64,000 nucleotides of DNA from the NCBI GenBank assembly GCA_027493935.1, contig JAOSJV010000011.1, positions 776,589 through 840,588 of the forward strand, read 5' to 3'. Positions within the stretch are counted from its first letter, which is position 1, and each line of letters opens with the position of its first letter. The notes below the pieces were generated by a model. It was given only the letters and a program-made list of their open reading frames with translations, was not told where the DNA came from and made no database searches. Below, piece after piece: positions 1-64,000 of this stretch. Source of the DNA: Burkholderiales bacterium (GTDB lineage: Bacteria; Pseudomonadota; Gammaproteobacteria; Burkholderiales; SG8-39). The position numbers were made by a program, and so were the translations under genes.

Positions 1-317
1 AGCCCCCATTGGCGGGCGGCGTCGATCGACAGGCCGTATGCGACCGTCAGGGCGGGCAATCCCCACTGCGTCTTGGCCTGCTCGGCGCGCTCCCTGCCGT
101 CGGTGCTCGCGAGCACGACCGCGACGCCGCGCTTGGTGAATTCGTCGATCATGCCGTTCAGCTCGCTCGTGTACCTGCGGCACACCGGGCAGTGCAGCCC
201 GCGATAGAACACGATCATCGTGAAGCGCTCGGCCTGCTCGGCCGCGAGCGACCAGCGGCCGCCACCGACGGTTTCGAGGTCGAGCGCGGGCACGGGCTGG
301 CGGGGCTTGAGGTGCAT
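1..317 (-). CDS. Peroxiredoxin/AhpC-TSA-like thioredoxin-fold protein (3' end cut by window edge)
   Basis: Reverse-strand translation MHLKPRQPVPALDLETVGGGRWSLAAEQAERFTMIVFYRGLHCPVCRRYTSEL... with CPVC motif typical of AhpC/TSA-like proteins. Confidence 0.8.
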   Translation of the reverse strand, partial: MHLKPRQPVPALDLETVGGGRWSLAAEQAERFTMIVFYRGLHCPVCRRYTSELNGMIDEFTKRGVAVVLASTDGRERAEQAKTQWGLPALTVAYGLSIDAARQWG

Positions 318-333
318 CGGGGAATTCCCTTCT

Positions 334-354
334 TCCGGACCAATCAGTCCAAAT
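334..354 (-). promoter_or_regulatory. Candidate TetR operator upstream of peroxiredoxin-like gene
   Basis: Minus strand TTTGGACTGATTGGTCCGGAA, imperfect palindrome similar to the site upstream of the TetR gene. Confidence 0.5.
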
Positions 355-370
355 CAGGCGAAAAAAACCG

Positions 371-955
371 TCATCGATCGAGCGCGCGCAGCATCACGCG
401 CGCGATATCGTCCAGCACCGCGCGCTCCGGGCGCGCCTTGCCGACGAGGCGCAGACCCTGCATGCTCGCGGTGAAGAAGCGCGCGAGCGCGTCGACGTCC
501 GCGTCGGCCGCAATCTCGCCGCGCGCCTGCGCTCGCGCCAGCGCCGCGCGGAACGTCGCCTCGACGCGCTCGAGGCTGTGCCGCACGCGCGCGCTCACCT
601 CGCGGTCGTTGCGCGCGAGCTCGGCGGCTGAATTGCCGATCAGGCAGCCGCGGCGTCCCGGGCCCGCGACGATGTTGTCGATCACGCCGGCGAGCAACGC
701 GCCGATCGCCGCCTTGATCGGCAGCGGCCGCGCGAGCACCTCGTCGAGCCGCGCGGCGCCGGCGTCCTCGTAGCGCGCGAGCGCCTGAACGAACAGCCGA
801 TGCTTGTCGCCGAACGCGCCATACAGGCTGGAGCGGGCGAGCCCGGTGGCCTCGCACAGCTCCTCGAGCGACGTGGACTCGTAGCCCTTCGCCCAGAAGA
901 GCTGCATTGCGCGCTCGAGTGCGGTATCGAAATCGAATTCGCGCGGGCGGCCCAT
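371..955 (-). CDS. TetR/AcrR family transcriptional regulator
   Basis: MGRPREFDFDTALERAMQLFWAKGYESTSLEELCEATGLARSSLYGAFGDKHRLF: canonical TetR HTH. Confidence 0.93.
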   Translation of the reverse strand: MGRPREFDFDTALERAMQLFWAKGYESTSLEELCEATGLARSSLYGAFGDKHRLFVQALARYEDAGAARLDEVLARPLPIKAAIGALLAGVIDNIVAGPGRRGCLIGNSAAELARNDREVSARVRHSLERVEATFRAALARAQARGEIAADADVDALARFFTASMQGLRLVGKARPERAVLDDIARVMLRALDR

Positions 956-979
956 CGCATCCAGCGGCAGATTCCTGAA

Positions 980-1000
980 TTTCGTACTATATAGTCCAAA
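980..1000 (-). promoter_or_regulatory. Candidate autoregulatory TetR operator
   Basis: Minus strand TTTGGACTATATAGTACGAAA; core ACTATATAGT is a perfect palindrome. Confidence 0.5.
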
Positions 1001-1223
1001 ACCGCCGCGCGCAAGCATCCGCGCCGGAGGCCTGAATCTGCTGGCGAGGCGCAGGCGTAGGAGCGGGATCGGGCCGCGCGGTGCGCGAGGGAAATCCGGC
1101 GAGAGAAGTTGTGTCCCCCGCTGAGAATTCCCGCATGCCGCGCGCGACTGCGCCATGGCGAGGTCTTGCGGAGGTCCCCTGGTCGGGTCCGCCGAGCCCG
1201 TCGTCGAACGATCGGAGCCCCCG

Positions 1224-2033
1224 ATGGCTGCACTGTTCGGATTCGCGGGCCGGGCGGTCGCGCGCTACCTGAGCCGGCCGGACCCGCGCTACGCACCGCT
1301 CGCGACCGCGCCGGCGGAGCTCCTGCGCGCGGTGCTCGAGCCGTGCGACGTGCTTCTCGTCGAAGGCAATACGCGGATCAGCACCGCGATCAAGTTCCTC
1401 ACGCAGTCGACTTGGTCGCACGCGGCGCTGTACCTCGGCGTCGGCCCGTTCGCCGGCCGCTTCGCCGGCGAGCCGGTGCTGATCGAGGCCGACCTGGTCG
1501 AGGGAATTCGGCTCGTGCCGCTTGCCGCGTACGCGGAGCTGCACACGCGCGCCTGCCGGCCGGTTGGGCTGCTTCCCGAGCACCAGCGCGCCATCGTCGC
1601 GGCCGCGCTCGAACGGCTCGGACACCGCTACGATCTCAAGAACGTCTTCGACCTCGCGCGCTATCTCCTGCCAACGCCGCCGGTTCCGGTGCGCTGGCGC
1701 CGCCGCCTGCTCGCGCTCGGCAGCGGCGAGCCCACCAAGGCGATCTGCTCGACGTTCATCGCGCAGCTCTTCCAGGGCGTCCGGTATCCGATCCTCCCGC
1801 GGGTGGAGCGCCGGCATTCGGGCGATGCGGACTGCAACACCTGCTACGACGAGGTGCTGCACATCCGCCACCACAGCCTGTTCGCACCGCGCGACTTCGA
1901 CATCTCGCCGTACTTCGCCGTGGTGAAGCCGGTCCTCGAGCACGGGTTCGATTACCGGCGCCTCGTGTGGGACGAGCATGGCGACGGATCGCATGCCGCG
2001 CCGCCGGACCCGTCGGACGCGGCGGCAGCCTGA
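1224..2033 (+). CDS. YiiX/YebB-like NlpC/P60-superfamily cysteine hydrolase
   Basis: LLVEGNTRISTAIKFLTQSTWSHAALYLG and ICSTFIAQLFQ motifs. Confidence 0.7.
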   Translation: MAALFGFAGRAVARYLSRPDPRYAPLATAPAELLRAVLEPCDVLLVEGNTRISTAIKFLTQSTWSHAALYLGVGPFAGRFAGEPVLIEADLVEGIRLVPLAAYAELHTRACRPVGLLPEHQRAIVAAALERLGHRYDLKNVFDLARYLLPTPPVPVRWRRRLLALGSGEPTKAICSTFIAQLFQGVRYPILPRVERRHSGDADCNTCYDEVLHIRHHSLFAPRDFDISPYFAVVKPVLEHGFDYRRLVWDEHGDGSHAAPPDPSDAAAA

Positions 2034-4454
2034 GTCGGGCGCGGTCTCCCCGAACGCCTTCGGCTCGAGGCGGAGGCGCTCGTTGCGGGTCTGCGCCGCC
2101 GCTGTGCTGGGCATCGTATGCTTCGCCGCGGGCCGCGCGCCGCAAGCGAGCAGCGTGGTGCGCCTTGCCGAGATCGGGCCGTGGCCGACCGTATCCGGTT
2201 TGATCGGCTACGGCGACCGGCTCTGGCTCGTCAACAGCGTCCGTGCGTCCGATCACAACTCCGCGGACGTCTACAGCTACGACCCCCGGTCCGGGGCTGT
2301 CCGCTACGAGCGGCACCTTTTCAGCCAGGACGCAGGCCGGCCCACCGTGGCCGGGGGATCCTCTACTGGCCGTTCGAGGATCCCCGCTTCTCGGCCGGCC
2401 GCGGCGAGTACATGGCGACGAACGGCCGCGACTGGCAATGGCGTGAGCTCGCCGGCGAGGCGGTGCTGCACGTGCATGCGATGCTCGGCCGTGCCGAAGC
2501 GCTTTTCGCCGCGACCGGCGGGTTCGCCGCCGGGCTGCAGCGCTCCGACGACGGCGGGCGGAGCTGGCGCATCGTCTACACGCACCGCAGTCCCGCCGGT
2601 GTGCTCAGCCGCCTGCTGAGTCTGGGCACGCTGGGGAACGCGCTTTACGCGGGCCTCTATTCACCCGATGAGCCGGGTGTCAAGCTGCTTCGCCTGCGCG
2701 GCGGGACGCTCGTGCCCGTTTCGGGGTGGCCGAACGGCGAGAGCGCGGACGCACTGACCCCGTTCGGTGACTGGCTCTACGCCTTGCATTCAGGGTCGGA
2801 CGGACCGCGCATGTGGCGGAGCGACGGCGTGCGGTCCGAGCCCGTCGCCGCGCTCGCAGCAGTGCGGACGCAAGCGCTCGCGTCTGGCAGCGACGCGCTT
2901 TGGGCGGTGAGCGCGACGGACCGCGGCGGCGCGCTGTGGCGCAGCCGCGACGGCGTCGCATGGGAGCAGCTGCAGCGGTTCGACGGCGACATCCCGGTCG
3001 ATGTGGCGGTCCATGGCCGACACGTTTACGTCGGCGCGACCGGCGCCTCGGGGCGCGGCGCGCTTTACGGGCCGGCGGCGCCAGCGTCGCCCGAGCCTGC
3101 CCTCCCGCTGAAGCGGCTGGCGGCGCCGAAAGCCGGCAGCGACGCCACCCCTCTTCCGCGTTTGCTCGCGGCGCTCGACCGCGCGCTCGACGACGTGCCC
3201 GCCTTCGAGGCGCGCGGCGGCAGGCTCGTGGCGCTGCTCGACCCGATCGTCGCGCTCGGGTCGGCGCAGGCCGCGGAGGCCCTCGCGGCGCGCATCGGGT
3301 CGGTCCCTGCGACCGCGGCGACTTCGCGGTTCGCCGGGCGCGCCGTGTGCTCGAGGGGCAAGGTGGATTGGCTGCTTCTTCGCGCCATTGCGCAGATCGG
3401 GCGCGGCCGCGTTCCGGTCGATGCGCTGGGAAGACCGTGGAGCGCCCGCGCGCATCGCAGCGAAAAGTACGTCGAAGCGGTCGTCGGCGTCGCCTGGGCG
3501 CTCGGCGAGATCGGTCAGCGCGACGGTGCGACGATCGACGCCGTGCTTGCGCGGCTCGCGCAACCGGGGGATCCGCCGTGGCTAGCCGGCGACCTGATCG
3601 GCGCGTTGACCGTGCTCAGCGGCTGCCGCTTCGGGAATGACCTCCGTGCGTGGCGTCGCTGGCGCGCCGGGCGCGTTCCTTGTACGGCAGAGCTGCGCGC
3701 CGCGACGCCCGGACCGTCTGCCCTCTCCGATCTGGTTTCGATTCCGGGCGGGGCGTTCGAGATGGGCGATATCGCTGGCGAACCCGACGAGGCGCCGCGT
3801 GAAGCGCGCGTGGCTCCCTTTCGCTTGATGCGGCGCGAAGTGACCAACCGCGACTTCGCCGAGTTCATTGCGGCGACGGGATATATCACCGATCCGGAGC
3901 GCCGCGGTGCGGGGTTCGTCTGGACGGACACGTGGCGCGAGGTGCGCGGGGCCGAGTGGCGCCGCCCCGCCGGACCGGAGAGCTCGATCTCGGGCTTGGA
4001 TGACCACCCGGTGGTTCAGGTGAGCGCGCGCGACGCCGCGGCGTACTGCGCGTGGCGCGGCCTGCGGCTGCCCGCGGAGCATGAATGGGAGTTCGCCGCG
4101 CGCGGCCCCAGCGGGCGGCGCTATCCGTGGGGCGACGATCGGCCCGTCCAGCGCGGCGTTCCGCGCGCTAATTTCGGCGCTGATCGCTGTTGCGCGCCGG
4201 ATGCGTCGGACGGATATGCCCGGACCGCACCGGTGGGAACCTACCCAGAGGGCGCGTCGCCCTTTGGCGTGCTCGACCTGGCGGGTAACGTCTGGGAGTG
4301 GACCGCCAGTCCGTACCGGGCCGCAAGCGGCGATATTGCCCTGCGCGGCGGCGGGTGGGGAAACGACGCATACGGTTTGCGCGCGGCCTACCGGCACGGC
4401 AATCCACCCGACATCGGTCTGGACATGGTCGGATTCCGCTGTGCGGGCGACTGA
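1978..4454 (+). CDS. Membrane-anchored/secreted repeat protein with C-terminal FGE-sulfatase (SUMF1-like) domain; frameshift near 2350
   Basis: N-terminal hydrophobic segment; two ORFs join at about 2350; C-term LVSIPGGAFEMGDIAGEPDEAPREARVAPFRLMRREVTNRDFAEF...GLRLPAEHEWEFAARG...LDLAGNVWEWT...GFRCAGD. Confidence 0.8.
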
Positions 4455-4595
4455 TCCGCCCGCCTGGCCGCACCCCCGACACCTGCATCCGAAGGACGAC
4501 GGCGACCGTAATGGTGCGAGTCGTCGCGCACGACGATCGGGCGGTCGTCGCCGGCGACGAGGCATGGTCCATCACATCCGACCAGGAGGAGACTC

Positions 4596-4844
4596 GTGAA
4601 ACGAATCAAACCCTTGCAAGCTGCCGTCGCCGGCGCCATGGCCCTTGGACTCGCGGGCCCGGTCATCGCCGCATGCAACCCCTGCGCGGCGAGGAAGAGG
4701 AACCCGTGCGCCGCGGCGAAGAAGAATCCGTGCGCCGCGGCCAATCCCTGCGCCGCGAAGAAGAACCCCTGCGCCGCGGCCAATCCCTGCGCCGCGAAGA
4801 AGAACCCCTGCGCCGCGAATCCCTGCGCTGCGAAGAAGAGGTAG
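4596..4844 (+). CDS. Secreted Cys-rich NPCAA tandem-repeat peptide
   Basis: Signal peptide MKRIKPLQAAVAGAMALGLAGPVIAA followed by CNPCAARKRNPCAAAKKNPCAAANPCAAKKNPCAAANPCAAKKNPCAANPCAAKKR. Confidence 0.8.
   Translation: MKRIKPLQAAVAGAMALGLAGPVIAACNPCAARKRNPCAAAKKNPCAAANPCAAKKNPCAAANPCAAKKNPCAANPCAAKKR
4675..4842 (+). repeat. In-gene tandem repeat encoding NPCAA(K/A) units
   Basis: Repeated aaccc/aatcc-ctgcgccgcg-gcc/aagaag units. Confidence 0.85.
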
Positions 4845-4923
4845 AGTGCATGCGGCGGCTGCCCGCGCGCGCGCGGGCAGCCGGTTTGGCCTGCCTTTCG
4901 TCGACGCATCGCGAGTGACGCGC

Positions 4924-5769
4924 ATGGGCCTTGGCGCCGAGCGGCGGACGCGTCCGTCCACCGAGCAGCATCTGACCTCCGAGCGGGCGGCAGGGGCGCC
5001 CGCCGCGCTGGCGCGCGACGGTCTTTCCCGCGCGCGGCTGGATGACATGGCCGCAGCGGGGCGGGAGATCACCGAATGCATGCACGTCCTCGAGAAGGCC
5101 GAGCTGAATCTGGTCGGCGAGGTGCTGCGCGGGCACGGCACGTTCTACGAGCACGAGCACTATCCGCCGCAGGACGTCTACGACCACGAAACGCACGCAC
5201 AGTACTATTACCACGCGCACCGCGGCCTCGCGGGCGAACACGGACACTTCCACACGTTTGTTCGCGCTGCTGGGATGCCGGAGGGCGTTGCGCCGGTTCC
5301 GTACGCGCACGCCGAAGCCTGGCCGCGGGGCGAGGAGGCGCTCGCGCACCTCGTCGGCATCTCGATGGACCCGTACGGACGGCCGGTGGGGCTCTTCACG
5401 GTGAACCGGTGGGTGACCGCCGACGCGTGGTACCCGGCGTCGGACGTGATCCGGATGCTCGATCGCTTCGCGATCGAGCACGCCTACCCGTCGTGGCCGG
5501 TCAACCGCTGGATCAGCGCCATGCTGCGGTTCTTCCGCCCGCAGATCGAGGTGCTGCTTCACGCGCGGGACGCTTCGGTCGCCGGCTGGGCCGCCGCGCA
5601 CCCCGGCGTCGACGTGTTCGAGGACCGCGCGCTCGAGGTGACGAGCGCCCTCGCCGTCACGCTCGAGGAGCAGTTCCGTGCGCTCGCCGCGGTTCGCGAG
5701 GAGGCGCCGTCGCCGGGGATGCGTGCGCCCGCTGCAATCATCATCCCCGATCCAGGAGACCACGAATGA
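4924..5769 (+). CDS. DUF6969-like histidine-rich protein
   Basis: GTFYEHEHYPPQDVYDHETHAQYYYHAHRGLAGEHGHFHTF His-rich core; open frame to 5769. Confidence 0.65.
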   Translation: MGLGAERRTRPSTEQHLTSERAAGAPAALARDGLSRARLDDMAAAGREITECMHVLEKAELNLVGEVLRGHGTFYEHEHYPPQDVYDHETHAQYYYHAHRGLAGEHGHFHTFVRAAGMPEGVAPVPYAHAEAWPRGEEALAHLVGISMDPYGRPVGLFTVNRWVTADAWYPASDVIRMLDRFAIEHAYPSWPVNRWISAMLRFFRPQIEVLLHARDASVAGWAAAHPGVDVFEDRALEVTSALAVTLEEQFRALAAVREEAPSPGMRAPAAIIIPDPGDHE

Positions 5770-6230
5770 AACAAGCCCTCATCCCGCTGCTCGCATTCAA
5801 TGCGTTCGCCCTCGTCGCCGCGGGCGACGCGCCGGCGCAGCAGGCCAAGGTGATCGAGCTCACCCAGGTGCCGTGCCAGTTCATCGAGAGCGAGAACGGC
5901 GCGAATCACAATTTCAAGAGCGCCGCGAAGGCCGACTGCGAGGCGATCAACGCGAAGACCGGCGCCGAGCGATCGGCGAGCGCGAAGACGATCGAGCTCG
6001 AGCCCGGCAAGTACGTATTCCGCGTGACGAACCGCAACGTGCCCTACGAGCTCGGCTTCTGGCTGCGCGGCGACGGCCTGGCCGGACGGGTGACGCTGCC
6101 CAGCGTCTCGGGCGGCGGCCTGACGACCGGCAAGACGCAGGACTACGAGATCGAGCTCAAGCCGGGCAGCTACGTCTACTCGTGCCCGCTCAACCCCACG
6201 CCCGACTACAAGCTGGTGGTGAAGGGGTGA
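5766..6230 (+). CDS. Periplasmic cupredoxin-like protein
   Basis: Signal peptide, KTIELEPGKYVFRVTNRNVPYELGFWLRG...ELKPGSYVYSCPLNPTPDYKLVVKG. Confidence 0.65.
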   Translation: MKQALIPLLAFNAFALVAAGDAPAQQAKVIELTQVPCQFIESENGANHNFKSAAKADCEAINAKTGAERSASAKTIELEPGKYVFRVTNRNVPYELGFWLRGDGLAGRVTLPSVSGGGLTTGKTQDYEIELKPGSYVYSCPLNPTPDYKLVVKG

Positions 6231-6234
6231 GGCC

Positions 6235-6717
6235 GTGCGGACGCCCATGGCTTTGACTCGCGCGGCGGCCCTCGCTGCCGCGGCACTCGCGCTCGCGGCC
6301 GCCGCCGATGCCCAGGGCGGCGGGGCACCCGATCCGGTCGTCGTCGCTTCACCGCACGCGTTTGACGCGCTCGTCGCGCGCGTCGAGCGGTCGATCGAGG
6401 CAAACAAGATGGGTCTCGTCGCGCAGGCGAGCGCGAGCCGCGGGGCCGCGGCGCGCGGCGTGAAGATCCGCGGCAACGCGGTGCTGATGGTGTTCCGGAA
6501 CGACTACGCCGTGCGCATGCTCGCAGCGAGCGTCCCGGCCGGCATCGAGGCGCCGCTACGGCTGTATGTCACCGAGGGCCCCGATGGTCGGGCAAGCGTG
6601 ACCTATCGCCGGCCGAGCGCGGTCTTCGCGCCGTACGGCAGCGCGGCGCTCGATGCGATGGCGCGCGAGCTCGATCCGGTCTTCGAAAAGATCGTGCGCG
6701 ACGCCGTCGCGCCGTAG
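6235..6717 (+). CDS. DUF302 domain protein, secreted
   Basis: GTG start, signal peptide; ALVARVERSIEANKMGLVAQASASRGAAARGVKIRGNAVLMVFRNDYAVRML. Confidence 0.75.
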   Translation: MRTPMALTRAAALAAAALALAAAADAQGGGAPDPVVVASPHAFDALVARVERSIEANKMGLVAQASASRGAAARGVKIRGNAVLMVFRNDYAVRMLAASVPAGIEAPLRLYVTEGPDGRASVTYRRPSAVFAPYGSAALDAMARELDPVFEKIVRDAVAP

Positions 6718-6733
6718 CCGGCGTGCCTTCCCG

Positions 6734-7944
6734 ATGCCGAATGCGTCGGGCTCGGCGTCCAAGGGGCCGGTGGCGGCGCTGCGCAGACCGGCCGGCGCAA
6801 TTGTTGCGCGCCGGGTCGTGCCGGCTGCCCCCGCCCTCGCCGCCGGCGTAGCGCTCGCCACGCACCTCGCCGCAGCGGATGCGCGAATGGCCGCGCTCTT
6901 TGCGGTCGGGGTCGCGTGCGGCGTCACGCTCTACCACGCCGCATTCGGATTCACCACGGCGTATCGCCGCTTGCTCCTCGACCGCGAAGGCGCCGGCGTC
7001 CGCGCGCAGCTCCTCATGCTTGCGGCCGCGACACTGCTGTTCGCGCCGGTGCTCGCCGCCGGCGGCGCGTTCGGCGCGACGGCGACCGGCGCCTATGCAC
7101 CGGTCGGGCTGCAGGTCGCGATCGGCGCGTTCGCCTTCGGGGTGGGCATGCAGCTCGGCGGGGGTGCGGCTCGGGCACGCTCTACGCGGCGGGCGGGGGA
7201 AACGTGAAGATGCTCGCCACGCTCGCGGCCTTCTGCGCCGGCGGGTTCTGGGCGAGCTTTCACATGGATTGGTGGCAGCGCCTTCCTGGCGCGGGCGAGG
7301 TCGTCCTCGGCACGATGCTCGGTTGGCCGGCCGCGGTGCTGATTCAACTCGTCGTGCTGGCCATGCTGTACGTCGCGGTCCGCAAGTGGGAACGACCAAC
7401 CGCCCGCGATGCGGCGCCGACGGCGGGCTGGCACCGCGTCTTCGCCGGCCCCTGGCCGCTTCTCGCGGGTGCGCTGTTGCTCGCCGCGCTCAACCTCGCC
7501 ACGCTTCTTTTCGCGGGGCACCCGTGGTCGATCACCTGGGGGTTCACGCTGTGGGGCGCGAAGGCCGCCCGGTTCTTCGGCTGGTCGCCGGGCGATGAGG
7601 GGTTCTGGAGCGGGGCGTTCCAGCGCGCGGCGCTTGCGGCGCCCGTGACCCGAGACGTGACCTCCGTCATGAATATCGGCATCCTGCTCGGCGCTTTTCT
7701 CGCCGCCGGCCTCGCTGGGCGGTTTGCGCCCAGCCTGCGCGTGCCGGCGCGCCCGCTCGCGGGCGCCATCATCGGCGGGGTGCTGATGGGCTACGGCGCG
7801 CGCATCGCATTCGGCTGCAACATCGGCGCCTTCTTCTCCGGCGTCGCCTCGACCAGCCTGCATGGCTGGCTCTGGATCTTCGCCGCGCTGCCGGGCACCT
7901 GGCTGGGGACGCGGCTGCGACCGGCGTTCGGTCTCGGCCGCTAG
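6734..7944 (+). CDS. YeeE/YedE (TsuA-like) sulfur-compound transporter; frameshift near 7165
   Basis: Polytopic; GMQLGGGCGSGTLYAAGGGN and GYGARIAFGCNIGAFFSGVASTSLHGWLWI motifs, in two frames joined at a G run. Confidence 0.85.
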
Positions 7945-8063
7945 CCCGCGCGGTTCGGGGCGCGTCGCCCTGGGGCAGCCGCGCGCGCAGGGTGATCCTG
8001 CGCCGCCGCCCCGGCCGCGGACCTTCGCGGTACGCTCGGCGCTCCGGAACGGAGAAAGCAGTC

Positions 8064-8819
8064 ATGGATCTTTGCCTCGAGGGCAAGACAGTCGTCGTCA
8101 CCGGCGGCTCGAAGGGCATCGGGCTCGCTTGCGCGATCGGATTCGCGGCCGAGGGCTGCAACGTGCACCTCGTTGCGCGCGACCAGGGCCGACTGGATGC
8201 GGCGCGCGAGCGCATCCGCGCGACACACCCGGTCGAGGTCTGGCCGCACGCGGCCGACCTGCGCGACGGGGCGGCGGTGAAGCGCGTTGCGGCGGCGTGC
8301 CGCGACGCCGACATCCTGGTGAACAACGCCGGCGACATCCCCGGCGGGTCGGTGCTCGACATCGACGAGGCGGCCTGGCGCCACGCCTGGGACCTGAAGG
8401 TGCTCGGCTACGTCAACATGACGCGCGAGATGCTCGGGCACATGAAAGAGCGCGGCCGCGGCGCGATTGTGAACGTGATCGGCATGGCCGGCGAGAAGCC
8501 CTCGTTCGAGTACGTGTGCGGCGCGACCGCGAACGCGGGGCTCGCCGCCTTCACCAAGGGTGTCGGGCAGAAGTCGACGCAGTTCGGCGTGCGCTGCCTC
8601 GCGGTGCACCCGCCGGCGACGCGCACCGACCGGATCGTCGCGCTGATGCGCAACGTCGCGCGGCAGAAGTACGGCGACGAGTCGCGCGTCGACGAAGTGG
8701 TCAAGGACGGCAGCTTCGGCCGAATCATCGAGCCGGAGCAGGTCGCCGACACGGTGGTCTATCTCGCCTCCGAGCGGGCGAGCCACCTCTCGGGGGTCGT
8801 GCTGAACCTGGGCGCCTGA
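8064..8819 (+). CDS. SDR family oxidoreductase (atypical, no YxxxK)
   Basis: VVVTGGSKGIGLACAIGFAAEGCNVHLVAR, ILVNNAGDIPGGSV; active-site segment reads YVCGATANAGLAAFTK. Confidence 0.9.
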   Translation: MDLCLEGKTVVVTGGSKGIGLACAIGFAAEGCNVHLVARDQGRLDAARERIRATHPVEVWPHAADLRDGAAVKRVAAACRDADILVNNAGDIPGGSVLDIDEAAWRHAWDLKVLGYVNMTREMLGHMKERGRGAIVNVIGMAGEKPSFEYVCGATANAGLAAFTKGVGQKSTQFGVRCLAVHPPATRTDRIVALMRNVARQKYGDESRVDEVVKDGSFGRIIEPEQVADTVVYLASERASHLSGVVLNLGA

Positions 8820-9141
8820 TTCGACCCGTGCTCGCGCGCGGGGGAGCCTTCGGCCGACGCCCGGAAGGGCGGGGCGTGGGTTCCCGCGCGCGCCATGCCA
8901 TGATGTCGCCGGCGAGACAGCGCGAATCGCCTCGACCTTCACGCAGTCGAACCGCGCGATGTCCAACGCCTTCCGATGCGCCTGGCCAGGTGCAACGCCG
9001 GGCGCACGGCGGCGCCCGAATCGTAGGTGGACGTTCGGACGGGTGCTGGCTGCATGACCAGGGCCTCCCAGTTCCGGGGCCCTGGTGCGGTCCGGTGTAC
9101 TACACTTCGCACCGCTCCAGCTAGCGCGAACCTGCCCGGCG

Positions 9142-10827
9142 ATGCTCGACCTCGCAATCCGCGGTGCCACCGTCTACGACGGCTCGGGCGGGCGCGCGCT
9201 GCGCGCCGACGTCGGCGTGCGCGGCGGGCGCATCGTGGCGGTGGGCGCGCTGGGCGCGCCGGTGCGCGCGACGGTGGATGCGGGCGGCCTCGCGCTCGCG
9301 CCCGGCATCGTCGACGTGCACACGCACTACGACGCGCAGATCACCTGGGATGCGACGCTCTCGCCCTCGCCCTCGCTCGGCGTGACGACCGCCGTCATCG
9401 GCAACTGCGGCTTCGGCATCGCGCCGTGCCTGCCCGCGCACCGCGAGCGCCTGCTGCGCGACCTCTCGGTCGTCGGGGGCGTGGACCTCGAGGCGCTGCT
9501 CGCCGGCGCGCAGTGGGACTTCGAGAGCTTCGGGGAGTACATGAGCTCCCTCGGGCGACGACGGCCGTTCGCGAACGTCGCCGTGCTCGCGCAGCACTCG
9601 ACCATCCGCACCGCGGTGATGGGCGAGGCGGCCTGCGAGCGTGTGGTGCCCACGCCCGATGAGCTCAGGCGGATGCGCGACATCGTTCGCGGCGCGCTGC
9701 GTGCCGGCGCGATCGGCCTCGCCTCGTCCTTCTCGCCGAACCAGCGCGGCTGGGGCGCGCGTCCGATGCCCTCGACGCTGGCGACCGACGCGGAGCTCGC
9801 AGCGCTCGTCGGCGTGCTCGGCGAGGAGGCGCGCGGCGTGATCGTGTCGGCCAGCGGACCGCGCGCCACGCCCGAGTACATGGAGGACCTTGCGGCCGTC
9901 TCCGGCCGGCCCGCGTTCATCGCCACCGTCCTCGCCATGCACGACGATGCCGCACCCGAGCGTGCGCTCGGCATGTACGAGAGCTGCCGCGCGGCGCTCG
10001 CACGCGGCCACGAGGTGTACATCCACGCGAGCTGCCAGCCGCTGTCGTTCGATTTCACGCTGCGCGACCCTACGTCTTCCACAGCCACGACGCGTTCGCG
10101 CGCGTGCAGCAGGCGCCGCGCGCGGCGCTACCGGCCCTGTACCGCGACACGGCGTTCCGCGCGGCCTTCCGCGCGGATCTCGCGCGGTCGGAAGCCAGGA
10201 TCCTCTTCGCCGGCGACTGGCGCAAGATCGAGGTCGGCCGCGCGACGGGCGCCGGCGCGCGCGCGCTCGAGGGCCGCACCATCGCGCAGCTTGCGCGCGA
10301 GTCGGGCCGTGACCCGGTGGACGTGCTGTTCGACACCGCGCTCGAGCACGGGCTCGACACGGTGTTCGTCGGCAGGCTCTTCAACGGCGACGACGACGGC
10401 GTCGCGCCGCTGCTGCAGCATCCGGCCGGAGTGGTGGCGTTCTCGAACGCCGGCGCGCACCTTAAGTTCCTCTGCGACGCGGGCTTCGGCCTGCACTTCC
10501 TCGGCCACTGGGTGCGCGAGCGGCGCGCGTTCAGCCTCGCCGAGGGCGTGCGGCGCCTGACGGGCGATCCTGCCCGCAAGTACCGCATTCCCCCACCGTG
10601 GCCGCATCGTTCCGGGCGCGTGGGCCGACCTGCTGCTGTTCGACCCCGCCTCGGTCGGCGTCTCGACGCTCGAGCGCGTGAGCGACCTGCCCGGCGGCGG
10701 CACGCGCATGATACGCCGGCCGCGCGGCGTGCACGGCGTGTGGGTGAACGGCGTGCGGGTGTTCGACGGCGAGCACTACGACGCCGGCCCCGGCCCCGGA
10801 CACGTGCTGGACCGCTTTGCGCGCTGA
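9142..10827 (+). CDS. D-aminoacylase/N-acyl-D-amino-acid deacylase family amidohydrolase; frameshifts near 10065 and 10595
   Basis: LAPGIVDVHTHYDAQITWD, GVTTAVIGNCGFGIAPC; later segments in other frames (LARSEARILFAGDWRKIEVG...; PGAWADLLLFDPASVGV). Confidence 0.85.
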
Positions 10828-10872
10828 CCGGTCGGTCGCATCCGGCCCGAGCGCGCGGCTTACCGCGGTCGA

Positions 10873-11043
10873 TCAGTGCCAGGTGTACTGGACGAAACCC
10901 TGTGCCTCGAGGCGGTCGCGCTCCGCCTGCTGCCAGGCCACGATCTCGACCGCGTTCTGCTGCGGCAGCGCACCGCAGCCGGCGAGCACGAGAACCAAAG
11001 CAACCCTGGCCAGCGCGATGGCCTTCGGCGTACGGCCGTGCAT
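10873..11043 (-). CDS. Small lipoprotein
   Basis: MHGRTPKAIALARVALVLVLAGCGALPQQNAVEIVAWQQAERDRLEAQGFVQYTWH with lipobox VLAGC. Confidence 0.55.
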   Translation of the reverse strand: MHGRTPKAIALARVALVLVLAGCGALPQQNAVEIVAWQQAERDRLEAQGFVQYTWH

Positions 11044-11127
11044 CTGCTCTTCTCCTTCAGAACCGTCGCGCAGCGCCGATGCACGCTGCAGTCCGTCAAC
11101 ACGCGCCGGTGCCCCCATATTCCATGG

Positions 11128-12006
11128 TCATAGCGCGGGCGCGCCCGCGCCGCGCTGGCCCGGGCGCACCAGCTCCTGCAGGAACTCGCCGACCGCGCGC
11201 CAGAATTCGTCGCGGCGCTCGATGCCGTAGTGGCGTGCGCCCACCAGGGTCAGGGTGCGGTACGGACCGCCCCATGCGCTCGCCAGCGCGGCGCCGTTCT
11301 CCACCGGCGTGACGTTGTCGTTCTCGGCGAAGACGAACAGCGCCGGCGCCTTGATCGACGGCGCCAGCGCCGCCGAGTCGTAGCGCTCGCCGAGCAGCAG
11401 TCCGAGCGGCAGATACGGGTAGCGCTTGGCACCGATCGCGGCAAGGCTGTCGAACGGCGTGGCGAGGATCGCCGCGCGCGCCGGGCGCGTCGCGGCCACC
11501 TTGACCGCGACGTAAGACCCGAGGCTGCGGCCTAGCAGGACGATGTTCGCGGGGTCCACGTCGGGCCGCGACGCCGCGTAGTCGTACACGCGCCGTGCGT
11601 CGTCGACGACGACCGGCTCGGACGGCTCGCCCTCCGAGAGCCCGTAGCCGCGGTAGTTGACGAACAGCCAACCCCAGCCCTGCGGCCGGCGCGCCCGGTC
11701 GATCATCCACGACGTCTCGCGGCGCACCCCGCCAAACACGATGACGAGCGGGAACCGCTCGCCGCGCCGGGCGCTCGGCGGGTGCTTCAGCCACCCGTGC
11801 AGCGTGACGCCGTCCGCGGTCCCGAGCCTTACCTCCTCGAGGCCGTTTCCGTTCGCGGCGAGCGACGCGAGGTGCGCCGGGTCGGACGACCAAGGGCGGT
11901 AGAGCAGGCGCTGCTCGATCGGATCGAGCACGAGGCTGCAGCCCGCTGCCGCAAAGGCGGCGAGCGTTGCAACGGGATACAGCAGGCGGCGCATGCGCGA
12001 TTCCAC
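11128..12006 (-). CDS. Alpha/beta hydrolase lipoprotein
   Basis: FAAAGC lipobox; VNYRGYGLSEGEPSEP, IVLLGRSLGSYVAV nucleophile elbow. Confidence 0.85.
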   Translation of the reverse strand: MESRMRRLLYPVATLAAFAAAGCSLVLDPIEQRLLYRPWSSDPAHLASLAANGNGLEEVRLGTADGVTLHGWLKHPPSARRGERFPLVIVFGGVRRETSWMIDRARRPQGWGWLFVNYRGYGLSEGEPSEPVVVDDARRVYDYAASRPDVDPANIVLLGRSLGSYVAVKVAATRPARAAILATPFDSLAAIGAKRYPYLPLGLLLGERYDSAALAPSIKAPALFVFAENDNVTPVENGAALASAWGGPYRTLTLVGARHYGIERRDEFWRAVGEFLQELVRPGQRGAGAPAL

Positions 12007-12219
12007 GGGGCACCCCGAGAGACCGCTGCCCGAGGGCGAAGTTCGCTCCGCCCGGGCCGGTCAGCCCGGCGTGCGGATCATACGCCGCGCGGCTTGCCGT
12101 AGCGGCCGGCCGACCCGCCGCGGCGGGCGCACGGCGCGCCGCCCCCGGCGCGCGCGCGAGCGGTGGACCCGGCTCACCCGGGGACCGCGCGCGGGTGCGA
12201 ACCCGCCCGCGCGCACGGC

Positions 12220-12924
12220 CTAAACCGGCGCGACGAGCTCGGGGCCTTCGTTCCGCGCGTTGTTCACGCGCGTGCTGACCGGGTAGAACGCGAAGTCCGT
12301 CCGGGCGTGCTCGGCGATGAGCGCCGCGACGCGCGCCGCGTCAGTGAGGTGCGGGTCGGTCCAGGCCGCGAACGCGTCCGTGGGTAGCACCACGGGCATG
12401 CGATCGTGCACCTCGGCTGCCGGTCCGGCGGCACGGCGCGTCAGCAGCGCGCAGCTCAACGCGCCCTCGTCTACGCCGGGGGCGCGCCATAACGACATCA
12501 GCCCGGCGAAGCAGAACGGCCGCGCGTCGGCACGATGGATGTAGAACGGCTGCTTGAAGCGCCGCACCTCGCCGGTGGCGCGATCGACGTGCTCCGTCAC
12601 GCGCCACTCGTACCACCCTTCGGCGGGGACGAGGCACCGCGCGCCGCGGTAGGCCTGGCGCCACATCGGCTTGGCGGCCGCCTCCTCTGCGCGCGCATTG
12701 AACGCGAGCTTCGGCGGCGTCGCCTGCTTCCACCAGTGCGGGACGAGCCCCCAGCGCGCCCCGGCGAGCCCGAGCGCTCCGGTGCGCGAATCCGCGCGCA
12801 GCACCGGCACCGTCGCGGTCGGCGACACGTTGAACCGGCGCGCGAACGGGTTGCCGTCGTCGCGTCCGACGTGCCACTCGCGTTCGATCGCCGCGGCGTC
12901 CGGATGCACGTATCTGCCGCACAT
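12220..12924 (-). CDS. SRAP (SOS response-associated peptidase, YedK/HMCES) family protein
   Basis: Starts MCGRY; ARWGLVPHWWK, FNARAEEA, CLVPAEGWYEWR. Confidence 0.95.
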   Translation of the reverse strand: MCGRYVHPDAAAIEREWHVGRDDGNPFARRFNVSPTATVPVLRADSRTGALGLAGARWGLVPHWWKQATPPKLAFNARAEEAAAKPMWRQAYRGARCLVPAEGWYEWRVTEHVDRATGEVRRFKQPFYIHRADARPFCFAGLMSLWRAPGVDEGALSCALLTRRAAGPAAEVHDRMPVVLPTDAFAAWTDPHLTDAARVAALIAEHARTDFAFYPVSTRVNNARNEGPELVAPV

Positions 12925-13079
12925 GCGCCCGATTATAGGCGGACGCATGCATCCATCTCGTGCGGCGATCCGCGGCGGCGGCGCATCGGCGCCGGCGTGG
13001 CGGTGGTAGAGTTGACCGCGCGCGCTCCCGCTTGCGGGGTTCCCCGTCGGGGACGATCGAGACGCGTGCGCCCCCTGAG

Positions 13080-16000
13080 ATGACCGACGTACTCGAGCTC
13101 TTCCATCCCGCCGTCCGCGCGTGGTTCGGCGCCGCGTTTCCCCGCGCCGACGGCGCCGCAGATCGCGGCGTGGCCGGCGATCAAGTCGGGCCGCCACGCA
13201 CTCGTGGCGGCGCCGACCGGCTCGGGCAAGACGCTCGCGGCGTTCCTCGCCGCGATCGACGCACTGGTGCGCGAGGGCGTCGCGCGCGGGCTCGCGGACG
13301 AGACGCGCGTGGTGTACGTGTCCCCGCTCAAGGCGCTGTCGAACGACATCCAGCGCAACCTCGTGGGACCGCTCGCCGGGATCCGCGCGGAGCTCGCCGC
13401 GCGCGGCCTGCCCGAGGTCGAGATCCGCACGCTGGTGCGCACCGGCGACACGCCGCAGGCCGAGCGCGCGCTGATGCGCAAGCGCGCGCCGCACATCGTG
13501 GTCACCACGCCCGAGTCGCTCTATATTCTGCTCACCAGCGCGTCCGGGCGAAAGATGCTCGCCACCGCGCGCACCGTGATCGTGGACGAGATCCACGCGC
13601 TCGCGCCGAACAAGCGCGGCGCGCACCTCGCGCTCTCGCTCGAGCGGCTCGCGGCGCTCGCCGGTCCCGGCCTCGTGCGCGTCGGCCTGTCGGCGACGCA
13701 GAAGCCGATCGACGAGATCGCCCGCTTCCTGGTCGGCGACCGCGCCGACGCCGCCTGCGCGATCGTCGACACTGGCCACGCGCGCGCACGCGACCTCGCG
13801 CTCGAGCTGCCCGAGGCGCCGCTCGAGGCGGTGATGTCGGGCGACGCATGGCGCGAGGTGTACGACCGGCTCGCCGCGCTCGCGGCCGCGCACCGAACGA
13901 CGCTCGTGTTCGTCAATACCCGGCGTCTCGCCGAGCGCGCGGCGCGCCATCTCTCCGAGCGCCTCGGCGCCGAACGCGTGGCTGCGCACCACGGCAGCCT
14001 GTCGCGCGAGCTCAGGCTGGACGCCGAGCAGCGCCTGAAACGCGGCGAGCTCAAGGTGCTCGTCGCCACCGCCTCGCTCGAGCTCGGCATCGACATCGGC
14101 GAGGTCGACCTCGTCTGCCAGCTCGGCGCGACGCGCACGATCGCCGCGTTCCTGCAGCGGGTGGGGCGCTCGGGCCATGCGGTCGGCGGTCTGCCGCGAG
14201 GCCGGCTCTTCCCGCTCTCGCGCGACGACCTGTGCGAAGCGGCGGCGCTGCTCGACGCCACGCGGCGGGGCGAGCTAGACCGCGTCGCGGTGCGCGACAA
14301 GCCGCCTCGACGTGCTCGCGCAGCAGATCGTCGCCGAGGTCGCGCACCAGGAGTGGGGGGAAGTGGCGCTCTTCGCCCTCTTCCGGCGCGCGCATCCATT
14401 CCGCGCCCTCCACCGCGAGGAGTTCGGCGCGGTCGTACGCATGCTCGCCGAGGGGTTCAACACGCGCCGCGGCAGGCGTGCCGCGCTCGTGCACCGCGAC
14501 GCGGTGAACGGCGTGCTGCGCGCTCGACGCGGCGCGGCGCTCACCGCCGTGACCTCCGGCGGAACGATTCCCGACACCGCCGACTACGCCGTGGTGCTCG
14601 AGCCGCAGGCGCAGATCGTCGGATCGGTGAACGAGGATTTCGCGGTCGAGAGTATGGCGGGCGACGTGTTCCAGCTCGGCAACACGTCGTATCGGATCCT
14701 GCGCGTCGAGCGCGGCACGGTGCGGGTCGAGGACGCGAACGGCGCGCCGCCCGGGATCCCGTTCTGGTTCGGCGAGGCGCCGGCGCGCAGCCTCGAGCCT
14801 CGCAGTCGCTCGCGCGGCTGCGCAGGGAGATCGAGGCGCGCCTTCCCCTGTCCCGAGGGCCGGGACGGGGCTGCAACCGGTCCCTCCCCCTTCCAGCGCG
14901 AGGCGAGCAGCGAGGGTACTGCGTCGGCCGTCGCCTGGCTCGAGCGCGAGATCGGGCTCGAGCGCGCGGCCGCGGAGCAGATCGTCGAGTACTACGCAAG
15001 CGCGCGCGCGGCGCTCGGCGCGCTGCCGACGCTCGACACGGTGGTGCTCGAGCGCTTCTTCGATGAATCGGGCGGCATGCAGCTCGTCGTTCACGCGCCG
15101 TTCGGCAGCCGGGTGAACCGCGCGTGGGGTCTCGCGCTGCGCAAGCGCTTCTGCCGCAAGTTCAACTTCGAGCTGCAGGCGGCGGCGACCGAGGACGCGA
15201 TCGTGCTCTCGCTCTCGACCGCGCACAGCTTTGCGCTGGAGGAGGTGGCGCGCTACCTGTCGGCGCGGACCGTGCGCCCGCTGCTGGTGCAGGCGTTGCT
15301 CGATGCGCCGATGTTCACCGTGCGCTGGCGCTGGAACGCGGCGGTGGCGCTCGCGCTTCCGCGCTTTCGCGGCGGTGCCAGGTGGCGCCGCAGCGCCAGC
15401 GCATGGAAGCCGAGGACCTGCTGGCGACCGTGTTCCCCGACCAGGTCGCGTGCGGCGAGAACATCGTCGGCGATCGCGCGATTCCCGACCATCCGCTGGT
15501 CGAACAGACGATCGCCGACTGTCTGCACGACGCGATGGACGTCGCGGGGCTCGAGCGGCTGCTCGCCGGCATCGAGCGCGGCGCGATCGCCGTGCGCGCG
15601 TGCGATCTGACCGAGCCCTCGCCGCTTGCGCTCGAAGTACTTTCCGCGCGCCCTTACGCATTCCTCGACGACGCGCCGCTCGAGGAGCGCCGCACGCAGG
15701 CGGTCATGGCACGCCGGTGGATCGATACCGCGACCGCCGCCGACCTTGGCGAGCTCGACGTCGAAGCGATCCGCCGGGTGCGCGAGGAGATCTGGCCGGA
15801 GGCGCGCAGCGCCGACGAGCTCGCCGACGCGCTCGCCGACCTCGCGTTCCTGACCGATGCGGAGATCGCGGCCGGGCCGGACTGGCGGCGCCACGTCGAG
15901 GTGCTCGCTGGCGCGCGGCGCGTGACGCGCCTCGCATGCGCCGGCGGGGTCTGGGTAGTGGCCGAGCGGCTGCCGGAACTCGCCGCGGTGCTTCCTGCTT

Positions 16001-17460
16001 CAAGCTGCGAGCCGGAGATCGAGGCGCCGCCCGACTGCCGCAAGGCGTGGTCGCGCGAGGCGGCGCTGGTCGAGATCGTGCGCGACCGCCTGCAGGGGCT
16101 CGGGCCGACGAGCGCTGCCGGGCTCGGCGCGCCGCTCGCGCTCGCCGGCACCGAGATAGACGCCGCGCTCGCCCGGCTGGAGGCCGAGGGCACGGCGATG
16201 CGCGGGCGCTTCACGCCGAAGGCGACCGCGACCGAATGGTGCGACCGCCGCCTGCTCGCGCGGATCCACCGCTACACCGTCAACCGGCTGCGCGCGGAGA
16301 TCGCGCCGGTGGACGCGCGCGACTTCATGCGCTTTCTCTTCCGCTGGCAGCGCGTCGCGCCGGACACGCGCGTCGAGGGAGCCGACTCGCTCGCGGCAGT
16401 CGTGTCGCAGCTCGAGGGCTTCGAGGCGCCGGCGGCGGCGTGGGAGACCGAGGTCCTGCCTGCGCGCGTGAACGAGTACGACCCGGCATGGCTCGACGAG
16501 CTCTCGCTCGCCGGCCGCGTCGTGTGGGCGCGCCCGGCCGCGCCGCGCCTCGCGGGCGAGCGCCGGCCGAGCCCGGTGCGCACGACGCCGATCGCGCTCT
16601 TCGGTCGACGCCATTTCGCCCGGTGGGGGGCGCTCACGCCATCGGACGAAGGCATGGTGCCGGCGCCGCGAGCCGCCGCAGTGGCGGGATTCATCGCCAC
16701 GCACGGCGCATCGTTCTTCGAGGAGATCGTCGCGGGCACCGGCCTCCTGCGCACGCAGGTCGAGGAGGCGCTCGGCGAGCTTGTCGCGCTCGGCATGGTG
16801 AGCTGCGACAGCTTCGCCGGCCTGCGTGCGCTCCTGGTGCCGAGCGACCGTCGTCCGTCGCGTGCCACGCCGCGCCGGCGCCGGCGCAGCGCGCTCTACG
16901 GCATCGAGGACGCCGGTCGCTGGGCGCTCGTGCGGCGAGCGCGCCCGCCGGCCTCCGCGCCAGGGCGCGCCGAGGCCGCCCGGACCGTCGAGCATGTCGC
17001 GCGCACGCTGCTCACGCGCTACGGCGTCGTGTTCTGGCGGCTGCTCGAGCGCGAGGCCGGGTGGCTGCCGCCGTGGCGCGAGCTCCTGCGCTGCTATCGC
17101 CGCCTCGAGGCGCGCGGCGAGATCCGCGGCGGCCGGTTCGTCGCCGGCGTCGCCGGCGAGCAGTTTGCCCTGCCCGAGGCGGTGGGCGCGCTGCGCGAGG
17201 TGCGCCGCGCCGAGCGCTCCGGCGCGCTCGTGTCGCTCTCCGGCGCCGACCCGCTCAACCTGGTCGGCATCGTCACGCCCGGCGCGCGTCTGCCCGCGCT
17301 CACCGGCAACCGCGTGCTGTACCGCGACGGCGTGCCGATCGCGCTGCTTGCAGGCGGCGAGGCGCGGTTCCTCGAGGGGCTTGCGCGCGACGCCGAGTGG
17401 GCGGCGCGCAACGCGCTCCTGCGCCGTCAGGTGCCGGCGGCGTTGCAGTTTCTCGGCTGA
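13080..17460 (+). CDS. lhr: Lhr-type large DEAD/H helicase; about five apparent frameshifts
   Basis: [92 protein letters not shown]-terminal Lhr domains; pieces in three frames. Confidence 0.9.
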
Positions 17461-17531
17461 GACTGGCCGATGATCGCGTGAAGCGATCGAATCGTTTACC
17501 CTACGCGGACCGAACCGAAGGAGGAAAGCAC

Positions 17532-18200
17532 ATGGGCGAGAAGGTCACTTTCACGCGGCCGGACGGCAAGAATTGCACGGGGTACTACGTGGCGCCGGCG
17601 GCCGGCGCCAAGGCGCCGGCCATCGTCGTCATCCAGGAGTGGTGGGGGCTCAACGACCAGATCAAGGGCGTCGCCGAGCGGCTCGCCGCCGCGGGCTATC
17701 GCGCGCTCGTACCCGATCTCTACCGCGGCAAGGTCACGCTCGATGCGGCCGAGGCGAACCACCTGATGACCGGGCTCGATTTCAAGGATGCGGCGACGCA
17801 GGACGTGCGCGGCGCGGCGCAGTACTTGAAGAAGGCGAGCCAGAAGGTGGGCGCGATTGGCTTCTGCATGGGCGGCGCGCTGACGGTGCTCGCGGCGATG
17901 CACGTGCCGGAGGTCGACGCCGCATCGTCCTGGTACGGTGTGCCGCCGCCCGAGGCCGGCGATCCGACGAAGATCCGCATCCCGGTGCAGGGCCACTTCG
18001 CGCTCAAGGATGCGTTCTTCACTCCCGCCACGGTGGACGCGCTCGAGGCGAAGCTCAAGCAGGGCGACGTGACGCACGAGTTCCATCGCTACGACGCGAA
18101 CCACGCGTTCGGCAACGAAACCGGACAATACTATGATGCCGCCGCGACGAAGCTCGCGTGGCAGCGCTCGCTCGACTTCCTGGCGAAGCACCTCGGGTAG
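17532..18200 (+). CDS. Dienelactone hydrolase family protein
   Basis: [58 protein letters not shown]. Confidence 0.95.
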
Positions 18201-18213
18201 GGAGGGACGCCGA

Positions 18214-19194
18214 ATGAAGCGGCGCACGCTGGGCGGCCGGCTGGCCGTCGCCGAGATCGGCTACGGCTGCTTCGGGCTGAGCGGCGTCTACGGCGCCGCG
18301 GACGACGCGCAGTCGATCGCGGTCATCCGCAAGGCGGTCGAGCTCGGCGTCACGATGCTCGACACCGCCGATGCCTACGGCCCGTTCCACAACGAGGAGC
18401 TCGTCGGCAGGGCGTTGAAGGGCATCCGCGACAAGGTGGTGCTCGCGACCAAGTTCGGCCAGGTGCGAGAGCCCGACGGCTCGCGCACGATCTGCGGCAC
18501 GCCCGAGTACGTCCGCGTGGCGTGCGACGCCTCGCTCAGGCGGCTCGGCGTCGACGTGATCGACCTCTATTACCAGCACCGGGTCGACAAGACGGTGCCG
18601 ATCGAGGACACGGTCGGCGCGATGGCTGCGCTGGTGACGGCCGGCAAGGTGCGCCATCTCGGGCTGTCCGAGGTGGGGCCGGCGACGCTGCGTCGCGCCC
18701 ACGGGGTGCACCCGATCACGGCCGTGCAGTCGGAGCTCTCGCTGTGGAGCCGCGACGACGAGACCGATGTCCTGCCGGCGTGCCGCGAGCTCGGCGTCGG
18801 CTACGTCGCCTACAGCCCGCTCGGCCGCGGGTTCCTCACCGGTACGGTCACCGCGTCCGACGCCTTCGAGCCGCAGGACGTGCGGCGCACGATGCCGCGG
18901 TTCGACGCCGGAAACCTCGGCCACAACGTCGAGCTCGCGCGGCGGATCGGCGAGCTCGCGCGCGCAAAAGGCGCGACGCCGGCGCAGCTCGCGCTCGCGT
19001 GGGTGCTCGCGAAGGGGCAGGACGTCGTGCCGATCCCCGGCACGCGGCGCGAGGCGCGCCTGGTCGAGAACCTCGAGGCGGCCGAGGTTGCGCTGTCCGC
19101 GGCGGAGGTCGCGCAGCTCGAGGCCGCCGCTCCGATCGGCGCGGTGCGGGGCGACCGGTACGGCGCCTGGATGATGGGCACGATCGACAGGTAG
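18214..19194 (+). CDS. Aldo/keto reductase
   Basis: [50 protein letters not shown]. Confidence 0.95.
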
Positions 19195-19200
19195 GCGCCA

Positions 19201-20075
19201 TGACCATGACCGTCGGCATCGTCGGGGTCGGCGCGATGGGCGGGCCGATCGCCGGGCACATCGCCCAGGCGGGGCACCGGGTCGTCGGCTACGACCCCGA
19301 TCCGCAGCGCCAGGCCGTGCTGACCGCGCTCGGAGGCAAGCTCGCCGCCTCGGTCGGCGCGGCAGTCGCCGAGGCCGACATCAGCCTCCTGCTCCTGCCG
19401 ACGCCGAAGGTCATGGACGACGTCGTGCAGGAGATCGCCGCACGCGCGCGCGGGCGCGCTGGTCCTCGAATGCGGTACGTTCCCGATCGCGGACAAGGAG
19501 CACGCGCGCGCAGCGCTCGCCGCGCGCGGCATCGTGCTGCTCGACTGCCCGCTGAGCGGCACAGCCGCGCAGGCTGCGGCGAAGAACCTCGCGCTCTTCG
19601 GCAGCGGCGAGCGCGGCGACTACGAGCGTGCGCTGCCGGTCATCGAGGCGTTTACCGAGCGCGCAGACTACGTCGGCCGGTTCGGCAACGGCATGCGCAT
19701 GAAGCTCGTCGCCAACACGCTCGTCGCCACCCACACGGCCGCCGCGGCCGAGGCGCTCGCGCTGGCGCAGCGCCTCGGCCTCGACCTCGCGACCGCGCAC
19801 CGGGTGATGAGCGCGAGCCCGGCGGCGACCTCCGCGATGCTGAAGCACCGCGGCGCGCTGATGGTCGCGCGGCGCTACGAGCCGGCCGGCGGCGCCTGGC
19901 GATCCTGGCGAAGGATGCCAGGATCATCGCCGAGGCGGCCGCCGAGGTCGGCGCCGACATGCCGCTCTTCGCCGCCGCGGCGGCGCGCTATAACGCCGCG
20001 TACGCGAAGGGCCGTCCGCAGCAGGACGCCGCGGTGATCTTCGAGGAGTTCCTCGCGGCCGCGAAGGACACCTGA
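19201..20075 (+). CDS. NAD(P)-dependent 3-hydroxyisobutyrate dehydrogenase-like protein; frameshifts near 19450 and 19905
   Basis: VGIVGVGAMGGPIAGHIAQAGHRVVGYD, LLDCPLSGTAAQA, GNGMRMKLVANTLVATHTAAAAEAL in successive frames. Confidence 0.88.
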
Positions 20076-20077
20076 GC

Positions 20078-20385
20078 GCGCCGCGCCGCAGAACCCCGTC
20101 CCCTCCTTTTCAAGGAGGGGTGCCGCGCGCGAGCGCGGCGGGGTGGTTGCGGCGGTCGCACCACGCGATGGCTCACACCACCCCGGCCGCTCCGCGGCCA
20201 CCCCTCCTCGGAGAGGAGGGGACAGAAACGTGCGCCGCGCCGCAGAATCCCGTCCCCTCCTTTTCAAGGAGGGGGTGCCGCGCGCGAGCGCGGCGGGGTG
20301 GTTGCGGCGGTCGCACCACGCGATGGCTCACACCACCCCGGCCGCTACGCGGCCAGCCGTCCTTCGGCGAGGCGGGGAACTGTAG
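20078..20385 (+). repeat. Two tandem copies of a ~154 bp multi-hairpin intergenic repeat
   Basis: gcgccgcgccgcagaa(c/t)cccgtcccctccttttcaaggagggg...ctcacaccaccccggccgct occurs twice, offset 154 bp. Confidence 0.9.
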
Positions 20386-20397
20386 TGCGCCGGTGCG

Positions 20398-21408
20398 TCA
20401 GAGCCCGACGAGCCGCCCGCCCTCGGCGGCCGAGCGCACGACCGCGTCCAGCACGCGCACGTTGTCGAGGAGCTGCTCGCGCGTGTAGCGATAGGGCGCC
20501 TCGCCGGCGACCGCTCTCGCCCAGGACTCGAGGTTGAGGCGCACCGTGTCGATCGCGGCGAACGATAGTGCCTTGCGCGCGCCCGCCGCGTCGCACTGCA
20601 CGAGATCGCTCGGCTGTCGCTTGTCGACGTTCGCGTTCTCCCTGACCTCGATCCAGCCGTCGGTACCGAAGACCGCGAGGCGACCGTGGAACGGCGTCGC
20701 CGAAAGGCAGGTGACCGCGCCGGTCGCGCCGGAGGCGAAGTCGAGCCAGAGCGAGACGTGATCGACGCCCGTCGCCTCCGGCCGCACGCGCGCGGTGCGC
20801 GCGCACACCGCGCGCGGGCGGCCGGCGAACGAGATGAAGAGGTCGGTCAGGTGGACGCCGAGCGCGGTCATCGCCCCGGCCGGCGCGTCCTGCGCGCTCA
20901 CGCGCCAGTTTCCTGCCTCCATGCGCGCGAACAGGTCGTGGCTGAAGTTCGCCTCCAGGTGCAGGATGCGGCCGAGCGAGCCGGCGGCGATCGAGCGCGC
21001 GAGCTCCTCCATCGCCGGCTCGAAGCGCCGCTCGTGACCGATGCCGAGCACGATGCCGGCAGCGTCGCACGCGGCCAGGATGCGTTCGGCGCCGGCCGCG
21101 GTGAGCGCAAGCGGCTTCTCGCAGAACACCTGCTTGCCGGCGGCCGCGGCGGCGACGACCTGCGCTTCGTGGGCGCTGTGCGGCGTGGCGATCACCACCG
21201 CGTCGACGTCGTCGCTCGCGAGAACCGCCTCGAGCGAGCGCTCGAGGGCGAGGTGATGGCGGCGGGCGAACTCGGCGACGCCCTCGGCCGTGTCGACGCC
21301 GTGCGTAACCTCGAAGCGCGGGCTGTCGGCGAGGCGCTGGGTGATGTATTTGCCCCACCAGCCGAGCCCGACCACCGCGGTGCGAAGCGGCTTCGCCGTC
21401 GTAGCCAT
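20398..21408 (-). CDS. Gfo/Idh/MocA family oxidoreductase
   Basis: LRTAVVGLGWWGKYITQRLADSPRFEV, VFCEKPLALTAAGAERIL. Confidence 0.95.
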   Translation of the reverse strand: MATTAKPLRTAVVGLGWWGKYITQRLADSPRFEVTHGVDTAEGVAEFARRHHLALERSLEAVLASDDVDAVVIATPHSAHEAQVVAAAAAGKQVFCEKPLALTAAGAERILAACDAAGIVLGIGHERRFEPAMEELARSIAAGSLGRILHLEANFSHDLFARMEAGNWRVSAQDAPAGAMTALGVHLTDLFISFAGRPRAVCARTARVRPEATGVDHVSLWLDFASGATGAVTCLSATPFHGRLAVFGTDGWIEVRENANVDKRQPSDLVQCDAAGARKALSFAAIDTVRLNLESWARAVAGEAPYRYTREQLLDNVRVLDAVVRSAAEGGRLVGL

Positions 21409-21420
21409 CGCGGCGCCGGG

Positions 21421-22491
21421 TTAGTTCAGCCGCGCGCCGGATGCCGCGTCGAAGACGTGGTAGCCCGCGGGGTTGAAGCCGAAGGTGAGGTTGTCGCCGG
21501 GGCGCAGCCTGGTCTCGGCGTCGACCTTCGCGACGAGCGGCGCGTCGCCGCCGAACTCGAAGAAGACCAGCGACTCGTTGCCGAGCGGTTCGATCAGCTG
21601 CACGCGGCCGGGGGTCTCGCCGCGGCCCACCTCGACGTGTTCAGAGCGTACGCCGAGCACGATGCTGCGGCCCGCGAGACTCGGCGGCAGCGCGTCGCCG
21701 AGCGGCTCGCGCAGGCTCCGGCTCGCGAAGGCGAGGGTGCCGTCGCGCGCGTCGATCTCACCGGCGAGGAAGTTCATCGTCGGCGTGCCGAAGAACCCGG
21801 CGACGAACTGGGACGCGGGCTTGCGGTAGATATCGAGCGGGCCGCCGACCTGCTCGATCACGCCCTTGCTCATCACCACGATCCGGTCGGCCATGGTCAT
21901 CGCCTCGGCCTGGTCGTGCGTGACGTAGACGAAGGTCGACTTCAGGCGCTCGTGCAGGCGCTTGAGCTCGGTGCGCATGTCGACGCGCAGCTTGGCGTCG
22001 AGGCTCGAGAGCGGCTCGTCCATCAGGAACACCGACGGATTGGTGACGATGGTGCGCGCGAGCGCGACGCGCTGCGACTCGCCGCCCGAGCATTGCGCCG
22101 GACGCTTCGCGAGCAGCGACGCGATGTGCATCGCCTCGGCCGCGGCGCGCACGCGCTGATCGAGCTCCGCTTGCGGCACCTTCTTGACCCGCAGCCCGAA
22201 CGCGATGTTCTCGTACACCGTCAGGTGCGGGAAGAGCGCGAGATCCTGGAACACCATGCCGAGCCCGCGCTCGCCCGGCTCGAGTTCGTTCACGACCCGG
22301 CCGCCGATCGCGATCTCGCCGGAGGTCGGCCGCTCCAAGCCCGAGATCATGTTGAGCGTGGTCGTCTTGCCGCAGCCTGAGGGCCCGACCATGATCAGGA
22401 ACTCGCCGTCGCGCACCTGCAGGTTCACGCCCTTCACCGCCAGGTGCGGGCCGAACCGCTTGACGACGTCCTTGAGATCGATCTGCGCCAC
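21421..22491 (-). CDS. Sugar-type ABC transporter ATP-binding protein (UgpC/MalK-like)
   Basis: VGPSGCGKTT Walker A, CSGGESQRVALARTIV, VFLMDEPLSSLDAKLR. Confidence 0.96.
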   Translation of the reverse strand: MAQIDLKDVVKRFGPHLAVKGVNLQVRDGEFLIMVGPSGCGKTTTLNMISGLERPTSGEIAIGGRVVNELEPGERGLGMVFQDLALFPHLTVYENIAFGLRVKKVPQAELDQRVRAAAEAMHIASLLAKRPAQCSGGESQRVALARTIVTNPSVFLMDEPLSSLDAKLRVDMRTELKRLHERLKSTFVYVTHDQAEAMTMADRIVVMSKGVIEQVGGPLDIYRKPASQFVAGFFGTPTMNFLAGEIDARDGTLAFASRSLREPLGDALPPSLAGRSIVLGVRSEHVEVGRGETPGRVQLIEPLGNESLVFFEFGGDAPLVAKVDAETRLRPGDNLTFGFNPAGYHVFDAASGARLN

Positions 22492-22650
22492 CTCCGCGCT
22501 CCCGTTACTTACTCGAAATCATCGCCGGCGCATGAAAATGCCGATGGGATCCACGGGGATCGGGTGGAAAGGGAAGGGTCCCAACCCTTCCTCCGGGCCC
22601 TTGTTCGTACGCCGCTTGCTGCATACGGAAGCAATGCCGTCGCTCCGGCG

Positions 22651-23601
22651 CTATTTTCTGATCGTGCCGAAACTGAAGCCCTTGATCAGGTGCTTCTGGA
22701 TCAGCACGCCGAGGATCACCACCGGGATGGTGATGAGCGTGCCGATCGCCGCCTGCGGGCCGAACAGGCGGCCCTCGGACGCGCTCTGGAACTTGTTCAG
22801 CAGCACCGGCAGGGTCACAACGTCCGGATGCGTTAGCGTCAGCGCGAGCAGGAACTCGGCCCAGTTCAGGATGAAGACGAACAGGAACGTCACCACCATG
22901 CCGGAGGCGACCAACGGCAGCACCACGCGGCGCAGCGTGTACATGCGCCCGGCGCCCATCATCCGTGCCGCGTGCTCGAGCGTGTAGGGCACCTCCTCGA
23001 TGAAGGTGAGCATCATCCAGATCACGAACGGCAGCGTGGTCGCGATGTAGATCGCGCTGACGCCCACCCGGGTGTCGAACAGCAGGATGCGCGTGCCGAG
23101 TACGGCCTCGGTCGCAAGCGGGATCATGATCGCGTAGTACATCAGGAGCGGGATAGCGATCACGATCGGCGGCACCATGCGGATCATCAGGATCGCGTGT
23201 CTGAAGTGGCGGCCGCCGACGTTGAAGCGCGAGATCGAGTAGGCGAGGAAGGTGCCGAGCAGCAGCGCGACGAGCGCCGAGAGCGTGCAGATCAGCAGCG
23301 AGTCGGCGAGCGGCCCCCAGACGTTGAACGGCTGCTCGGTCGCCTCGCGCGCGACGCCGCTCCGCTGGACGTCGAAGACGAAGATCTGCGAGTAGTTCTT
23401 GATCGTCGGGTCGTGCGGAAGCCAGTGCGGCGGCCACGCGACCCACTCGTGCTTCTCCTTGAACGAGGTCGCGATCATCCAGTAGATCGGGAACATGATG
23501 ACCGCCACCCACGCGAGCAGGGCGGCATGACGCAGCACCACGCGCCAGCGCCGCCGACGCACGTTGCGCGCGCCGGCGCGCTCGGCCTCGGCGCGGCCCA
23601 T
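22651..23601 (-). CDS. Carbohydrate ABC transporter permease
   Basis: Polytopic; VVTFLFVFILNWAEFLLALTLTHPDVVTLPV; EAA-like loop; C-term IQKHLIKGFSFGTIRK. Confidence 0.92.
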   Translation of the reverse strand: MGRAEAERAGARNVRRRRWRVVLRHAALLAWVAVIMFPIYWMIATSFKEKHEWVAWPPHWLPHDPTIKNYSQIFVFDVQRSGVAREATEQPFNVWGPLADSLLICTLSALVALLLGTFLAYSISRFNVGGRHFRHAILMIRMVPPIVIAIPLLMYYAIMIPLATEAVLGTRILLFDTRVGVSAIYIATTLPFVIWMMLTFIEEVPYTLEHAARMMGAGRMYTLRRVVLPLVASGMVVTFLFVFILNWAEFLLALTLTHPDVVTLPVLLNKFQSASEGRLFGPQAAIGTLITIPVVILGVLIQKHLIKGFSFGTIRK

Positions 23602-23615
23602 GCCGGCGACGGCGC

Positions 23616-24605
23616 TCACGCGGCGCGCTCCCGGCCGACCGCGGCGCTGCTGCGCACCAGCAGCCAGATGCCGAAAAAGATCAGCACCGCGAAGATGACG
23701 AGCAGGATGATCGAGGCGGCGGCGCCGAAGCTGAACTTGTTGAACACCCAGACCTGCTCCCACAGGTAGAATGCGATCGACTGGCTCGAGGTGCCCGGCC
23801 CGCCGGCGGTGAGCAGCACCACCGGGTCGAAGATCTTGAGTGCCTCCATCGCGCGGATCACCACCGCGATCACGATCGCCGGCCTGAGCAGCGGAAGCTC
23901 GACGCGCCAGAAGATCTGCCACGCGCTCGCGCCCATCACGCGCGCCGCGTTGACGAGCTGCCTCGGCAACGCCGAGAAGCCCGACAGGAAGATCAGGAAC
24001 GTGAGCGAGGTCCACTGCCACACGTCGGCGAGAATCACCGCCCACTGGGCGGCGACCGGGTCGGACAGCCAGCGGATGCGCGGATCGAGGCCCATCGCCT
24101 GGGTGAACGGCGCGAGCAGCTGGTTGATCGGCCCGGAGTCGATGTACAGCATCGTGAAGTTGTATCCGACCACCACCGGCACGATCATCATCGGGACGAG
24201 CAGGATGGTGATGTACGCGGCCTTGCCGCGCACCGTGCGCGCGACCAGCATCGCCAGCACGAAGCCGAGCGCTAGCTCCAGCGTCACCGCGGCGCCGGCG
24301 AAGTAGAAGGTGCGGCCGAGCGCCGACCAGAAGCCGGGATCGGTGAGCACCGCCTGGTAGTTCCCGAACCCCGACAGGTAGGCCTGCTCGAACGGTCGGT
24401 TCGCGCGCCATTTGAGGAAGCTGATGTAGATCGTGAGCAGGAACGGGATGATGATGACGAGGACGAAGATCACCTCGACCGCGACGAACGGGATCAGCCG
24501 GAACACCCGCTCCTGAGCGAGCCAGGCACCGAGCCCGCGTCCGAACGAGCCGGACCGCGCGCCCGGCGCGGTGCGGGGCGCCTGACTGACTTGCGCTTCG
24601 CTCAC
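23616..24605 (-). CDS. Sugar ABC transporter permease
   Basis: Polytopic; ARVMGASAWQIFWRVELPLLRPAIVIAVVIRAMEALKIFDPV. Confidence 0.92.
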   Translation of the reverse strand: MSEAQVSQAPRTAPGARSGSFGRGLGAWLAQERVFRLIPFVAVEVIFVLVIIIPFLLTIYISFLKWRANRPFEQAYLSGFGNYQAVLTDPGFWSALGRTFYFAGAAVTLELALGFVLAMLVARTVRGKAAYITILLVPMMIVPVVVGYNFTMLYIDSGPINQLLAPFTQAMGLDPRIRWLSDPVAAQWAVILADVWQWTSLTFLIFLSGFSALPRQLVNAARVMGASAWQIFWRVELPLLRPAIVIAVVIRAMEALKIFDPVVLLTAGGPGTSSQSIAFYLWEQVWVFNKFSFGAAASIILLVIFAVLIFFGIWLLVRSSAAVGRERAA

Positions 24606-24682
24606 GAGTGAGCCTGCGGCCGGTTGAAGCGGGCGGCGCGGCGCGGGCGCCGGCCTGGCCGGCGCCCGCGCCGCCGGGACGG

Positions 24683-26154
24683 CTACATGTCCTTGAAGGT
24701 CGCGCCGTACATGCCGGTCTCGACACCCTTGCGCCAGGACTCGATCTGGCGCTTGCGGCCGATGTCCTCGGTGACGCGGTTCCAGCCGGCCTCGATCCGC
24801 TTCGCCGCCTCCGCGGGCTTGATGTTGCCGTTCATGACGTCAGCGAGGTTGTTGTCCAGGATCTTGAAGTACTCGTAGTTGCCCTCGATCAGGAGCAGCG
24901 AGACGGCATAGTTGGAATTCTCCATCGTCGTCTTGACGAAGTCCTCGCCGAAGCGCTTCAGGATCGCCTGGTTCGCGAGGTTGGCCTTGCGGAACGGATC
25001 CCAGAAGCCCTTCGGGTGCGCGATCGCCTCGTCGCCGACCGAGGGCTGGTGAACCACTGGATGAAGTAGTACGCGAGCTCGGGGTGCTTGCTGTACCTGT
25101 TCACCATATAGCCGGTGCCGGCCGCCTGCGGGGCGCGGCGCACCCGCTTGCCCTTCCAGGTCGTGTACGGGATCAGGCAGGAGAGCTGCTTGCCCTTCAC
25201 CACGCTCTTCTCGTTCGAGTTGCCGTAGCCGACGATCGACGGAAACGACATCACCGAGAACGCCTGGCCGCTGCCCCAGAACGGGTAGATCTGCGGCGTG
25301 CCCCAGCCCTGGACGTCCTCCGGCATGTACTTCACGATCGAGGTGAACTTGGTGATTGCCTCGATGCCCGCCTTGGTCGCGATCTGCGGCTTCATGTCGC
25401 GGTCGAACAGCAGCCCGCCGAAGTAGGCCGGGAAGTGGCGGTACGAGAAGTTGACCGACCGGTACCCCATCGCGCCGTAGAGCGGCTTGTCGAACTTCAT
25501 GCCCCAGCGCGTCTCGCCCGCCTTGGTGTGGAAGTAGGCGGCCATGCTCTCCCACTCGTCGATTGTCTCCGGGCAGCCGGGCCGCTTGCCGAACTTCGCC
25601 TGGTATTCCTTGATCGCCTCGGGGTTCTCGACGATGTCCTTGCGCAGTACGAGCATCAGATGGTCGCCGTCGAGCACGACGTTGTAGAGCTTGCCCTGGT
25701 AGTACTGCTGGAACTTGAGCCCGGGCGCGACTCCCGAGAAGTCGGGCTGGCCCTTCTTCGCCCAATCGTCGAGCGGCACCACCACGCCGGCGCCGACCGC
25801 GTCGGGCATCGTGTACGGAAAGTCGTTGAAGATGTCGAACGAGCCGGTCTTCGCGACCGCCTCGGCCATGATCTTCGACGGAATGTCGGTGTAACCGAGC
25901 GGCGAGCTCACGACCTTGATGTTGGTGAGCTTCTCCCACCGGTCGGTGAAATCGCCGATCGCGTTGCGGTACAGCGAGTTGAGCAGCATGTTCTGCTCGA
26001 GCTTGTCGATCTTCTTCGCCTTCATGTAGGCGCGCGCGAGCTCGACGGCGCGGTCGGCGACCAAGTCGGCCGCCTGCGCCGACACCGCCGCGGCCGCGAG
26101 GCCGCCCGACACGAGTGGTACGAGTACCGACAACATCATCCGGGAAGATTTCAT
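24683..26154 (-). CDS. Extracellular solute-binding protein of ABC transporter; frameshift near 25045
   Basis: Signal peptide MKSSRMMLSVLVPLVSGGLAAAAVSAQA; SBP body continues in second frame to ...WRKGVETGMYGATFKDM. Confidence 0.88.
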
Positions 26155-26304
26155 CTGGTTCCTCCTCCACGTGCTTGTAGAGCCGCTTTCACCGCGCGAG
26201 GCGTCCCGCGGGTTCCCTGGTGCCACGGCCGTTCGGACATTTAAGCACATCTATCCCGCGACACACGATCTTGCGGCGCATCATCGCCGCGTCCGGGCGT
26301 GCCG

Positions 26305-27231
26305 CTAGCGGGCGCCTCCCGCGCGCAAGTGCTCGGCGAGCCACGCGGTCGCCTGCTCGGCCGCAATCGCGAGCTTGGACCGGTCGCTGTAGAGCGTCAT
26401 GTGGGTCGTCTTGGGGATCACGAAGAGCTTCTTCTTGCCAGTCGGGATGCGGTTGTAGGCGTCGATCTCCAGGTCCCACAGCGTGAGATCGTCGCCCTCG
26501 GCGACCAGCACCAGCGTCGGCACGTCGAGGATGCGCGGGAGGAACGGGTAGACGCTGTAGCTCATCAGGAGCTCGACCGACTCGATCGTGCTCGAGTTCT
26601 GGTACAGCGGCGCCTCGGTGCGCTTGAGCTCGGCGAAGGTCTCGTAGGTCTCGGGAAACGGCCACGCGGAGAGCGTGCGGTCGGGGTCGGCCGCGGCGTG
26701 CGGGATGAAGCCGCGCGCGGCGGGATCGCGGAACCGCGCGCGGCGGTCGGCGACCACCGCCCCGATCAGCCGGCGGAAGCCCATCGTGCCGTGCACGCGG
26801 CGCATGTTCCGGTAGCCGTCGACGACCGGAATGGTCGACACCGCGCACCTCACCCGCGGGTCGGTCGCGGCGAGAATGAGCGCGTGGCCGCCGCTGTAAG
26901 AGATGCCCCAGACGCCGATGCGTGACGGGTCGATCGCGGGCAGCGTCTCGGCGAAGCTGATCGCGCTGCGATAATCCTCGATCTGGTCGTTCGGATCGAG
27001 ATGCTGCCGCGGCTCGCCGCCGCTCGCGCCGAGCCGGCGGTAGTCGAACAGGAGCGCGGCGAGGCCCGCCTGCACGAAGCGCTCCGCGTAGTGCGGCATC
27101 ACGAGCTCGCGTACGTAACACCAGCCGCCGGCCATGATCACGAGCGGCAGCGGGCCGCTCGCGCCTGCGGGGGTGTAGAGCCAGCCGCGGCAGGTCTCGC
27201 CGCTGCTCCGGAACTCGATCTCCTGGCGCAT
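26305..27231 (-). CDS. Alpha/beta hydrolase
   Basis: LVIMAGGWCYVRELVMPHYAERFVQAGLAALLFDYR, GVWGISYSGGHALI. Confidence 0.9.
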   Translation of the reverse strand: MRQEIEFRSSGETCRGWLYTPAGASGPLPLVIMAGGWCYVRELVMPHYAERFVQAGLAALLFDYRRLGASGGEPRQHLDPNDQIEDYRSAISFAETLPAIDPSRIGVWGISYSGGHALILAATDPRVRCAVSTIPVVDGYRNMRRVHGTMGFRRLIGAVVADRRARFRDPAARGFIPHAAADPDRTLSAWPFPETYETFAELKRTEAPLYQNSSTIESVELLMSYSVYPFLPRILDVPTLVLVAEGDDLTLWDLEIDAYNRIPTGKKKLFVIPKTTHMTLYSDRSKLAIAAEQATAWLAEHLRAGGAR

Positions 27232-27445
27232 CGCCTCCTCCTCGCCGGTCTTGCCGCCGGTCCGCCATTGAGCGCGCGATCAGCAATCGCGCCGGTCCGA
27301 TCATCGCGCCGAATCGCGCGCGGGGAAAGCGTTTTTGCCGGCACCCGGAAATCGGCCGGTGCGGGTCGAGGTGCGCGAGCGAACGAGCGGCGAGTCCCCT
27401 GTCAGTCTCCTGCATCGGCACCGTATTCGCCCGTCGGGGCAGGTT

Positions 27446-28462
27446 CTAGAACCCTCCCAGCACGAGCTTGCCGACGACGTGGCCGTCCTCGAGGAGCTGG
27501 TGCGCGCGCTTGAGATTGGCGGCGTTGATCGCGCCGAGGTTCTGCCCGAGCGTCGTGCGCAGCGCGCCGGCCTCGACCAGCGTGGCGGTCTCGTCGAGAA
27601 GGCGGTGCTGCTCGATCATGTCCGGGGTCTGGAACGTCGAGCGCGTGAACATCAGCTCCCACGCGAGGCTCGCGCTCTTCGCCATCAGGCCGGAAAGGTC
27701 GAGCGGCCTCTGCGTGCGCACGATCGTGCAGGCGCGGCCCTGCGGCCGGATCACCGCGCCGAGCTGCGGCACGTAGCGGTCGGTGTCGTTGCAGCAGAGG
27801 ACGTAGTCGACCTCGGGCGCGCCGGCCGCCTTCAGGGCATCGGCGAGCGGTAGCGTGTGGTCGGCGACCACATCGGCGCCGAGCTTGAGCGCCCAGGCGC
27901 TCGACTCGGGCCGCGATGCGGTCGCGACGACCTCGAGCCGCGCGAGCCGCTTCGCGAGCTGGATCGCGATCGACCCGACGCCGCCGGCCCCGCCGATGAC
28001 GAGCAGCCGCCGCCCCGCGTGCGCCCCGGTCTTCGAGATGCACATGCGCTCGAACATCGCCTCCCAGGCGGTGATCGTGGTGAGCGGGAGCGCCGCCGCC
28101 TCGGCGAAGCCGAGATTGCGCGGCTTGCGGCCGACGATGCGCTCGTCGACGAGGTGCAGTTCGCTGTTGCCGCCCGGGCGCACGATGCTTCCGGCATACC
28201 AGACCTCGTCGCCGGCGCGGAAGAGCGTCGCCTCGGGACCGGCCGCCTTGACCACCCCGGCGACGTCCCAACCGAGCACCTTCGGTGAGGTCTCGACCTC
28301 ATCCCGCGGCGCGCGCTGCTTGGTATCGACCGGGTTCACCGAAACCGCCCTGACCTCGACCAGCAGATCGCGTCCCGCCGCGGCGGGGGCCGGGAGATCC
28401 AGGTCGAGCAGCGACTCCGGATGATCGATCGGCAGATACCGGTACAGTCCGACGGCCTTCAT
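27446..28462 (-). CDS. Zinc-type alcohol dehydrogenase-like/quinone oxidoreductase (MDR family)
   Basis: VLGWDVAGVVKAAGPEATLFRAGDEVWYAG, LLVIGGAGGVGSIAIQLAKRL. Confidence 0.93.
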   Translation of the reverse strand: MKAVGLYRYLPIDHPESLLDLDLPAPAAAGRDLLVEVRAVSVNPVDTKQRAPRDEVETSPKVLGWDVAGVVKAAGPEATLFRAGDEVWYAGSIVRPGGNSELHLVDERIVGRKPRNLGFAEAAALPLTTITAWEAMFERMCISKTGAHAGRRLLVIGGAGGVGSIAIQLAKRLARLEVVATASRPESSAWALKLGADVVADHTLPLADALKAAGAPEVDYVLCCNDTDRYVPQLGAVIRPQGRACTIVRTQRPLDLSGLMAKSASLAWELMFTRSTFQTPDMIEQHRLLDETATLVEAGALRTTLGQNLGAINAANLKRAHQLLEDGHVVGKLVLGGF

Positions 28463-28543
28463 CGGCGGTCTCCAGTCACGACCTCACCTTGACGCCGGGC
28501 GGGAGCAGCATGGCGCGCGTGGCGGTGCGTCGGCGCGAGCCGT

Positions 28544-29140
28544 CTACACCCGACCCATCATCCCGCCGACCCCGGTGCCGAACATCGCCGCGTTCAGCAT
28601 GCCGATCACGAAGCCCACTACGATCGCGATGGCGACGATCACCGCGGTGTACCCGACCGCCTTGCTTTCCGGCACCTTCATCAGCACCGGGCTGCCGAGG
28701 TAGAAGAGGTAGAGCGCGTAGACGCCGCCGAGCAGCGCGATCAGCGCGCCGATCACCGGCAGAAAGGTGAGCGCGCCGGCGACCCAGGACGCGGTCATCG
28801 AATAGACGGTCAGCTTCAACGCCTGGTCGAGGTCCTTGCGGCCGCCGAAGCTCGGCGCGAGCGCGTCGGCGATCAGCGCGACGACGAACACCATCACCAG
28901 GCTGAGGACGTAGCCTGCCACGGCGGACGCGAACGCGACGCCCGCGCCGAAGCGGCCAGCGTGCAGCGTGCCGATGAACGCGAGGTTGATGAACGTCGCC
29001 ACCGCCGGAATCAGCGCCAGGATCGCGACGTAGTTCAGGTACAGGGCGACCGGCGCGGTCCGTTCGCCCGCGATCACCGGCCATTCCCCGCGCGGCTGGA
29101 ACAGGATGTTCAGCGCGCGCGCAAGGAGCTTGTCGAGCAT
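28544..29140 (-). CDS. Yip1 family membrane protein
   Basis: MLDKLLARALNILFQPRGEWPVIAGERTAPVALYLNYVAILALIPAVATFI, multiple TMs. Confidence 0.8.
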   Translation of the reverse strand: MLDKLLARALNILFQPRGEWPVIAGERTAPVALYLNYVAILALIPAVATFINLAFIGTLHAGRFGAGVAFASAVAGYVLSLVMVFVVALIADALAPSFGGRKDLDQALKLTVYSMTASWVAGALTFLPVIGALIALLGGVYALYLFYLGSPVLMKVPESKAVGYTAVIVAIAIVVGFVIGMLNAAMFGTGVGGMMGRV

Positions 29141-29289
29141 CGTTGCCCTCCCTCGATCCGCGACGACCGCGGGAGTATACCGGCCAGGCCGCGGGTGGCG
29201 GCTGGCCGGGCTCCGGCGCCGAGGCGCGTCGTCCGCGCAAGGCGGCCGGATCGGACTTGAGACGCTCCGCGCCTCCGCCCGCCGCCGCT

Positions 29290-29748
29290 CACTTCGCCGC
29301 GGCCGTGCCGGCCGCGGTCTCCGGGCTCCCAGGCGCGCTCGTGCGCGGCGTGCTTCGCCGCGTCCCACGCGTGCTGCGTGCCCTCGCCCATGAAGACCAC
29401 GAACACCTCGCAGCCATCCGGATACTCGTACGGCCCGTGCGGCTCGTCCCAGCCGAACACGTAATCCCCGGGGCGCAGGTCCTTGCCGGCGACGCACATG
29501 CGCCCTGCGAGCACCACGATCGAGTGCCAGCTCTTGTGGCTGTGCTCGGGCTCGACGTAACCGGGCGGGAACCTCACCTTCATGTCCACACGCTTCATCG
29601 CCGCATCGTGCGCGAGCACCTTGACCTGCAGGCCCTGCGGCAGGGCCAGGAGCTCGTTTGCGAGGCCTTCGGTCCAGGGCACGTCGCGGTCGTAGATCGC
29701 CTTGAACGTGTGGTCGTAGCCGTCGGCGGCTGCGGGCGGTGCGTTCAT
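29290..29748 (-). CDS. Cupin domain protein; probable frameshift near 29330
   Basis: FPPGYVEPEHSHKSWHSIVVLAGRMCVAGKDLRPGDYVFGW; alternative frame gives a natural stop at 29290. Confidence 0.75.
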
Positions 29749-29893
29749 CGTCTCGCTCCTCTGCGTTGAAGGCCGGTTCCAGTGTGCCGCCGAACCCGTT
29801 GCGGGGCAACCGGGCCGCAACGGCGTCGGGTCCTGCGGCGCAGCCAACGCCCCGAGCGCGGTGCCTGCGGCGGTGCAGGCCCATCCGAGGGGG

Positions 29894-30514
29894 TCAAGCG
29901 TCGGTTGCCGCCGCGAGCCGCGCGTCGAGTGCCTCGAGCGCGTCGTGCACGCGTGCCGACCATCGCTCGACGCCCGCCTCGTCGAGGCCGGGCGGTACGG
30001 CAATCGGCTCGCCGGCCGCGAGATGCACGCGACTGAACAGGCGCGGGAATTCCATGCGGTCCCAGCGCGCGGTGGCGATGCGCTTGCGTCGCGCGGCTAC
30101 CGCGACCGGCAGCAGCGCGAGTCCGAGCTCCGAGGCCAGCTCGATCGCGCCGCGTTTCACCGCGTGGTACGGCCCGAGCGGGCCGTCGACGGCGATGGCG
30201 CCCGCAGGCGCGCCGGCAAGCGCCTCGCGCATCAGCGCGAGCGAGGCGGTGCCGCCCCGGGCGGGAATCGCCACCGCGCGGTAGCCGAAGCGGCGCGAGA
30301 CCTCGGCGATGACGGCGCCGCGAAACGAGCGGCTGGTGAAGATGCGCGCTCCCGGCACGCGCCCGCGCAAGAGCGCGAAGAGCGGCAGGTACTTCCCGTG
30401 CCAGAACACCGCGATGAAGCCGCGCCGCGCCGCCAGCAGCGCGTCGATGCGCTCGAGCCCAGCAGTGCGCTTGCGCCACGTGAGCGCCTGCAGGCGCAGC
30501 GCCGTGGCCAACAA
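29894..30514 (-). CDS. DUF374/lysophospholipid acyltransferase family protein
   Basis: FIAVFWHGKYLPLF, TSRSFRGAVIAEVSRRFG, AVDGPLGPYHAVKRGAIELA. Confidence 0.85.
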   Translation of the reverse strand: MLATALRLQALTWRKRTAGLERIDALLAARRGFIAVFWHGKYLPLFALLRGRVPGARIFTSRSFRGAVIAEVSRRFGYRAVAIPARGGTASLALMREALAGAPAGAIAVDGPLGPYHAVKRGAIELASELGLALLPVAVAARRKRIATARWDRMEFPRLFSRVHLAAGEPIAVPPGLDEAGVERWSARVHDALEALDARLAAATDA

Positions 30515-30545
30515 CCAGCCGAGCAGTCGCGCGCCCGGCGGGGAC

Positions 30546-31833
30546 TCATCTTTGCTCGCGCTCGCGCCCCAGGCTCAGCCACGCGTCGCCGACCGCGGCG
30601 GCGATGTTGCGCACGATCTTCCACTCTTCGCCGAGACGGCGCTGCGCCGTGTGCCAGAGGTCGTCGCCGGGATGGCGCTCGGTGCGCCCGGCGCTTATCG
30701 CGTCGGCGTAGAGCGCGAGCGTCCGCCCCGCGGTGGTGTCGATCGAGAAGCGCTCGGCGGTGCGCGCCACGCGCGCAAGCAGCCGGTCGCGCGCGCCCCG
30801 GCCGAGGTCGCGCACCCAGGCGAGCGCGGCGACGTACTCCTCGGTGTCCGCGCGCGCGAGCAGCCGGCCGTTGACGCCGTCGCGCACCACCTCGCGCACG
30901 CCGGCGGCGTCGAGCGCGACGACCGGCACGCCGGCCGCCATCGCCTCGGCCACCACCAGACCCTGCGTCTCGGTGAGCGACGCGAACGCGAACACGTCGA
31001 GCGCGCGGTACGCGTCGGCGAGCGCCGGCCGGTCGAGCACGCCGACGAGCGTGAGCCGGTCGCCCGCGCCCTCGGCCTCGAACGCGCGCGCGATCGCGTC
31101 GCGCGACGGCCCTGCCCCGGCGATCAGCACGTGCGCGCGATCGTCGCGCGCCGCGAAGCGCGCGAGCGCACTGGCGAGGAACTCGAGGTTCTTCTCCGGC
31201 GCGAGGCGGCCGACGTGCCCGACCACGAAGCGGTCGGCGGCAATCCCGGCGCGCCGCCGGCCGGCTCGCGCGGTCGCCGCGCCGGAGTGCCTGGAGGTCC
31301 ACGCCGGTCGGGACGACCTCGACGCGCGTCCTGACGCCGCGCTCGCGCAGAATCCCGGCAACCGTCTCGCTCGGGGCGATCACCGCGTCGCACAGGTTGC
31401 AGTAGCCGGTGGCGAGATCGATCGCGAACCGCCGCATCTGCGGCGAGTCGCCCGGAACGTAGTGCGTGTAGCTCTCGTACATCGTGTGATGAGTGAACAC
31501 CACCGGCACGTCGCGCGTGGCGGCCACTCGCAGCGCGGTGTCGCCGAGCAGGAACGGGTGGTGCGAATGGACGATGTCGGGCCGCAGCTCCTCGACCGTT
31601 GCGGCGAGGATGCCCGGCACCGGTACCGGCACGGAGAAGTCGCTGCCGTTGAAGTTCTGCACCGCGGGGAAGCGCACCACGTCGGTCTCCTCCTCGGGCG
31701 TGCCCTCGAAGCGCGGTGCGGCGACCACGACGCGGTGACCGAGCGCGCGGAACGCGGCCGTGAACGCGGCCACGCTGCGCGCCACGCCGCCGACGTGCGG
31801 CGTGAACGTGTTGGTGAACATCAGGATGTTCAT
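30546..31833 (-). CDS. Glycosyltransferase family 4; frameshift near 31290
   Basis: MNILMFTNTFTPHVGGVARSVAAF; second frame VGRLAPEKNLEFLASAL, FAFASLTETQGLVVAEAMAAGVPVVALDAAG. Confidence 0.9.
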
Positions 31834-34163
31834 TTCGCCTCCGCGCGCTCGAGCGCGAGCGCGCTTGCGTCGGCGGGCGCGCGCGCCGGCTTCCATCCCG
31901 GCAGCCGCACCTCGATGCGCGGAGCCTCGCCGCGCCACCTCGCGTCCCAGCTCACCTCGACGCGCGCCGGGCCGGGCGCGCCGGGACGATGGCCGGCGGC
32001 GGCGATGCGCACCGTCACGGGCCCGTGCGGCGTCGGCGTCGGCCCGAACGCGAGCGGCGCACTCTGCGCGAGCCACTCCGGGAAGACCCCCGCTCCGAGC
32101 ACCAGGGCGCCGGCTTCCTCGCGCACGAAGAGGGCGCGCGCCATGAGCAGCCACTCGGCCGAGGCCCAGACGTGGTGCCCGTCGCCCATGCACCCGCCGC
32201 CGGTGTGCGGGTGGATCGCCTCCGGCCACTGGCCGGTGGGCGAGGCGCGGGCCGCGACCGCGCGCACGAGCGCGCGCGCGCGCTCGTCGCCGGCGCGCAG
32301 CAGCACCTGCGCCACGTGCAGCGTGAGATACGGGTTGAGGCCCGAGTGGATCATGTCCTGGAAGAAGCACCCGCCTACGAAGCAGTGCTCGAGCAGGAAC
32401 TCGACGGTGTCGCGCAGGCGTTCGTCGTCCGGGTCGTGCAGCGCGAGCGGATAGCCGGCGGCGAGCGAGCCGATCGCACCTGCGTCCATGCGCCGGTAGG
32501 GCGAGGCGGGCATCGCCGGCCGTCCGATGCGGCGCGCCGCGCGCTCGAGGCTGCGGTCGATCGCGCGCAAGAGATCGAGCGCGGCATTCGTGAATTGGGC
32601 GGCATGCCGCGGCTGCCCCGCAGCGGCGAGCATCCCGGCGGCGGCGCGCAGCCCGGCGACCGCCCAGAAATCGTCCCAGTAGTAATAGTCGCTCGGGCCG
32701 AGGTGCTCGGCGCTGAAGCCCGCCGGCAGCAGCCCGGCGTGCGGAGCGTCGCCGTCGGCCGGCCGCCTCTTCGCGACGATCCACTCGGCGCCGCGGCGGA
32801 TCGCCTTGCGCCAGGCGCGCTTGGGCTTGCGGCCGGCGAGCTGTGCGAAGCGCCACATGATCCACAGCGCTTCGCCGTTCGAGTCCCATTCGGTCTCCTG
32901 CGAGAAGAAAAACCCGTCGCGGCGCTGGCGGTCGGGATAGGTGTCGAGCACGCGCTCGACGCGCGCCTCGAGGCCGAGGCAGAGCGCCGCGTGCAGGATG
33001 AACGCGCAGTCGCGGAACCAGAAGCGCTTGTAGGTGTACGGGCCGGGATAGACATCCTCGGGCTGCGAATGCAGCACCACGCTGCGCACCGCCGCGTCGT
33101 ACAGGTGGACGAAGCGCGCGTCGGGCACCGCGAGTTTGCAATGGCCGGCGAGCGCGGCGTGCCAGTCGTGCGCCTCCAGCCGTGCGCGCCGCCCCTTGGC
33201 CGGGGGTCCGGCGAGCGGGACCTCGACGCGCACCTCGCGAGTCTCCGCGGCCCGCACCTCGAACAGCGCCGCCGCCGTGGCGAGCCCCACGCGGCAGGCG
33301 ACCTCGCGCCGCTCGTCGGGCTCGCCCAGCCGGTGCAGGACGTCGCCGGCGTGATAGTCGGAGAAGACGTGGCGCGCCGGCGCCGTGTCGAAGCGCACGG
33401 TATGGCGCTCGTCCACGCGCCAGCCTTGTCCGGCGTCGTCGCACGCGACGCGGCGCACGAAGCTCACGCCCTCGGGGTTGTACGGCCGCAGCGCGACGGC
33501 GAGCGTGGCGCCGTGCTCGCTGCGGGCCGTGATCGCGAGCATGCAGACCGGCGCGGCGTCGAGCAACTGCACCTCGGCGCGCGCGCTGATCTGCATGCCC
33601 GCGCCGGTGCACTCGGTGAGCACTGCGGCACCGCCGACGAGGTCGAGCCGCTGGGCGACGCGATCGTGGCGCGACGGCAGCAGCCGTGCACCGTCCGCGC
33701 CGACCAGCCAGACGTCGAGCGACCAGCCATCCCAGAACGGCGTGAGCAGGCCGCGCGGATCCACGATCGGGATCTCGTCCCGGTCAGGAAGGCCGATGGC
33801 CGTCCAGTTGCGGTGCGTGAGATTGATGTGGGTGAGCGAGAAGGCGCGCGGGACGAACGAGAGGTCGTGCGGGTCGTACTGGCGCTCGACCCAATAGGGC
33901 CACACCCAATCGAGGTTGTGCTGGATCGCGGCGCTGTTCATGAGCCCGCGGGCGTGGAACGCGATGCCGGCGCGCAGGAGCTCGAGCGGCTCCTTCACCT
34001 CGACCGGCTGGGCGAAGCTTTCGAGCCGCGCGAGCAGCTCGACCGGATCGACCAGCCCGCGCGACCGGGCGACCCGGCTCACCAGCTGCCGCCAGGGAAA
34101 CCACCTCAGCCACATCGCCCGCTCTCGGCGTCGCTCGGTCGCGTCATAGCCCCAGGCCAGCAT
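31830..34163 (-). CDS. GH15/amylo-alpha-1,6-glucosidase-like (six-hairpin) glycosidase
   Basis: PGPYTYKRFWFRDCAFILHAAL, YYYWDDFWAVAGL, GGGCMGDGHHVWASAEW. Confidence 0.7.
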   Translation of the reverse strand: MLAWGYDATERRRERAMWLRWFPWRQLVSRVARSRGLVDPVELLARLESFAQPVEVKEPLELLRAGIAFHARGLMNSAAIQHNLDWVWPYWVERQYDPHDLSFVPRAFSLTHINLTHRNWTAIGLPDRDEIPIVDPRGLLTPFWDGWSLDVWLVGADGARLLPSRHDRVAQRLDLVGGAAVLTECTGAGMQISARAEVQLLDAAPVCMLAITARSEHGATLAVALRPYNPEGVSFVRRVACDDAGQGWRVDERHTVRFDTAPARHVFSDYHAGDVLHRLGEPDERREVACRVGLATAAALFEVRAAETREVRVEVPLAGPPAKGRRARLEAHDWHAALAGHCKLAVPDARFVHLYDAAVRSVVLHSQPEDVYPGPYTYKRFWFRDCAFILHAALCLGLEARVERVLDTYPDRQRRDGFFFSQETEWDSNGEALWIMWRFAQLAGRKPKRAWRKAIRRGAEWIVAKRRPADGDAPHAGLLPAGFSAEHLGPSDYYYWDDFWAVAGLRAAAGMLAAAGQPRHAAQFTNAALDLLRAIDRSLERAARRIGRPAMPASPYRRMDAGAIGSLAAGYPLALHDPDDERLRDTVEFLLEHCFVGGCFFQDMIHSGLNPYLTLHVAQVLLRAGDERARALVRAVAARASPTGQWPEAIHPHTGGGCMGDGHHVWASAEWLLMARALFVREEAGALVLGAGVFPEWLAQSAPLAFGPTPTPHGPVTVRIAAAGHRPGAPGPARVEVSWDARWRGEAPRIEVRLPGWKPARAPADASALALERAEAK

Positions 34164-34376
34164 ACAGCACTCCCGCGCGCCGCTCGCGCGGTTCGGACGA
34201 CGGGGCTACCGGCCGTTGGCCGTCGGCGTCGGAGGAAAACCGGATTCGTGCTCCGCGCGCGCCGGGGCCGTCCTGCAGCGCGCGAACGAGCGCACGTTTC
34301 TCACGCCACGGGGCTTGAAGCCGTCCCGGCTTTCGGGGCACCATGATGGGCGTATGGACCGAGCCCGGGAGGGGAG

Positions 34377-34700
34377 ATGAGCCGCATCGGTATCGCTCTG
34401 CTGTTCGGCCTGCTGTCGCTGCAAGCGGCGGCGGCCTGCTACACGGTGTTCGACAAGCAGGACCGGATCATCTATCGCGACACGGCCACCCCGGTCGACC
34501 TGTCCGGCTCGATCGTCGACGCCGTGCGGGCGAGGTTTCCCGGCGCCTACTTGGTGATCTCGGGCGAGACCCAGAACTGCGTCCCGGTGGTGCCGGGAAG
34601 CCCCGTCGACACGCGCGGCATCGCGTCGGCCGCGTCCGGCCCGCGGCGCCGACGCCCATCACCCGCAGTGACCCGCGCGCCCGCGGGCGCGTCCTCGAGG
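34377..34700 (+). CDS. Small secreted protein; C-terminus uncertain
   Basis: Signal peptide MSRIGIALLFGLLSLQAAAACYTVFDKQDRIIYRD; downstream frame looks non-coding. Confidence 0.5.
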
Positions 34701-34706
34701 ACCACT

Positions 34707-35186
34707 TCAGCGCCGCCGCGCGCGCTTGGCGGGCTTGCGCGCCGCCGTGCGCTTGGCGGGAGGCGCCGCGCGTTCGCGGACTCTTGCCGCCGCGGCCGGC
34801 GCCGCGCGTGCGGCGACCACCTCCACCTCGACCAGGTACTCCGGCTTCACCAGCGCGCTCACCACGACCAGCGTGGAGGCCGGGCGGTGATCGCCCAGGT
34901 GCCTTGCGCGCGCCGCGGCGTATCCGGGAAAGTGGTCGAGCCGCGTGAGGTACTGGTTGACCTTCACGATGTCCGCGACGCGCATGCTCGCCGCGGCGAG
35001 GACCGCCGCGACGTTCTGCCAGGCGACCTCGGTCTGGCCCTCGATCGTCGCGGGCACCGAGCCGTCCTTCGCCAGGCCGATCTGTCCGGCGACGTAGAGC
35101 CAGCGCGCGTTCGGCGGGACCTCGGCGCCGTGCGAGTACGTGCCGATCGGCGGCGCGATCCTGGACGGGTTGTGCAGCTTCGTCAT
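34707..35186 (-). CDS. RidA family protein with basic C-terminal tail
   Basis: GTYSHGAEVPPNARWLYVAGQIGLAKDGSVPATIEGQTEVAWQNVAAVLAAA; tail KRTAARKPAKRARRR. Confidence 0.88.
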   Translation of the reverse strand: MTKLHNPSRIAPPIGTYSHGAEVPPNARWLYVAGQIGLAKDGSVPATIEGQTEVAWQNVAAVLAAASMRVADIVKVNQYLTRLDHFPGYAAARARHLGDHRPASTLVVVSALVKPEYLVEVEVVAARAAPAAAARVRERAAPPAKRTAARKPAKRARRR

Positions 35187-35340
35187 CGTGTCCTCCGTGT
35201 GCGCGCAGGGCGACGCGCCCCGGCAAGATCATCCTCTCGGCCCGGCGCGAAGTAAACGGGGCGCGCGCGACCGCGGTCTAGCGGAGCCGCCGCCGGGTCG
35301 CGATCGGCAGCCGCAGCGACCGGCCGTGGCCGTCCCGGTA

Positions 35341-35796
35341 TCAGCCGGACCCGGCGTCGCGCGCGCGGAGCTTCGCCGCGATGTAGGCGCTCGGCGGCAC
35401 GTGCAGGAGGCCCGCGAGCTTGCGGATCGTGTGCTGCTCGTAGGCCGAGAGCTCGGCGTCGGCGTAGGCCACGCGCCACATGAGCTCGACGATGCGCTCC
35501 TTCTGCGCCTGCGAGAAGCGCGCGTTGACGAGCGAGGTGAACTGGTAGTAGTCGGTGGCCTGGGCGGCTTCCTGCTCGGCGAGCGCGACCAGCGTCGCGG
35601 CCTCGGCGTCCGAGAGGCCGAACTTCTCGCGCACCGCGCGCAGCACCACCGCGCGCGCCGCCTCGGCGACGCCACGGTCGAGGCGCACCACCTCCAAGAG
35701 CAGCGCCGCGGTGGCGAGCTCGATCGTGTGGCGCGCCCCGGCCTGTTCCGGCGCCTCGATATGCTTCTCGAAGAAGTCCCGGATCGCGGCGAGCAT
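35341..35796 (-). CDS. TerB-like tellurite resistance domain protein
   Basis: IELATAALLLEVVRLDRGVAEAARAVVLRAVREKFGLSDAEA...MWRVAYADAELSAYEQHTIRKLAGLLHVP. Confidence 0.85.
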   Translation of the reverse strand: MLAAIRDFFEKHIEAPEQAGARHTIELATAALLLEVVRLDRGVAEAARAVVLRAVREKFGLSDAEAATLVALAEQEAAQATDYYQFTSLVNARFSQAQKERIVELMWRVAYADAELSAYEQHTIRKLAGLLHVPPSAYIAAKLRARDAGSG

Positions 35797-35852
35797 GAAT
35801 GAATGAGACAGCGCGGTCCGGCCCGAGTTTCTCCGCGGCCGGCGCGCGTCCG

Positions 35853-36556
<704 letters not shown>

Positions 36557-36560
<4 letters not shown>

Positions 36561-37330
36561 GTCTCCGCCGCGGCGGCGCCGAGGTAGGCCTCGATGACGC
36601 GCGGGTCGTTGCGCACCTCCTCGGCGGTGCCCTCGGTGAGCTTCTTCCCGTAGTCGAGCACGACGATGTGGTCGGACACGCCCATCACCAGGCGCATGTT
36701 GTGTTCGACCAGGATTACGGTGACGCCGGCGGTGGCGAGGCGCTTGATGAGCTCGTCGATCGCCGCGGTCTCGGTCGGGTTGAGCCCCGCGGCCGGCTCG
36801 TCGAGCAGCACGAGCTTCGGGCGCGCGGCGAGCGCGCGGGCGATCTCGAGGCGTTTCAGCGCGCCGTAGGGCAGCGCGTCGGCCGGCGCAGCGGCGTACT
36901 CCTCGACGCCGACGAAGCGCATCAGCTCGAGCGCCTGCGCGCGGTAGGCGTCCTCGGCGGCAGTGCGCCCGGGCAGCCGCAGCAGCGCCGCGGCGAGCCC
37001 GCAGCGCGCGTGCAGGTGCCCGCCGACCAGCACGTTCTCGAGCGCGCTCATGTTGAAGAAGATCTGCAGGTTCTGGAACGTGCGCGCGATGCCCGCCGCG
37101 GCGAACCGGTGCGGCGCGGTGCCGGTGAGGTCGCGCCCGTCGTAGACGATGCGCCCGGCGCTCGGTGCATAGATGCCGTTCAGCAGGTTGAGCAGTGTCG
37201 TCTTGCCGGCGCCGTTCGGCCCGATGATCGAGTGCACGCTGCCCGGACGCACGTCGAAGCTCACGTCGTCGACCGCCTTCAGGCCGCCGAAGTCCTTCGC
37301 CAGCCCCCTGCACCGCGAGCAGGCTCACCG
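36557..37330 (-). CDS. livG: LivG-type ATP-binding protein; frameshift near 37300
   Basis: SIIGPNGAGKTTLLNLLNGIYAPSAGRI, GIARTFQNLQIF; N-term in second frame. Confidence 0.92.
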
Positions 37331-38272
37331 GCGCCTCCGTGCGAGCGCGTCGGCGATGGTCGGTACCAGGCCGCGCGGCAGGTAGATCATGCACAGCATG
37401 AGCACCGCGCCGAACACCATCATCTCGTAGTCCTTGAGCAGCGTCAGGACCTGCGGCAGCGTGGTGAGGACCGCGGCCCCGATCACCGCGCCGAAGGTCG
37501 ATGCCAAGCCGCCGAGTACGACCATGGTGACCAGTTCGATCGAGTGGAGGAAGGAGGCCTTGGCGGGGGTGATGAAGCCCGCGTAGTACGCGGTGAGGCT
37601 GCCGGCGACGGCGGCGAAGACCGCCGAGATGACGAACGCGAGCACCTTGTAGCGGGCGGGATCGACGCCGGCGACCTGCGCCGCGACCTCCGAGCCGTGC
37701 AGCGCGCGCAGTGCCCGGCCCGCGGGCGAATCGATCAGGTTGAGCGAGAGCCATACCGCGAGCGCGAGCGCGGCGCCGATCACCCAGTACCACACGCGTT
37801 CGCCGGCGAGCGTGAAGCCGAGGACCGCGAATGGCGCCACCGCCATGCCGTCGGGTCCGCCGGTGACGCGGTCCTCGGTGGCGATGACGATCGAGATGAT
37901 GATGCCCATGCCGAGCGTCGCCATCGCGAGGTAATGCCCGCGCAGCTTCAGGATCGGCCGGCCGACGAGGTACGCGAGCGCCGCCGCGCCGGCGGTCGAT
38001 GCGACGAGCGCCGCAGCGGGCGGCCAGCCGTAGCGCACGGTGAGGATCGCCGAGCCGTACGCGCCGAGCCCGTAGAACCCGGCGTGGCCGAGGCTGATCT
38101 GGCCGGCATAGCCGATCAGCAGGTTGAGGCCGACGCAGACGATGGCGTTCAGCCCGACCACGATCGCGACTTCGTAGTGGTAGTTGTTGGTGAGCGCGAG
38201 CGGCAGGAGCGCGACCACGGCCACCAGCGCGGCGAGACCGCCGGTGCGCGCCCGCGCGAGCCGTGCGAGCAT
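37325..38272 (-). CDS. livM: Branched-chain amino acid ABC permease LivM
   Basis: VGLNLLIGYAGQISLGHAGFYGLGAYGSA. Confidence 0.94.
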   Translation of the reverse strand: MLARLARARTGGLAALVAVVALLPLALTNNYHYEVAIVVGLNAIVCVGLNLLIGYAGQISLGHAGFYGLGAYGSAILTVRYGWPPAAALVASTAGAAALAYLVGRPILKLRGHYLAMATLGMGIIISIVIATEDRVTGGPDGMAVAPFAVLGFTLAGERVWYWVIGAALALAVWLSLNLIDSPAGRALRALHGSEVAAQVAGVDPARYKVLAFVISAVFAAVAGSLTAYYAGFITPAKASFLHSIELVTMVVLGGLASTFGAVIGAAVLTTLPQVLTLLKDYEMMVFGAVLMLCMIYLPRGLVPTIADALARRRR

Positions 38273-38274
38273 CG

Positions 38275-39149
38275 TCACACCCGCTCGGCCGAGCGCGCCG
38301 CGAACAGGCCGCTCGGCCGGACGAAGAGCACCGCGAGCATGATCACGAACGCGAACACGTCCTTGTAGGCCGACGAGATGAAGCCTGCGCCGAGGCTCTC
38401 GAGGATGCCGAGGGCGAGGCCGCCCACGACCGCGCCGGCGCCGCTGCCCAGTCCGCCGAGGATCGCCGCGGCGAAGCCCTTCAGCGCGAGCATCAGGCCG
38501 ACGTCGTAGGAGGTGAGCGTGATCGGGGCGGTGAGGATCCCCGCCATCGCCCCGACCGCGGCCGAGAGCCCGAAGGCGAGCAGCAGCACGTGACGCACCC
38601 GGATGCCGACGAGCTCGGCGGCGAGCCGGTTGTGCGAGGCGGCGAGCATCGCCTTGCCGGCGAGCGTGCGGCCGAAGAACCAGCCGAGCGCGGTGACGAT
38701 CGCGATCGTCACGCCGATCACCCACAGGCTCTGCGGCAGGATCGTCGCGCCGAGCACCGCGATCGGTGCATCGCCGGTGAACGGCTGAGCGCGTGGAAGT
38801 TCTTGTCCCAGACGAGCTGCGCCAGCCCGCGCAGGAAGATCGAGGCGCCGATGGTGATGATGATCAGCGTGACCACCGAGGCGCCGCGCGCGCGCTCGAT
38901 CGCGAGCTTCTCGAGCGCGAGCCCGACCGCCGCGGCGACGAGCACGGCGAGCGCGATCGCGAGCGGCAGCGGCACGCCGCCGTCGACCAGCGAGACCGTG
39001 GTCATGCCGCCGATCATCACGAACTCGCCCTGGGCGAAGTTGATGACGTGGCTCGCGTTGTAGATGATCGAGAAGCCGAGCGCGACCAGCGCGTAGATCG
39101 CGCCGATCGTCACGCCAGTGAGCAGGTACTGGGTGAGCTGCGCGCCCAT
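38275..39149 (-). CDS. livH: Branched-chain amino acid ABC permease LivH; frameshift near 38790
   Basis: YLLTGVTIGAIYALVALGFSIIYNASHVINFAQGEFVMIGG; C-terminal half in second frame. Confidence 0.92.
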
Positions 39150-39216
39150 CGGAGCGGGGCGCGCGGCCCGGACGGGGGCCGCGCGCCTCTGGTGGGGGTG
39201 GGGATGCGGCGCGCGG

Positions 39217-40374
39217 CTACTTGACGAGCGCCCAGTCGCCGTTCTTGACCTCGAGCATGCGGAAGGCGGTGAGGTCGAGGCCCATGTGGTCGGCCGGCGA
39301 CATGTTCACGACGCCGGCGGTGCCCATGAAGCCCTTGATGCCCTCGAGCGCGTCGCGCACCTTGGCCTTGTCGGTCGTGCCGGCGCGCTTCATCGCCTCG
39401 ACCACCAGCATCAGGCCGTCGTAGGCGTGGCCGCCGAAGGTCGACACATCCTGCTTGAAGCGCTCCTCGTAGGCGCGCTTGTATCCGACCACCACCTTCT
39501 TCTGCGGGTCGGCGTCGGGCAGGGTCTCGGCGACGAGCAGCGCCGCCGCGGGCAGCCGCACGCCCTCGGCCGCCGGACCGGCAAGCTTGATGAACTCCTT
39601 CGAGGCGACGCCGTGCGACTGGTACAGCGGCACGGTGAGGCCGATCTGGCGGAAGTTCTTGGTGACGATCGCCGGACCCTGGCCGAAGCCGGCGTTCAGC
39701 ACCGCCTGCACGCCGGCGGTGTTCTTGATCTTGGTGAGCTGGGCGGTCATGTCGGTGTCGCCGCCGCCGTAGGTCTCGTCGGCGAGGACCTCGATCTTGT
39801 AGTTCGGCGCCACCTTCAGGCACTGGCCGCGCATCGACTTGTCGAAGCCGCCCGAGCCCGAGATCAGCGCGATTTTCGAGATCTTTCGCGCCTGCATGTC
39901 GACGAAGATCTTCTCGCACGCCATGCGGTCGGTGTGCGGCGTCTTGAACACCCACTTCTTCACCGGCTCGATGATCACCACCGCACCGGCGAGTGAGACG
40001 AACGGCACGCCGGCCTGCTCGACCAGCGGCACCACCGCCATGGTCTCGCCGGTGGTGCTGCCGCCGACGATCGCGTCGACCGCATCCTGCTCGATCAGGC
40101 GCTTGGCGAAGGTGCGCGCCTTCTCGGCGTCGCCGCCGGAGTCGTAGGAGACGAGCTGGAGCTTGCGCCCGAGCACGCCGCCCGCGGCGTTGATGCGCTC
40201 GACGTAGAGCTCGAGGGTCTTCTGCTCGGGGTCGCCGAGGAAGGCCGCCGGGCCGGTGACTGACAGGAACGCGCCGATCTTGATGGGCGCCTGGGCCATC
40301 GCGGCGGCGGCGCCGAAGGCGAGGCTCGCGGCGAGCGCGGCGCGCGTGAAATGCTTCAGTGTGAACGTGGACAT
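39217..40374 (-). CDS. livK: Liv-type ABC substrate-binding protein
   Basis: Signal peptide; IKIGAFLSVTGPAAFLGDPEQKTLELYVERINAAGGVLGRKLQLVSYDSGGD. Confidence 0.93.
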   Translation of the reverse strand: MSTFTLKHFTRAALAASLAFGAAAAMAQAPIKIGAFLSVTGPAAFLGDPEQKTLELYVERINAAGGVLGRKLQLVSYDSGGDAEKARTFAKRLIEQDAVDAIVGGSTTGETMAVVPLVEQAGVPFVSLAGAVVIIEPVKKWVFKTPHTDRMACEKIFVDMQARKISKIALISGSGGFDKSMRGQCLKVAPNYKIEVLADETYGGGDTDMTAQLTKIKNTAGVQAVLNAGFGQGPAIVTKNFRQIGLTVPLYQSHGVASKEFIKLAGPAAEGVRLPAAALLVAETLPDADPQKKVVVGYKRAYEERFKQDVSTFGGHAYDGLMLVVEAMKRAGTTDKAKVRDALEGIKGFMGTAGVVNMSPADHMGLDLTAFRMLEVKNGDWALVK

Positions 40375-40630
40375 CGTGCAATATCCTCCAAGAGTCCTGC
40401 GGGACGACGGGGAAGGCGGCGGCTTTGCGGGCGCGTGGCAACCGACGGCACGCGCGCGGCCGCCCGAGCCGTCAATCTATGCGCACCCGCTGGCTCCGGA
40501 CTTTGATCTGGGTTGGATTTCCCGCGCCCGCGGCCTGCCGCCCCGCTGCGCGGGCGCCGTGCGGACGCGGCCGACGCGTTTCCCGCACCCTGTTAGACTC
40601 GCGCCTCGGTCCGGAACGAGGGGAGCCCCG

Positions 40631-42252
40631 ATGCGAGTTTTTCTGGTGCACGTGCGGGACCCCAGTTCTACGCCATCCCGGATGCGAGGCGCGCCAAGAA
40701 CGGCCGCCTGCGCGTGATGGGGTTTCCGCCGATCGGCATCATGTCGCTCTCGTCGGTGCTCAAGCGCGCCGGGCACGAGGTGGTGATGTTCGACCAGGCG
40801 AACCCGGAGACGCCGAACGAGATCATCATCGAGGAGATCCGGCGCCAGCGGCCGGCGCTCGTCGGTCTGAGCTTCCTCTCGACCACCAGCTATCCGTACG
40901 CGAAGCTGCTCGCGCGCCAGATCCGGGCCGCCGATGCGAACGTCAAGCTCGCTTTCGGCGGGGTCTTCGCGTCGCTCAACGCGCAGCTCGTCAAGCTGCA
41001 GGTGCCCGAAGTCGACTTCGTGTGCCGCGGCGACGGCGAGCAGCTCATCCTCGACCTCGTCGAGCGCCTGGACGATCCGGCCGCGGTCGCCGGCGTGACC
41101 TGGCAGGAAAGGGGCGGCCGGCTGCGTCACAACGTGAACCGGCCGCTCGACCGCGACCTCGACCAGTGGCCGTTTCCGGACCGCGAAAGCCTCGCGCTCG
41201 ACTTCGTCGAGTCGATGCCGCTCGACGTGCCGGCGGTGCTCTCGCTCGAGCGCTTCACGACGATGCAGACCTCGCGCGGCTGCCCGTGGCCGTGCGTGTT
41301 CTGCGACATCCCGGTGTTCAACGAGGGCAAGTGGCGCTCGCGCAGCCCCGAGCACGTGATCGCAGAGATGAGGCAGCTGCAGGCCGACGGCTACGGCGCC
41401 GTGTACTTCGTCGACGATCACTTCCTGCTCCAGCCCAAGCGCATCCAGGCGATCTGCAAGGGCATCGGCGACAACGACATCCGCATCCAGTGGGGCTGCG
41501 AGGGCCGCGTCGACTCGACCTGCATGGAGCTCTTCCCGGCGATGGCGAAGGCGCACTGCCGTACGCTCATGTTCGGGCTGGAGAGCGGCAGCCAGCGGGT
41601 GCTCGACCGCCTCAACAAGGAGCAGACCCTGGAGGAGGCGGAGCGCGCGGTCACCAAGGCGAAGGACTCGGGCATCCAGATCGTGCACGGGTTCTTCGTG
41701 GTCGGCTGCCCGGACGAGACCGAGGCGGACATGCGCGAGACGTTCCGCTTCGCCTCGCGCCTGCGTATCGACACGTTCGGTTTCAACCGCCTGTGCGTCT
41801 ACCGCGGCACGCCGCTCTGGCAGGAGTACGTGCGCCGCGGCCTGGTGGACGACGCAGCCGACTGGTACAAGTACTTCAAGTGCTCGTCGATCGACCCGAC
41901 CGTGCTGCCGGGCGAGACGATCCACCGCATCCGGCAGGAGGGGCTGCGCAAGCTGATCGTATACAAGCTCGCGCGCTACCCGGTCCAGGCGTTCAAGCTG
42001 CTGTACCGGTTCTTCCGCCACATGCCGGCGGGCGACGTGCTGCGCCTGCTCTCGAAGCCGTTCCTCGGACCCAAGGGCGGCATGACGAACGCGGAAGTCG
42101 TCTCGCGCGCGGTCGAGCACGCCGAGCTCAAGAGCGACGCGGCCTGGCTCACGCAGGTCTCCGACGAGGCGCTCGAGCACGCGATGCACGAGTCGCGCGC
42201 CGAGCGCGCGCGCATCCAGGCGGCGGCCGAAGCCGAGCGCCGGGCCGCGTAG
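40631..42252 (+). CDS. B12-binding-domain radical SAM protein; frameshift near 40665
   Basis: TMQTSRGCPWPCVFCDIPVF (CxxxCxxC); N-term MRVFLVHVRDP...QFYAIPDARRAKNGRLRVMGFPPIGIMSLSSVLKRAGHEV recovered by adding one C. Confidence 0.9.
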
Positions 42253-42255
42253 CCG

Positions 42256-42867
42256 CTACGCCGGCACGCGCCGGAACGGCACGTGCTCGGGCGCGGTGGA
42301 GCCGCCCGAGACGATGAACCGCATCGCCTCCTCGAGGGTCCAGTCGGTGGGCACCACGTCCTCGACCGGGACGATCTCGGTGTAGCCCGAGGTCGGGTTG
42401 GGCGAGGTGGGCACGTACACGACCGCGAGCTCGCGGCCGGTGGCCGGATCGGCCACCGTGCGCATCACGAGCGCCACGGCGAGCATCTCCTTGCAGGGGA
42501 ACCCGATCAGCACCACGCGCTGCGCGCCGTCGGGCTTGGCGTGGAACGCGCCGACCAGCTTCTTGGTCGCGCCGTAGATCGCCTTGACGAGCGGGATGCG
42601 GTCGAGCAGGCCCTCGAGCGACTCGAGCAGCTTGCGCCCGAGCACGCGCGTGGTGGCCCAGCCGAGGACATAAAGCGCCAGCAGCATGCTGACGATCGCA
42701 AGGGACCATTCGAACCACGGGTCGAGCAGCATCTCGTAGGCGCCCGGCCACACGCGATCGAGCACCGGCGCGAGCGCGATCACCCACGGCCGGCCGAGCT
42801 GGGAGAGCTGGGTCAGCAGGAAGTTGAACACCACCCAGGTGATCCACAGCGGCAGCAGCGCGACCAC
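42256..42867 (-). CDS. DUF502 family membrane protein (start uncertain)
   Basis: VALLPLWITWVVFNFLL; IPLVKAIYGATKKLVGAF; VVYVPTSPNPTSGYTEIVP. Confidence 0.9.
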   Translation of the reverse strand: MVALLPLWITWVVFNFLLTQLSQLGRPWVIALAPVLDRVWPGAYEMLLDPWFEWSLAIVSMLLALYVLGWATTRVLGRKLLESLEGLLDRIPLVKAIYGATKKLVGAFHAKPDGAQRVVLIGFPCKEMLAVALVMRTVADPATGRELAVVYVPTSPNPTSGYTEIVPVEDVVPTDWTLEEAMRFIVSGGSTAPEHVPFRRVPA

Positions 42868-42957
42868 ACCGGCGATCGGGATACCGCTGCGCGTGCGGGA
42901 AGAACCATCGATTCGGTTCGCGAGCCATCACTGACCTCCTTGACTCCGGCTGCCCGG

Positions 42958-44163
42958 CTATGCGGTGGCGAGGCGAAGCACCGCGCGCCGCAGCAGCCAG
43001 ACCGCGATCGACACGTTGAGCAGGTTCCAGGCGATGCCGTTCACGAACGCCGCCTGGTACGAGCCGGTGAGATCGAAGATCGCGCCCGACATCCAGCCGC
43101 CGAGCGCCATGCCGAACAGCGTTGCCATGATCACCGTGCCGACACGGCGCCCGGCCTCGCGCGGCGGGAAGTACTCGCGCACGATGATCGCGTAGGAGGG
43201 CACGATGCCGCCCTGCGACAGGCCGAACAGCCCGGCGATCACGTAGAGCGAGATCAGCCCGTCGAACGGCAGGAACAGCGTGAGCGCGATGCCCTGCAGC
43301 ACCGAGCCGAGCAGCAGCGTGCGCACGCCGCCGATCCGGTCGCAGATCCAACCCGAGATGAGCCGGCTGACGATGCCGAGGCCGAGCATGAGCGAGAGCA
43401 TCTCGGCGCCGCGCGCCGCGCCGTAACCGAGGTCGCCGCAGTACGCGACGATGTGCACCTGCGGCATCGACATCGCTACGCAGCACGCCACGCCGGCGAT
43501 GACGAGCAGCGTCTGCAGCTGTCCGGGCGTGAGGCCGAGCGAGTGCGGCGAGGGCGCCGCGGCGCGCGTCGCACCGACCGCGACCTCCAGGACCGGCGGG
43601 CGGCGCCTGAGCACCAGGGCGAGCGGCAGCATCGTCGCGATGCAGAAGAACCCGATGCCGAGGTAGGTCGCGCGCCAGCCGCCGGCCTCGATGAAGTGCT
43701 GCACGACTGGCGGCCACACGGTGCCGGCGAAGTAGTTGCCGCTCGCGCAGATGGCGACCGCGATGCCGCGCCGGCGGCCGAACCAGAACGAGGTGTCGGC
43801 GACGAGCGGCGCGAAAGTGGCCGAGCTGCCGACGCCGATCAGCAGGCCCTGGGCGAGCGCGAAGAGCGCGAGGTTGGCTGCCGCCCAGGCCGCGATGAAG
43901 CCGACCCCGAGCGCGATCGAGCCGACGATCACCGGGACGATCACGCCGAAGCGGTCCGAAAGCCGCCCCATCAGGATGCCGCCCAGGCCGAACCCGACCA
44001 TCGTCAGCGTGTAGGGCAGCGATGCGCCGGCGCGCGCCACGCCGAACTCGGCCTGCACCGCCGGCAGCACAACGACCACCGACCACATGCCGACGCCGCC
44101 GATCGTGCTCAGCACGAGCGAAGCGGCGAGACGGGTCCAGGCGTAGGTGGATTCGACCGACAC
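42958..44163 (-). CDS. MFS transporter
   Basis: Twelve hydrophobic segments, GGILMGRLSDRFGVIVPV loop motif. Confidence 0.93.
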   Translation of the reverse strand: MSVESTYAWTRLAASLVLSTIGGVGMWSVVVVLPAVQAEFGVARAGASLPYTLTMVGFGLGGILMGRLSDRFGVIVPVIVGSIALGVGFIAAWAAANLALFALAQGLLIGVGSSATFAPLVADTSFWFGRRRGIAVAICASGNYFAGTVWPPVVQHFIEAGGWRATYLGIGFFCIATMLPLALVLRRRPPVLEVAVGATRAAAPSPHSLGLTPGQLQTLLVIAGVACCVAMSMPQVHIVAYCGDLGYGAARGAEMLSLMLGLGIVSRLISGWICDRIGGVRTLLLGSVLQGIALTLFLPFDGLISLYVIAGLFGLSQGGIVPSYAIIVREYFPPREAGRRVGTVIMATLFGMALGGWMSGAIFDLTGSYQAAFVNGIAWNLLNVSIAVWLLRRAVLRLATA

Positions 44164-44288
44164 GAAAAGCGTGCGGTGGTCAGCGGGCAGTGAGCTTGAA
44201 CAGTCGCCAGGTCGTGGTCAACCGCGTCGTCCCGGGGCGCGCTCGTCGCGCACTCCTCGGCCCGCTGCCCCCTGTCCAGCGTCCACAT

Positions 44289-45152
44289 TCACCGTCCGTT
44301 GAACCAGTCGAGGATCTGTACGCCGTCCCAGAACACGACTCCGGGGCGGCCGCGCAGCTCGGCGAACGTGCGCTCGACGTGGCGGAAGCGGTGCGGCACG
44401 CCCGAGAGATACGGATGGCATGCGATCGCCATGATCTTGGGCCGCGCGGCGCTCTCCTCGTACAGGCACTCGAAGTGGTCCATCGTGCGCGCGTGGAAGA
44501 TATCCGAGGTGTGGTGCTGCAGCGCCATCAGCACGATGTCGTGCAGCTCGAAGTTGTACGGCAGCGCGACCACCGGCTTCGAGGTCGTCTTCAGCCGCAC
44601 CGGCTCGTCGTCGAGCACCCAGTCGCCGATGTACTCGATGCCGGCCTCGGCCAGGTAGTCGATCGTGTCGAACGTCTGCGTGAGCCCGGGCCCGAACCAG
44701 CCGCGCGGGCGCTGGCCGGAGAACTTCGCGATGATCTCGACCGAGCGCCCGATCACCTCGCGCTGGTTCTCGAGCTTGTGCATCGGAATCTGCTCGTAGC
44801 TGTGCGCGTTCAGCTCCCAGCCGCTCTCGAGGCACGCCTCGACGAGGCGCGGATAGGCCTCGCAGGTCTTCGCGTTCAGCGTCACCGTCGGCCGGATGCC
44901 GAGGCGCTCGTACATGCGCCGCAGCCGCCAGAAGCCGACGCGGTTGCCGTACTCGTGCCAGGTCCAGTTCGGCAGGTCGGGGATCATCGGCTGGCCCTGC
45001 GGCGGCGAGATCACCATCCGCGCCATCGGGCGCGCAAGGTCCCACTCCTCGAGCGCGAGCACCGGCCAGACGACCACCCGGGCATCGCCGGGGAGCTTGA
45101 GCGGCGCCCGGCCTTCGATCGGAGAGTACGGCAGTCGCTCGTGCGGAAGCAT
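44289..45152 (-). CDS. Polysaccharide deacetylase/PuuE-like protein
   Basis: PTVTLNAKTCEAYPRLVEACLESGWELNAHSYEQIP, GWFGPGLTQTFDTIDYLAEAGIEYIGDW. Confidence 0.85.
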   Translation of the reverse strand: MLPHERLPYSPIEGRAPLKLPGDARVVVWPVLALEEWDLARPMARMVISPPQGQPMIPDLPNWTWHEYGNRVGFWRLRRMYERLGIRPTVTLNAKTCEAYPRLVEACLESGWELNAHSYEQIPMHKLENQREVIGRSVEIIAKFSGQRPRGWFGPGLTQTFDTIDYLAEAGIEYIGDWVLDDEPVRLKTTSKPVVALPYNFELHDIVLMALQHHTSDIFHARTMDHFECLYEESAARPKIMAIACHPYLSGVPHRFRHVERTFAELRGRPGVVFWDGVQILDWFNGR

Positions 45153-45298
45153 CGACGGTTCCTCCTCGCGTGTCGCGCGCACCGCGCGCGGGAGCGCGCG
45201 AGCCAGAGCGCAATGCTACTCGACCGGGCGCGAACGGGCAGCCGCCGCGCGGGTGGAGCAAGTACACTCTGCCCCTTTCGGCTGCGCCGGGCGCACGA

Positions 45299-46520
45299 TG
45301 CGCGAGCACGACGACGAGAACCGCGTGGCCGGCGCGGTGACGCAGGGTGGAGGCGGCGCGGGCCTCGGGCGCGCGCTGATGATCCTGCTCACCGTGCTCG
45401 TCTTCGCCACCGCCGGCACGATCCATTTCCAGACGCCGATGCTCGCCGAGTTCGGGCGCGTGTTCGCGGCCGAGCCGGTAGCCGTGGCGTGGGTGCCGGC
45501 GCTCTCCTTCGGCGGATTCCTCGCCGGCAGCCTGTTCCTGGTGCCGCTCGGCGATCGCTTCGACAAGCGCACGATCGTCTTCGCCAAGCTCACCGGGCTG
45601 GTCTGCGCGATGGCCGCGATGGCGGCCGCGCCGACGCTCGCGGCGCTCGCCGCCGCGAGCTTTGTCGCCGGCCTGTGCGCGAGCATATCGCAGGACGCCA
45701 TCGCGCTCACCGCCGAGCTCGCCGCGCCGGGCGAGCGCGGCGCGGCGATCGGCACGCTGCTCTCGGGCCTGTTCGTCGGGATTCTGTTCGCGCGGCTCGT
45801 CGGCGGCTTCGTCGCCGCCGAGCTCGGCTGGCGCTGGATGTACGTGATCTCGGCTGCGATGCTCGTCGCGGCAGCGGCGCCGCTCGCCACGCGAATGCCG
45901 CACGCGCCGGCGCGGACGCAGCTCCCCTACGCTGCGCTCATGGGCTCGCTCGTGCGCATGCTGCGCACGCGCGCGGACCTGCAGCAGGCCTCCGCGGTCC
46001 AGTTCCTGCTCGGGATCTGCTACGGCGGGTTCTGGGCGACCCTCGCTCCGATGATGACGACACTGCACGGCGTCGGGCCGGCGGCCGTCGGGCTGGTCGG
46101 TGTCCCGGGCGCGGCGGGAGTGCTCGTCGCGCGCGCGGCAGGCCGGTGGACGGACCGCCGTGGCGTCGGGCCAGTGGTGACCATCGGCATCCTCCTCGTC
46201 ATGGCGGCGTACGTCGTATTTGGCCTCGCCGGGCTCTTCGTCGCCGCGGTGGCGATCGGCGCCGCGCTGCAGGACTGCGGCCTGCGCGCCGCGATGGTGG
46301 CGAACCAGGCGCTGATCACGGGCACCGACCCCGAGGCGCGCAGCCGCTCCAACACGGTGTTCGCGGTGCACGTCTGGGGCGGCAACGCGACCGGCGCGTT
46401 GATCGCGAGCACGGCCTGGGCGGTTGCCGGCTGGTCCGGCGTCGTGGCGAGCGGCCCGCGGCGTCGCTCGCCGCGCTCGCGGTGCATCGATTCCTCGGTA
46501 CGCGCGGCCGGCCGCGCTGA
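45299..46520 (+). CDS. MFS transporter; C-terminal frameshift near 46450
   Basis: FGGFLAGSLFLVPLGDRFDKRTIVFAKL; C-term ASLAALAVHRFLGTRGRPR in second frame. Confidence 0.9.
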
Positions 46521-46649
46521 CGCGTTGCAGCATGCGCGGTAACGCGCCTGCTTTAGCACAGATCAAACGCGCCGCGCGACCGAGGTTGACGCGGCGCGCC
46601 GCGGGTGCCTGAATGAAGCGTGGCTTCAACCGCATTGCGGGAGGTGCCC

Positions 46650-46860
46650 ATGGATCCGCTGGTCTTTCTCGTGTTGGTCGGCGCGGGGGCTCACCATCTT
46701 CGCGTTCGCCCGCGGCATCGCCTCGATGGCCCACGGCGGCACCGAGGACCGGCGCGACAGCCACCGGCTGATGTTCCAGCGCGTCGGCTGGCAGGCGCTC
46801 ACGCTGCTGCTCCTGATCGTGCTCGGCGTGCTGGCTCAGCTTCGCCAGGCGCTTACGCGC
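46650..46860 (+). CDS. HIG1-like twin transmembrane protein; frameshift near 46690
   Basis: MDPLVFLVLVGAG|LTIFAFARGIASMAHGGTEDRRDSHRLMFQRVGWQALTLLLLIVLGVLAQLRQ after removing one G; 3' end approximate. Confidence 0.65.
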
Positions 46861-46892
46861 GCGCTGGGGACGAAAGTTGCGCGCGGCGGCGC

Positions 46893-47832
46893 TCAGAGGT
46901 CGCGCTCGACGACCACGGGCGGCTGCGGCCGCTCGTTGACGGTCAGCCGGAACACGTCGGGCCGCGCATAGTGCCCGACGACGTCGAAGTCGTACTTGCC
47001 GCGCGCGATCTCGGCGGGGTCGATGTCGGCAGTGAGGATCGTCTCGCCGTCGTAGTGCGGTCCGGCGAGGAGCGCGCCGAGCGGGCTCACGATGCAGCTG
47101 CCGCCCTCCGAGATCACCGTGTCCGGGTCGTCGCCGTGCACCGCGCGGTAGTCGGACGGGAAGTCGCGGCGGCGGGTGAACTGGTTGCAAGAGAACACGA
47201 AGCAGCGGCCCTCCAGCGCGACGTGCTGCATGGTCGGGACCCAGGTCTTGCGGCCATCGGCCGTGGGCGCGCACCAGAGCTGGATACCCTTGGCGTACAT
47301 CGCCGCTGCGCAGCAGCGGCATGTAGTTCTCCCAGCAGATCACCGCGCCGAGCCGCCCGAGCGGCGTGTCGAACACCGGCAGGGTGGAGCCGTCGCCGAA
47401 ACCCCACACCAGCCGCTCCATGGCGGTCGGCATCAGCTTGCGGTGCTTGCCGAGGTAGCGCCCGTCCGGGGCGAAGAAGAGCACGGTGCAGTAGAGCGTG
47501 CCGATCTCGCGCTCGATCACGCCGACCACGAGATGGAGCCGGTTCTCGCGCGCGGCGCGCGCGAGGAAATCGACCGCCGGACCGGGGACGTCCACCGCGG
47601 AATCGAAGTAGCGGCGGAAGTCCTCGCGGCCTTCGCGCGTGCGCATGCCGACCCGCGCGCCGAAGTCGAGGCCCTTCGGGTAGGCGGACACGAACGCCTC
47701 GGGAAAGACCGCAAGCCGCGCGCCGCGGCGCGCGGCGTCGGCGGCGAGATCGGCGAGCTTGGCGAGCGTGCGCTCGCGCTCGAATGCGACCGGTGCCGCC
47801 TGCACCACTGCCGCGGTGAACGGCTCGGCCAC
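46893..47832 (-). CDS. Nitrilase/carbon-nitrogen hydrolase; frameshift near 47300
   Basis: LAVFPEAFVSAYPKGLDFG, GKHRKLMPTAMERLVWGFGDGS, GAVICWENYMPLLR catalytic Cys, remainder in second frame. Confidence 0.93.
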
Positions 47833-47835
47833 CGG

Positions 47836-48180
47836 TCAGCCCGCCGCGGCGGCGGTGCGGCCGGGAATTCCGGGACCTTTGAAGAAGAGCAGCACCAGGC
47901 GCGCGCCGCGGTCGGCCCGGATCGAGTGCCGTGCGCCCGCGGGCACGAACACGCTGGTGCCCGTGCGGGCGGCGATCTCCGCGTCGGCGACCACGATCGT
48001 GCCCGCGCCCTCGACCACGTAGAAGATCTCGTCCTGCCGCGGATGCTGGTGCGTCACGGTGTCCTGGCCGGGTTCGTAGCACACGAGCTCAGACACGATC
48101 TCGTTCGAGAGGAAGAGCTGCTTGCGCACGCGCTTCTCGTCCGAGTACTCGACGAGCTCGCTCACCTCGGCGATCTTCAT
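47836..48180 (-). CDS. Cupin domain protein
   Basis: TVTHQHPRQDEIFYVVEGAGTIVV...VPAGARHSIRA. Confidence 0.92.
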   Translation of the reverse strand: MKIAEVSELVEYSDEKRVRKQLFLSNEIVSELVCYEPGQDTVTHQHPRQDEIFYVVEGAGTIVVADAEIAARTGTSVFVPAGARHSIRADRGARLVLLFFKGPGIPGRTAAAAG

Positions 48181-48344
48181 AGGCCCCACTCCTGTCCCTG
48201 GCGTACGTCGCGACTGGCGCATTTTCGGCACATCGCTCCGGGCCGCAATTGATCCGTGCTAAACCCCGCGCCCCGCGACGGCAGAGCGCCTCGGCGCCCC
48301 GCCGGTGAAACGGGGCCGACACGGACAGACGCTATCATGGATGG

Positions 48345-49901
48345 ATGGCCGATCGCCGGGAATTCTTGCGTGCGCTCGCTGCGCTCGGCGCCGGCGGCGC
48401 GCTCGGCGCCTGTGCCGGGCCCGCGCCGCGCATGCACTTCGCGAGCGATCCGTTCCGGCTCGGCGTCGCGTCCGGCTATCCCACGCCGGACGGGGTGGTG
48501 CTCTGGAGCCGGCTCGCCGCCGATCCGCTCGCGCCGCACGGCGGGCTCGATCCGGTGCGCGTGCCGGTGCGCTGGACGGTGGCGCGCGACGAGGCGCTGC
48601 GCGAGATCGTCGCCTCCGGCACCGTCGAGGCGACGCCCGAATGGGCGCATTCGGTTCACGTCGAGGTGCGCGGCCTCGAGCCCGCGCGGTGGTACTGGTA
48701 CCGCTTCGCTGCCGGCGACGCCGAGAGCCCGGTCGGCCGCACGCGCACGGCGCCCGCGGCCGGCGCTGCGGCCGCGCCGCTGCGATTCGCCTTCGCGTCG
48801 TGCCAGCAGTACGAGCAGGGGTATTACGGCGCCTGGCGGCACGTCGCCGCGGACGCGCCCGACCTCGTCGCCTTCCTCGGCGACTACATCTACGAGAGCT
48901 CGTGGGGGCGCGACCACGTGCGTGCGCACGGCGCCGGCGAGCCCTATACGCTCGCCGATTACCGCGTGCGCTACGGCCTCTACAAGAGCGACGCCGATCT
49001 GCAGGCCGGGCATGCCGCCTGCCCCTGGATCGTCACCTGGGATGATCACGAGGTCGACAACGACTACGCAAACGATCGGCCAGAGGACGGGATGCCGCGC
49101 GCGGCGTTCCTCGCGCGGCGCGCGGCGGCGTACCGCGCCTACTACGAGCACATGCCGCTGCCCGCGCGCATGCGCCCGGACGGCCCGTCGATGCGCATCT
49201 ACACGACGCTCGATTGGGGCGCGCTCGCGCGCTTCTACGTGCTCGACGGCCGCCAGTACCGCTCGCCCCAGGCCTGCCCGCGGCGCGGCCGCAGCGGGGG
49301 CGGCAACACGCTCGACGTGACCCTGTGCCGCGAGCTCCTCGACGCGCGCCGCTCGATGCTCGGCGCGGCGCAGGAGCTGCGGCTCGCCGCCGCGCTCGCG
49401 CATTCGCAGGCGCGCTGGAACGTGCTCGCGCAGCAGACGCCGATCGCGCAGCTCGACCAGAAGCCCGGCCCCGGGCGGCGCGCGTGGACCGACGGGTGGG
49501 ACGGCTACCCGGGGGCGCGCCGGCGGCTGCTCGACGAGTTCGCCGCGCATCGCGTCGCCAACCCGCTCGCGCTCGGCGGCGACGTGCACATGTTCGGCGC
49601 CGCCGACCTGAAGGCGGACTTCGACGATCCGGCCGCACCGGTGGTCGCAAGCGAGCTCGTGTGCACGTCGATCACGTCGCAGGCGCGTCCGCAGGAGCGC
49701 CTGCTCGAGTTCCTGCCCGACAATCCGCACATCAAGTTCGTCGACAGCCGCCACCGCGGCTACGTACGCGTCGAGGTCGCGCCGGGACTGCTGCGGGCGG
49801 AGCTGCGTGCGATGGAGACCGTGCGCGAGCGCGCGGCCGCCTGCAGCACGCTCGCGACCTTCGCCATCGAGGACGGCCGCCCCGGACCGCAGCGCGCGTA
49901 G
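48345..49901 (+). CDS. phoD: PhoD-like alkaline phosphatase
   Basis: Tat signal MADRREFLRALAALGAGGALGAC; FAFASCQQYEQGYYGAWRH, FLGDYIYE, TWDDHEVDNDY, GGDVHMF. Confidence 0.95.
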   Translation: MADRREFLRALAALGAGGALGACAGPAPRMHFASDPFRLGVASGYPTPDGVVLWSRLAADPLAPHGGLDPVRVPVRWTVARDEALREIVASGTVEATPEWAHSVHVEVRGLEPARWYWYRFAAGDAESPVGRTRTAPAAGAAAAPLRFAFASCQQYEQGYYGAWRHVAADAPDLVAFLGDYIYESSWGRDHVRAHGAGEPYTLADYRVRYGLYKSDADLQAGHAACPWIVTWDDHEVDNDYANDRPEDGMPRAAFLARRAAAYRAYYEHMPLPARMRPDGPSMRIYTTLDWGALARFYVLDGRQYRSPQACPRRGRSGGGNTLDVTLCRELLDARRSMLGAAQELRLAAALAHSQARWNVLAQQTPIAQLDQKPGPGRRAWTDGWDGYPGARRRLLDEFAAHRVANPLALGGDVHMFGAADLKADFDDPAAPVVASELVCTSITSQARPQERLLEFLPDNPHIKFVDSRHRGYVRVEVAPGLLRAELRAMETVRERAAACSTLATFAIEDGRPGPQRA

Positions 49902-49922
49902 CGGCGCGCCCGTCCCACTCCT

Positions 49923-50408
49923 CTACTCGCGCGCGAGCGCCGCGGGCGAGATCAGCACGCCGAACTGCTCGCACCAGATGACGACGCTCGGGTAGCGCGC
50001 GAGATCGACACCGGCCGGGACCGGGTAGTTCTGGCTGCCCTTGAACGCACGCAGCCGGCCGAGGTCGACGAACATCGTGCGCGCGACGTCGGTCGAGGGC
50101 GTGACCTTCGCCTCGGGCACGAGGTACACGTGGTACTTCGGTCCGGGCCCGACCTCGAAGTCGGCCTCGAGGTGCAGCAGGTCTGCGTACACCGTCACGC
50201 CGCCTTTGCCGTAGTGGATCGGGTCAGACGGGTTCGCGTGGACGAACGCCCCTTTGGCCACCACCTTGCGCCCGGCCGGGTTCTCCACCGTGTCGGTGCC
50301 GACGATGTCGGCGAGAAAGATATGCGGGTAGACGAACAAGCCGACGGCAAACCCTGCTGCGGCGCCCAACAGGCCGCCGACGATGAAAGTGAGGATGTAC
50401 TTCGCCAT
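49923..50408 (-). CDS. DM13-domain membrane-anchored protein
   Basis: N-terminal TM MAKYILTFIVGGLLGAAAGFAVGLFVYPHIF; KGAFVHANPSDPIHYGKGGVTVYADLLHLEADFEVGPGPKYHVYLVP. Confidence 0.85.
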   Translation of the reverse strand: MAKYILTFIVGGLLGAAAGFAVGLFVYPHIFLADIVGTDTVENPAGRKVVAKGAFVHANPSDPIHYGKGGVTVYADLLHLEADFEVGPGPKYHVYLVPEAKVTPSTDVARTMFVDLGRLRAFKGSQNYPVPAGVDLARYPSVVIWCEQFGVLISPAALARE

Positions 50409-50539
50409 GCGTATCGCGCCTCGCGGTCGCACCCGGACGCCACCCCGGTGCGAACACCGGACAGCGCGGATTGGAGCACATCCCACAGGTACGGGGAAAC
50501 CGTGATGTGAATCAAAGCCGCGCCGGCTGCCACTATACA

Positions 50540-50560
50540 GAATGAGAAGTGTTCTCATTC
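50540..50560. promoter_or_regulatory. Candidate Fur box
   Basis: gaatgagaa-gtg-ttctcattc, perfect 9-bp inverted repeat matching the Fur-type AATGAGAA..TTCTCATT pattern. Confidence 0.65.
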
Positions 50561-50579
50561 GTGAAGCCGATGAAAAAAA

Positions 50580-52586
50580 ATGAACTCATTCAATAAACTG
50601 CGGCTGCCGGCAATCGCCGGGCTCGTTGCCGCGCTGGTGGGACACCCCCTCGTCGCTGCGGAGGAGGGCGGGGCGCTGCCGGAGCGGCCGCTGCTCGGCG
50701 ACATCACCGCACACGCCCGTCCGCTGCCGTACCCCATCCCGCGACCGTTCGCCGAGGGGGAGGCACCAGTCTTCAATCCGCACCGGCAGGACCGCGTCCT
50801 GCGCGACACCGGCGCGGCCGCCAGCGTCGCCGAGTCGCAGCGTGCGTTCAAGGTCGGCGGCGGGTACGGCGGGGCGGGCGATGCATGGGAGGCGGTCGGG
50901 CTCGGTACGCTCGCGCTCGATGCCGGCATGCTGCGGGCCGCCGTCGCGCGGCGCGCGATCGACGACTATCGCGACGGCGACGGGCGCACGACGCGCTTCG
51001 GGTACGACCGCGACACCGCGCAGCTCGGGCTCGCCTGGTTCCCCGCCGCCGGGCGGACGCTGCGCGCGAACGCGCTCTACGACGACATCGCCGATCTCGC
51101 GCTGCCGCTCGCCACCCCGACCGTCCGCAACGGCGTGCCGCTCATCGTGGGCTCCGGCGCCGATCCGCTGATGACGCGCCGCATCGCGGCGCGGTTCGGC
51201 TACGACGACACCACCGGCATCGCCGGCACCGCGCGCGTGCATCTTCGCGGCGGCGCGGTTGCGCTCGACCGCCGCGCGGACAACTTCACGCTGCGTCCCG
51301 CGCCGCCGGCGAACCGCGTGCAGAACCGGATGAGCGCGGACGTGTGGGATGCGGCCGGCTGGGCGGACTTCGCGCGCGGCTGGGGTGCGTTCCGGCTCGG
51401 CGCCGACGCGCTCGCCGACCGCCGCGACGGCGTGCGCCGCGGCGGCCCCAACGTCAACAACCTCGCGCAGATCACCGGCTTTCAGTCGCCCGGGTTCGAG
51501 TCGACGCGCTTCGGCGTGTTCGGCGAGGTCGCGACGGCGCCGTGGGCGGGCGCGACGCTCGCCGGCGCGCTGCGCTGGGAAACCCGGCGCGCGCGCATCG
51601 AACGCGCCGACCAGACGTTCGCCCTGCCCGGATTTGCGGGCACGCCGCGCACGCTCTACGCGAGCTACTACGGCGCCGGGCTGGATCTCGCGCCGCGCCA
51701 CAGCGCCCCGAGCGCCAAGCTCGAGCTGAAGCAGGCGATCGGCCCGGGGACCGAAGCGCACGTCTCGGTCGCGCGCCAGGCCCGGTTCCCGGAGTTCTTC
51801 GAGCTCTACTTCGCGCTGCCATCGTCGCCGCCGACGAACGTCCCGGCGGGTACGTCGAGCCGCCAGGTGGGCAACCCCGGGCTCGAGACCGAAATGCATC
51901 ACCGCCTGGAAGCCGGCGTCGTCGCCGCCGGTGCAGACTGGGTCGACTGGCGCCGCGTGCGCGGCAGCGCGGCCGAGCGGTTCGCCGCGCGCGCGTGGCG
52001 CGCGTCGTTCACCGCGTACGTGGACCGCGTGGACGATTTCGCCTCGCGCGACCGCGCGCGCGCTCAGGCGGGCGTGCTGCGCGCCGACAACGCGACCGTC
52101 TGGCGCAACGTCGATGCGCTGCTCGCCGGCGCCGAGGCGGAGTTGCAGTGGAACCTCACGCGCCACTTCTCGCTGCGGGCCGGCGTCTGGTGGCGCTGGG
52201 GCGAGAACACGACCGAGGACCGGCCGCTCTACGGCATCGCGCCGCTCGAAGGGGCGCTCGTCGCCGACTGGCACGACCGGCTCGGAACGGTCGGCACGTG
52301 GAATGCGGGCGCCAAGCTGCGCGGGGTCGCGCGCAAGTCGCGCGCCGACGACAACCCGGCGCTCGGCAGCGGCTACGACCCCGTCGACGTCGACGGATAT
52401 GCCCTCCTCGACCTGTACGCCGCCCTCCAGCTCTCGGACCGCGTGGCGGTGAGCGTCGGGCTCGACAACGTCCTCGACCGCACCTACGCGGACTTCAACG
52501 CATTCACCACGACCGACGAGACCGCACGGCTGCTCGCCAACGGACCGGGCCGCTTCGCCTGGATCCGCATCGTCGCCAACTTCTGA
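50580..52586 (+). CDS. TonB-dependent-receptor-type outer-membrane beta-barrel, apparently lacking the plug domain
   Basis: Signal peptide; PEFFELYFALP...GNPGLETEMHHRLEAGV; YALLDLYAALQLSDRVAVSVGLDNVLDRTYADF; C-terminal Phe. Confidence 0.85.
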   Translation: MNSFNKLRLPAIAGLVAALVGHPLVAAEEGGALPERPLLGDITAHARPLPYPIPRPFAEGEAPVFNPHRQDRVLRDTGAAASVAESQRAFKVGGGYGGAGDAWEAVGLGTLALDAGMLRAAVARRAIDDYRDGDGRTTRFGYDRDTAQLGLAWFPAAGRTLRANALYDDIADLALPLATPTVRNGVPLIVGSGADPLMTRRIAARFGYDDTTGIAGTARVHLRGGAVALDRRADNFTLRPAPPANRVQNRMSADVWDAAGWADFARGWGAFRLGADALADRRDGVRRGGPNVNNLAQITGFQSPGFESTRFGVFGEVATAPWAGATLAGALRWETRRARIERADQTFALPGFAGTPRTLYASYYGAGLDLAPRHSAPSAKLELKQAIGPGTEAHVSVARQARFPEFFELYFALPSSPPTNVPAGTSSRQVGNPGLETEMHHRLEAGVVAAGADWVDWRRVRGSAAERFAARAWRASFTAYVDRVDDFASRDRARAQAGVLRADNATVWRNVDALLAGAEAELQWNLTRHFSLRAGVWWRWGENTTEDRPLYGIAPLEGALVADWHDRLGTVGTWNAGAKLRGVARKSRADDNPALGSGYDPVDVDGYALLDLYAALQLSDRVAVSVGLDNVLDRTYADFNAFTTTDETARLLANGPGRFAWIRIVANF

Positions 52587-52602
52587 ATCCTCGGAGATCG
52601 CC

Positions 52603-53589
52603 ATGACTACACGCCGCGAGTTTCTTGCCGCCGCCGCCGCCGCGGCGCTGCTCGGCCGCGCGCGCCCTGCCGCCGCCGCCCCCGCGCCGCTTCCGGAGCT
52701 CGTGCTGCACGGGCCGCCCGCCGGCCCGTCGATCATCGCCGCGCAAGCGGTCGAGAGCGGCGCGCTCGCCGCGGTCGCGGAGCGCGTATCGTTCCGCGTC
52801 TGGAAGACGCCCGACGAGATGCGCGCCGGCTTCGCCTCCGGGAAGTGGGCGGCATCGATCGTGCCCACCTACGCGGCCGCCAACCTGTACAACCGCGGCC
52901 TGGCCGTGCGCCTGGTGAACGTGATGACCGAAGGGCTGCTCTACGTGATCGCCACCAATCCCGCCCTCACCTCGCTCGCCGCGCTGCGCGGCCGCGCGCT
53001 CGTGCTGCCGTTCAAGAACGACATGCCCGACCACGTGCTGCACAAGCTCGCCGCGGCCGGCGGGTTGACGCTCGGTGGCGACATCGCCGTGGAGTACGCC
53101 GGCACGCCGGTCGAGGCGATCCAGCTCCTGCTCGCCGGGCGGGGCGACGCCGCGCTCGTGCCCGAACCGGCCGCAACGGCGGCGGTGGTCCGCGGCATGC
53201 GGGCGGGCAAGAAGGTGCATCGCGCGATCGACGTGCAGAAGGCGTGGGCGGAGGCCTTCGGCGGCCCGGCCGCGATCCCGCAGGCGGGACTCGCGGTCTC
53301 GCAGGGCTTCGCGAGCGCGGCGGGCGAGCGTCTCGCCGTATTGCACGCGGCGCTCGTGGACGCGGCCGTGTGGGTGAACGCCAACCCCGCGAGCGCGGCG
53401 CGCGTGGCGGTGGCATATCTTGATCTCCCGGCGCCGGTGCTCGAGCGCTCGATCCCGTTCAGCAATCTGCGCGTCACCGCCGCCACCGAGCGCAAGCCTG
53501 CGCTAGACGCGTTCTTCGGGATGCTCGCGGAGCGCAGCCCCGCGATCGTCGGCGGCAAGCTTCCGGATGCCGGGCTCTACGCGCTGTGA
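52603..53589 (+). CDS. NitT/TauT-type ABC substrate-binding protein with Tat-like signal
   Basis: MTTRREFLAAAAAAALLGRARPAAAAP; NPALTSLAALRGRALVLPFKNDMPDHVLHKLAAAGGL. Confidence 0.85.
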   Translation: MTTRREFLAAAAAAALLGRARPAAAAPAPLPELVLHGPPAGPSIIAAQAVESGALAAVAERVSFRVWKTPDEMRAGFASGKWAASIVPTYAAANLYNRGLAVRLVNVMTEGLLYVIATNPALTSLAALRGRALVLPFKNDMPDHVLHKLAAAGGLTLGGDIAVEYAGTPVEAIQLLLAGRGDAALVPEPAATAAVVRGMRAGKKVHRAIDVQKAWAEAFGGPAAIPQAGLAVSQGFASAAGERLAVLHAALVDAAVWVNANPASAARVAVAYLDLPAPVLERSIPFSNLRVTAATERKPALDAFFGMLAERSPAIVGGKLPDAGLYAL

Positions 53590-54389
53590 TCGTGCGCGCC
53601 CTGGGCCGGCTCGGCCGCTACGCCTGGTCCGGCTGGGCCGGCCTCACGGGCCTGTGCTGCATCGCGGCAGCTTGGCAGGCCGGCCACGAGGCGTACGGCA
53701 GCTTCATCCTGCCGGCGCCGCTCGACACCGCGCGCGCGCTCGCCGCGCTCGCCGCCTCGCCCGAGTTCCTGCGGACCGCGACCGAGACCACCGGGCGCGC
53801 GCTCGCGGGCTTCACGCTCGCCGCGGTCGGCGGCAGCCTGATCGGGGTGCTCGCCGGCTACTCCCACGCCGCGATCCGCGCGGTGAAGCCGATCCTCACG
53901 GTCGTCCTCGGCGTGCCGCCGATCGCCTGGATCGTGCTCGCGCTGATCTGGTTCGGCTCGGGCGGCGGCACTGCCATTGCGACGGTGCTGATCGCGGCGC
54001 TGCCGATCGCGTTCGCCGGCGCGGCCGAGGGCGTGGCGACGCGCGACCGCGCGCTCGACGCGATGGCGCGCGCGTTCGGCGCCGGGCCGCTGCGCCGGTT
54101 CCGCTCGGTCGTGCTGCCGCACCTCGTGTCGCATCTGTTTCCGGCTTGGACGACGACGCTCGGCACGTCGTTCAAGGTGGCGGTGATGGCCGAGCTCCTG
54201 TCGAACGCGGGCGGCATCGGCGGCGCGCTCGCCGTCGCGCGAGCGAATCTCGACGTTGCCGACGCGATGGCCTGGGTGGTGCTCGTCGTCGGGCTGCTGC
54301 TCGCCTTCGAGTACGGCGTGCTGCACCCGGTGCGCGAGGAGCTCGAGCGCTGGCGCGCCGCCGGCGTGCCGTGGGGCGTCAAGCGATGA
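53586..54389 (+). CDS. NitT/TauT-type ABC permease
   Basis: GVLAGYSHAAIRAVKPILTVVLGVPPIAWIVLALIWFGSGGGTAIATVLIAALPIAF. Confidence 0.93.
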   Translation: MIVRALGRLGRYAWSGWAGLTGLCCIAAAWQAGHEAYGSFILPAPLDTARALAALAASPEFLRTATETTGRALAGFTLAAVGGSLIGVLAGYSHAAIRAVKPILTVVLGVPPIAWIVLALIWFGSGGGTAIATVLIAALPIAFAGAAEGVATRDRALDAMARAFGAGPLRRFRSVVLPHLVSHLFPAWTTTLGTSFKVAVMAELLSNAGGIGGALAVARANLDVADAMAWVVLVVGLLLAFEYGVLHPVREELERWRAAGVPWGVKR

Positions 54390-55126
54390 GGCTTGCGCTC
54401 GAGCGCGTCGGCCATGCCTTTCTGGGCCGCACCGTGCTCGACGACGTCTCGCTCGCGCTCGACGCGCACGAGACGGTGGCGATCGTCGGCCCGTCCGGCT
54501 GCGGCAAGACCACGCTGCTCGCGATCGCCGCCGGGCTGTTCGACCCGCTGAGCGGAGGCGTGCGTCGCGCCTACGCGCGCCACGCCGCGGTCTTCCAGGA
54601 ACCGCGCCTGCTGCCGTGGCGCACCGCACGCGAGAACATCGGCTACGGCCTGGAGGTGCGCGGCGTGCGCCGGCGCGCGCGGCACGCGATCGCCGAGCGC
54701 CTGGCCGAGGCGGTCGCGCTCGCGCCCGAGGACCTGGACAAGTTTCCGGTGGAGCTCTCCGGCGGGATGCGCCAGCGCGTGGCGTTCGCTCGCGCGCTCG
54801 CGATCGATCCGGAGGTCGTGTTCTTCGACGAGCCGTTCACCGCGCTCGATGTCGGCCTGCGCCGCGCGCTCCAGGACCTCGTGATCGGCAGCGCGCGCGA
54901 GCGCGGCTACGCCGCGCTCTTCGTCACCCACGACCTGCTCGAGGCGGTGCGCGTCGCGCATCGCGTGATCGTGATGGCGCACCGGGGCGGCCGGCTCGCC
55001 GGGATGCGCACCGTCGCCGACGCTCCCGGCTGGCGCGACGAGCGCACGATCTGGCAGACCGCCGAGGCATGGCGCACCGGCGATCCGCTCTTCGCGCACG
55101 TCTTCGGCGTCGAGGAGCGCGCGTGA
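54386..55126 (+). CDS. NitT/TauT-type ABC ATP-binding protein
   Basis: IVGPSGCGKTTLLAIAAGL, ELSGGMRQRVAFARALAIDPEVVFFDEPFTALD. Confidence 0.96.
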   Translation: MRLALERVGHAFLGRTVLDDVSLALDAHETVAIVGPSGCGKTTLLAIAAGLFDPLSGGVRRAYARHAAVFQEPRLLPWRTARENIGYGLEVRGVRRRARHAIAERLAEAVALAPEDLDKFPVELSGGMRQRVAFARALAIDPEVVFFDEPFTALDVGLRRALQDLVIGSARERGYAALFVTHDLLEAVRVAHRVIVMAHRGGRLAGMRTVADAPGWRDERTIWQTAEAWRTGDPLFAHVFGVEERA

Positions 55127-56343
55127 GCCAGGCGGCGCTCGGGCGCGCCGGCGCGGTCCACGGCGCGCTGCGCGCGCTGACGGTCGAAGGCTTGCGCCTG
55201 TTCTTCCCGCTCGGCGCGCTCTACGCGATGCTGATGCCGCTCGTCTGGGTCGCGGTCTACCGCTTTGAGCTACCGCTCGCGCGCGCGATTCCCGCCACCC
55301 AGTGGCACGCGCACGAGATGGTGTTCGGCGTGCTCTGCGCCGTGCTCGCGGGATTCCTCACCTCGGCGGTGCCCGAGTGGACCGACACCGCGCGGCGGCG
55401 CGGCCGCGCGCTCGGCCTGCTCGCGGCGCTGTGGCTGCCCGGCCGCCTGATCGGCCTCCTCGGCGCCGACGCGCTCGTCGTGCCGGCATTGCTGACCGAC
55501 GCAGCGTTCCTCGGCCTGCTGCTGTGGTATGCGGCGGAGCCGATGATCGCCAAGCGCTCCGCGCGCCACGTCTCGCTGCCCGCCTGGCTCGCAGTGCTGC
55601 TCGCCTGCGAGATCGCGGTGCGCATCGGGTGGCTCGCGGGCGACTGGGCGATCGCCGCGCGCGCGCTCCATGCCGCCGTGTGCGCGTTCGTGGTGCTCTT
55701 CGCGCTCGCGCTCGGCCGCATCAACGTGGCGGTGCTCAACCTCGCGCTCGACCCCTCGGGCGAGACGACGCCGTATCGTCCGCATCCCGGCCGGCAGAAC
55801 CTCGCCGCGGGCATGGTGGCGCTCTACATCGTCGCGGCGACGTTCGCACCGCAGTCCGCGGTAGCGGCGTGGCTGGCGCTCGCCGCGGCGGCCGCGTTTC
55901 TCGATCGTCTCGCGGAGTGGTTCGTCGGCCGCGCGGCGCTCGCGGCGCACGTCCTCGCGCTTGCGGCGGCCAATGCGCTCGCCGCGGCCGGCTTCGCCGC
56001 GATCGGTCTCGCCGGGCTCGGCGCGCCGATCGGACTCGCCGCCGGCATGCACGTGCTCACCGTCGGCGCGCTCGGCCTCGCGGTGCTGAGCGTGTTCAGC
56101 ATCGCCGGGTTGCGCCACACCGGGCGCACGCTCGTGCTGCCCTGGCAGGCGCGCGCGGCGCTCGCGCTTGTGATGCTCGCCGCCGCGGCGCGCGTCGTGC
56201 CTGGGTTGTTCGGTCTGGCGAGCGCAACGGGGAGTCACTACCTCCTCGCCGCGCTCGCTTGGAGCGTCGCCTTCGCCGTGTGGCTGCACGGCTACCTGCC
56301 GTACTTTCTCGCCCCCGCGGCGCCGGCGCGCGACCGGTGCTGA
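55123..56343 (+). CDS. nnrS: NnrS family heme-Cu/NO-related membrane protein
   Basis: LRLFFPLGALYAMLMPLVWV, ATQWHAHEMVFGVLCAVLAGFLTSAVPEWT, polytopic; GTG start overlapping upstream stop. Confidence 0.9.
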   Translation: MSQAALGRAGAVHGALRALTVEGLRLFFPLGALYAMLMPLVWVAVYRFELPLARAIPATQWHAHEMVFGVLCAVLAGFLTSAVPEWTDTARRRGRALGLLAALWLPGRLIGLLGADALVVPALLTDAAFLGLLLWYAAEPMIAKRSARHVSLPAWLAVLLACEIAVRIGWLAGDWAIAARALHAAVCAFVVLFALALGRINVAVLNLALDPSGETTPYRPHPGRQNLAAGMVALYIVAATFAPQSAVAAWLALAAAAAFLDRLAEWFVGRAALAAHVLALAAANALAAAGFAAIGLAGLGAPIGLAAGMHVLTVGALGLAVLSVFSIAGLRHTGRTLVLPWQARAALALVMLAAAARVVPGLFGLASATGSHYLLAALAWSVAFAVWLHGYLPYFLAPAAPARDRC

Positions 56344-56517
56344 CGCGGCGCGATACGCCGCGTCCGGGCCGTCTCGCCGGGTCGCTCTTCTCGGCGGCCC
56401 AGAGCACCTTCGCACCGCCGGCCGCGCAAAAAGGGGTACGATGGGCGGTGCGGCGGGGAATCGCGCGCGCCGCAACGTGACTGTCCCGGCCCGTTCATCC
56501 TTCGATCCTTCGCTGCC

Positions 56518-57491
56518 ATGGCCGAATCGACCGAATGGGCGTTTCCCGAGCGGGTGCAGCCCAAGCCCGAGGACTTCAAGTTCGATCTCGACCGCGTACT
56601 CGACGCCGCGGTGATGCTGCACGTCGAGGTGCCGGAGGACGCATTCACCGCGTCGATCCTCGGCACCGAGCGTGCCGGCAACGGGGTCGTCATCCGCGAG
56701 GACGGGCTGGTGCTGACGATCGGCTACCTGATCACCGAGGCGGCGACGATCTGGCTGACGACCAACAGCGGCTCGGTCGTCGCCGGACATCCGCTCGCCT
56801 ACGACCAGACCACCGGATTCGGCCTGGTGCAGCCGCTCGGTCGGCTCGGCGTGCCCGCGCTCGTGCGCGGCTCGTGCGCGTTGCGCGCGGTCGGCGACGA
56901 GGTGCTTGTCATCGGACACGGCGGGCGCGCGCACTCGCTCAAGGCCACGGTGATCGCGAAGCGGGAGTTCGCCGGCTACTGGGAGTACGTGCTCGACGAG
57001 GCGTTCTTCACCGCGCCGCCGCACCCGCAGTGGGGCGGCGCCGGCTTGGTCGGCGCCGACGGCAAGCTGATCGGCATCGGCTCGCTCTTCGTGCAGGAGT
57101 CGGTCGGCGGCGAGACGGTCCAGGGCAATATGTTCGTGCCGATCGACCTGCTCGAGCCGATCCTCGCCGACATGCTCGCGCTCGGACGGCCGGCCGGCGC
57201 GCCGCGGCCATGGCTCGGCATGTACACCACCGACGACCGGGGCAAGCTCGTCGTCGGCGGCATCGCGAAGGGCGGCCCGGCGGCGCGCGCCGGCGTGCGG
57301 GTCGGCGACATGGTGCTCGAAGTTGGCGGCCGGCGCGTCAACCAGCTCGCCGACCTTTTCCGCAGCGTGTGGCGCCTCGGCGAGGCCGGCGTCGAAGTCC
57401 CGCTCACCCTCGCGCGCGAGGGCTCGCTCGTGGCGCGCGCGTGCGCTCGGCCGACCGCAACGATTTCCTGAAGAAGCCGCAGGTGCACTGA
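56518..57491 (+). CDS. S1C/HtrA-like PDZ protein with apparently degenerate protease domain; C-terminal frameshift near 57460
   Basis: AGNGVVIREDGLVLTIGYLI, HPQWGGAGLVGADGKLIGIGSL, PDZ GKLVVGGIAKGGPAARAGVRVGDMVLEVGGRRV; conserved-looking end RSADRNDFLKKPQVH in second frame. Confidence 0.85.
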
Positions 57492-57527
57492 AGCGTCGCT
57501 GCCGCGCACGCGAATCGGCCGCCGCGC

Positions 57528-57557
57528 TTGACAGCTCCGCCGGCTTGCCCGAATACT
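57528..57557 (+). promoter_or_regulatory. Candidate sigma70-type promoter for Mo-enzyme operon
   Basis: TTGACA (57528-57533), 18 nt spacer, AATACT (57552-57557); 50 nt before ATG. Confidence 0.35.
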
Positions 57558-57606
57558 CGACTCTCCTCCCGGCGATCGGGCTCACCCTCCTTGCAAGACG
57601 CGATCC

Positions 57607-60223
57607 ATGGCCGACAATCGAGACCACAGGGTTGTCTACGTTTCACATCCTGCAAGCGGCCTTGCACGGTCCAACTTTCCGATAGTGTGCCACGTAGCCG
57701 GTGGACGGATCGTCCGCTCGCTGCCGTTCCGCGTTCCCGAAGACGTCGCGCTCTACGAGATCAAGACCTCGCGCGGGGTCTTCACGCGGCCCCGCAAGGA
57801 AGTGCAGATGCCGCTCGCCTACGCCTGGAAGCGGCGCATCCACTCCGGAGCGAGGATCGACTATCCCCTGCTGCGCAACGATTGGCGCCCCGGCAATCCG
57901 AACCCGGCGACGCGCGGCAGCAGCGGCTACTCGCGCATCAGCTGGGAGCGCGCGCTCGACATCGTCGTCGGCGAGCTGCGCCGGGTCCGCGAGCAGTACG
58001 GCTCGATGGAGCCGGTGCTGGTGCAGGCCGACGGCCACGGGCAGAGCGGATACCTCCAGTCGATGCATTTCTGGGGGCACTATCTCTTCGACATGATCCA
58101 CGAGCGCCTCGGCTGGGGCTGGTGGACCCAGCAGGTGCGCAACCCGGACAGCTGGGAAGGCTATTACTGGGGCGCCAAGCACGTCTGGGGCTTCGACGAG
58201 ACCCTCGGCGAGCCGCCGCAGGACGCGGTGTGGGACGACGTGCTCGAGCACGCCGAGATGGTCGTTTTCTCGGGCAACGACCCCGAGGCGACCGGCCTCG
58301 GCATGTCGGGCTCGATCGCGGTCGAGATGCCGAAGTGGCTGAAGCGGGCGGGCATCAAGATCGTAGCGATCTCGCCGAACCTCACCTACGCCGCTGCGGT
58401 GCACGCGGACAAGTGGATTCCGATCCGCCCCAACACCGATTCGGCGCTGTACCTCGCGCTCGCGCACACGTGGATCGTAGAGGGGCGCTACGACAAGGAG
58501 TATGTCGCTACCCACACGGTCGGCTTCGAGGAGTTCCGGCGCCACGTGCTGGGCGAGGACGACGGGCTTGCGAAGACGCCGGCGTGGGCGCAGTCCGTCA
58601 CCGGCGTGCCTGCCTCCACGATTCGGGCGCTCGCCCGCGAGTGGGCGGGCAAGCGGACGAGCCTGTCAGTCTACTTCGGCGGGGCGAAGATCCGCGGCAC
58701 CCTCGCGCATCTCACCGGGCGGCTGGAAGCCTACGCGCTCGCGATGCAGGGCATCGGCCGCCCCGGACGGCAGTTCCTGCGCACCGGCGCGCCGTCCTTC
58801 TACAAGCGCTCGCTCGCGCAGGTGCCGCGCCATCCCGACGTGGACAGGCGCGGCATCGCCATGAATCCCATGATCGAGTACGCGATCGGCAAGGGACCGA
58901 AGTCGCCGCTGTTCATCCCACGGACTCTCGCGACCGAGGCGCTCCTGGGGCGCGCGATCGAATGGCGCGGGACGTCCGCCGCGCTGGCGAAGACCGAGGA
59001 CCAGTTCAATCGCTATCGCTTCCCGCCGACCGACGGTCACCCCGGCATCCGGGTGGTGTGGAACGAAAACGGCAGCCAGCCGGGCAGCTGGGGCCACGGC
59101 CTGCGGTGGCTGGAGGCGCTGCGCAGTCCGCGGATCGAGTTCGTCGTCGGGATCCATCCGTGGTTCGAAAACGATATCCCGTTCTCGGACCTGATCCTGC
59201 CCGCGCAGACGCACTACGAGCACGAGGACCTGATCGCGGTGCAGCGGAGTGAAATCCTGGCGATGTTCTACCAGGAGCGCGCGATCGAGCCGGTCGGCGA
59301 GTCGAAGAGCGACTACGAGATCCACCGCATGATCGGGCGGCGGCTCGGGTTGGACGACGTGTTCCCGCCCGCCGACGAGTGGCTGCGCAAGGCGTACGAG
59401 CAGACGCTGGCGTCGACCAAGCTCGGCATCACGTGGGCGCAATTCAAGGAGCGCAAGTCGGTCGTCTACGACTGCCCGACGTGGGACGAATGGGTGGAGA
59501 TCAAGCGCGCGCACGGTTACGGGCCGCACGATGGCGGGCTGCACTGGTTCTGGACGCAGGGCGGCGGCCTGGAGACGCCTTCGGGGAAGATCGAGTTCGT
59601 GTCTTCCCGTATCGCGGCGCTCGACGCCGACAATGCCGAACGGCCGCCGCTCGCGACGTGGATGACGCACGGCGAGCTGGCGGGCTCGCCGAAGTCGCAG
59701 GCGTATCCCCTGACGGTGATGTCGAATCATCCGAAGTACCGGTTCCACGTGCAGGGCGACGACATCGACTGGATCCGCGAGATCAGCAAGGTTCGCGGGC
59801 CGGACGGCTACCTGTACGAGCCATGCTGGATCCACCCCCACGACGCCGCGAGCCGTGGCATCGCAAACGGCGACGTCGTCGTGGTGCACAACGAGCGCGG
59901 CGCGGTGCTCGTCGGCGCCGTGGTGACCGAGCGGATCATCCCCGGCGCGCTCAGCATCGAGCACGGTGCCGTCATCGATCTCGCGACGCTGCATGGACGC
60001 GTCGTCGACCGGGGCGGATGCATCAACCTGATCGCGCCCTCGCCGCAGGAGAAATACGCGGCCGGCGGGGGAGATCAAGGTGCCGGAGATGAACGTGAGC
60101 GGCTATCTGGTGGAGGCGGTCGGGGTCGACGTGTCGGAGATCGTCGCCGGCGCCGGGGTGCCGCGCGGTACGGCGGCTCCGGCCGAGGCCCCGGCCCGGC
60201 GCGAGAAAGCGACCGAGCCGGCG
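57607..60223 (+). CDS. DMSO-reductase-family molybdoenzyme large subunit, pyrogallol-phloroglucinol transhydroxylase/resorcinol hydroxylase-like; frameshift near 60065
   Basis: No N-terminal Fe-S Cys motif; NPDSWEGYYWGAKHVWGFDETLG, VVFSGNDPEATGLG, VGESKSDYEIHRMIGRRLG, DRGGCINLIAPSPQEKYAAGG; C-term ...EIKVPEMNVSGYLVEAVGVDV in second frame, end approximate. Confidence 0.85.
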
Positions 60224-60228
60224 GCAAG

Positions 60229-61061
60229 ATGAGCCGCAAGACCTTCCTCGTCGACGCCGGGCGGTGCACTGGGTGCAGCCTGTGCGTCGTCGCGTGCAAG
60301 GACGAGCACGTCGGCGCCGGTCATGCGCCCTGGACCGGGCCGCAGCCCGACACCGGGCACTTCTGGATCGACGTCCGCGGAATCGAGCGCGGCCGGATTC
60401 CGCGGGTGCGGATGACGCACCTGCCGGTCATGTGCCAGCACTGCGCGAACGCTGCTTGCGTCAAGGCCTGTCCCGAGCAGGCGATCAAGCGGCGCGACGA
60501 CGCTCTGGTGTGGATCGATTCCGCGGTCTGCACCGGCTGCGGGCTCTGCCGCGAGGCGTGTCCCTACGGCGTCGTCTACATGAACGCCGAGCTCGGCGTC
60601 GCGCAGAAGTGCACGGGCTGCGCGCACCTCGTCGACGAGGGCTCCCTGCCGCGGTGCGTGGATATCTGCCCGCACGAGGCGATCGTGTTCGCCGACGATG
60701 CGGACGAGGTCGTGCGCGAAGCCAGGCGCGCCGATGCGCTCGAGGTCTACTGTCCCGAGTACCGCGCCGAGCCGAGGGTGCTGTGGAAGGGCTGCCGCGG
60801 CCATGGATCGCGGGCACCGTGATCGACGCAGCGAGTGACGAGGTGCTCGCCGACGCTGCGATCACCGCGCTCGATCTCGTCGACGACGCGTCGGTCACCG
60901 TGCGCTCGGACGCGTTCGGCGACTTCTGGGTGCGGGGGATGGCGCCGGACCGCAAGTACCGGGTCGCGATCGGCAAGGCAGGCTACGAGGCGTTTCTGGC
61001 GATCGTGACGACGACCGGCGACCAGGACCTCGGCTGCGTCGAGCTGAAGCGGACGCGCTAG
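60229..61061 (+). CDS. Ferredoxin-type Fe-S small subunit with C-terminal beta (carboxypeptidase-regulatory-like) domain; frameshift near 60795
   Basis: CTGCSLCVVACKDEHVG, CQHCANAACVKACPEQA, CTGCGLCREACPYG; second frame WIAGTVIDAASDEVLADAAITALDL...DFWVRGMAPDRKYRVAIGKAGYEAFLAIVTTTGDQDLGCVELKRTR. Confidence 0.88.
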
Positions 61062-61091
61062 AGTGCCCCGAGTCAGAGATCCGTCGACGAG

Positions 61092-61190
61092 AAACCGCAC
61101 GGTTCGCCGCCAGGCGTCGTTCCGCTCCTTGCCAAGACGGCCAGTCCTGGCGGCGTCGCGCGCCTCGCCTGACGACGAACCGTGCGGTTT
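61092..61190. terminator. Long nested inverted repeat, possible bidirectional terminator or regulatory hairpin
   Basis: aaaccgcacggttcg (61092-61106) pairs with cgaaccgtgcggttt (61176-61190); inner gccgccagg (61106-61114) pairs with cctggcggc (61146-61154); T-run follows. Confidence 0.55.
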
Positions 61191-61298
61191 TTCGCATGCC
61201 TCTGGTCGCGTCCGCGCCTAGTCGAGCGCCTTGCTCTCGATGAACGTGTTCGACGGACTTCTGACTCCGGACACTCTAGGAAAGCTTTGCAGAAGATA

Positions 61299-61367
61299 GT
61301 CATTCCCGCGGAATCCAGGACGAGCGCGATCGACGACTCGCTGGATCCCCGCTTTCGCGGGGATGAC
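61299..61367. repeat. REP/MITE-like inverted repeat
   Basis: gtcattcccgcggaatccagg...ctggatccccgctttcgcggggatgac, form of a widespread proteobacterial dispersed palindrome. Confidence 0.75.
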
Positions 61368-61390
61368 CTGGTCGGAGCTGCGCTAGGCGC

Positions 61391-62800
61391 TCACTCGACC
61401 GGCCAGCGCAGCTTGACGATCCGTTTCATGTCGAGCCGTCCGGCGATGCGCAGCGCGGCCGCGCGCACCTCGCGCAGGATCTCGTCCTGGTCGATCCGGG
61501 TCGGGCGTCCGTCGCGCACCACCTGCTCGCCGGCGACGAACACGTGCTTCACCGTGTTGCCGGTGGCGCTGTAGACGAGGTTCGAGACCGGGTTGTAGAG
61601 CGGCTGCCATTCGGGCACGTTCGCGTCGAACAGCACGAGATCGGCTTCCTTGCCGGTCTCGACCGACCCGATCCGGTCCGCGAGCCCGGCGCCGCGGGCG
61701 CCGTTGACGGTCGCCATTTCGAGCGCGTGCTCGGGCGGCATCACGCGCGGGTTGATGCGGACCTCCTTGTAGCCGCACGCGCAGTAGCGCATCTCCTGGA
61801 CCATGTCGACCGAGCCGGAGCAGGCGTGATCGGAGCCGAGGCTGACGTTGACGCCGAGCGCCATCAGCTCGGGCAGCATGCCGACGGCGATGTTGCCGTA
61901 GCCGTTGTGCAGCGAGGACGAGGGCGCGCACACGAGCGTCGGCCTGCGCCTGGCGAGCAGCGCGACCTCGTGCGGCTCGAGCCAGCCGGAATGGACCAGC
62001 AGCATGCGCTCGTCGAGGACGCCGAGCGACTCGAGGCGCTCGATCTCCGGCTTGCCGTGCTGCGCGACGCTCGAGTCGTGGGTGCTGTAGGAGAAGCACG
62101 CGTGCGTCTGCAGCGTGGCGCCGTGTTTCTCCGCGATGCGCTTCAGGCCGAAGATGAGCTCGTCGGAGGCGTTGTTCAGGCCGCGGAACGAGGCGCTGGC
62201 CGCGAGCCGCCCGCCGTGCGCGCCGTGGTAGCGCGCGAAGAGCTCCTCGGTGCGCTCCAGGCAGTGCGCGGTGGTCTCGATCATGCTCTCCGGCAGCAGG
62301 CCCATGACCGACTTGGTCTTGTCGAAGCTCGAGCGCGCGATCACCATGCGCATGCCGCTCGCGGCGATCGCCTTCACGGTCGCGTCGGGGTGATAGTTAC
62401 CCGGATCGGTGAAGCAGGTGACGCCGTGGCGCAGCAGCTCGATCGCGGCGAGCGAGGCGCTGACGTAGACGTCCTCGCCGGTCATCGCGCCTTCGTAGGG
62501 ATACATGTGGTCGAACAGGAACGACTGGGCGTTCGCCTCGTCGGCCAGCCCGCGCGACATCTGGAACGAGGAGTGCAGGTGGTTGTCGACCAGCCCCGGC
62601 GTCGCCACCATGCCGCTGCCGTCCAGCGTCCGGTCGGCGCGCCAGGTGCGCCCCAGCTCGTCCGACTTGCCGACGGCGGCGAACTTCCCGTCCTTCACCG
62701 CAATCGCGGCGTCGCGGATGACGCGGCGCTTCGCATCGACGGTGATCAGCCAGTCGATGCCATGCAACAGGAGGTCGGCCTGGCGCGCGACGCTGCTCAT
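61391..62800 (-). CDS. Chlorohydrolase/TrzA-AtzA-like amidohydrolase (S-adenosylhomocysteine deaminase-like)
   Basis: VATPGLVDNHLHSSFQMSRGLADE, LQTHACFSYSTHDS, VSLGSDHACSGSVDMVQEM, IGSVETGKEADLVLFD. Confidence 0.93.
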   Translation of the reverse strand: MSSVARQADLLLHGIDWLITVDAKRRVIRDAAIAVKDGKFAAVGKSDELGRTWRADRTLDGSGMVATPGLVDNHLHSSFQMSRGLADEANAQSFLFDHMYPYEGAMTGEDVYVSASLAAIELLRHGVTCFTDPGNYHPDATVKAIAASGMRMVIARSSFDKTKSVMGLLPESMIETTAHCLERTEELFARYHGAHGGRLAASASFRGLNNASDELIFGLKRIAEKHGATLQTHACFSYSTHDSSVAQHGKPEIERLESLGVLDERMLLVHSGWLEPHEVALLARRRPTLVCAPSSSLHNGYGNIAVGMLPELMALGVNVSLGSDHACSGSVDMVQEMRYCACGYKEVRINPRVMPPEHALEMATVNGARGAGLADRIGSVETGKEADLVLFDANVPEWQPLYNPVSNLVYSATGNTVKHVFVAGEQVVRDGRPTRIDQDEILREVRAAALRIAGRLDMKRIVKLRWPVE

Positions 62801-62831
62801 CGTCCGCCCCGCGCGGGCCGGCCGCGGCTGC

Positions 62832-63308
62832 TCACTTGTTGTCCCCGACGTAATTCAGCTTGTCGCGGCACTTGAGCTCGATCAGGACGTTCTCCTCTGC
62901 GGACTCCTCGCACAGCATCGACCGGTGCGTGATCCCCTTCGGGATGACGATCATCTCACCCTCCCGCAGGACCACCGTGCCCATTTCGGTCTCCCACCGC
63001 AGCGCACCGCGCACGCAAATGATGACCTCGTGGTAGTCGACGTTGCGGTGCCAGAACCCCATGTCCTCCTTCGAGCGCTTGGAGACGTCGATCTTGATCG
63101 GCGCCGAGTCGAACAGCCGCAGCGGCGAGCCGTCCGCCTTGTTGTAGTTCGACGGCTGGAACTTCGGGTCGAAGATGCTCAGGTAGTGAAACAGCTCCTT
63201 CGCCTTCAGCACCCCCAGGTTCTCCACCGGATTGGCGTTCACCGCGAGCTCGACGTTAGTCCCGTCGATCGTGACGACTTCGCGCAGCGGGGCCTTCGGC
63301 AGCGACAT
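62832..63308 (-). CDS. Cupin domain protein (aromatic dioxygenase-like fold)
   Basis: MGFWHRNVDYHEVIICVRGALRWETEMGTVVLREGEMIVIPKGITHRS. Confidence 0.85.
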   Translation of the reverse strand: MSLPKAPLREVVTIDGTNVELAVNANPVENLGVLKAKELFHYLSIFDPKFQPSNYNKADGSPLRLFDSAPIKIDVSKRSKEDMGFWHRNVDYHEVIICVRGALRWETEMGTVVLREGEMIVIPKGITHRSMLCEESAEENVLIELKCRDKLNYVGDNK

Positions 63309-63619
63309 GATCTCTCCTCGTGGAAATCGGACGGCCGGGAACGGGAAACCCGGGCGCGACCTGGTCCCGAGTCCACCGATTCTAGCCGGATCCGGCGCCG
63401 CCCCTGGCAATCCAGATCACGCGCGGGCGACGGCGGCGACTCCGGCGCCGAGGCGGCGTGCGCGGGGTTCTGGGGGGCGCCGCAAGGGTCGGCGCGGCGT
63501 GCGTGGCATGCACTCTCGCCAGCCGCGAATTTTTGGCGCAAGCTTGCGCCTTGCGACGCTCCGGCGCCGCCCGCGGGGCGGGCGGCGCGATCCACAAGCC
63601 CGTCACGATCGCCGACCAC

Positions 63620-64000
63620 ATGAGCTCGAGCGAGGAACGCGAAGTTGTTTCGGCGCCTGCGAAGACGCAGGCGCCCGCCGGACGCGACGCCGGCGCGGCG
63701 AGCGGGCCGCCGATCGGCGCGACGCCGGCCGCGCAGTCCACGCGGCGCCGGGCCGGGCTCGGCTTTGCAAAGCGGGCACGCGCGACGCGCATCTTGGGTC
63801 TCGCGTTCGGGTTCCTCGCAGTCGGCGCGGTGCTGTTTCAGGACGGTGCACACCCGCTCGTCTGGGCGGCCCTTGTCGCGAACGCGTTCGTCTGGCCGCA
63901 TGCGGCTTACGCGCTCGCGGCGCGCAGCGCGCAACCGTACCGCGCGGAGGTCCGCAACATGCTGGTGGATTCCGCGATGGGTGGAATCTGGATCGCGCTG
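63620..64000 (+). CDS. MASE2-domain protein, probably diguanylate cyclase (3' end cut by window edge)
   Basis: RARATRILGLAFGFLAVGAVLFQDGAHPLVWAALVANAFVWPHAAYALAARSAQPYRAEVRNMLVDSAMGGIWIAL. Confidence 0.85.
   Translation, partial: MSSSEEREVVSAPAKTQAPAGRDAGAASGPPIGATPAAQSTRRRAGLGFAKRARATRILGLAFGFLAVGAVLFQDGAHPLVWAALVANAFVWPHAAYALAARSAQPYRAEVRNMLVDSAMGGIWIAL

Follow-up and report, generated by a model that had tools for sequence, protein, structure and literature searches.

In the window, which is the whole stretch of 64,000 nucleotides of DNA that was analysed, we found a gene pair for a two-subunit enzyme that, by sequence and modelled fold, is a member of the AthL/RhL family (pyrogallol-phloroglucinol transhydroxylase and resorcinol hydroxylase). 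Our reading is that the pair encodes a cytoplasmic Mo (or W) enzyme of a separate branch of this family, branch B, which would carry out a net redox hydroxylation with water or the reverse reaction, and we put the probability of this reading at about one half. On the sequence comparisons the pair belongs to the family, but it fails as AthL proper on three tests, namely clade, Tyr404/Tyr560 and the three Fe-S clusters.

Table 1 Features of the gene pair in the window
Feature	Position	Strand	Remark
Large subunit	57607..60232	+	Catalytic, Mo/W-bisPGD, AthL/RhL (Ser-ligand DMSO reductase) family
His144	58036..58038	+	Aligns with AthL His144; invariant in branches A and B; within the branch-B motif DGHG
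NPDSWEG: Asp181, Ser182 (predicted Mo ligand), Trp183	58141..58161	+	Align with AthL Asp174/Ser175/Trp176
Small subunit, iron-sulfur	60229..61061	+	Start overlaps large-subunit stop by 4 bp (ATGA)
Sixteen Cys for four [4Fe-4S] clusters, all present	60265..60669	+	Residues 13/16/19/23, 69/72/77/81, 101/104/107/111, 128/131/143/147
C-terminal beta domain (CarboxypepD_reg, PF13620, transthyretin-like)	60798..61058	+	Same place as in the transhydroxylase small subunit

The large-subunit frame was open from its ATG to about 60062, and its true end is the TGA at 60230-60232; compared with the locus of a congener (genome G001, locus L044), the frameshift was one extra G in the G-run at 60063-60067. 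The small subunit starts from the ATG in the overlap and has one base missing near 60792. In the congener both genes were intact (874 and 280 aa, at L044:8448-11072 and 11069-11911), with the same 4-bp overlap and the same neighbours. The two pairs were 92% identical, and 89% at the nucleotide level over the whole pair; besides the two indels, the sole DNA gap between them was at the very 3' end of the pair. The differences were mostly synonymous, and the large-subunit substitutions by codon position were 44/30/145, which means that 145 of 219 fell in the third position. Since the congener is intact, the nucleotide identity is 89%, there is one other gap and the third position is favoured, both indels look like assembly errors and not decay, and the gene pair looks maintained by selection. 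The frameshifts that the first-pass annotation had proposed to repair come down to one indel per gene.

The PDB sequence search with the large subunit gave pyrogallol-phloroglucinol transhydroxylase (4v4c_A) as the best match over nearly the full length (E=4e-120, 406 bits), and identity to AthL was about 35%. Scores were lower for DMSO/TMAO reductases (173-226 bits), thiosulfate reductase (105), acetylene hydratase (73), formate dehydrogenases (at most 61) and arsenate reductase (40). The AlphaFold2 model of the large subunit had a pLDDT of 89 and a pTM of 0.90, and the fold search with it ranked 4v4c_A first (TM 0.85/0.80). For the small subunit the best PDB match was 4v4c_B (E=8e-34), which was also first in the fold search with the model of the intact congener protein (pLDDT 76, pTM 0.65); the TM was only 0.55, which fits a lower-confidence model with uncertain domain placement. 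The NCBIfam scan gave nothing above the cut-offs, and the Pfam AthL domain-1 model matched the large subunit below its cut-off. Polysulfide, arsenate and formate enzymes, which the first-pass annotation had named as the placement that would speak against its proposal, were ruled out by sequence and fold scores, and the Asp and Ser did align with the Mo site. So the resemblance to a transhydroxylase claimed earlier holds for both subunits by sequence and by fold, but that the pair is a transhydroxylase is unlikely, because it falls outside the AthL clade, has nothing in place of Tyr404 and Tyr560 and has four Fe-S clusters where three would be expected.

The large subunit has no Cys motif at its N-terminus, as had been remarked on first inspection. 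A scan of it and of 15 other subfamily members turned up no Tat motif, which agrees with the cytoplasmic location suggested earlier. The N-terminus of a 45% relative from Candidatus Terraquivivens (L066) contains RRDFLK, which is Tat-like, and export is therefore possible for some branch-B enzymes.

A maximum likelihood tree of 61 sequences and 818 columns (LG+G4+F, ultrafast bootstrap, rooted on DMSO/TMAO reductases) placed the window protein in branch B (41 sequences, support 99), sister to and outside the AthL branch A (17 sequences, 100). The subfamily around the window protein (16 sequences including it) was supported at 100. The expected grouping with AthL apart from the DMSO/TMAO reductases was recovered (A+B, 100), but a position inside the AthL clade was not. 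Branch B carried the motif pattern DGHG...NPDSWEG; residues specific to the branch are Asp142, Arg178, Trp485, Trp495 and Asn522. Among the matches listed, subfamily members 51-92% identical to the window protein came from Beta-, Alpha- and Deltaproteobacteria and archaea: 5 of 98 genomes of the window's betaproteobacterial family had the subfamily, and it also occurred in Rhodospirillaceae/Alphaproteobacteria and Deltaproteobacteria MAGs and in records of Nitrososphaerales, Nezhaarchaeota (two copies), Methanomethylicota, Bathyarchaeota and Thermoprotei. Misbinning of MAG contigs is unlikely as a general explanation of the archaeal members, because they come from several lineages and separate contigs, one of more than 1 Mb with two copies. 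Among the matches listed, the remaining branch-B members, at 39-45%, came from Dehalococcoidia/Chloroflexi, Desulfobacteraceae, Moorella, Sporomusa, Gordonibacter, Adlercreutzia and others. Phylum-wide and order-wide searches of 399 genomes each, with the best two candidates per genome scored, gave no further close relatives. One protein 81% identical to that of the window comes from a record, Rhodospirillales MAG Arabian11 (L064), that bears the label of a different class; this could reflect either a wrong label or horizontal transfer.

The residues around Mo and substrate in 1TI6 we take to be His144, Asp174, Ser175, Trp176, Tyr404 and Tyr560 (AthL numbering). The NPDSWEG of the window protein aligned residue for residue with the identical motif of 4v4c_A, so the proposal that its Asp and Ser lie at the Mo site is borne out as far as an alignment goes. 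In a 99-sequence alignment, His144, Asp174, Ser175 and Trp176 were kept in the window protein and nearly all relatives, but neither Tyr404 nor Tyr560 had a counterpart in the window protein or in any branch-B sequence. The active-site comparison suggested by the first-pass annotation thus came out for His, Asp and Ser but not for Tyr. The outgroups DmsA and TorA were without the His/Asp/Trp set of the AthL site. Two impressions from a 20-sequence alignment were dropped: a replacement of His144 by Gly, since the 99-sequence alignment shows this His to be conserved, and a conserved Tyr152, which is absent as a conserved position in deeper alignments.

The earlier description of the small subunit as ferredoxin-type clusters followed by a C-terminal beta domain was confirmed, with four motifs and then the CarboxypepD_reg domain ending GDQDLGCVELKRTR; taken by itself, this domain resembles transthyretin-like carboxypeptidase D domains. 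The Fe-S census covered 85 small subunits (14 of the subfamily, 52 other branch B, 19 AthL branch). All 16 Cys were present in 14 of 14 subfamily members and in 34 of the 52 other branch-B proteins, 43 of which kept at least three of Cys81, 101, 104 and 107, but none of the 19 AthL-branch proteins kept any of these four. In the ferredoxin motif pairing of the DmsB/NarH type, these positions make up one cluster, so AthS would have lost one whole cluster. Transfer of OH between phenols needs no full Fe-S wire and electron exchange does; the full four-cluster wire therefore favours net redox chemistry over such transfer, but four clusters are the ancestral state for these subunits, so that their retention does not prove electron export. 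The same cluster as in AthS was also lost in the branch-B small subunits L067, L070, L074, L075, L079, L097, L111, L112 and L132, from acetogens, Peptococcaceae and gut Coriobacteriia, apparently independently.

We infer the Mo ligation, substrate class, direction and electron carrier of the window enzyme as follows. A phenolic or related cyclic substrate would sit at Mo-Ser182, where His144 and Asp181 would provide acid-base catalysis; water-derived oxygen would be added to a ring carbon, or in reverse removed as water; and a soluble carrier would receive two electrons by way of the small subunit's four [4Fe-4S] clusters. As the host is equipped for anaerobic aromatic catabolism, we consider hydroxylation the likelier direction, with the reverse next. 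Its genome encodes a bcr-type benzoyl-CoA reductase and has 22 Molybdopterin-domain matches, and at another locus (L041, G000:C1:658001-677000, 11029-18590) it has an AthL-branch large subunit (frameshifted in the assembly) with its small subunit, followed by another molybdopterin enzyme, this one with a Cys motif at its N-terminus, and by a UbiD-family decarboxylase on the opposite strand, a possible gallate/pyrogallol-type cluster. These genes make it probable that the host degrades aromatics anaerobically and has a separate enzyme in the role of the classical transhydroxylase.

An all-against-all ORF comparison of 16 loci gave no third gene conserved with the pair; besides the two subunits themselves it picked up anti-sense shadows and, in three of the loci, a TctC receptor. 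No substrate clue was found from conserved neighbours, and substrate and direction cannot be read from the sequence, as the first-pass annotation had said of the substrate. Some relatives lie among possible aromatic-catabolism genes, which speaks for an aromatic substrate: FAA hydrolase, Amidohydro_2, AMP-ligase and acyl-CoA dehydrogenase-like genes (L054); BKACE, FAD enzyme, 2-hydroxyacid dehydrogenase and cupin (L048); UbiD decarboxylase (L049); and FAD monooxygenase and TctC (L045). Archaeal loci had a TorD/NarJ-like chaperone and aldehyde ferredoxin oxidoreductase, the latter near two copies. Against a phenol count the lack of a conserved neighbour and the genes next to the pair in the window, an HtrA-like protease, a TRZ/ATZ amidohydrolase and a cupin, which form no evident phenol pathway. 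The TRZ/ATZ-type amidohydrolase (below all NCBIfam cut-offs) and the small cupin, at 61391-63308 on the minus strand, had their place beside the pair conserved in the congener only. At 50580-56343 the window has an outer-membrane-receptor-like protein, an ABC transporter permease and ATPase, a putative binding protein and then NnrS (PF05940), suggesting a physiology linked to nitric oxide or denitrification.

Acetogens and gut Coriobacteriia, for which reductive chemistry is more natural, also have branch-B members, and this counts against hydroxylation. A rather unlikely alternative is a reductive dehydroxylase that would use this site, with electrons from the four clusters, to take off an aromatic or allylic hydroxyl in the form of water. 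The four-cluster wire would suit it, as would the relatives in Sporomusa, Moorella, Dehalococcoidia, Gordonibacter, Adlercreutzia and anaerobic archaea, and the aldehyde ferredoxin oxidoreductase near two archaeal copies suggests low-potential electron traffic. But catechol dehydroxylases are closest to acetylene hydratase and apart from pyrogallol transhydroxylase (PMC7028382), whereas the window protein scored 406 bits with AthL and 73 with acetylene hydratase, and the benzoyl-CoA reductase of the host is aromatic-catabolic.

It is improbable that the pair acts as a true transhydroxylase on another polyhydroxybenzene, with OH passed from one phenol to a second and no net redox change. No solved structure is nearer than AthL, the pair retains His144 and the DSW motif, and the C-terminal beta domain is common to both, but the Tyr404 and Tyr560 positions are missing, the window pair keeps four clusters where every AthL-branch small subunit examined lost the same one, and the AthL-branch copy near the UbiD decarboxylase is a separate one. 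We equally doubt that the pair is the orthologue of the resorcinol or alpha-resorcylate hydroxylase of Azoarcus/Thauera (RhLS/DbhLS), which overlaps with our preferred reading and adds a name and a substrate to it. RhL is reported to be a Ser-ligand, cytoplasmic net hydroxylase (PMC10100899), and a four-cluster wire would fit. However, 74 and 64 genomes of two families that bear benzoyl-CoA reductase gave weak matches only (at most 38%); the matches L138, L139 and L140, from those two families and a third, were all three of the AthL branch; and among the gene calls beside the pair no benzoquinone or benzenetriol (hydroxyhydroquinone) dehydrogenase genes were recognised. An S- or N-oxide reductase (DMSO/TMAO/biotin sulfoxide type) is very hard to believe, since these are the next closest relatives but the pair is far below every NCBIfam cut-off, has His144, Asp and Trp of the AthL site in place of the outgroup residues, and has an Fe-S partner and no Tat signal.

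To our knowledge, pyrogallol transhydroxylation and resorcinol/resorcylate hydroxylation are the only two activities of the AthL/RhL family, and we know of no characterised branch-B member. Returning to net redox hydroxylation or its reverse as the preferred reading, branch B as a whole may be a large class of enzymes, so far unrecognised and present in bacteria and archaea alike, that hydroxylate or dehydroxylate aromatics anaerobically and pass electrons through four clusters, with the sediment Chloroflexi 'pyrogallol hydroxytransferase' homologues as misnamed members; this is a tentative proposal at less than even odds. Branch B, with sediment Chloroflexi, sulfate reducers, acetogens, gut Coriobacteriia and archaea, would then be a sizeable pool of oxygen-independent phenol chemistry, and the Fe-S census offers a simple testable rule for transferases versus redox enzymes. 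Sediment Chloroflexi homologues have been named pyrogallol transhydroxylases (PMC3971608, PMC4959651); the Chloroflexi and Dehalococcoidia sequences found here, which may not be the published genes, fall in branch B. At least six subfamily loci were found here in archaeal records, whereas a published survey had zero archaeal members of the RhL/PgtL group (PMC10100899).

Among known systems, AthLS of Pelobacter acidigallici (PDB 1TI6 family, 4v4c) is the best match for both subunits. Like the window pair it is a two-subunit cytoplasmic Mo/Fe-S enzyme with NPDSWEG and His144, without an N-terminal cluster and with a C-terminal beta domain in the small subunit. Unlike AthL, the window protein lies in a separate branch (99 versus 100), has DGHG where AthL has SHHxWGNxGY and has no counterpart of Tyr404 and Tyr560, and its small subunit has four [4Fe-4S] clusters against three in AthS. 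RhLS of Azoarcus anaerobius is reported as a Ser-ligand, cytoplasmic AthL relative with net hydroxylation (PMC10100899). The AthL-branch proteins L025-L040, L156 and L157 (host family; Burkholderia and Salipiger plasmids) share the fold family and the large-small gene order with the window pair, and the host-family copies are 49-57% identical to AthL; unlike the window pair, they keep Tyr404 and mostly Tyr560, and their small subunits lost one or two Fe-S clusters. L156 (Salipiger plasmid pPABY2) and L157 (Burkholderia stagnalis plasmid), with large subunits of about 990 aa, are pairs in catabolic clusters (FAA hydrolase, VOC, acyl-CoA genes) from organisms usually grown with oxygen. The DMSO/TMAO reductases (DorA, TorA, MtsZ) have the Ser-ligand bis-MGD fold in common with the window protein, but they are mostly single-subunit enzymes without the His/Asp/Trp set, and their substrates are S- and N-oxides.
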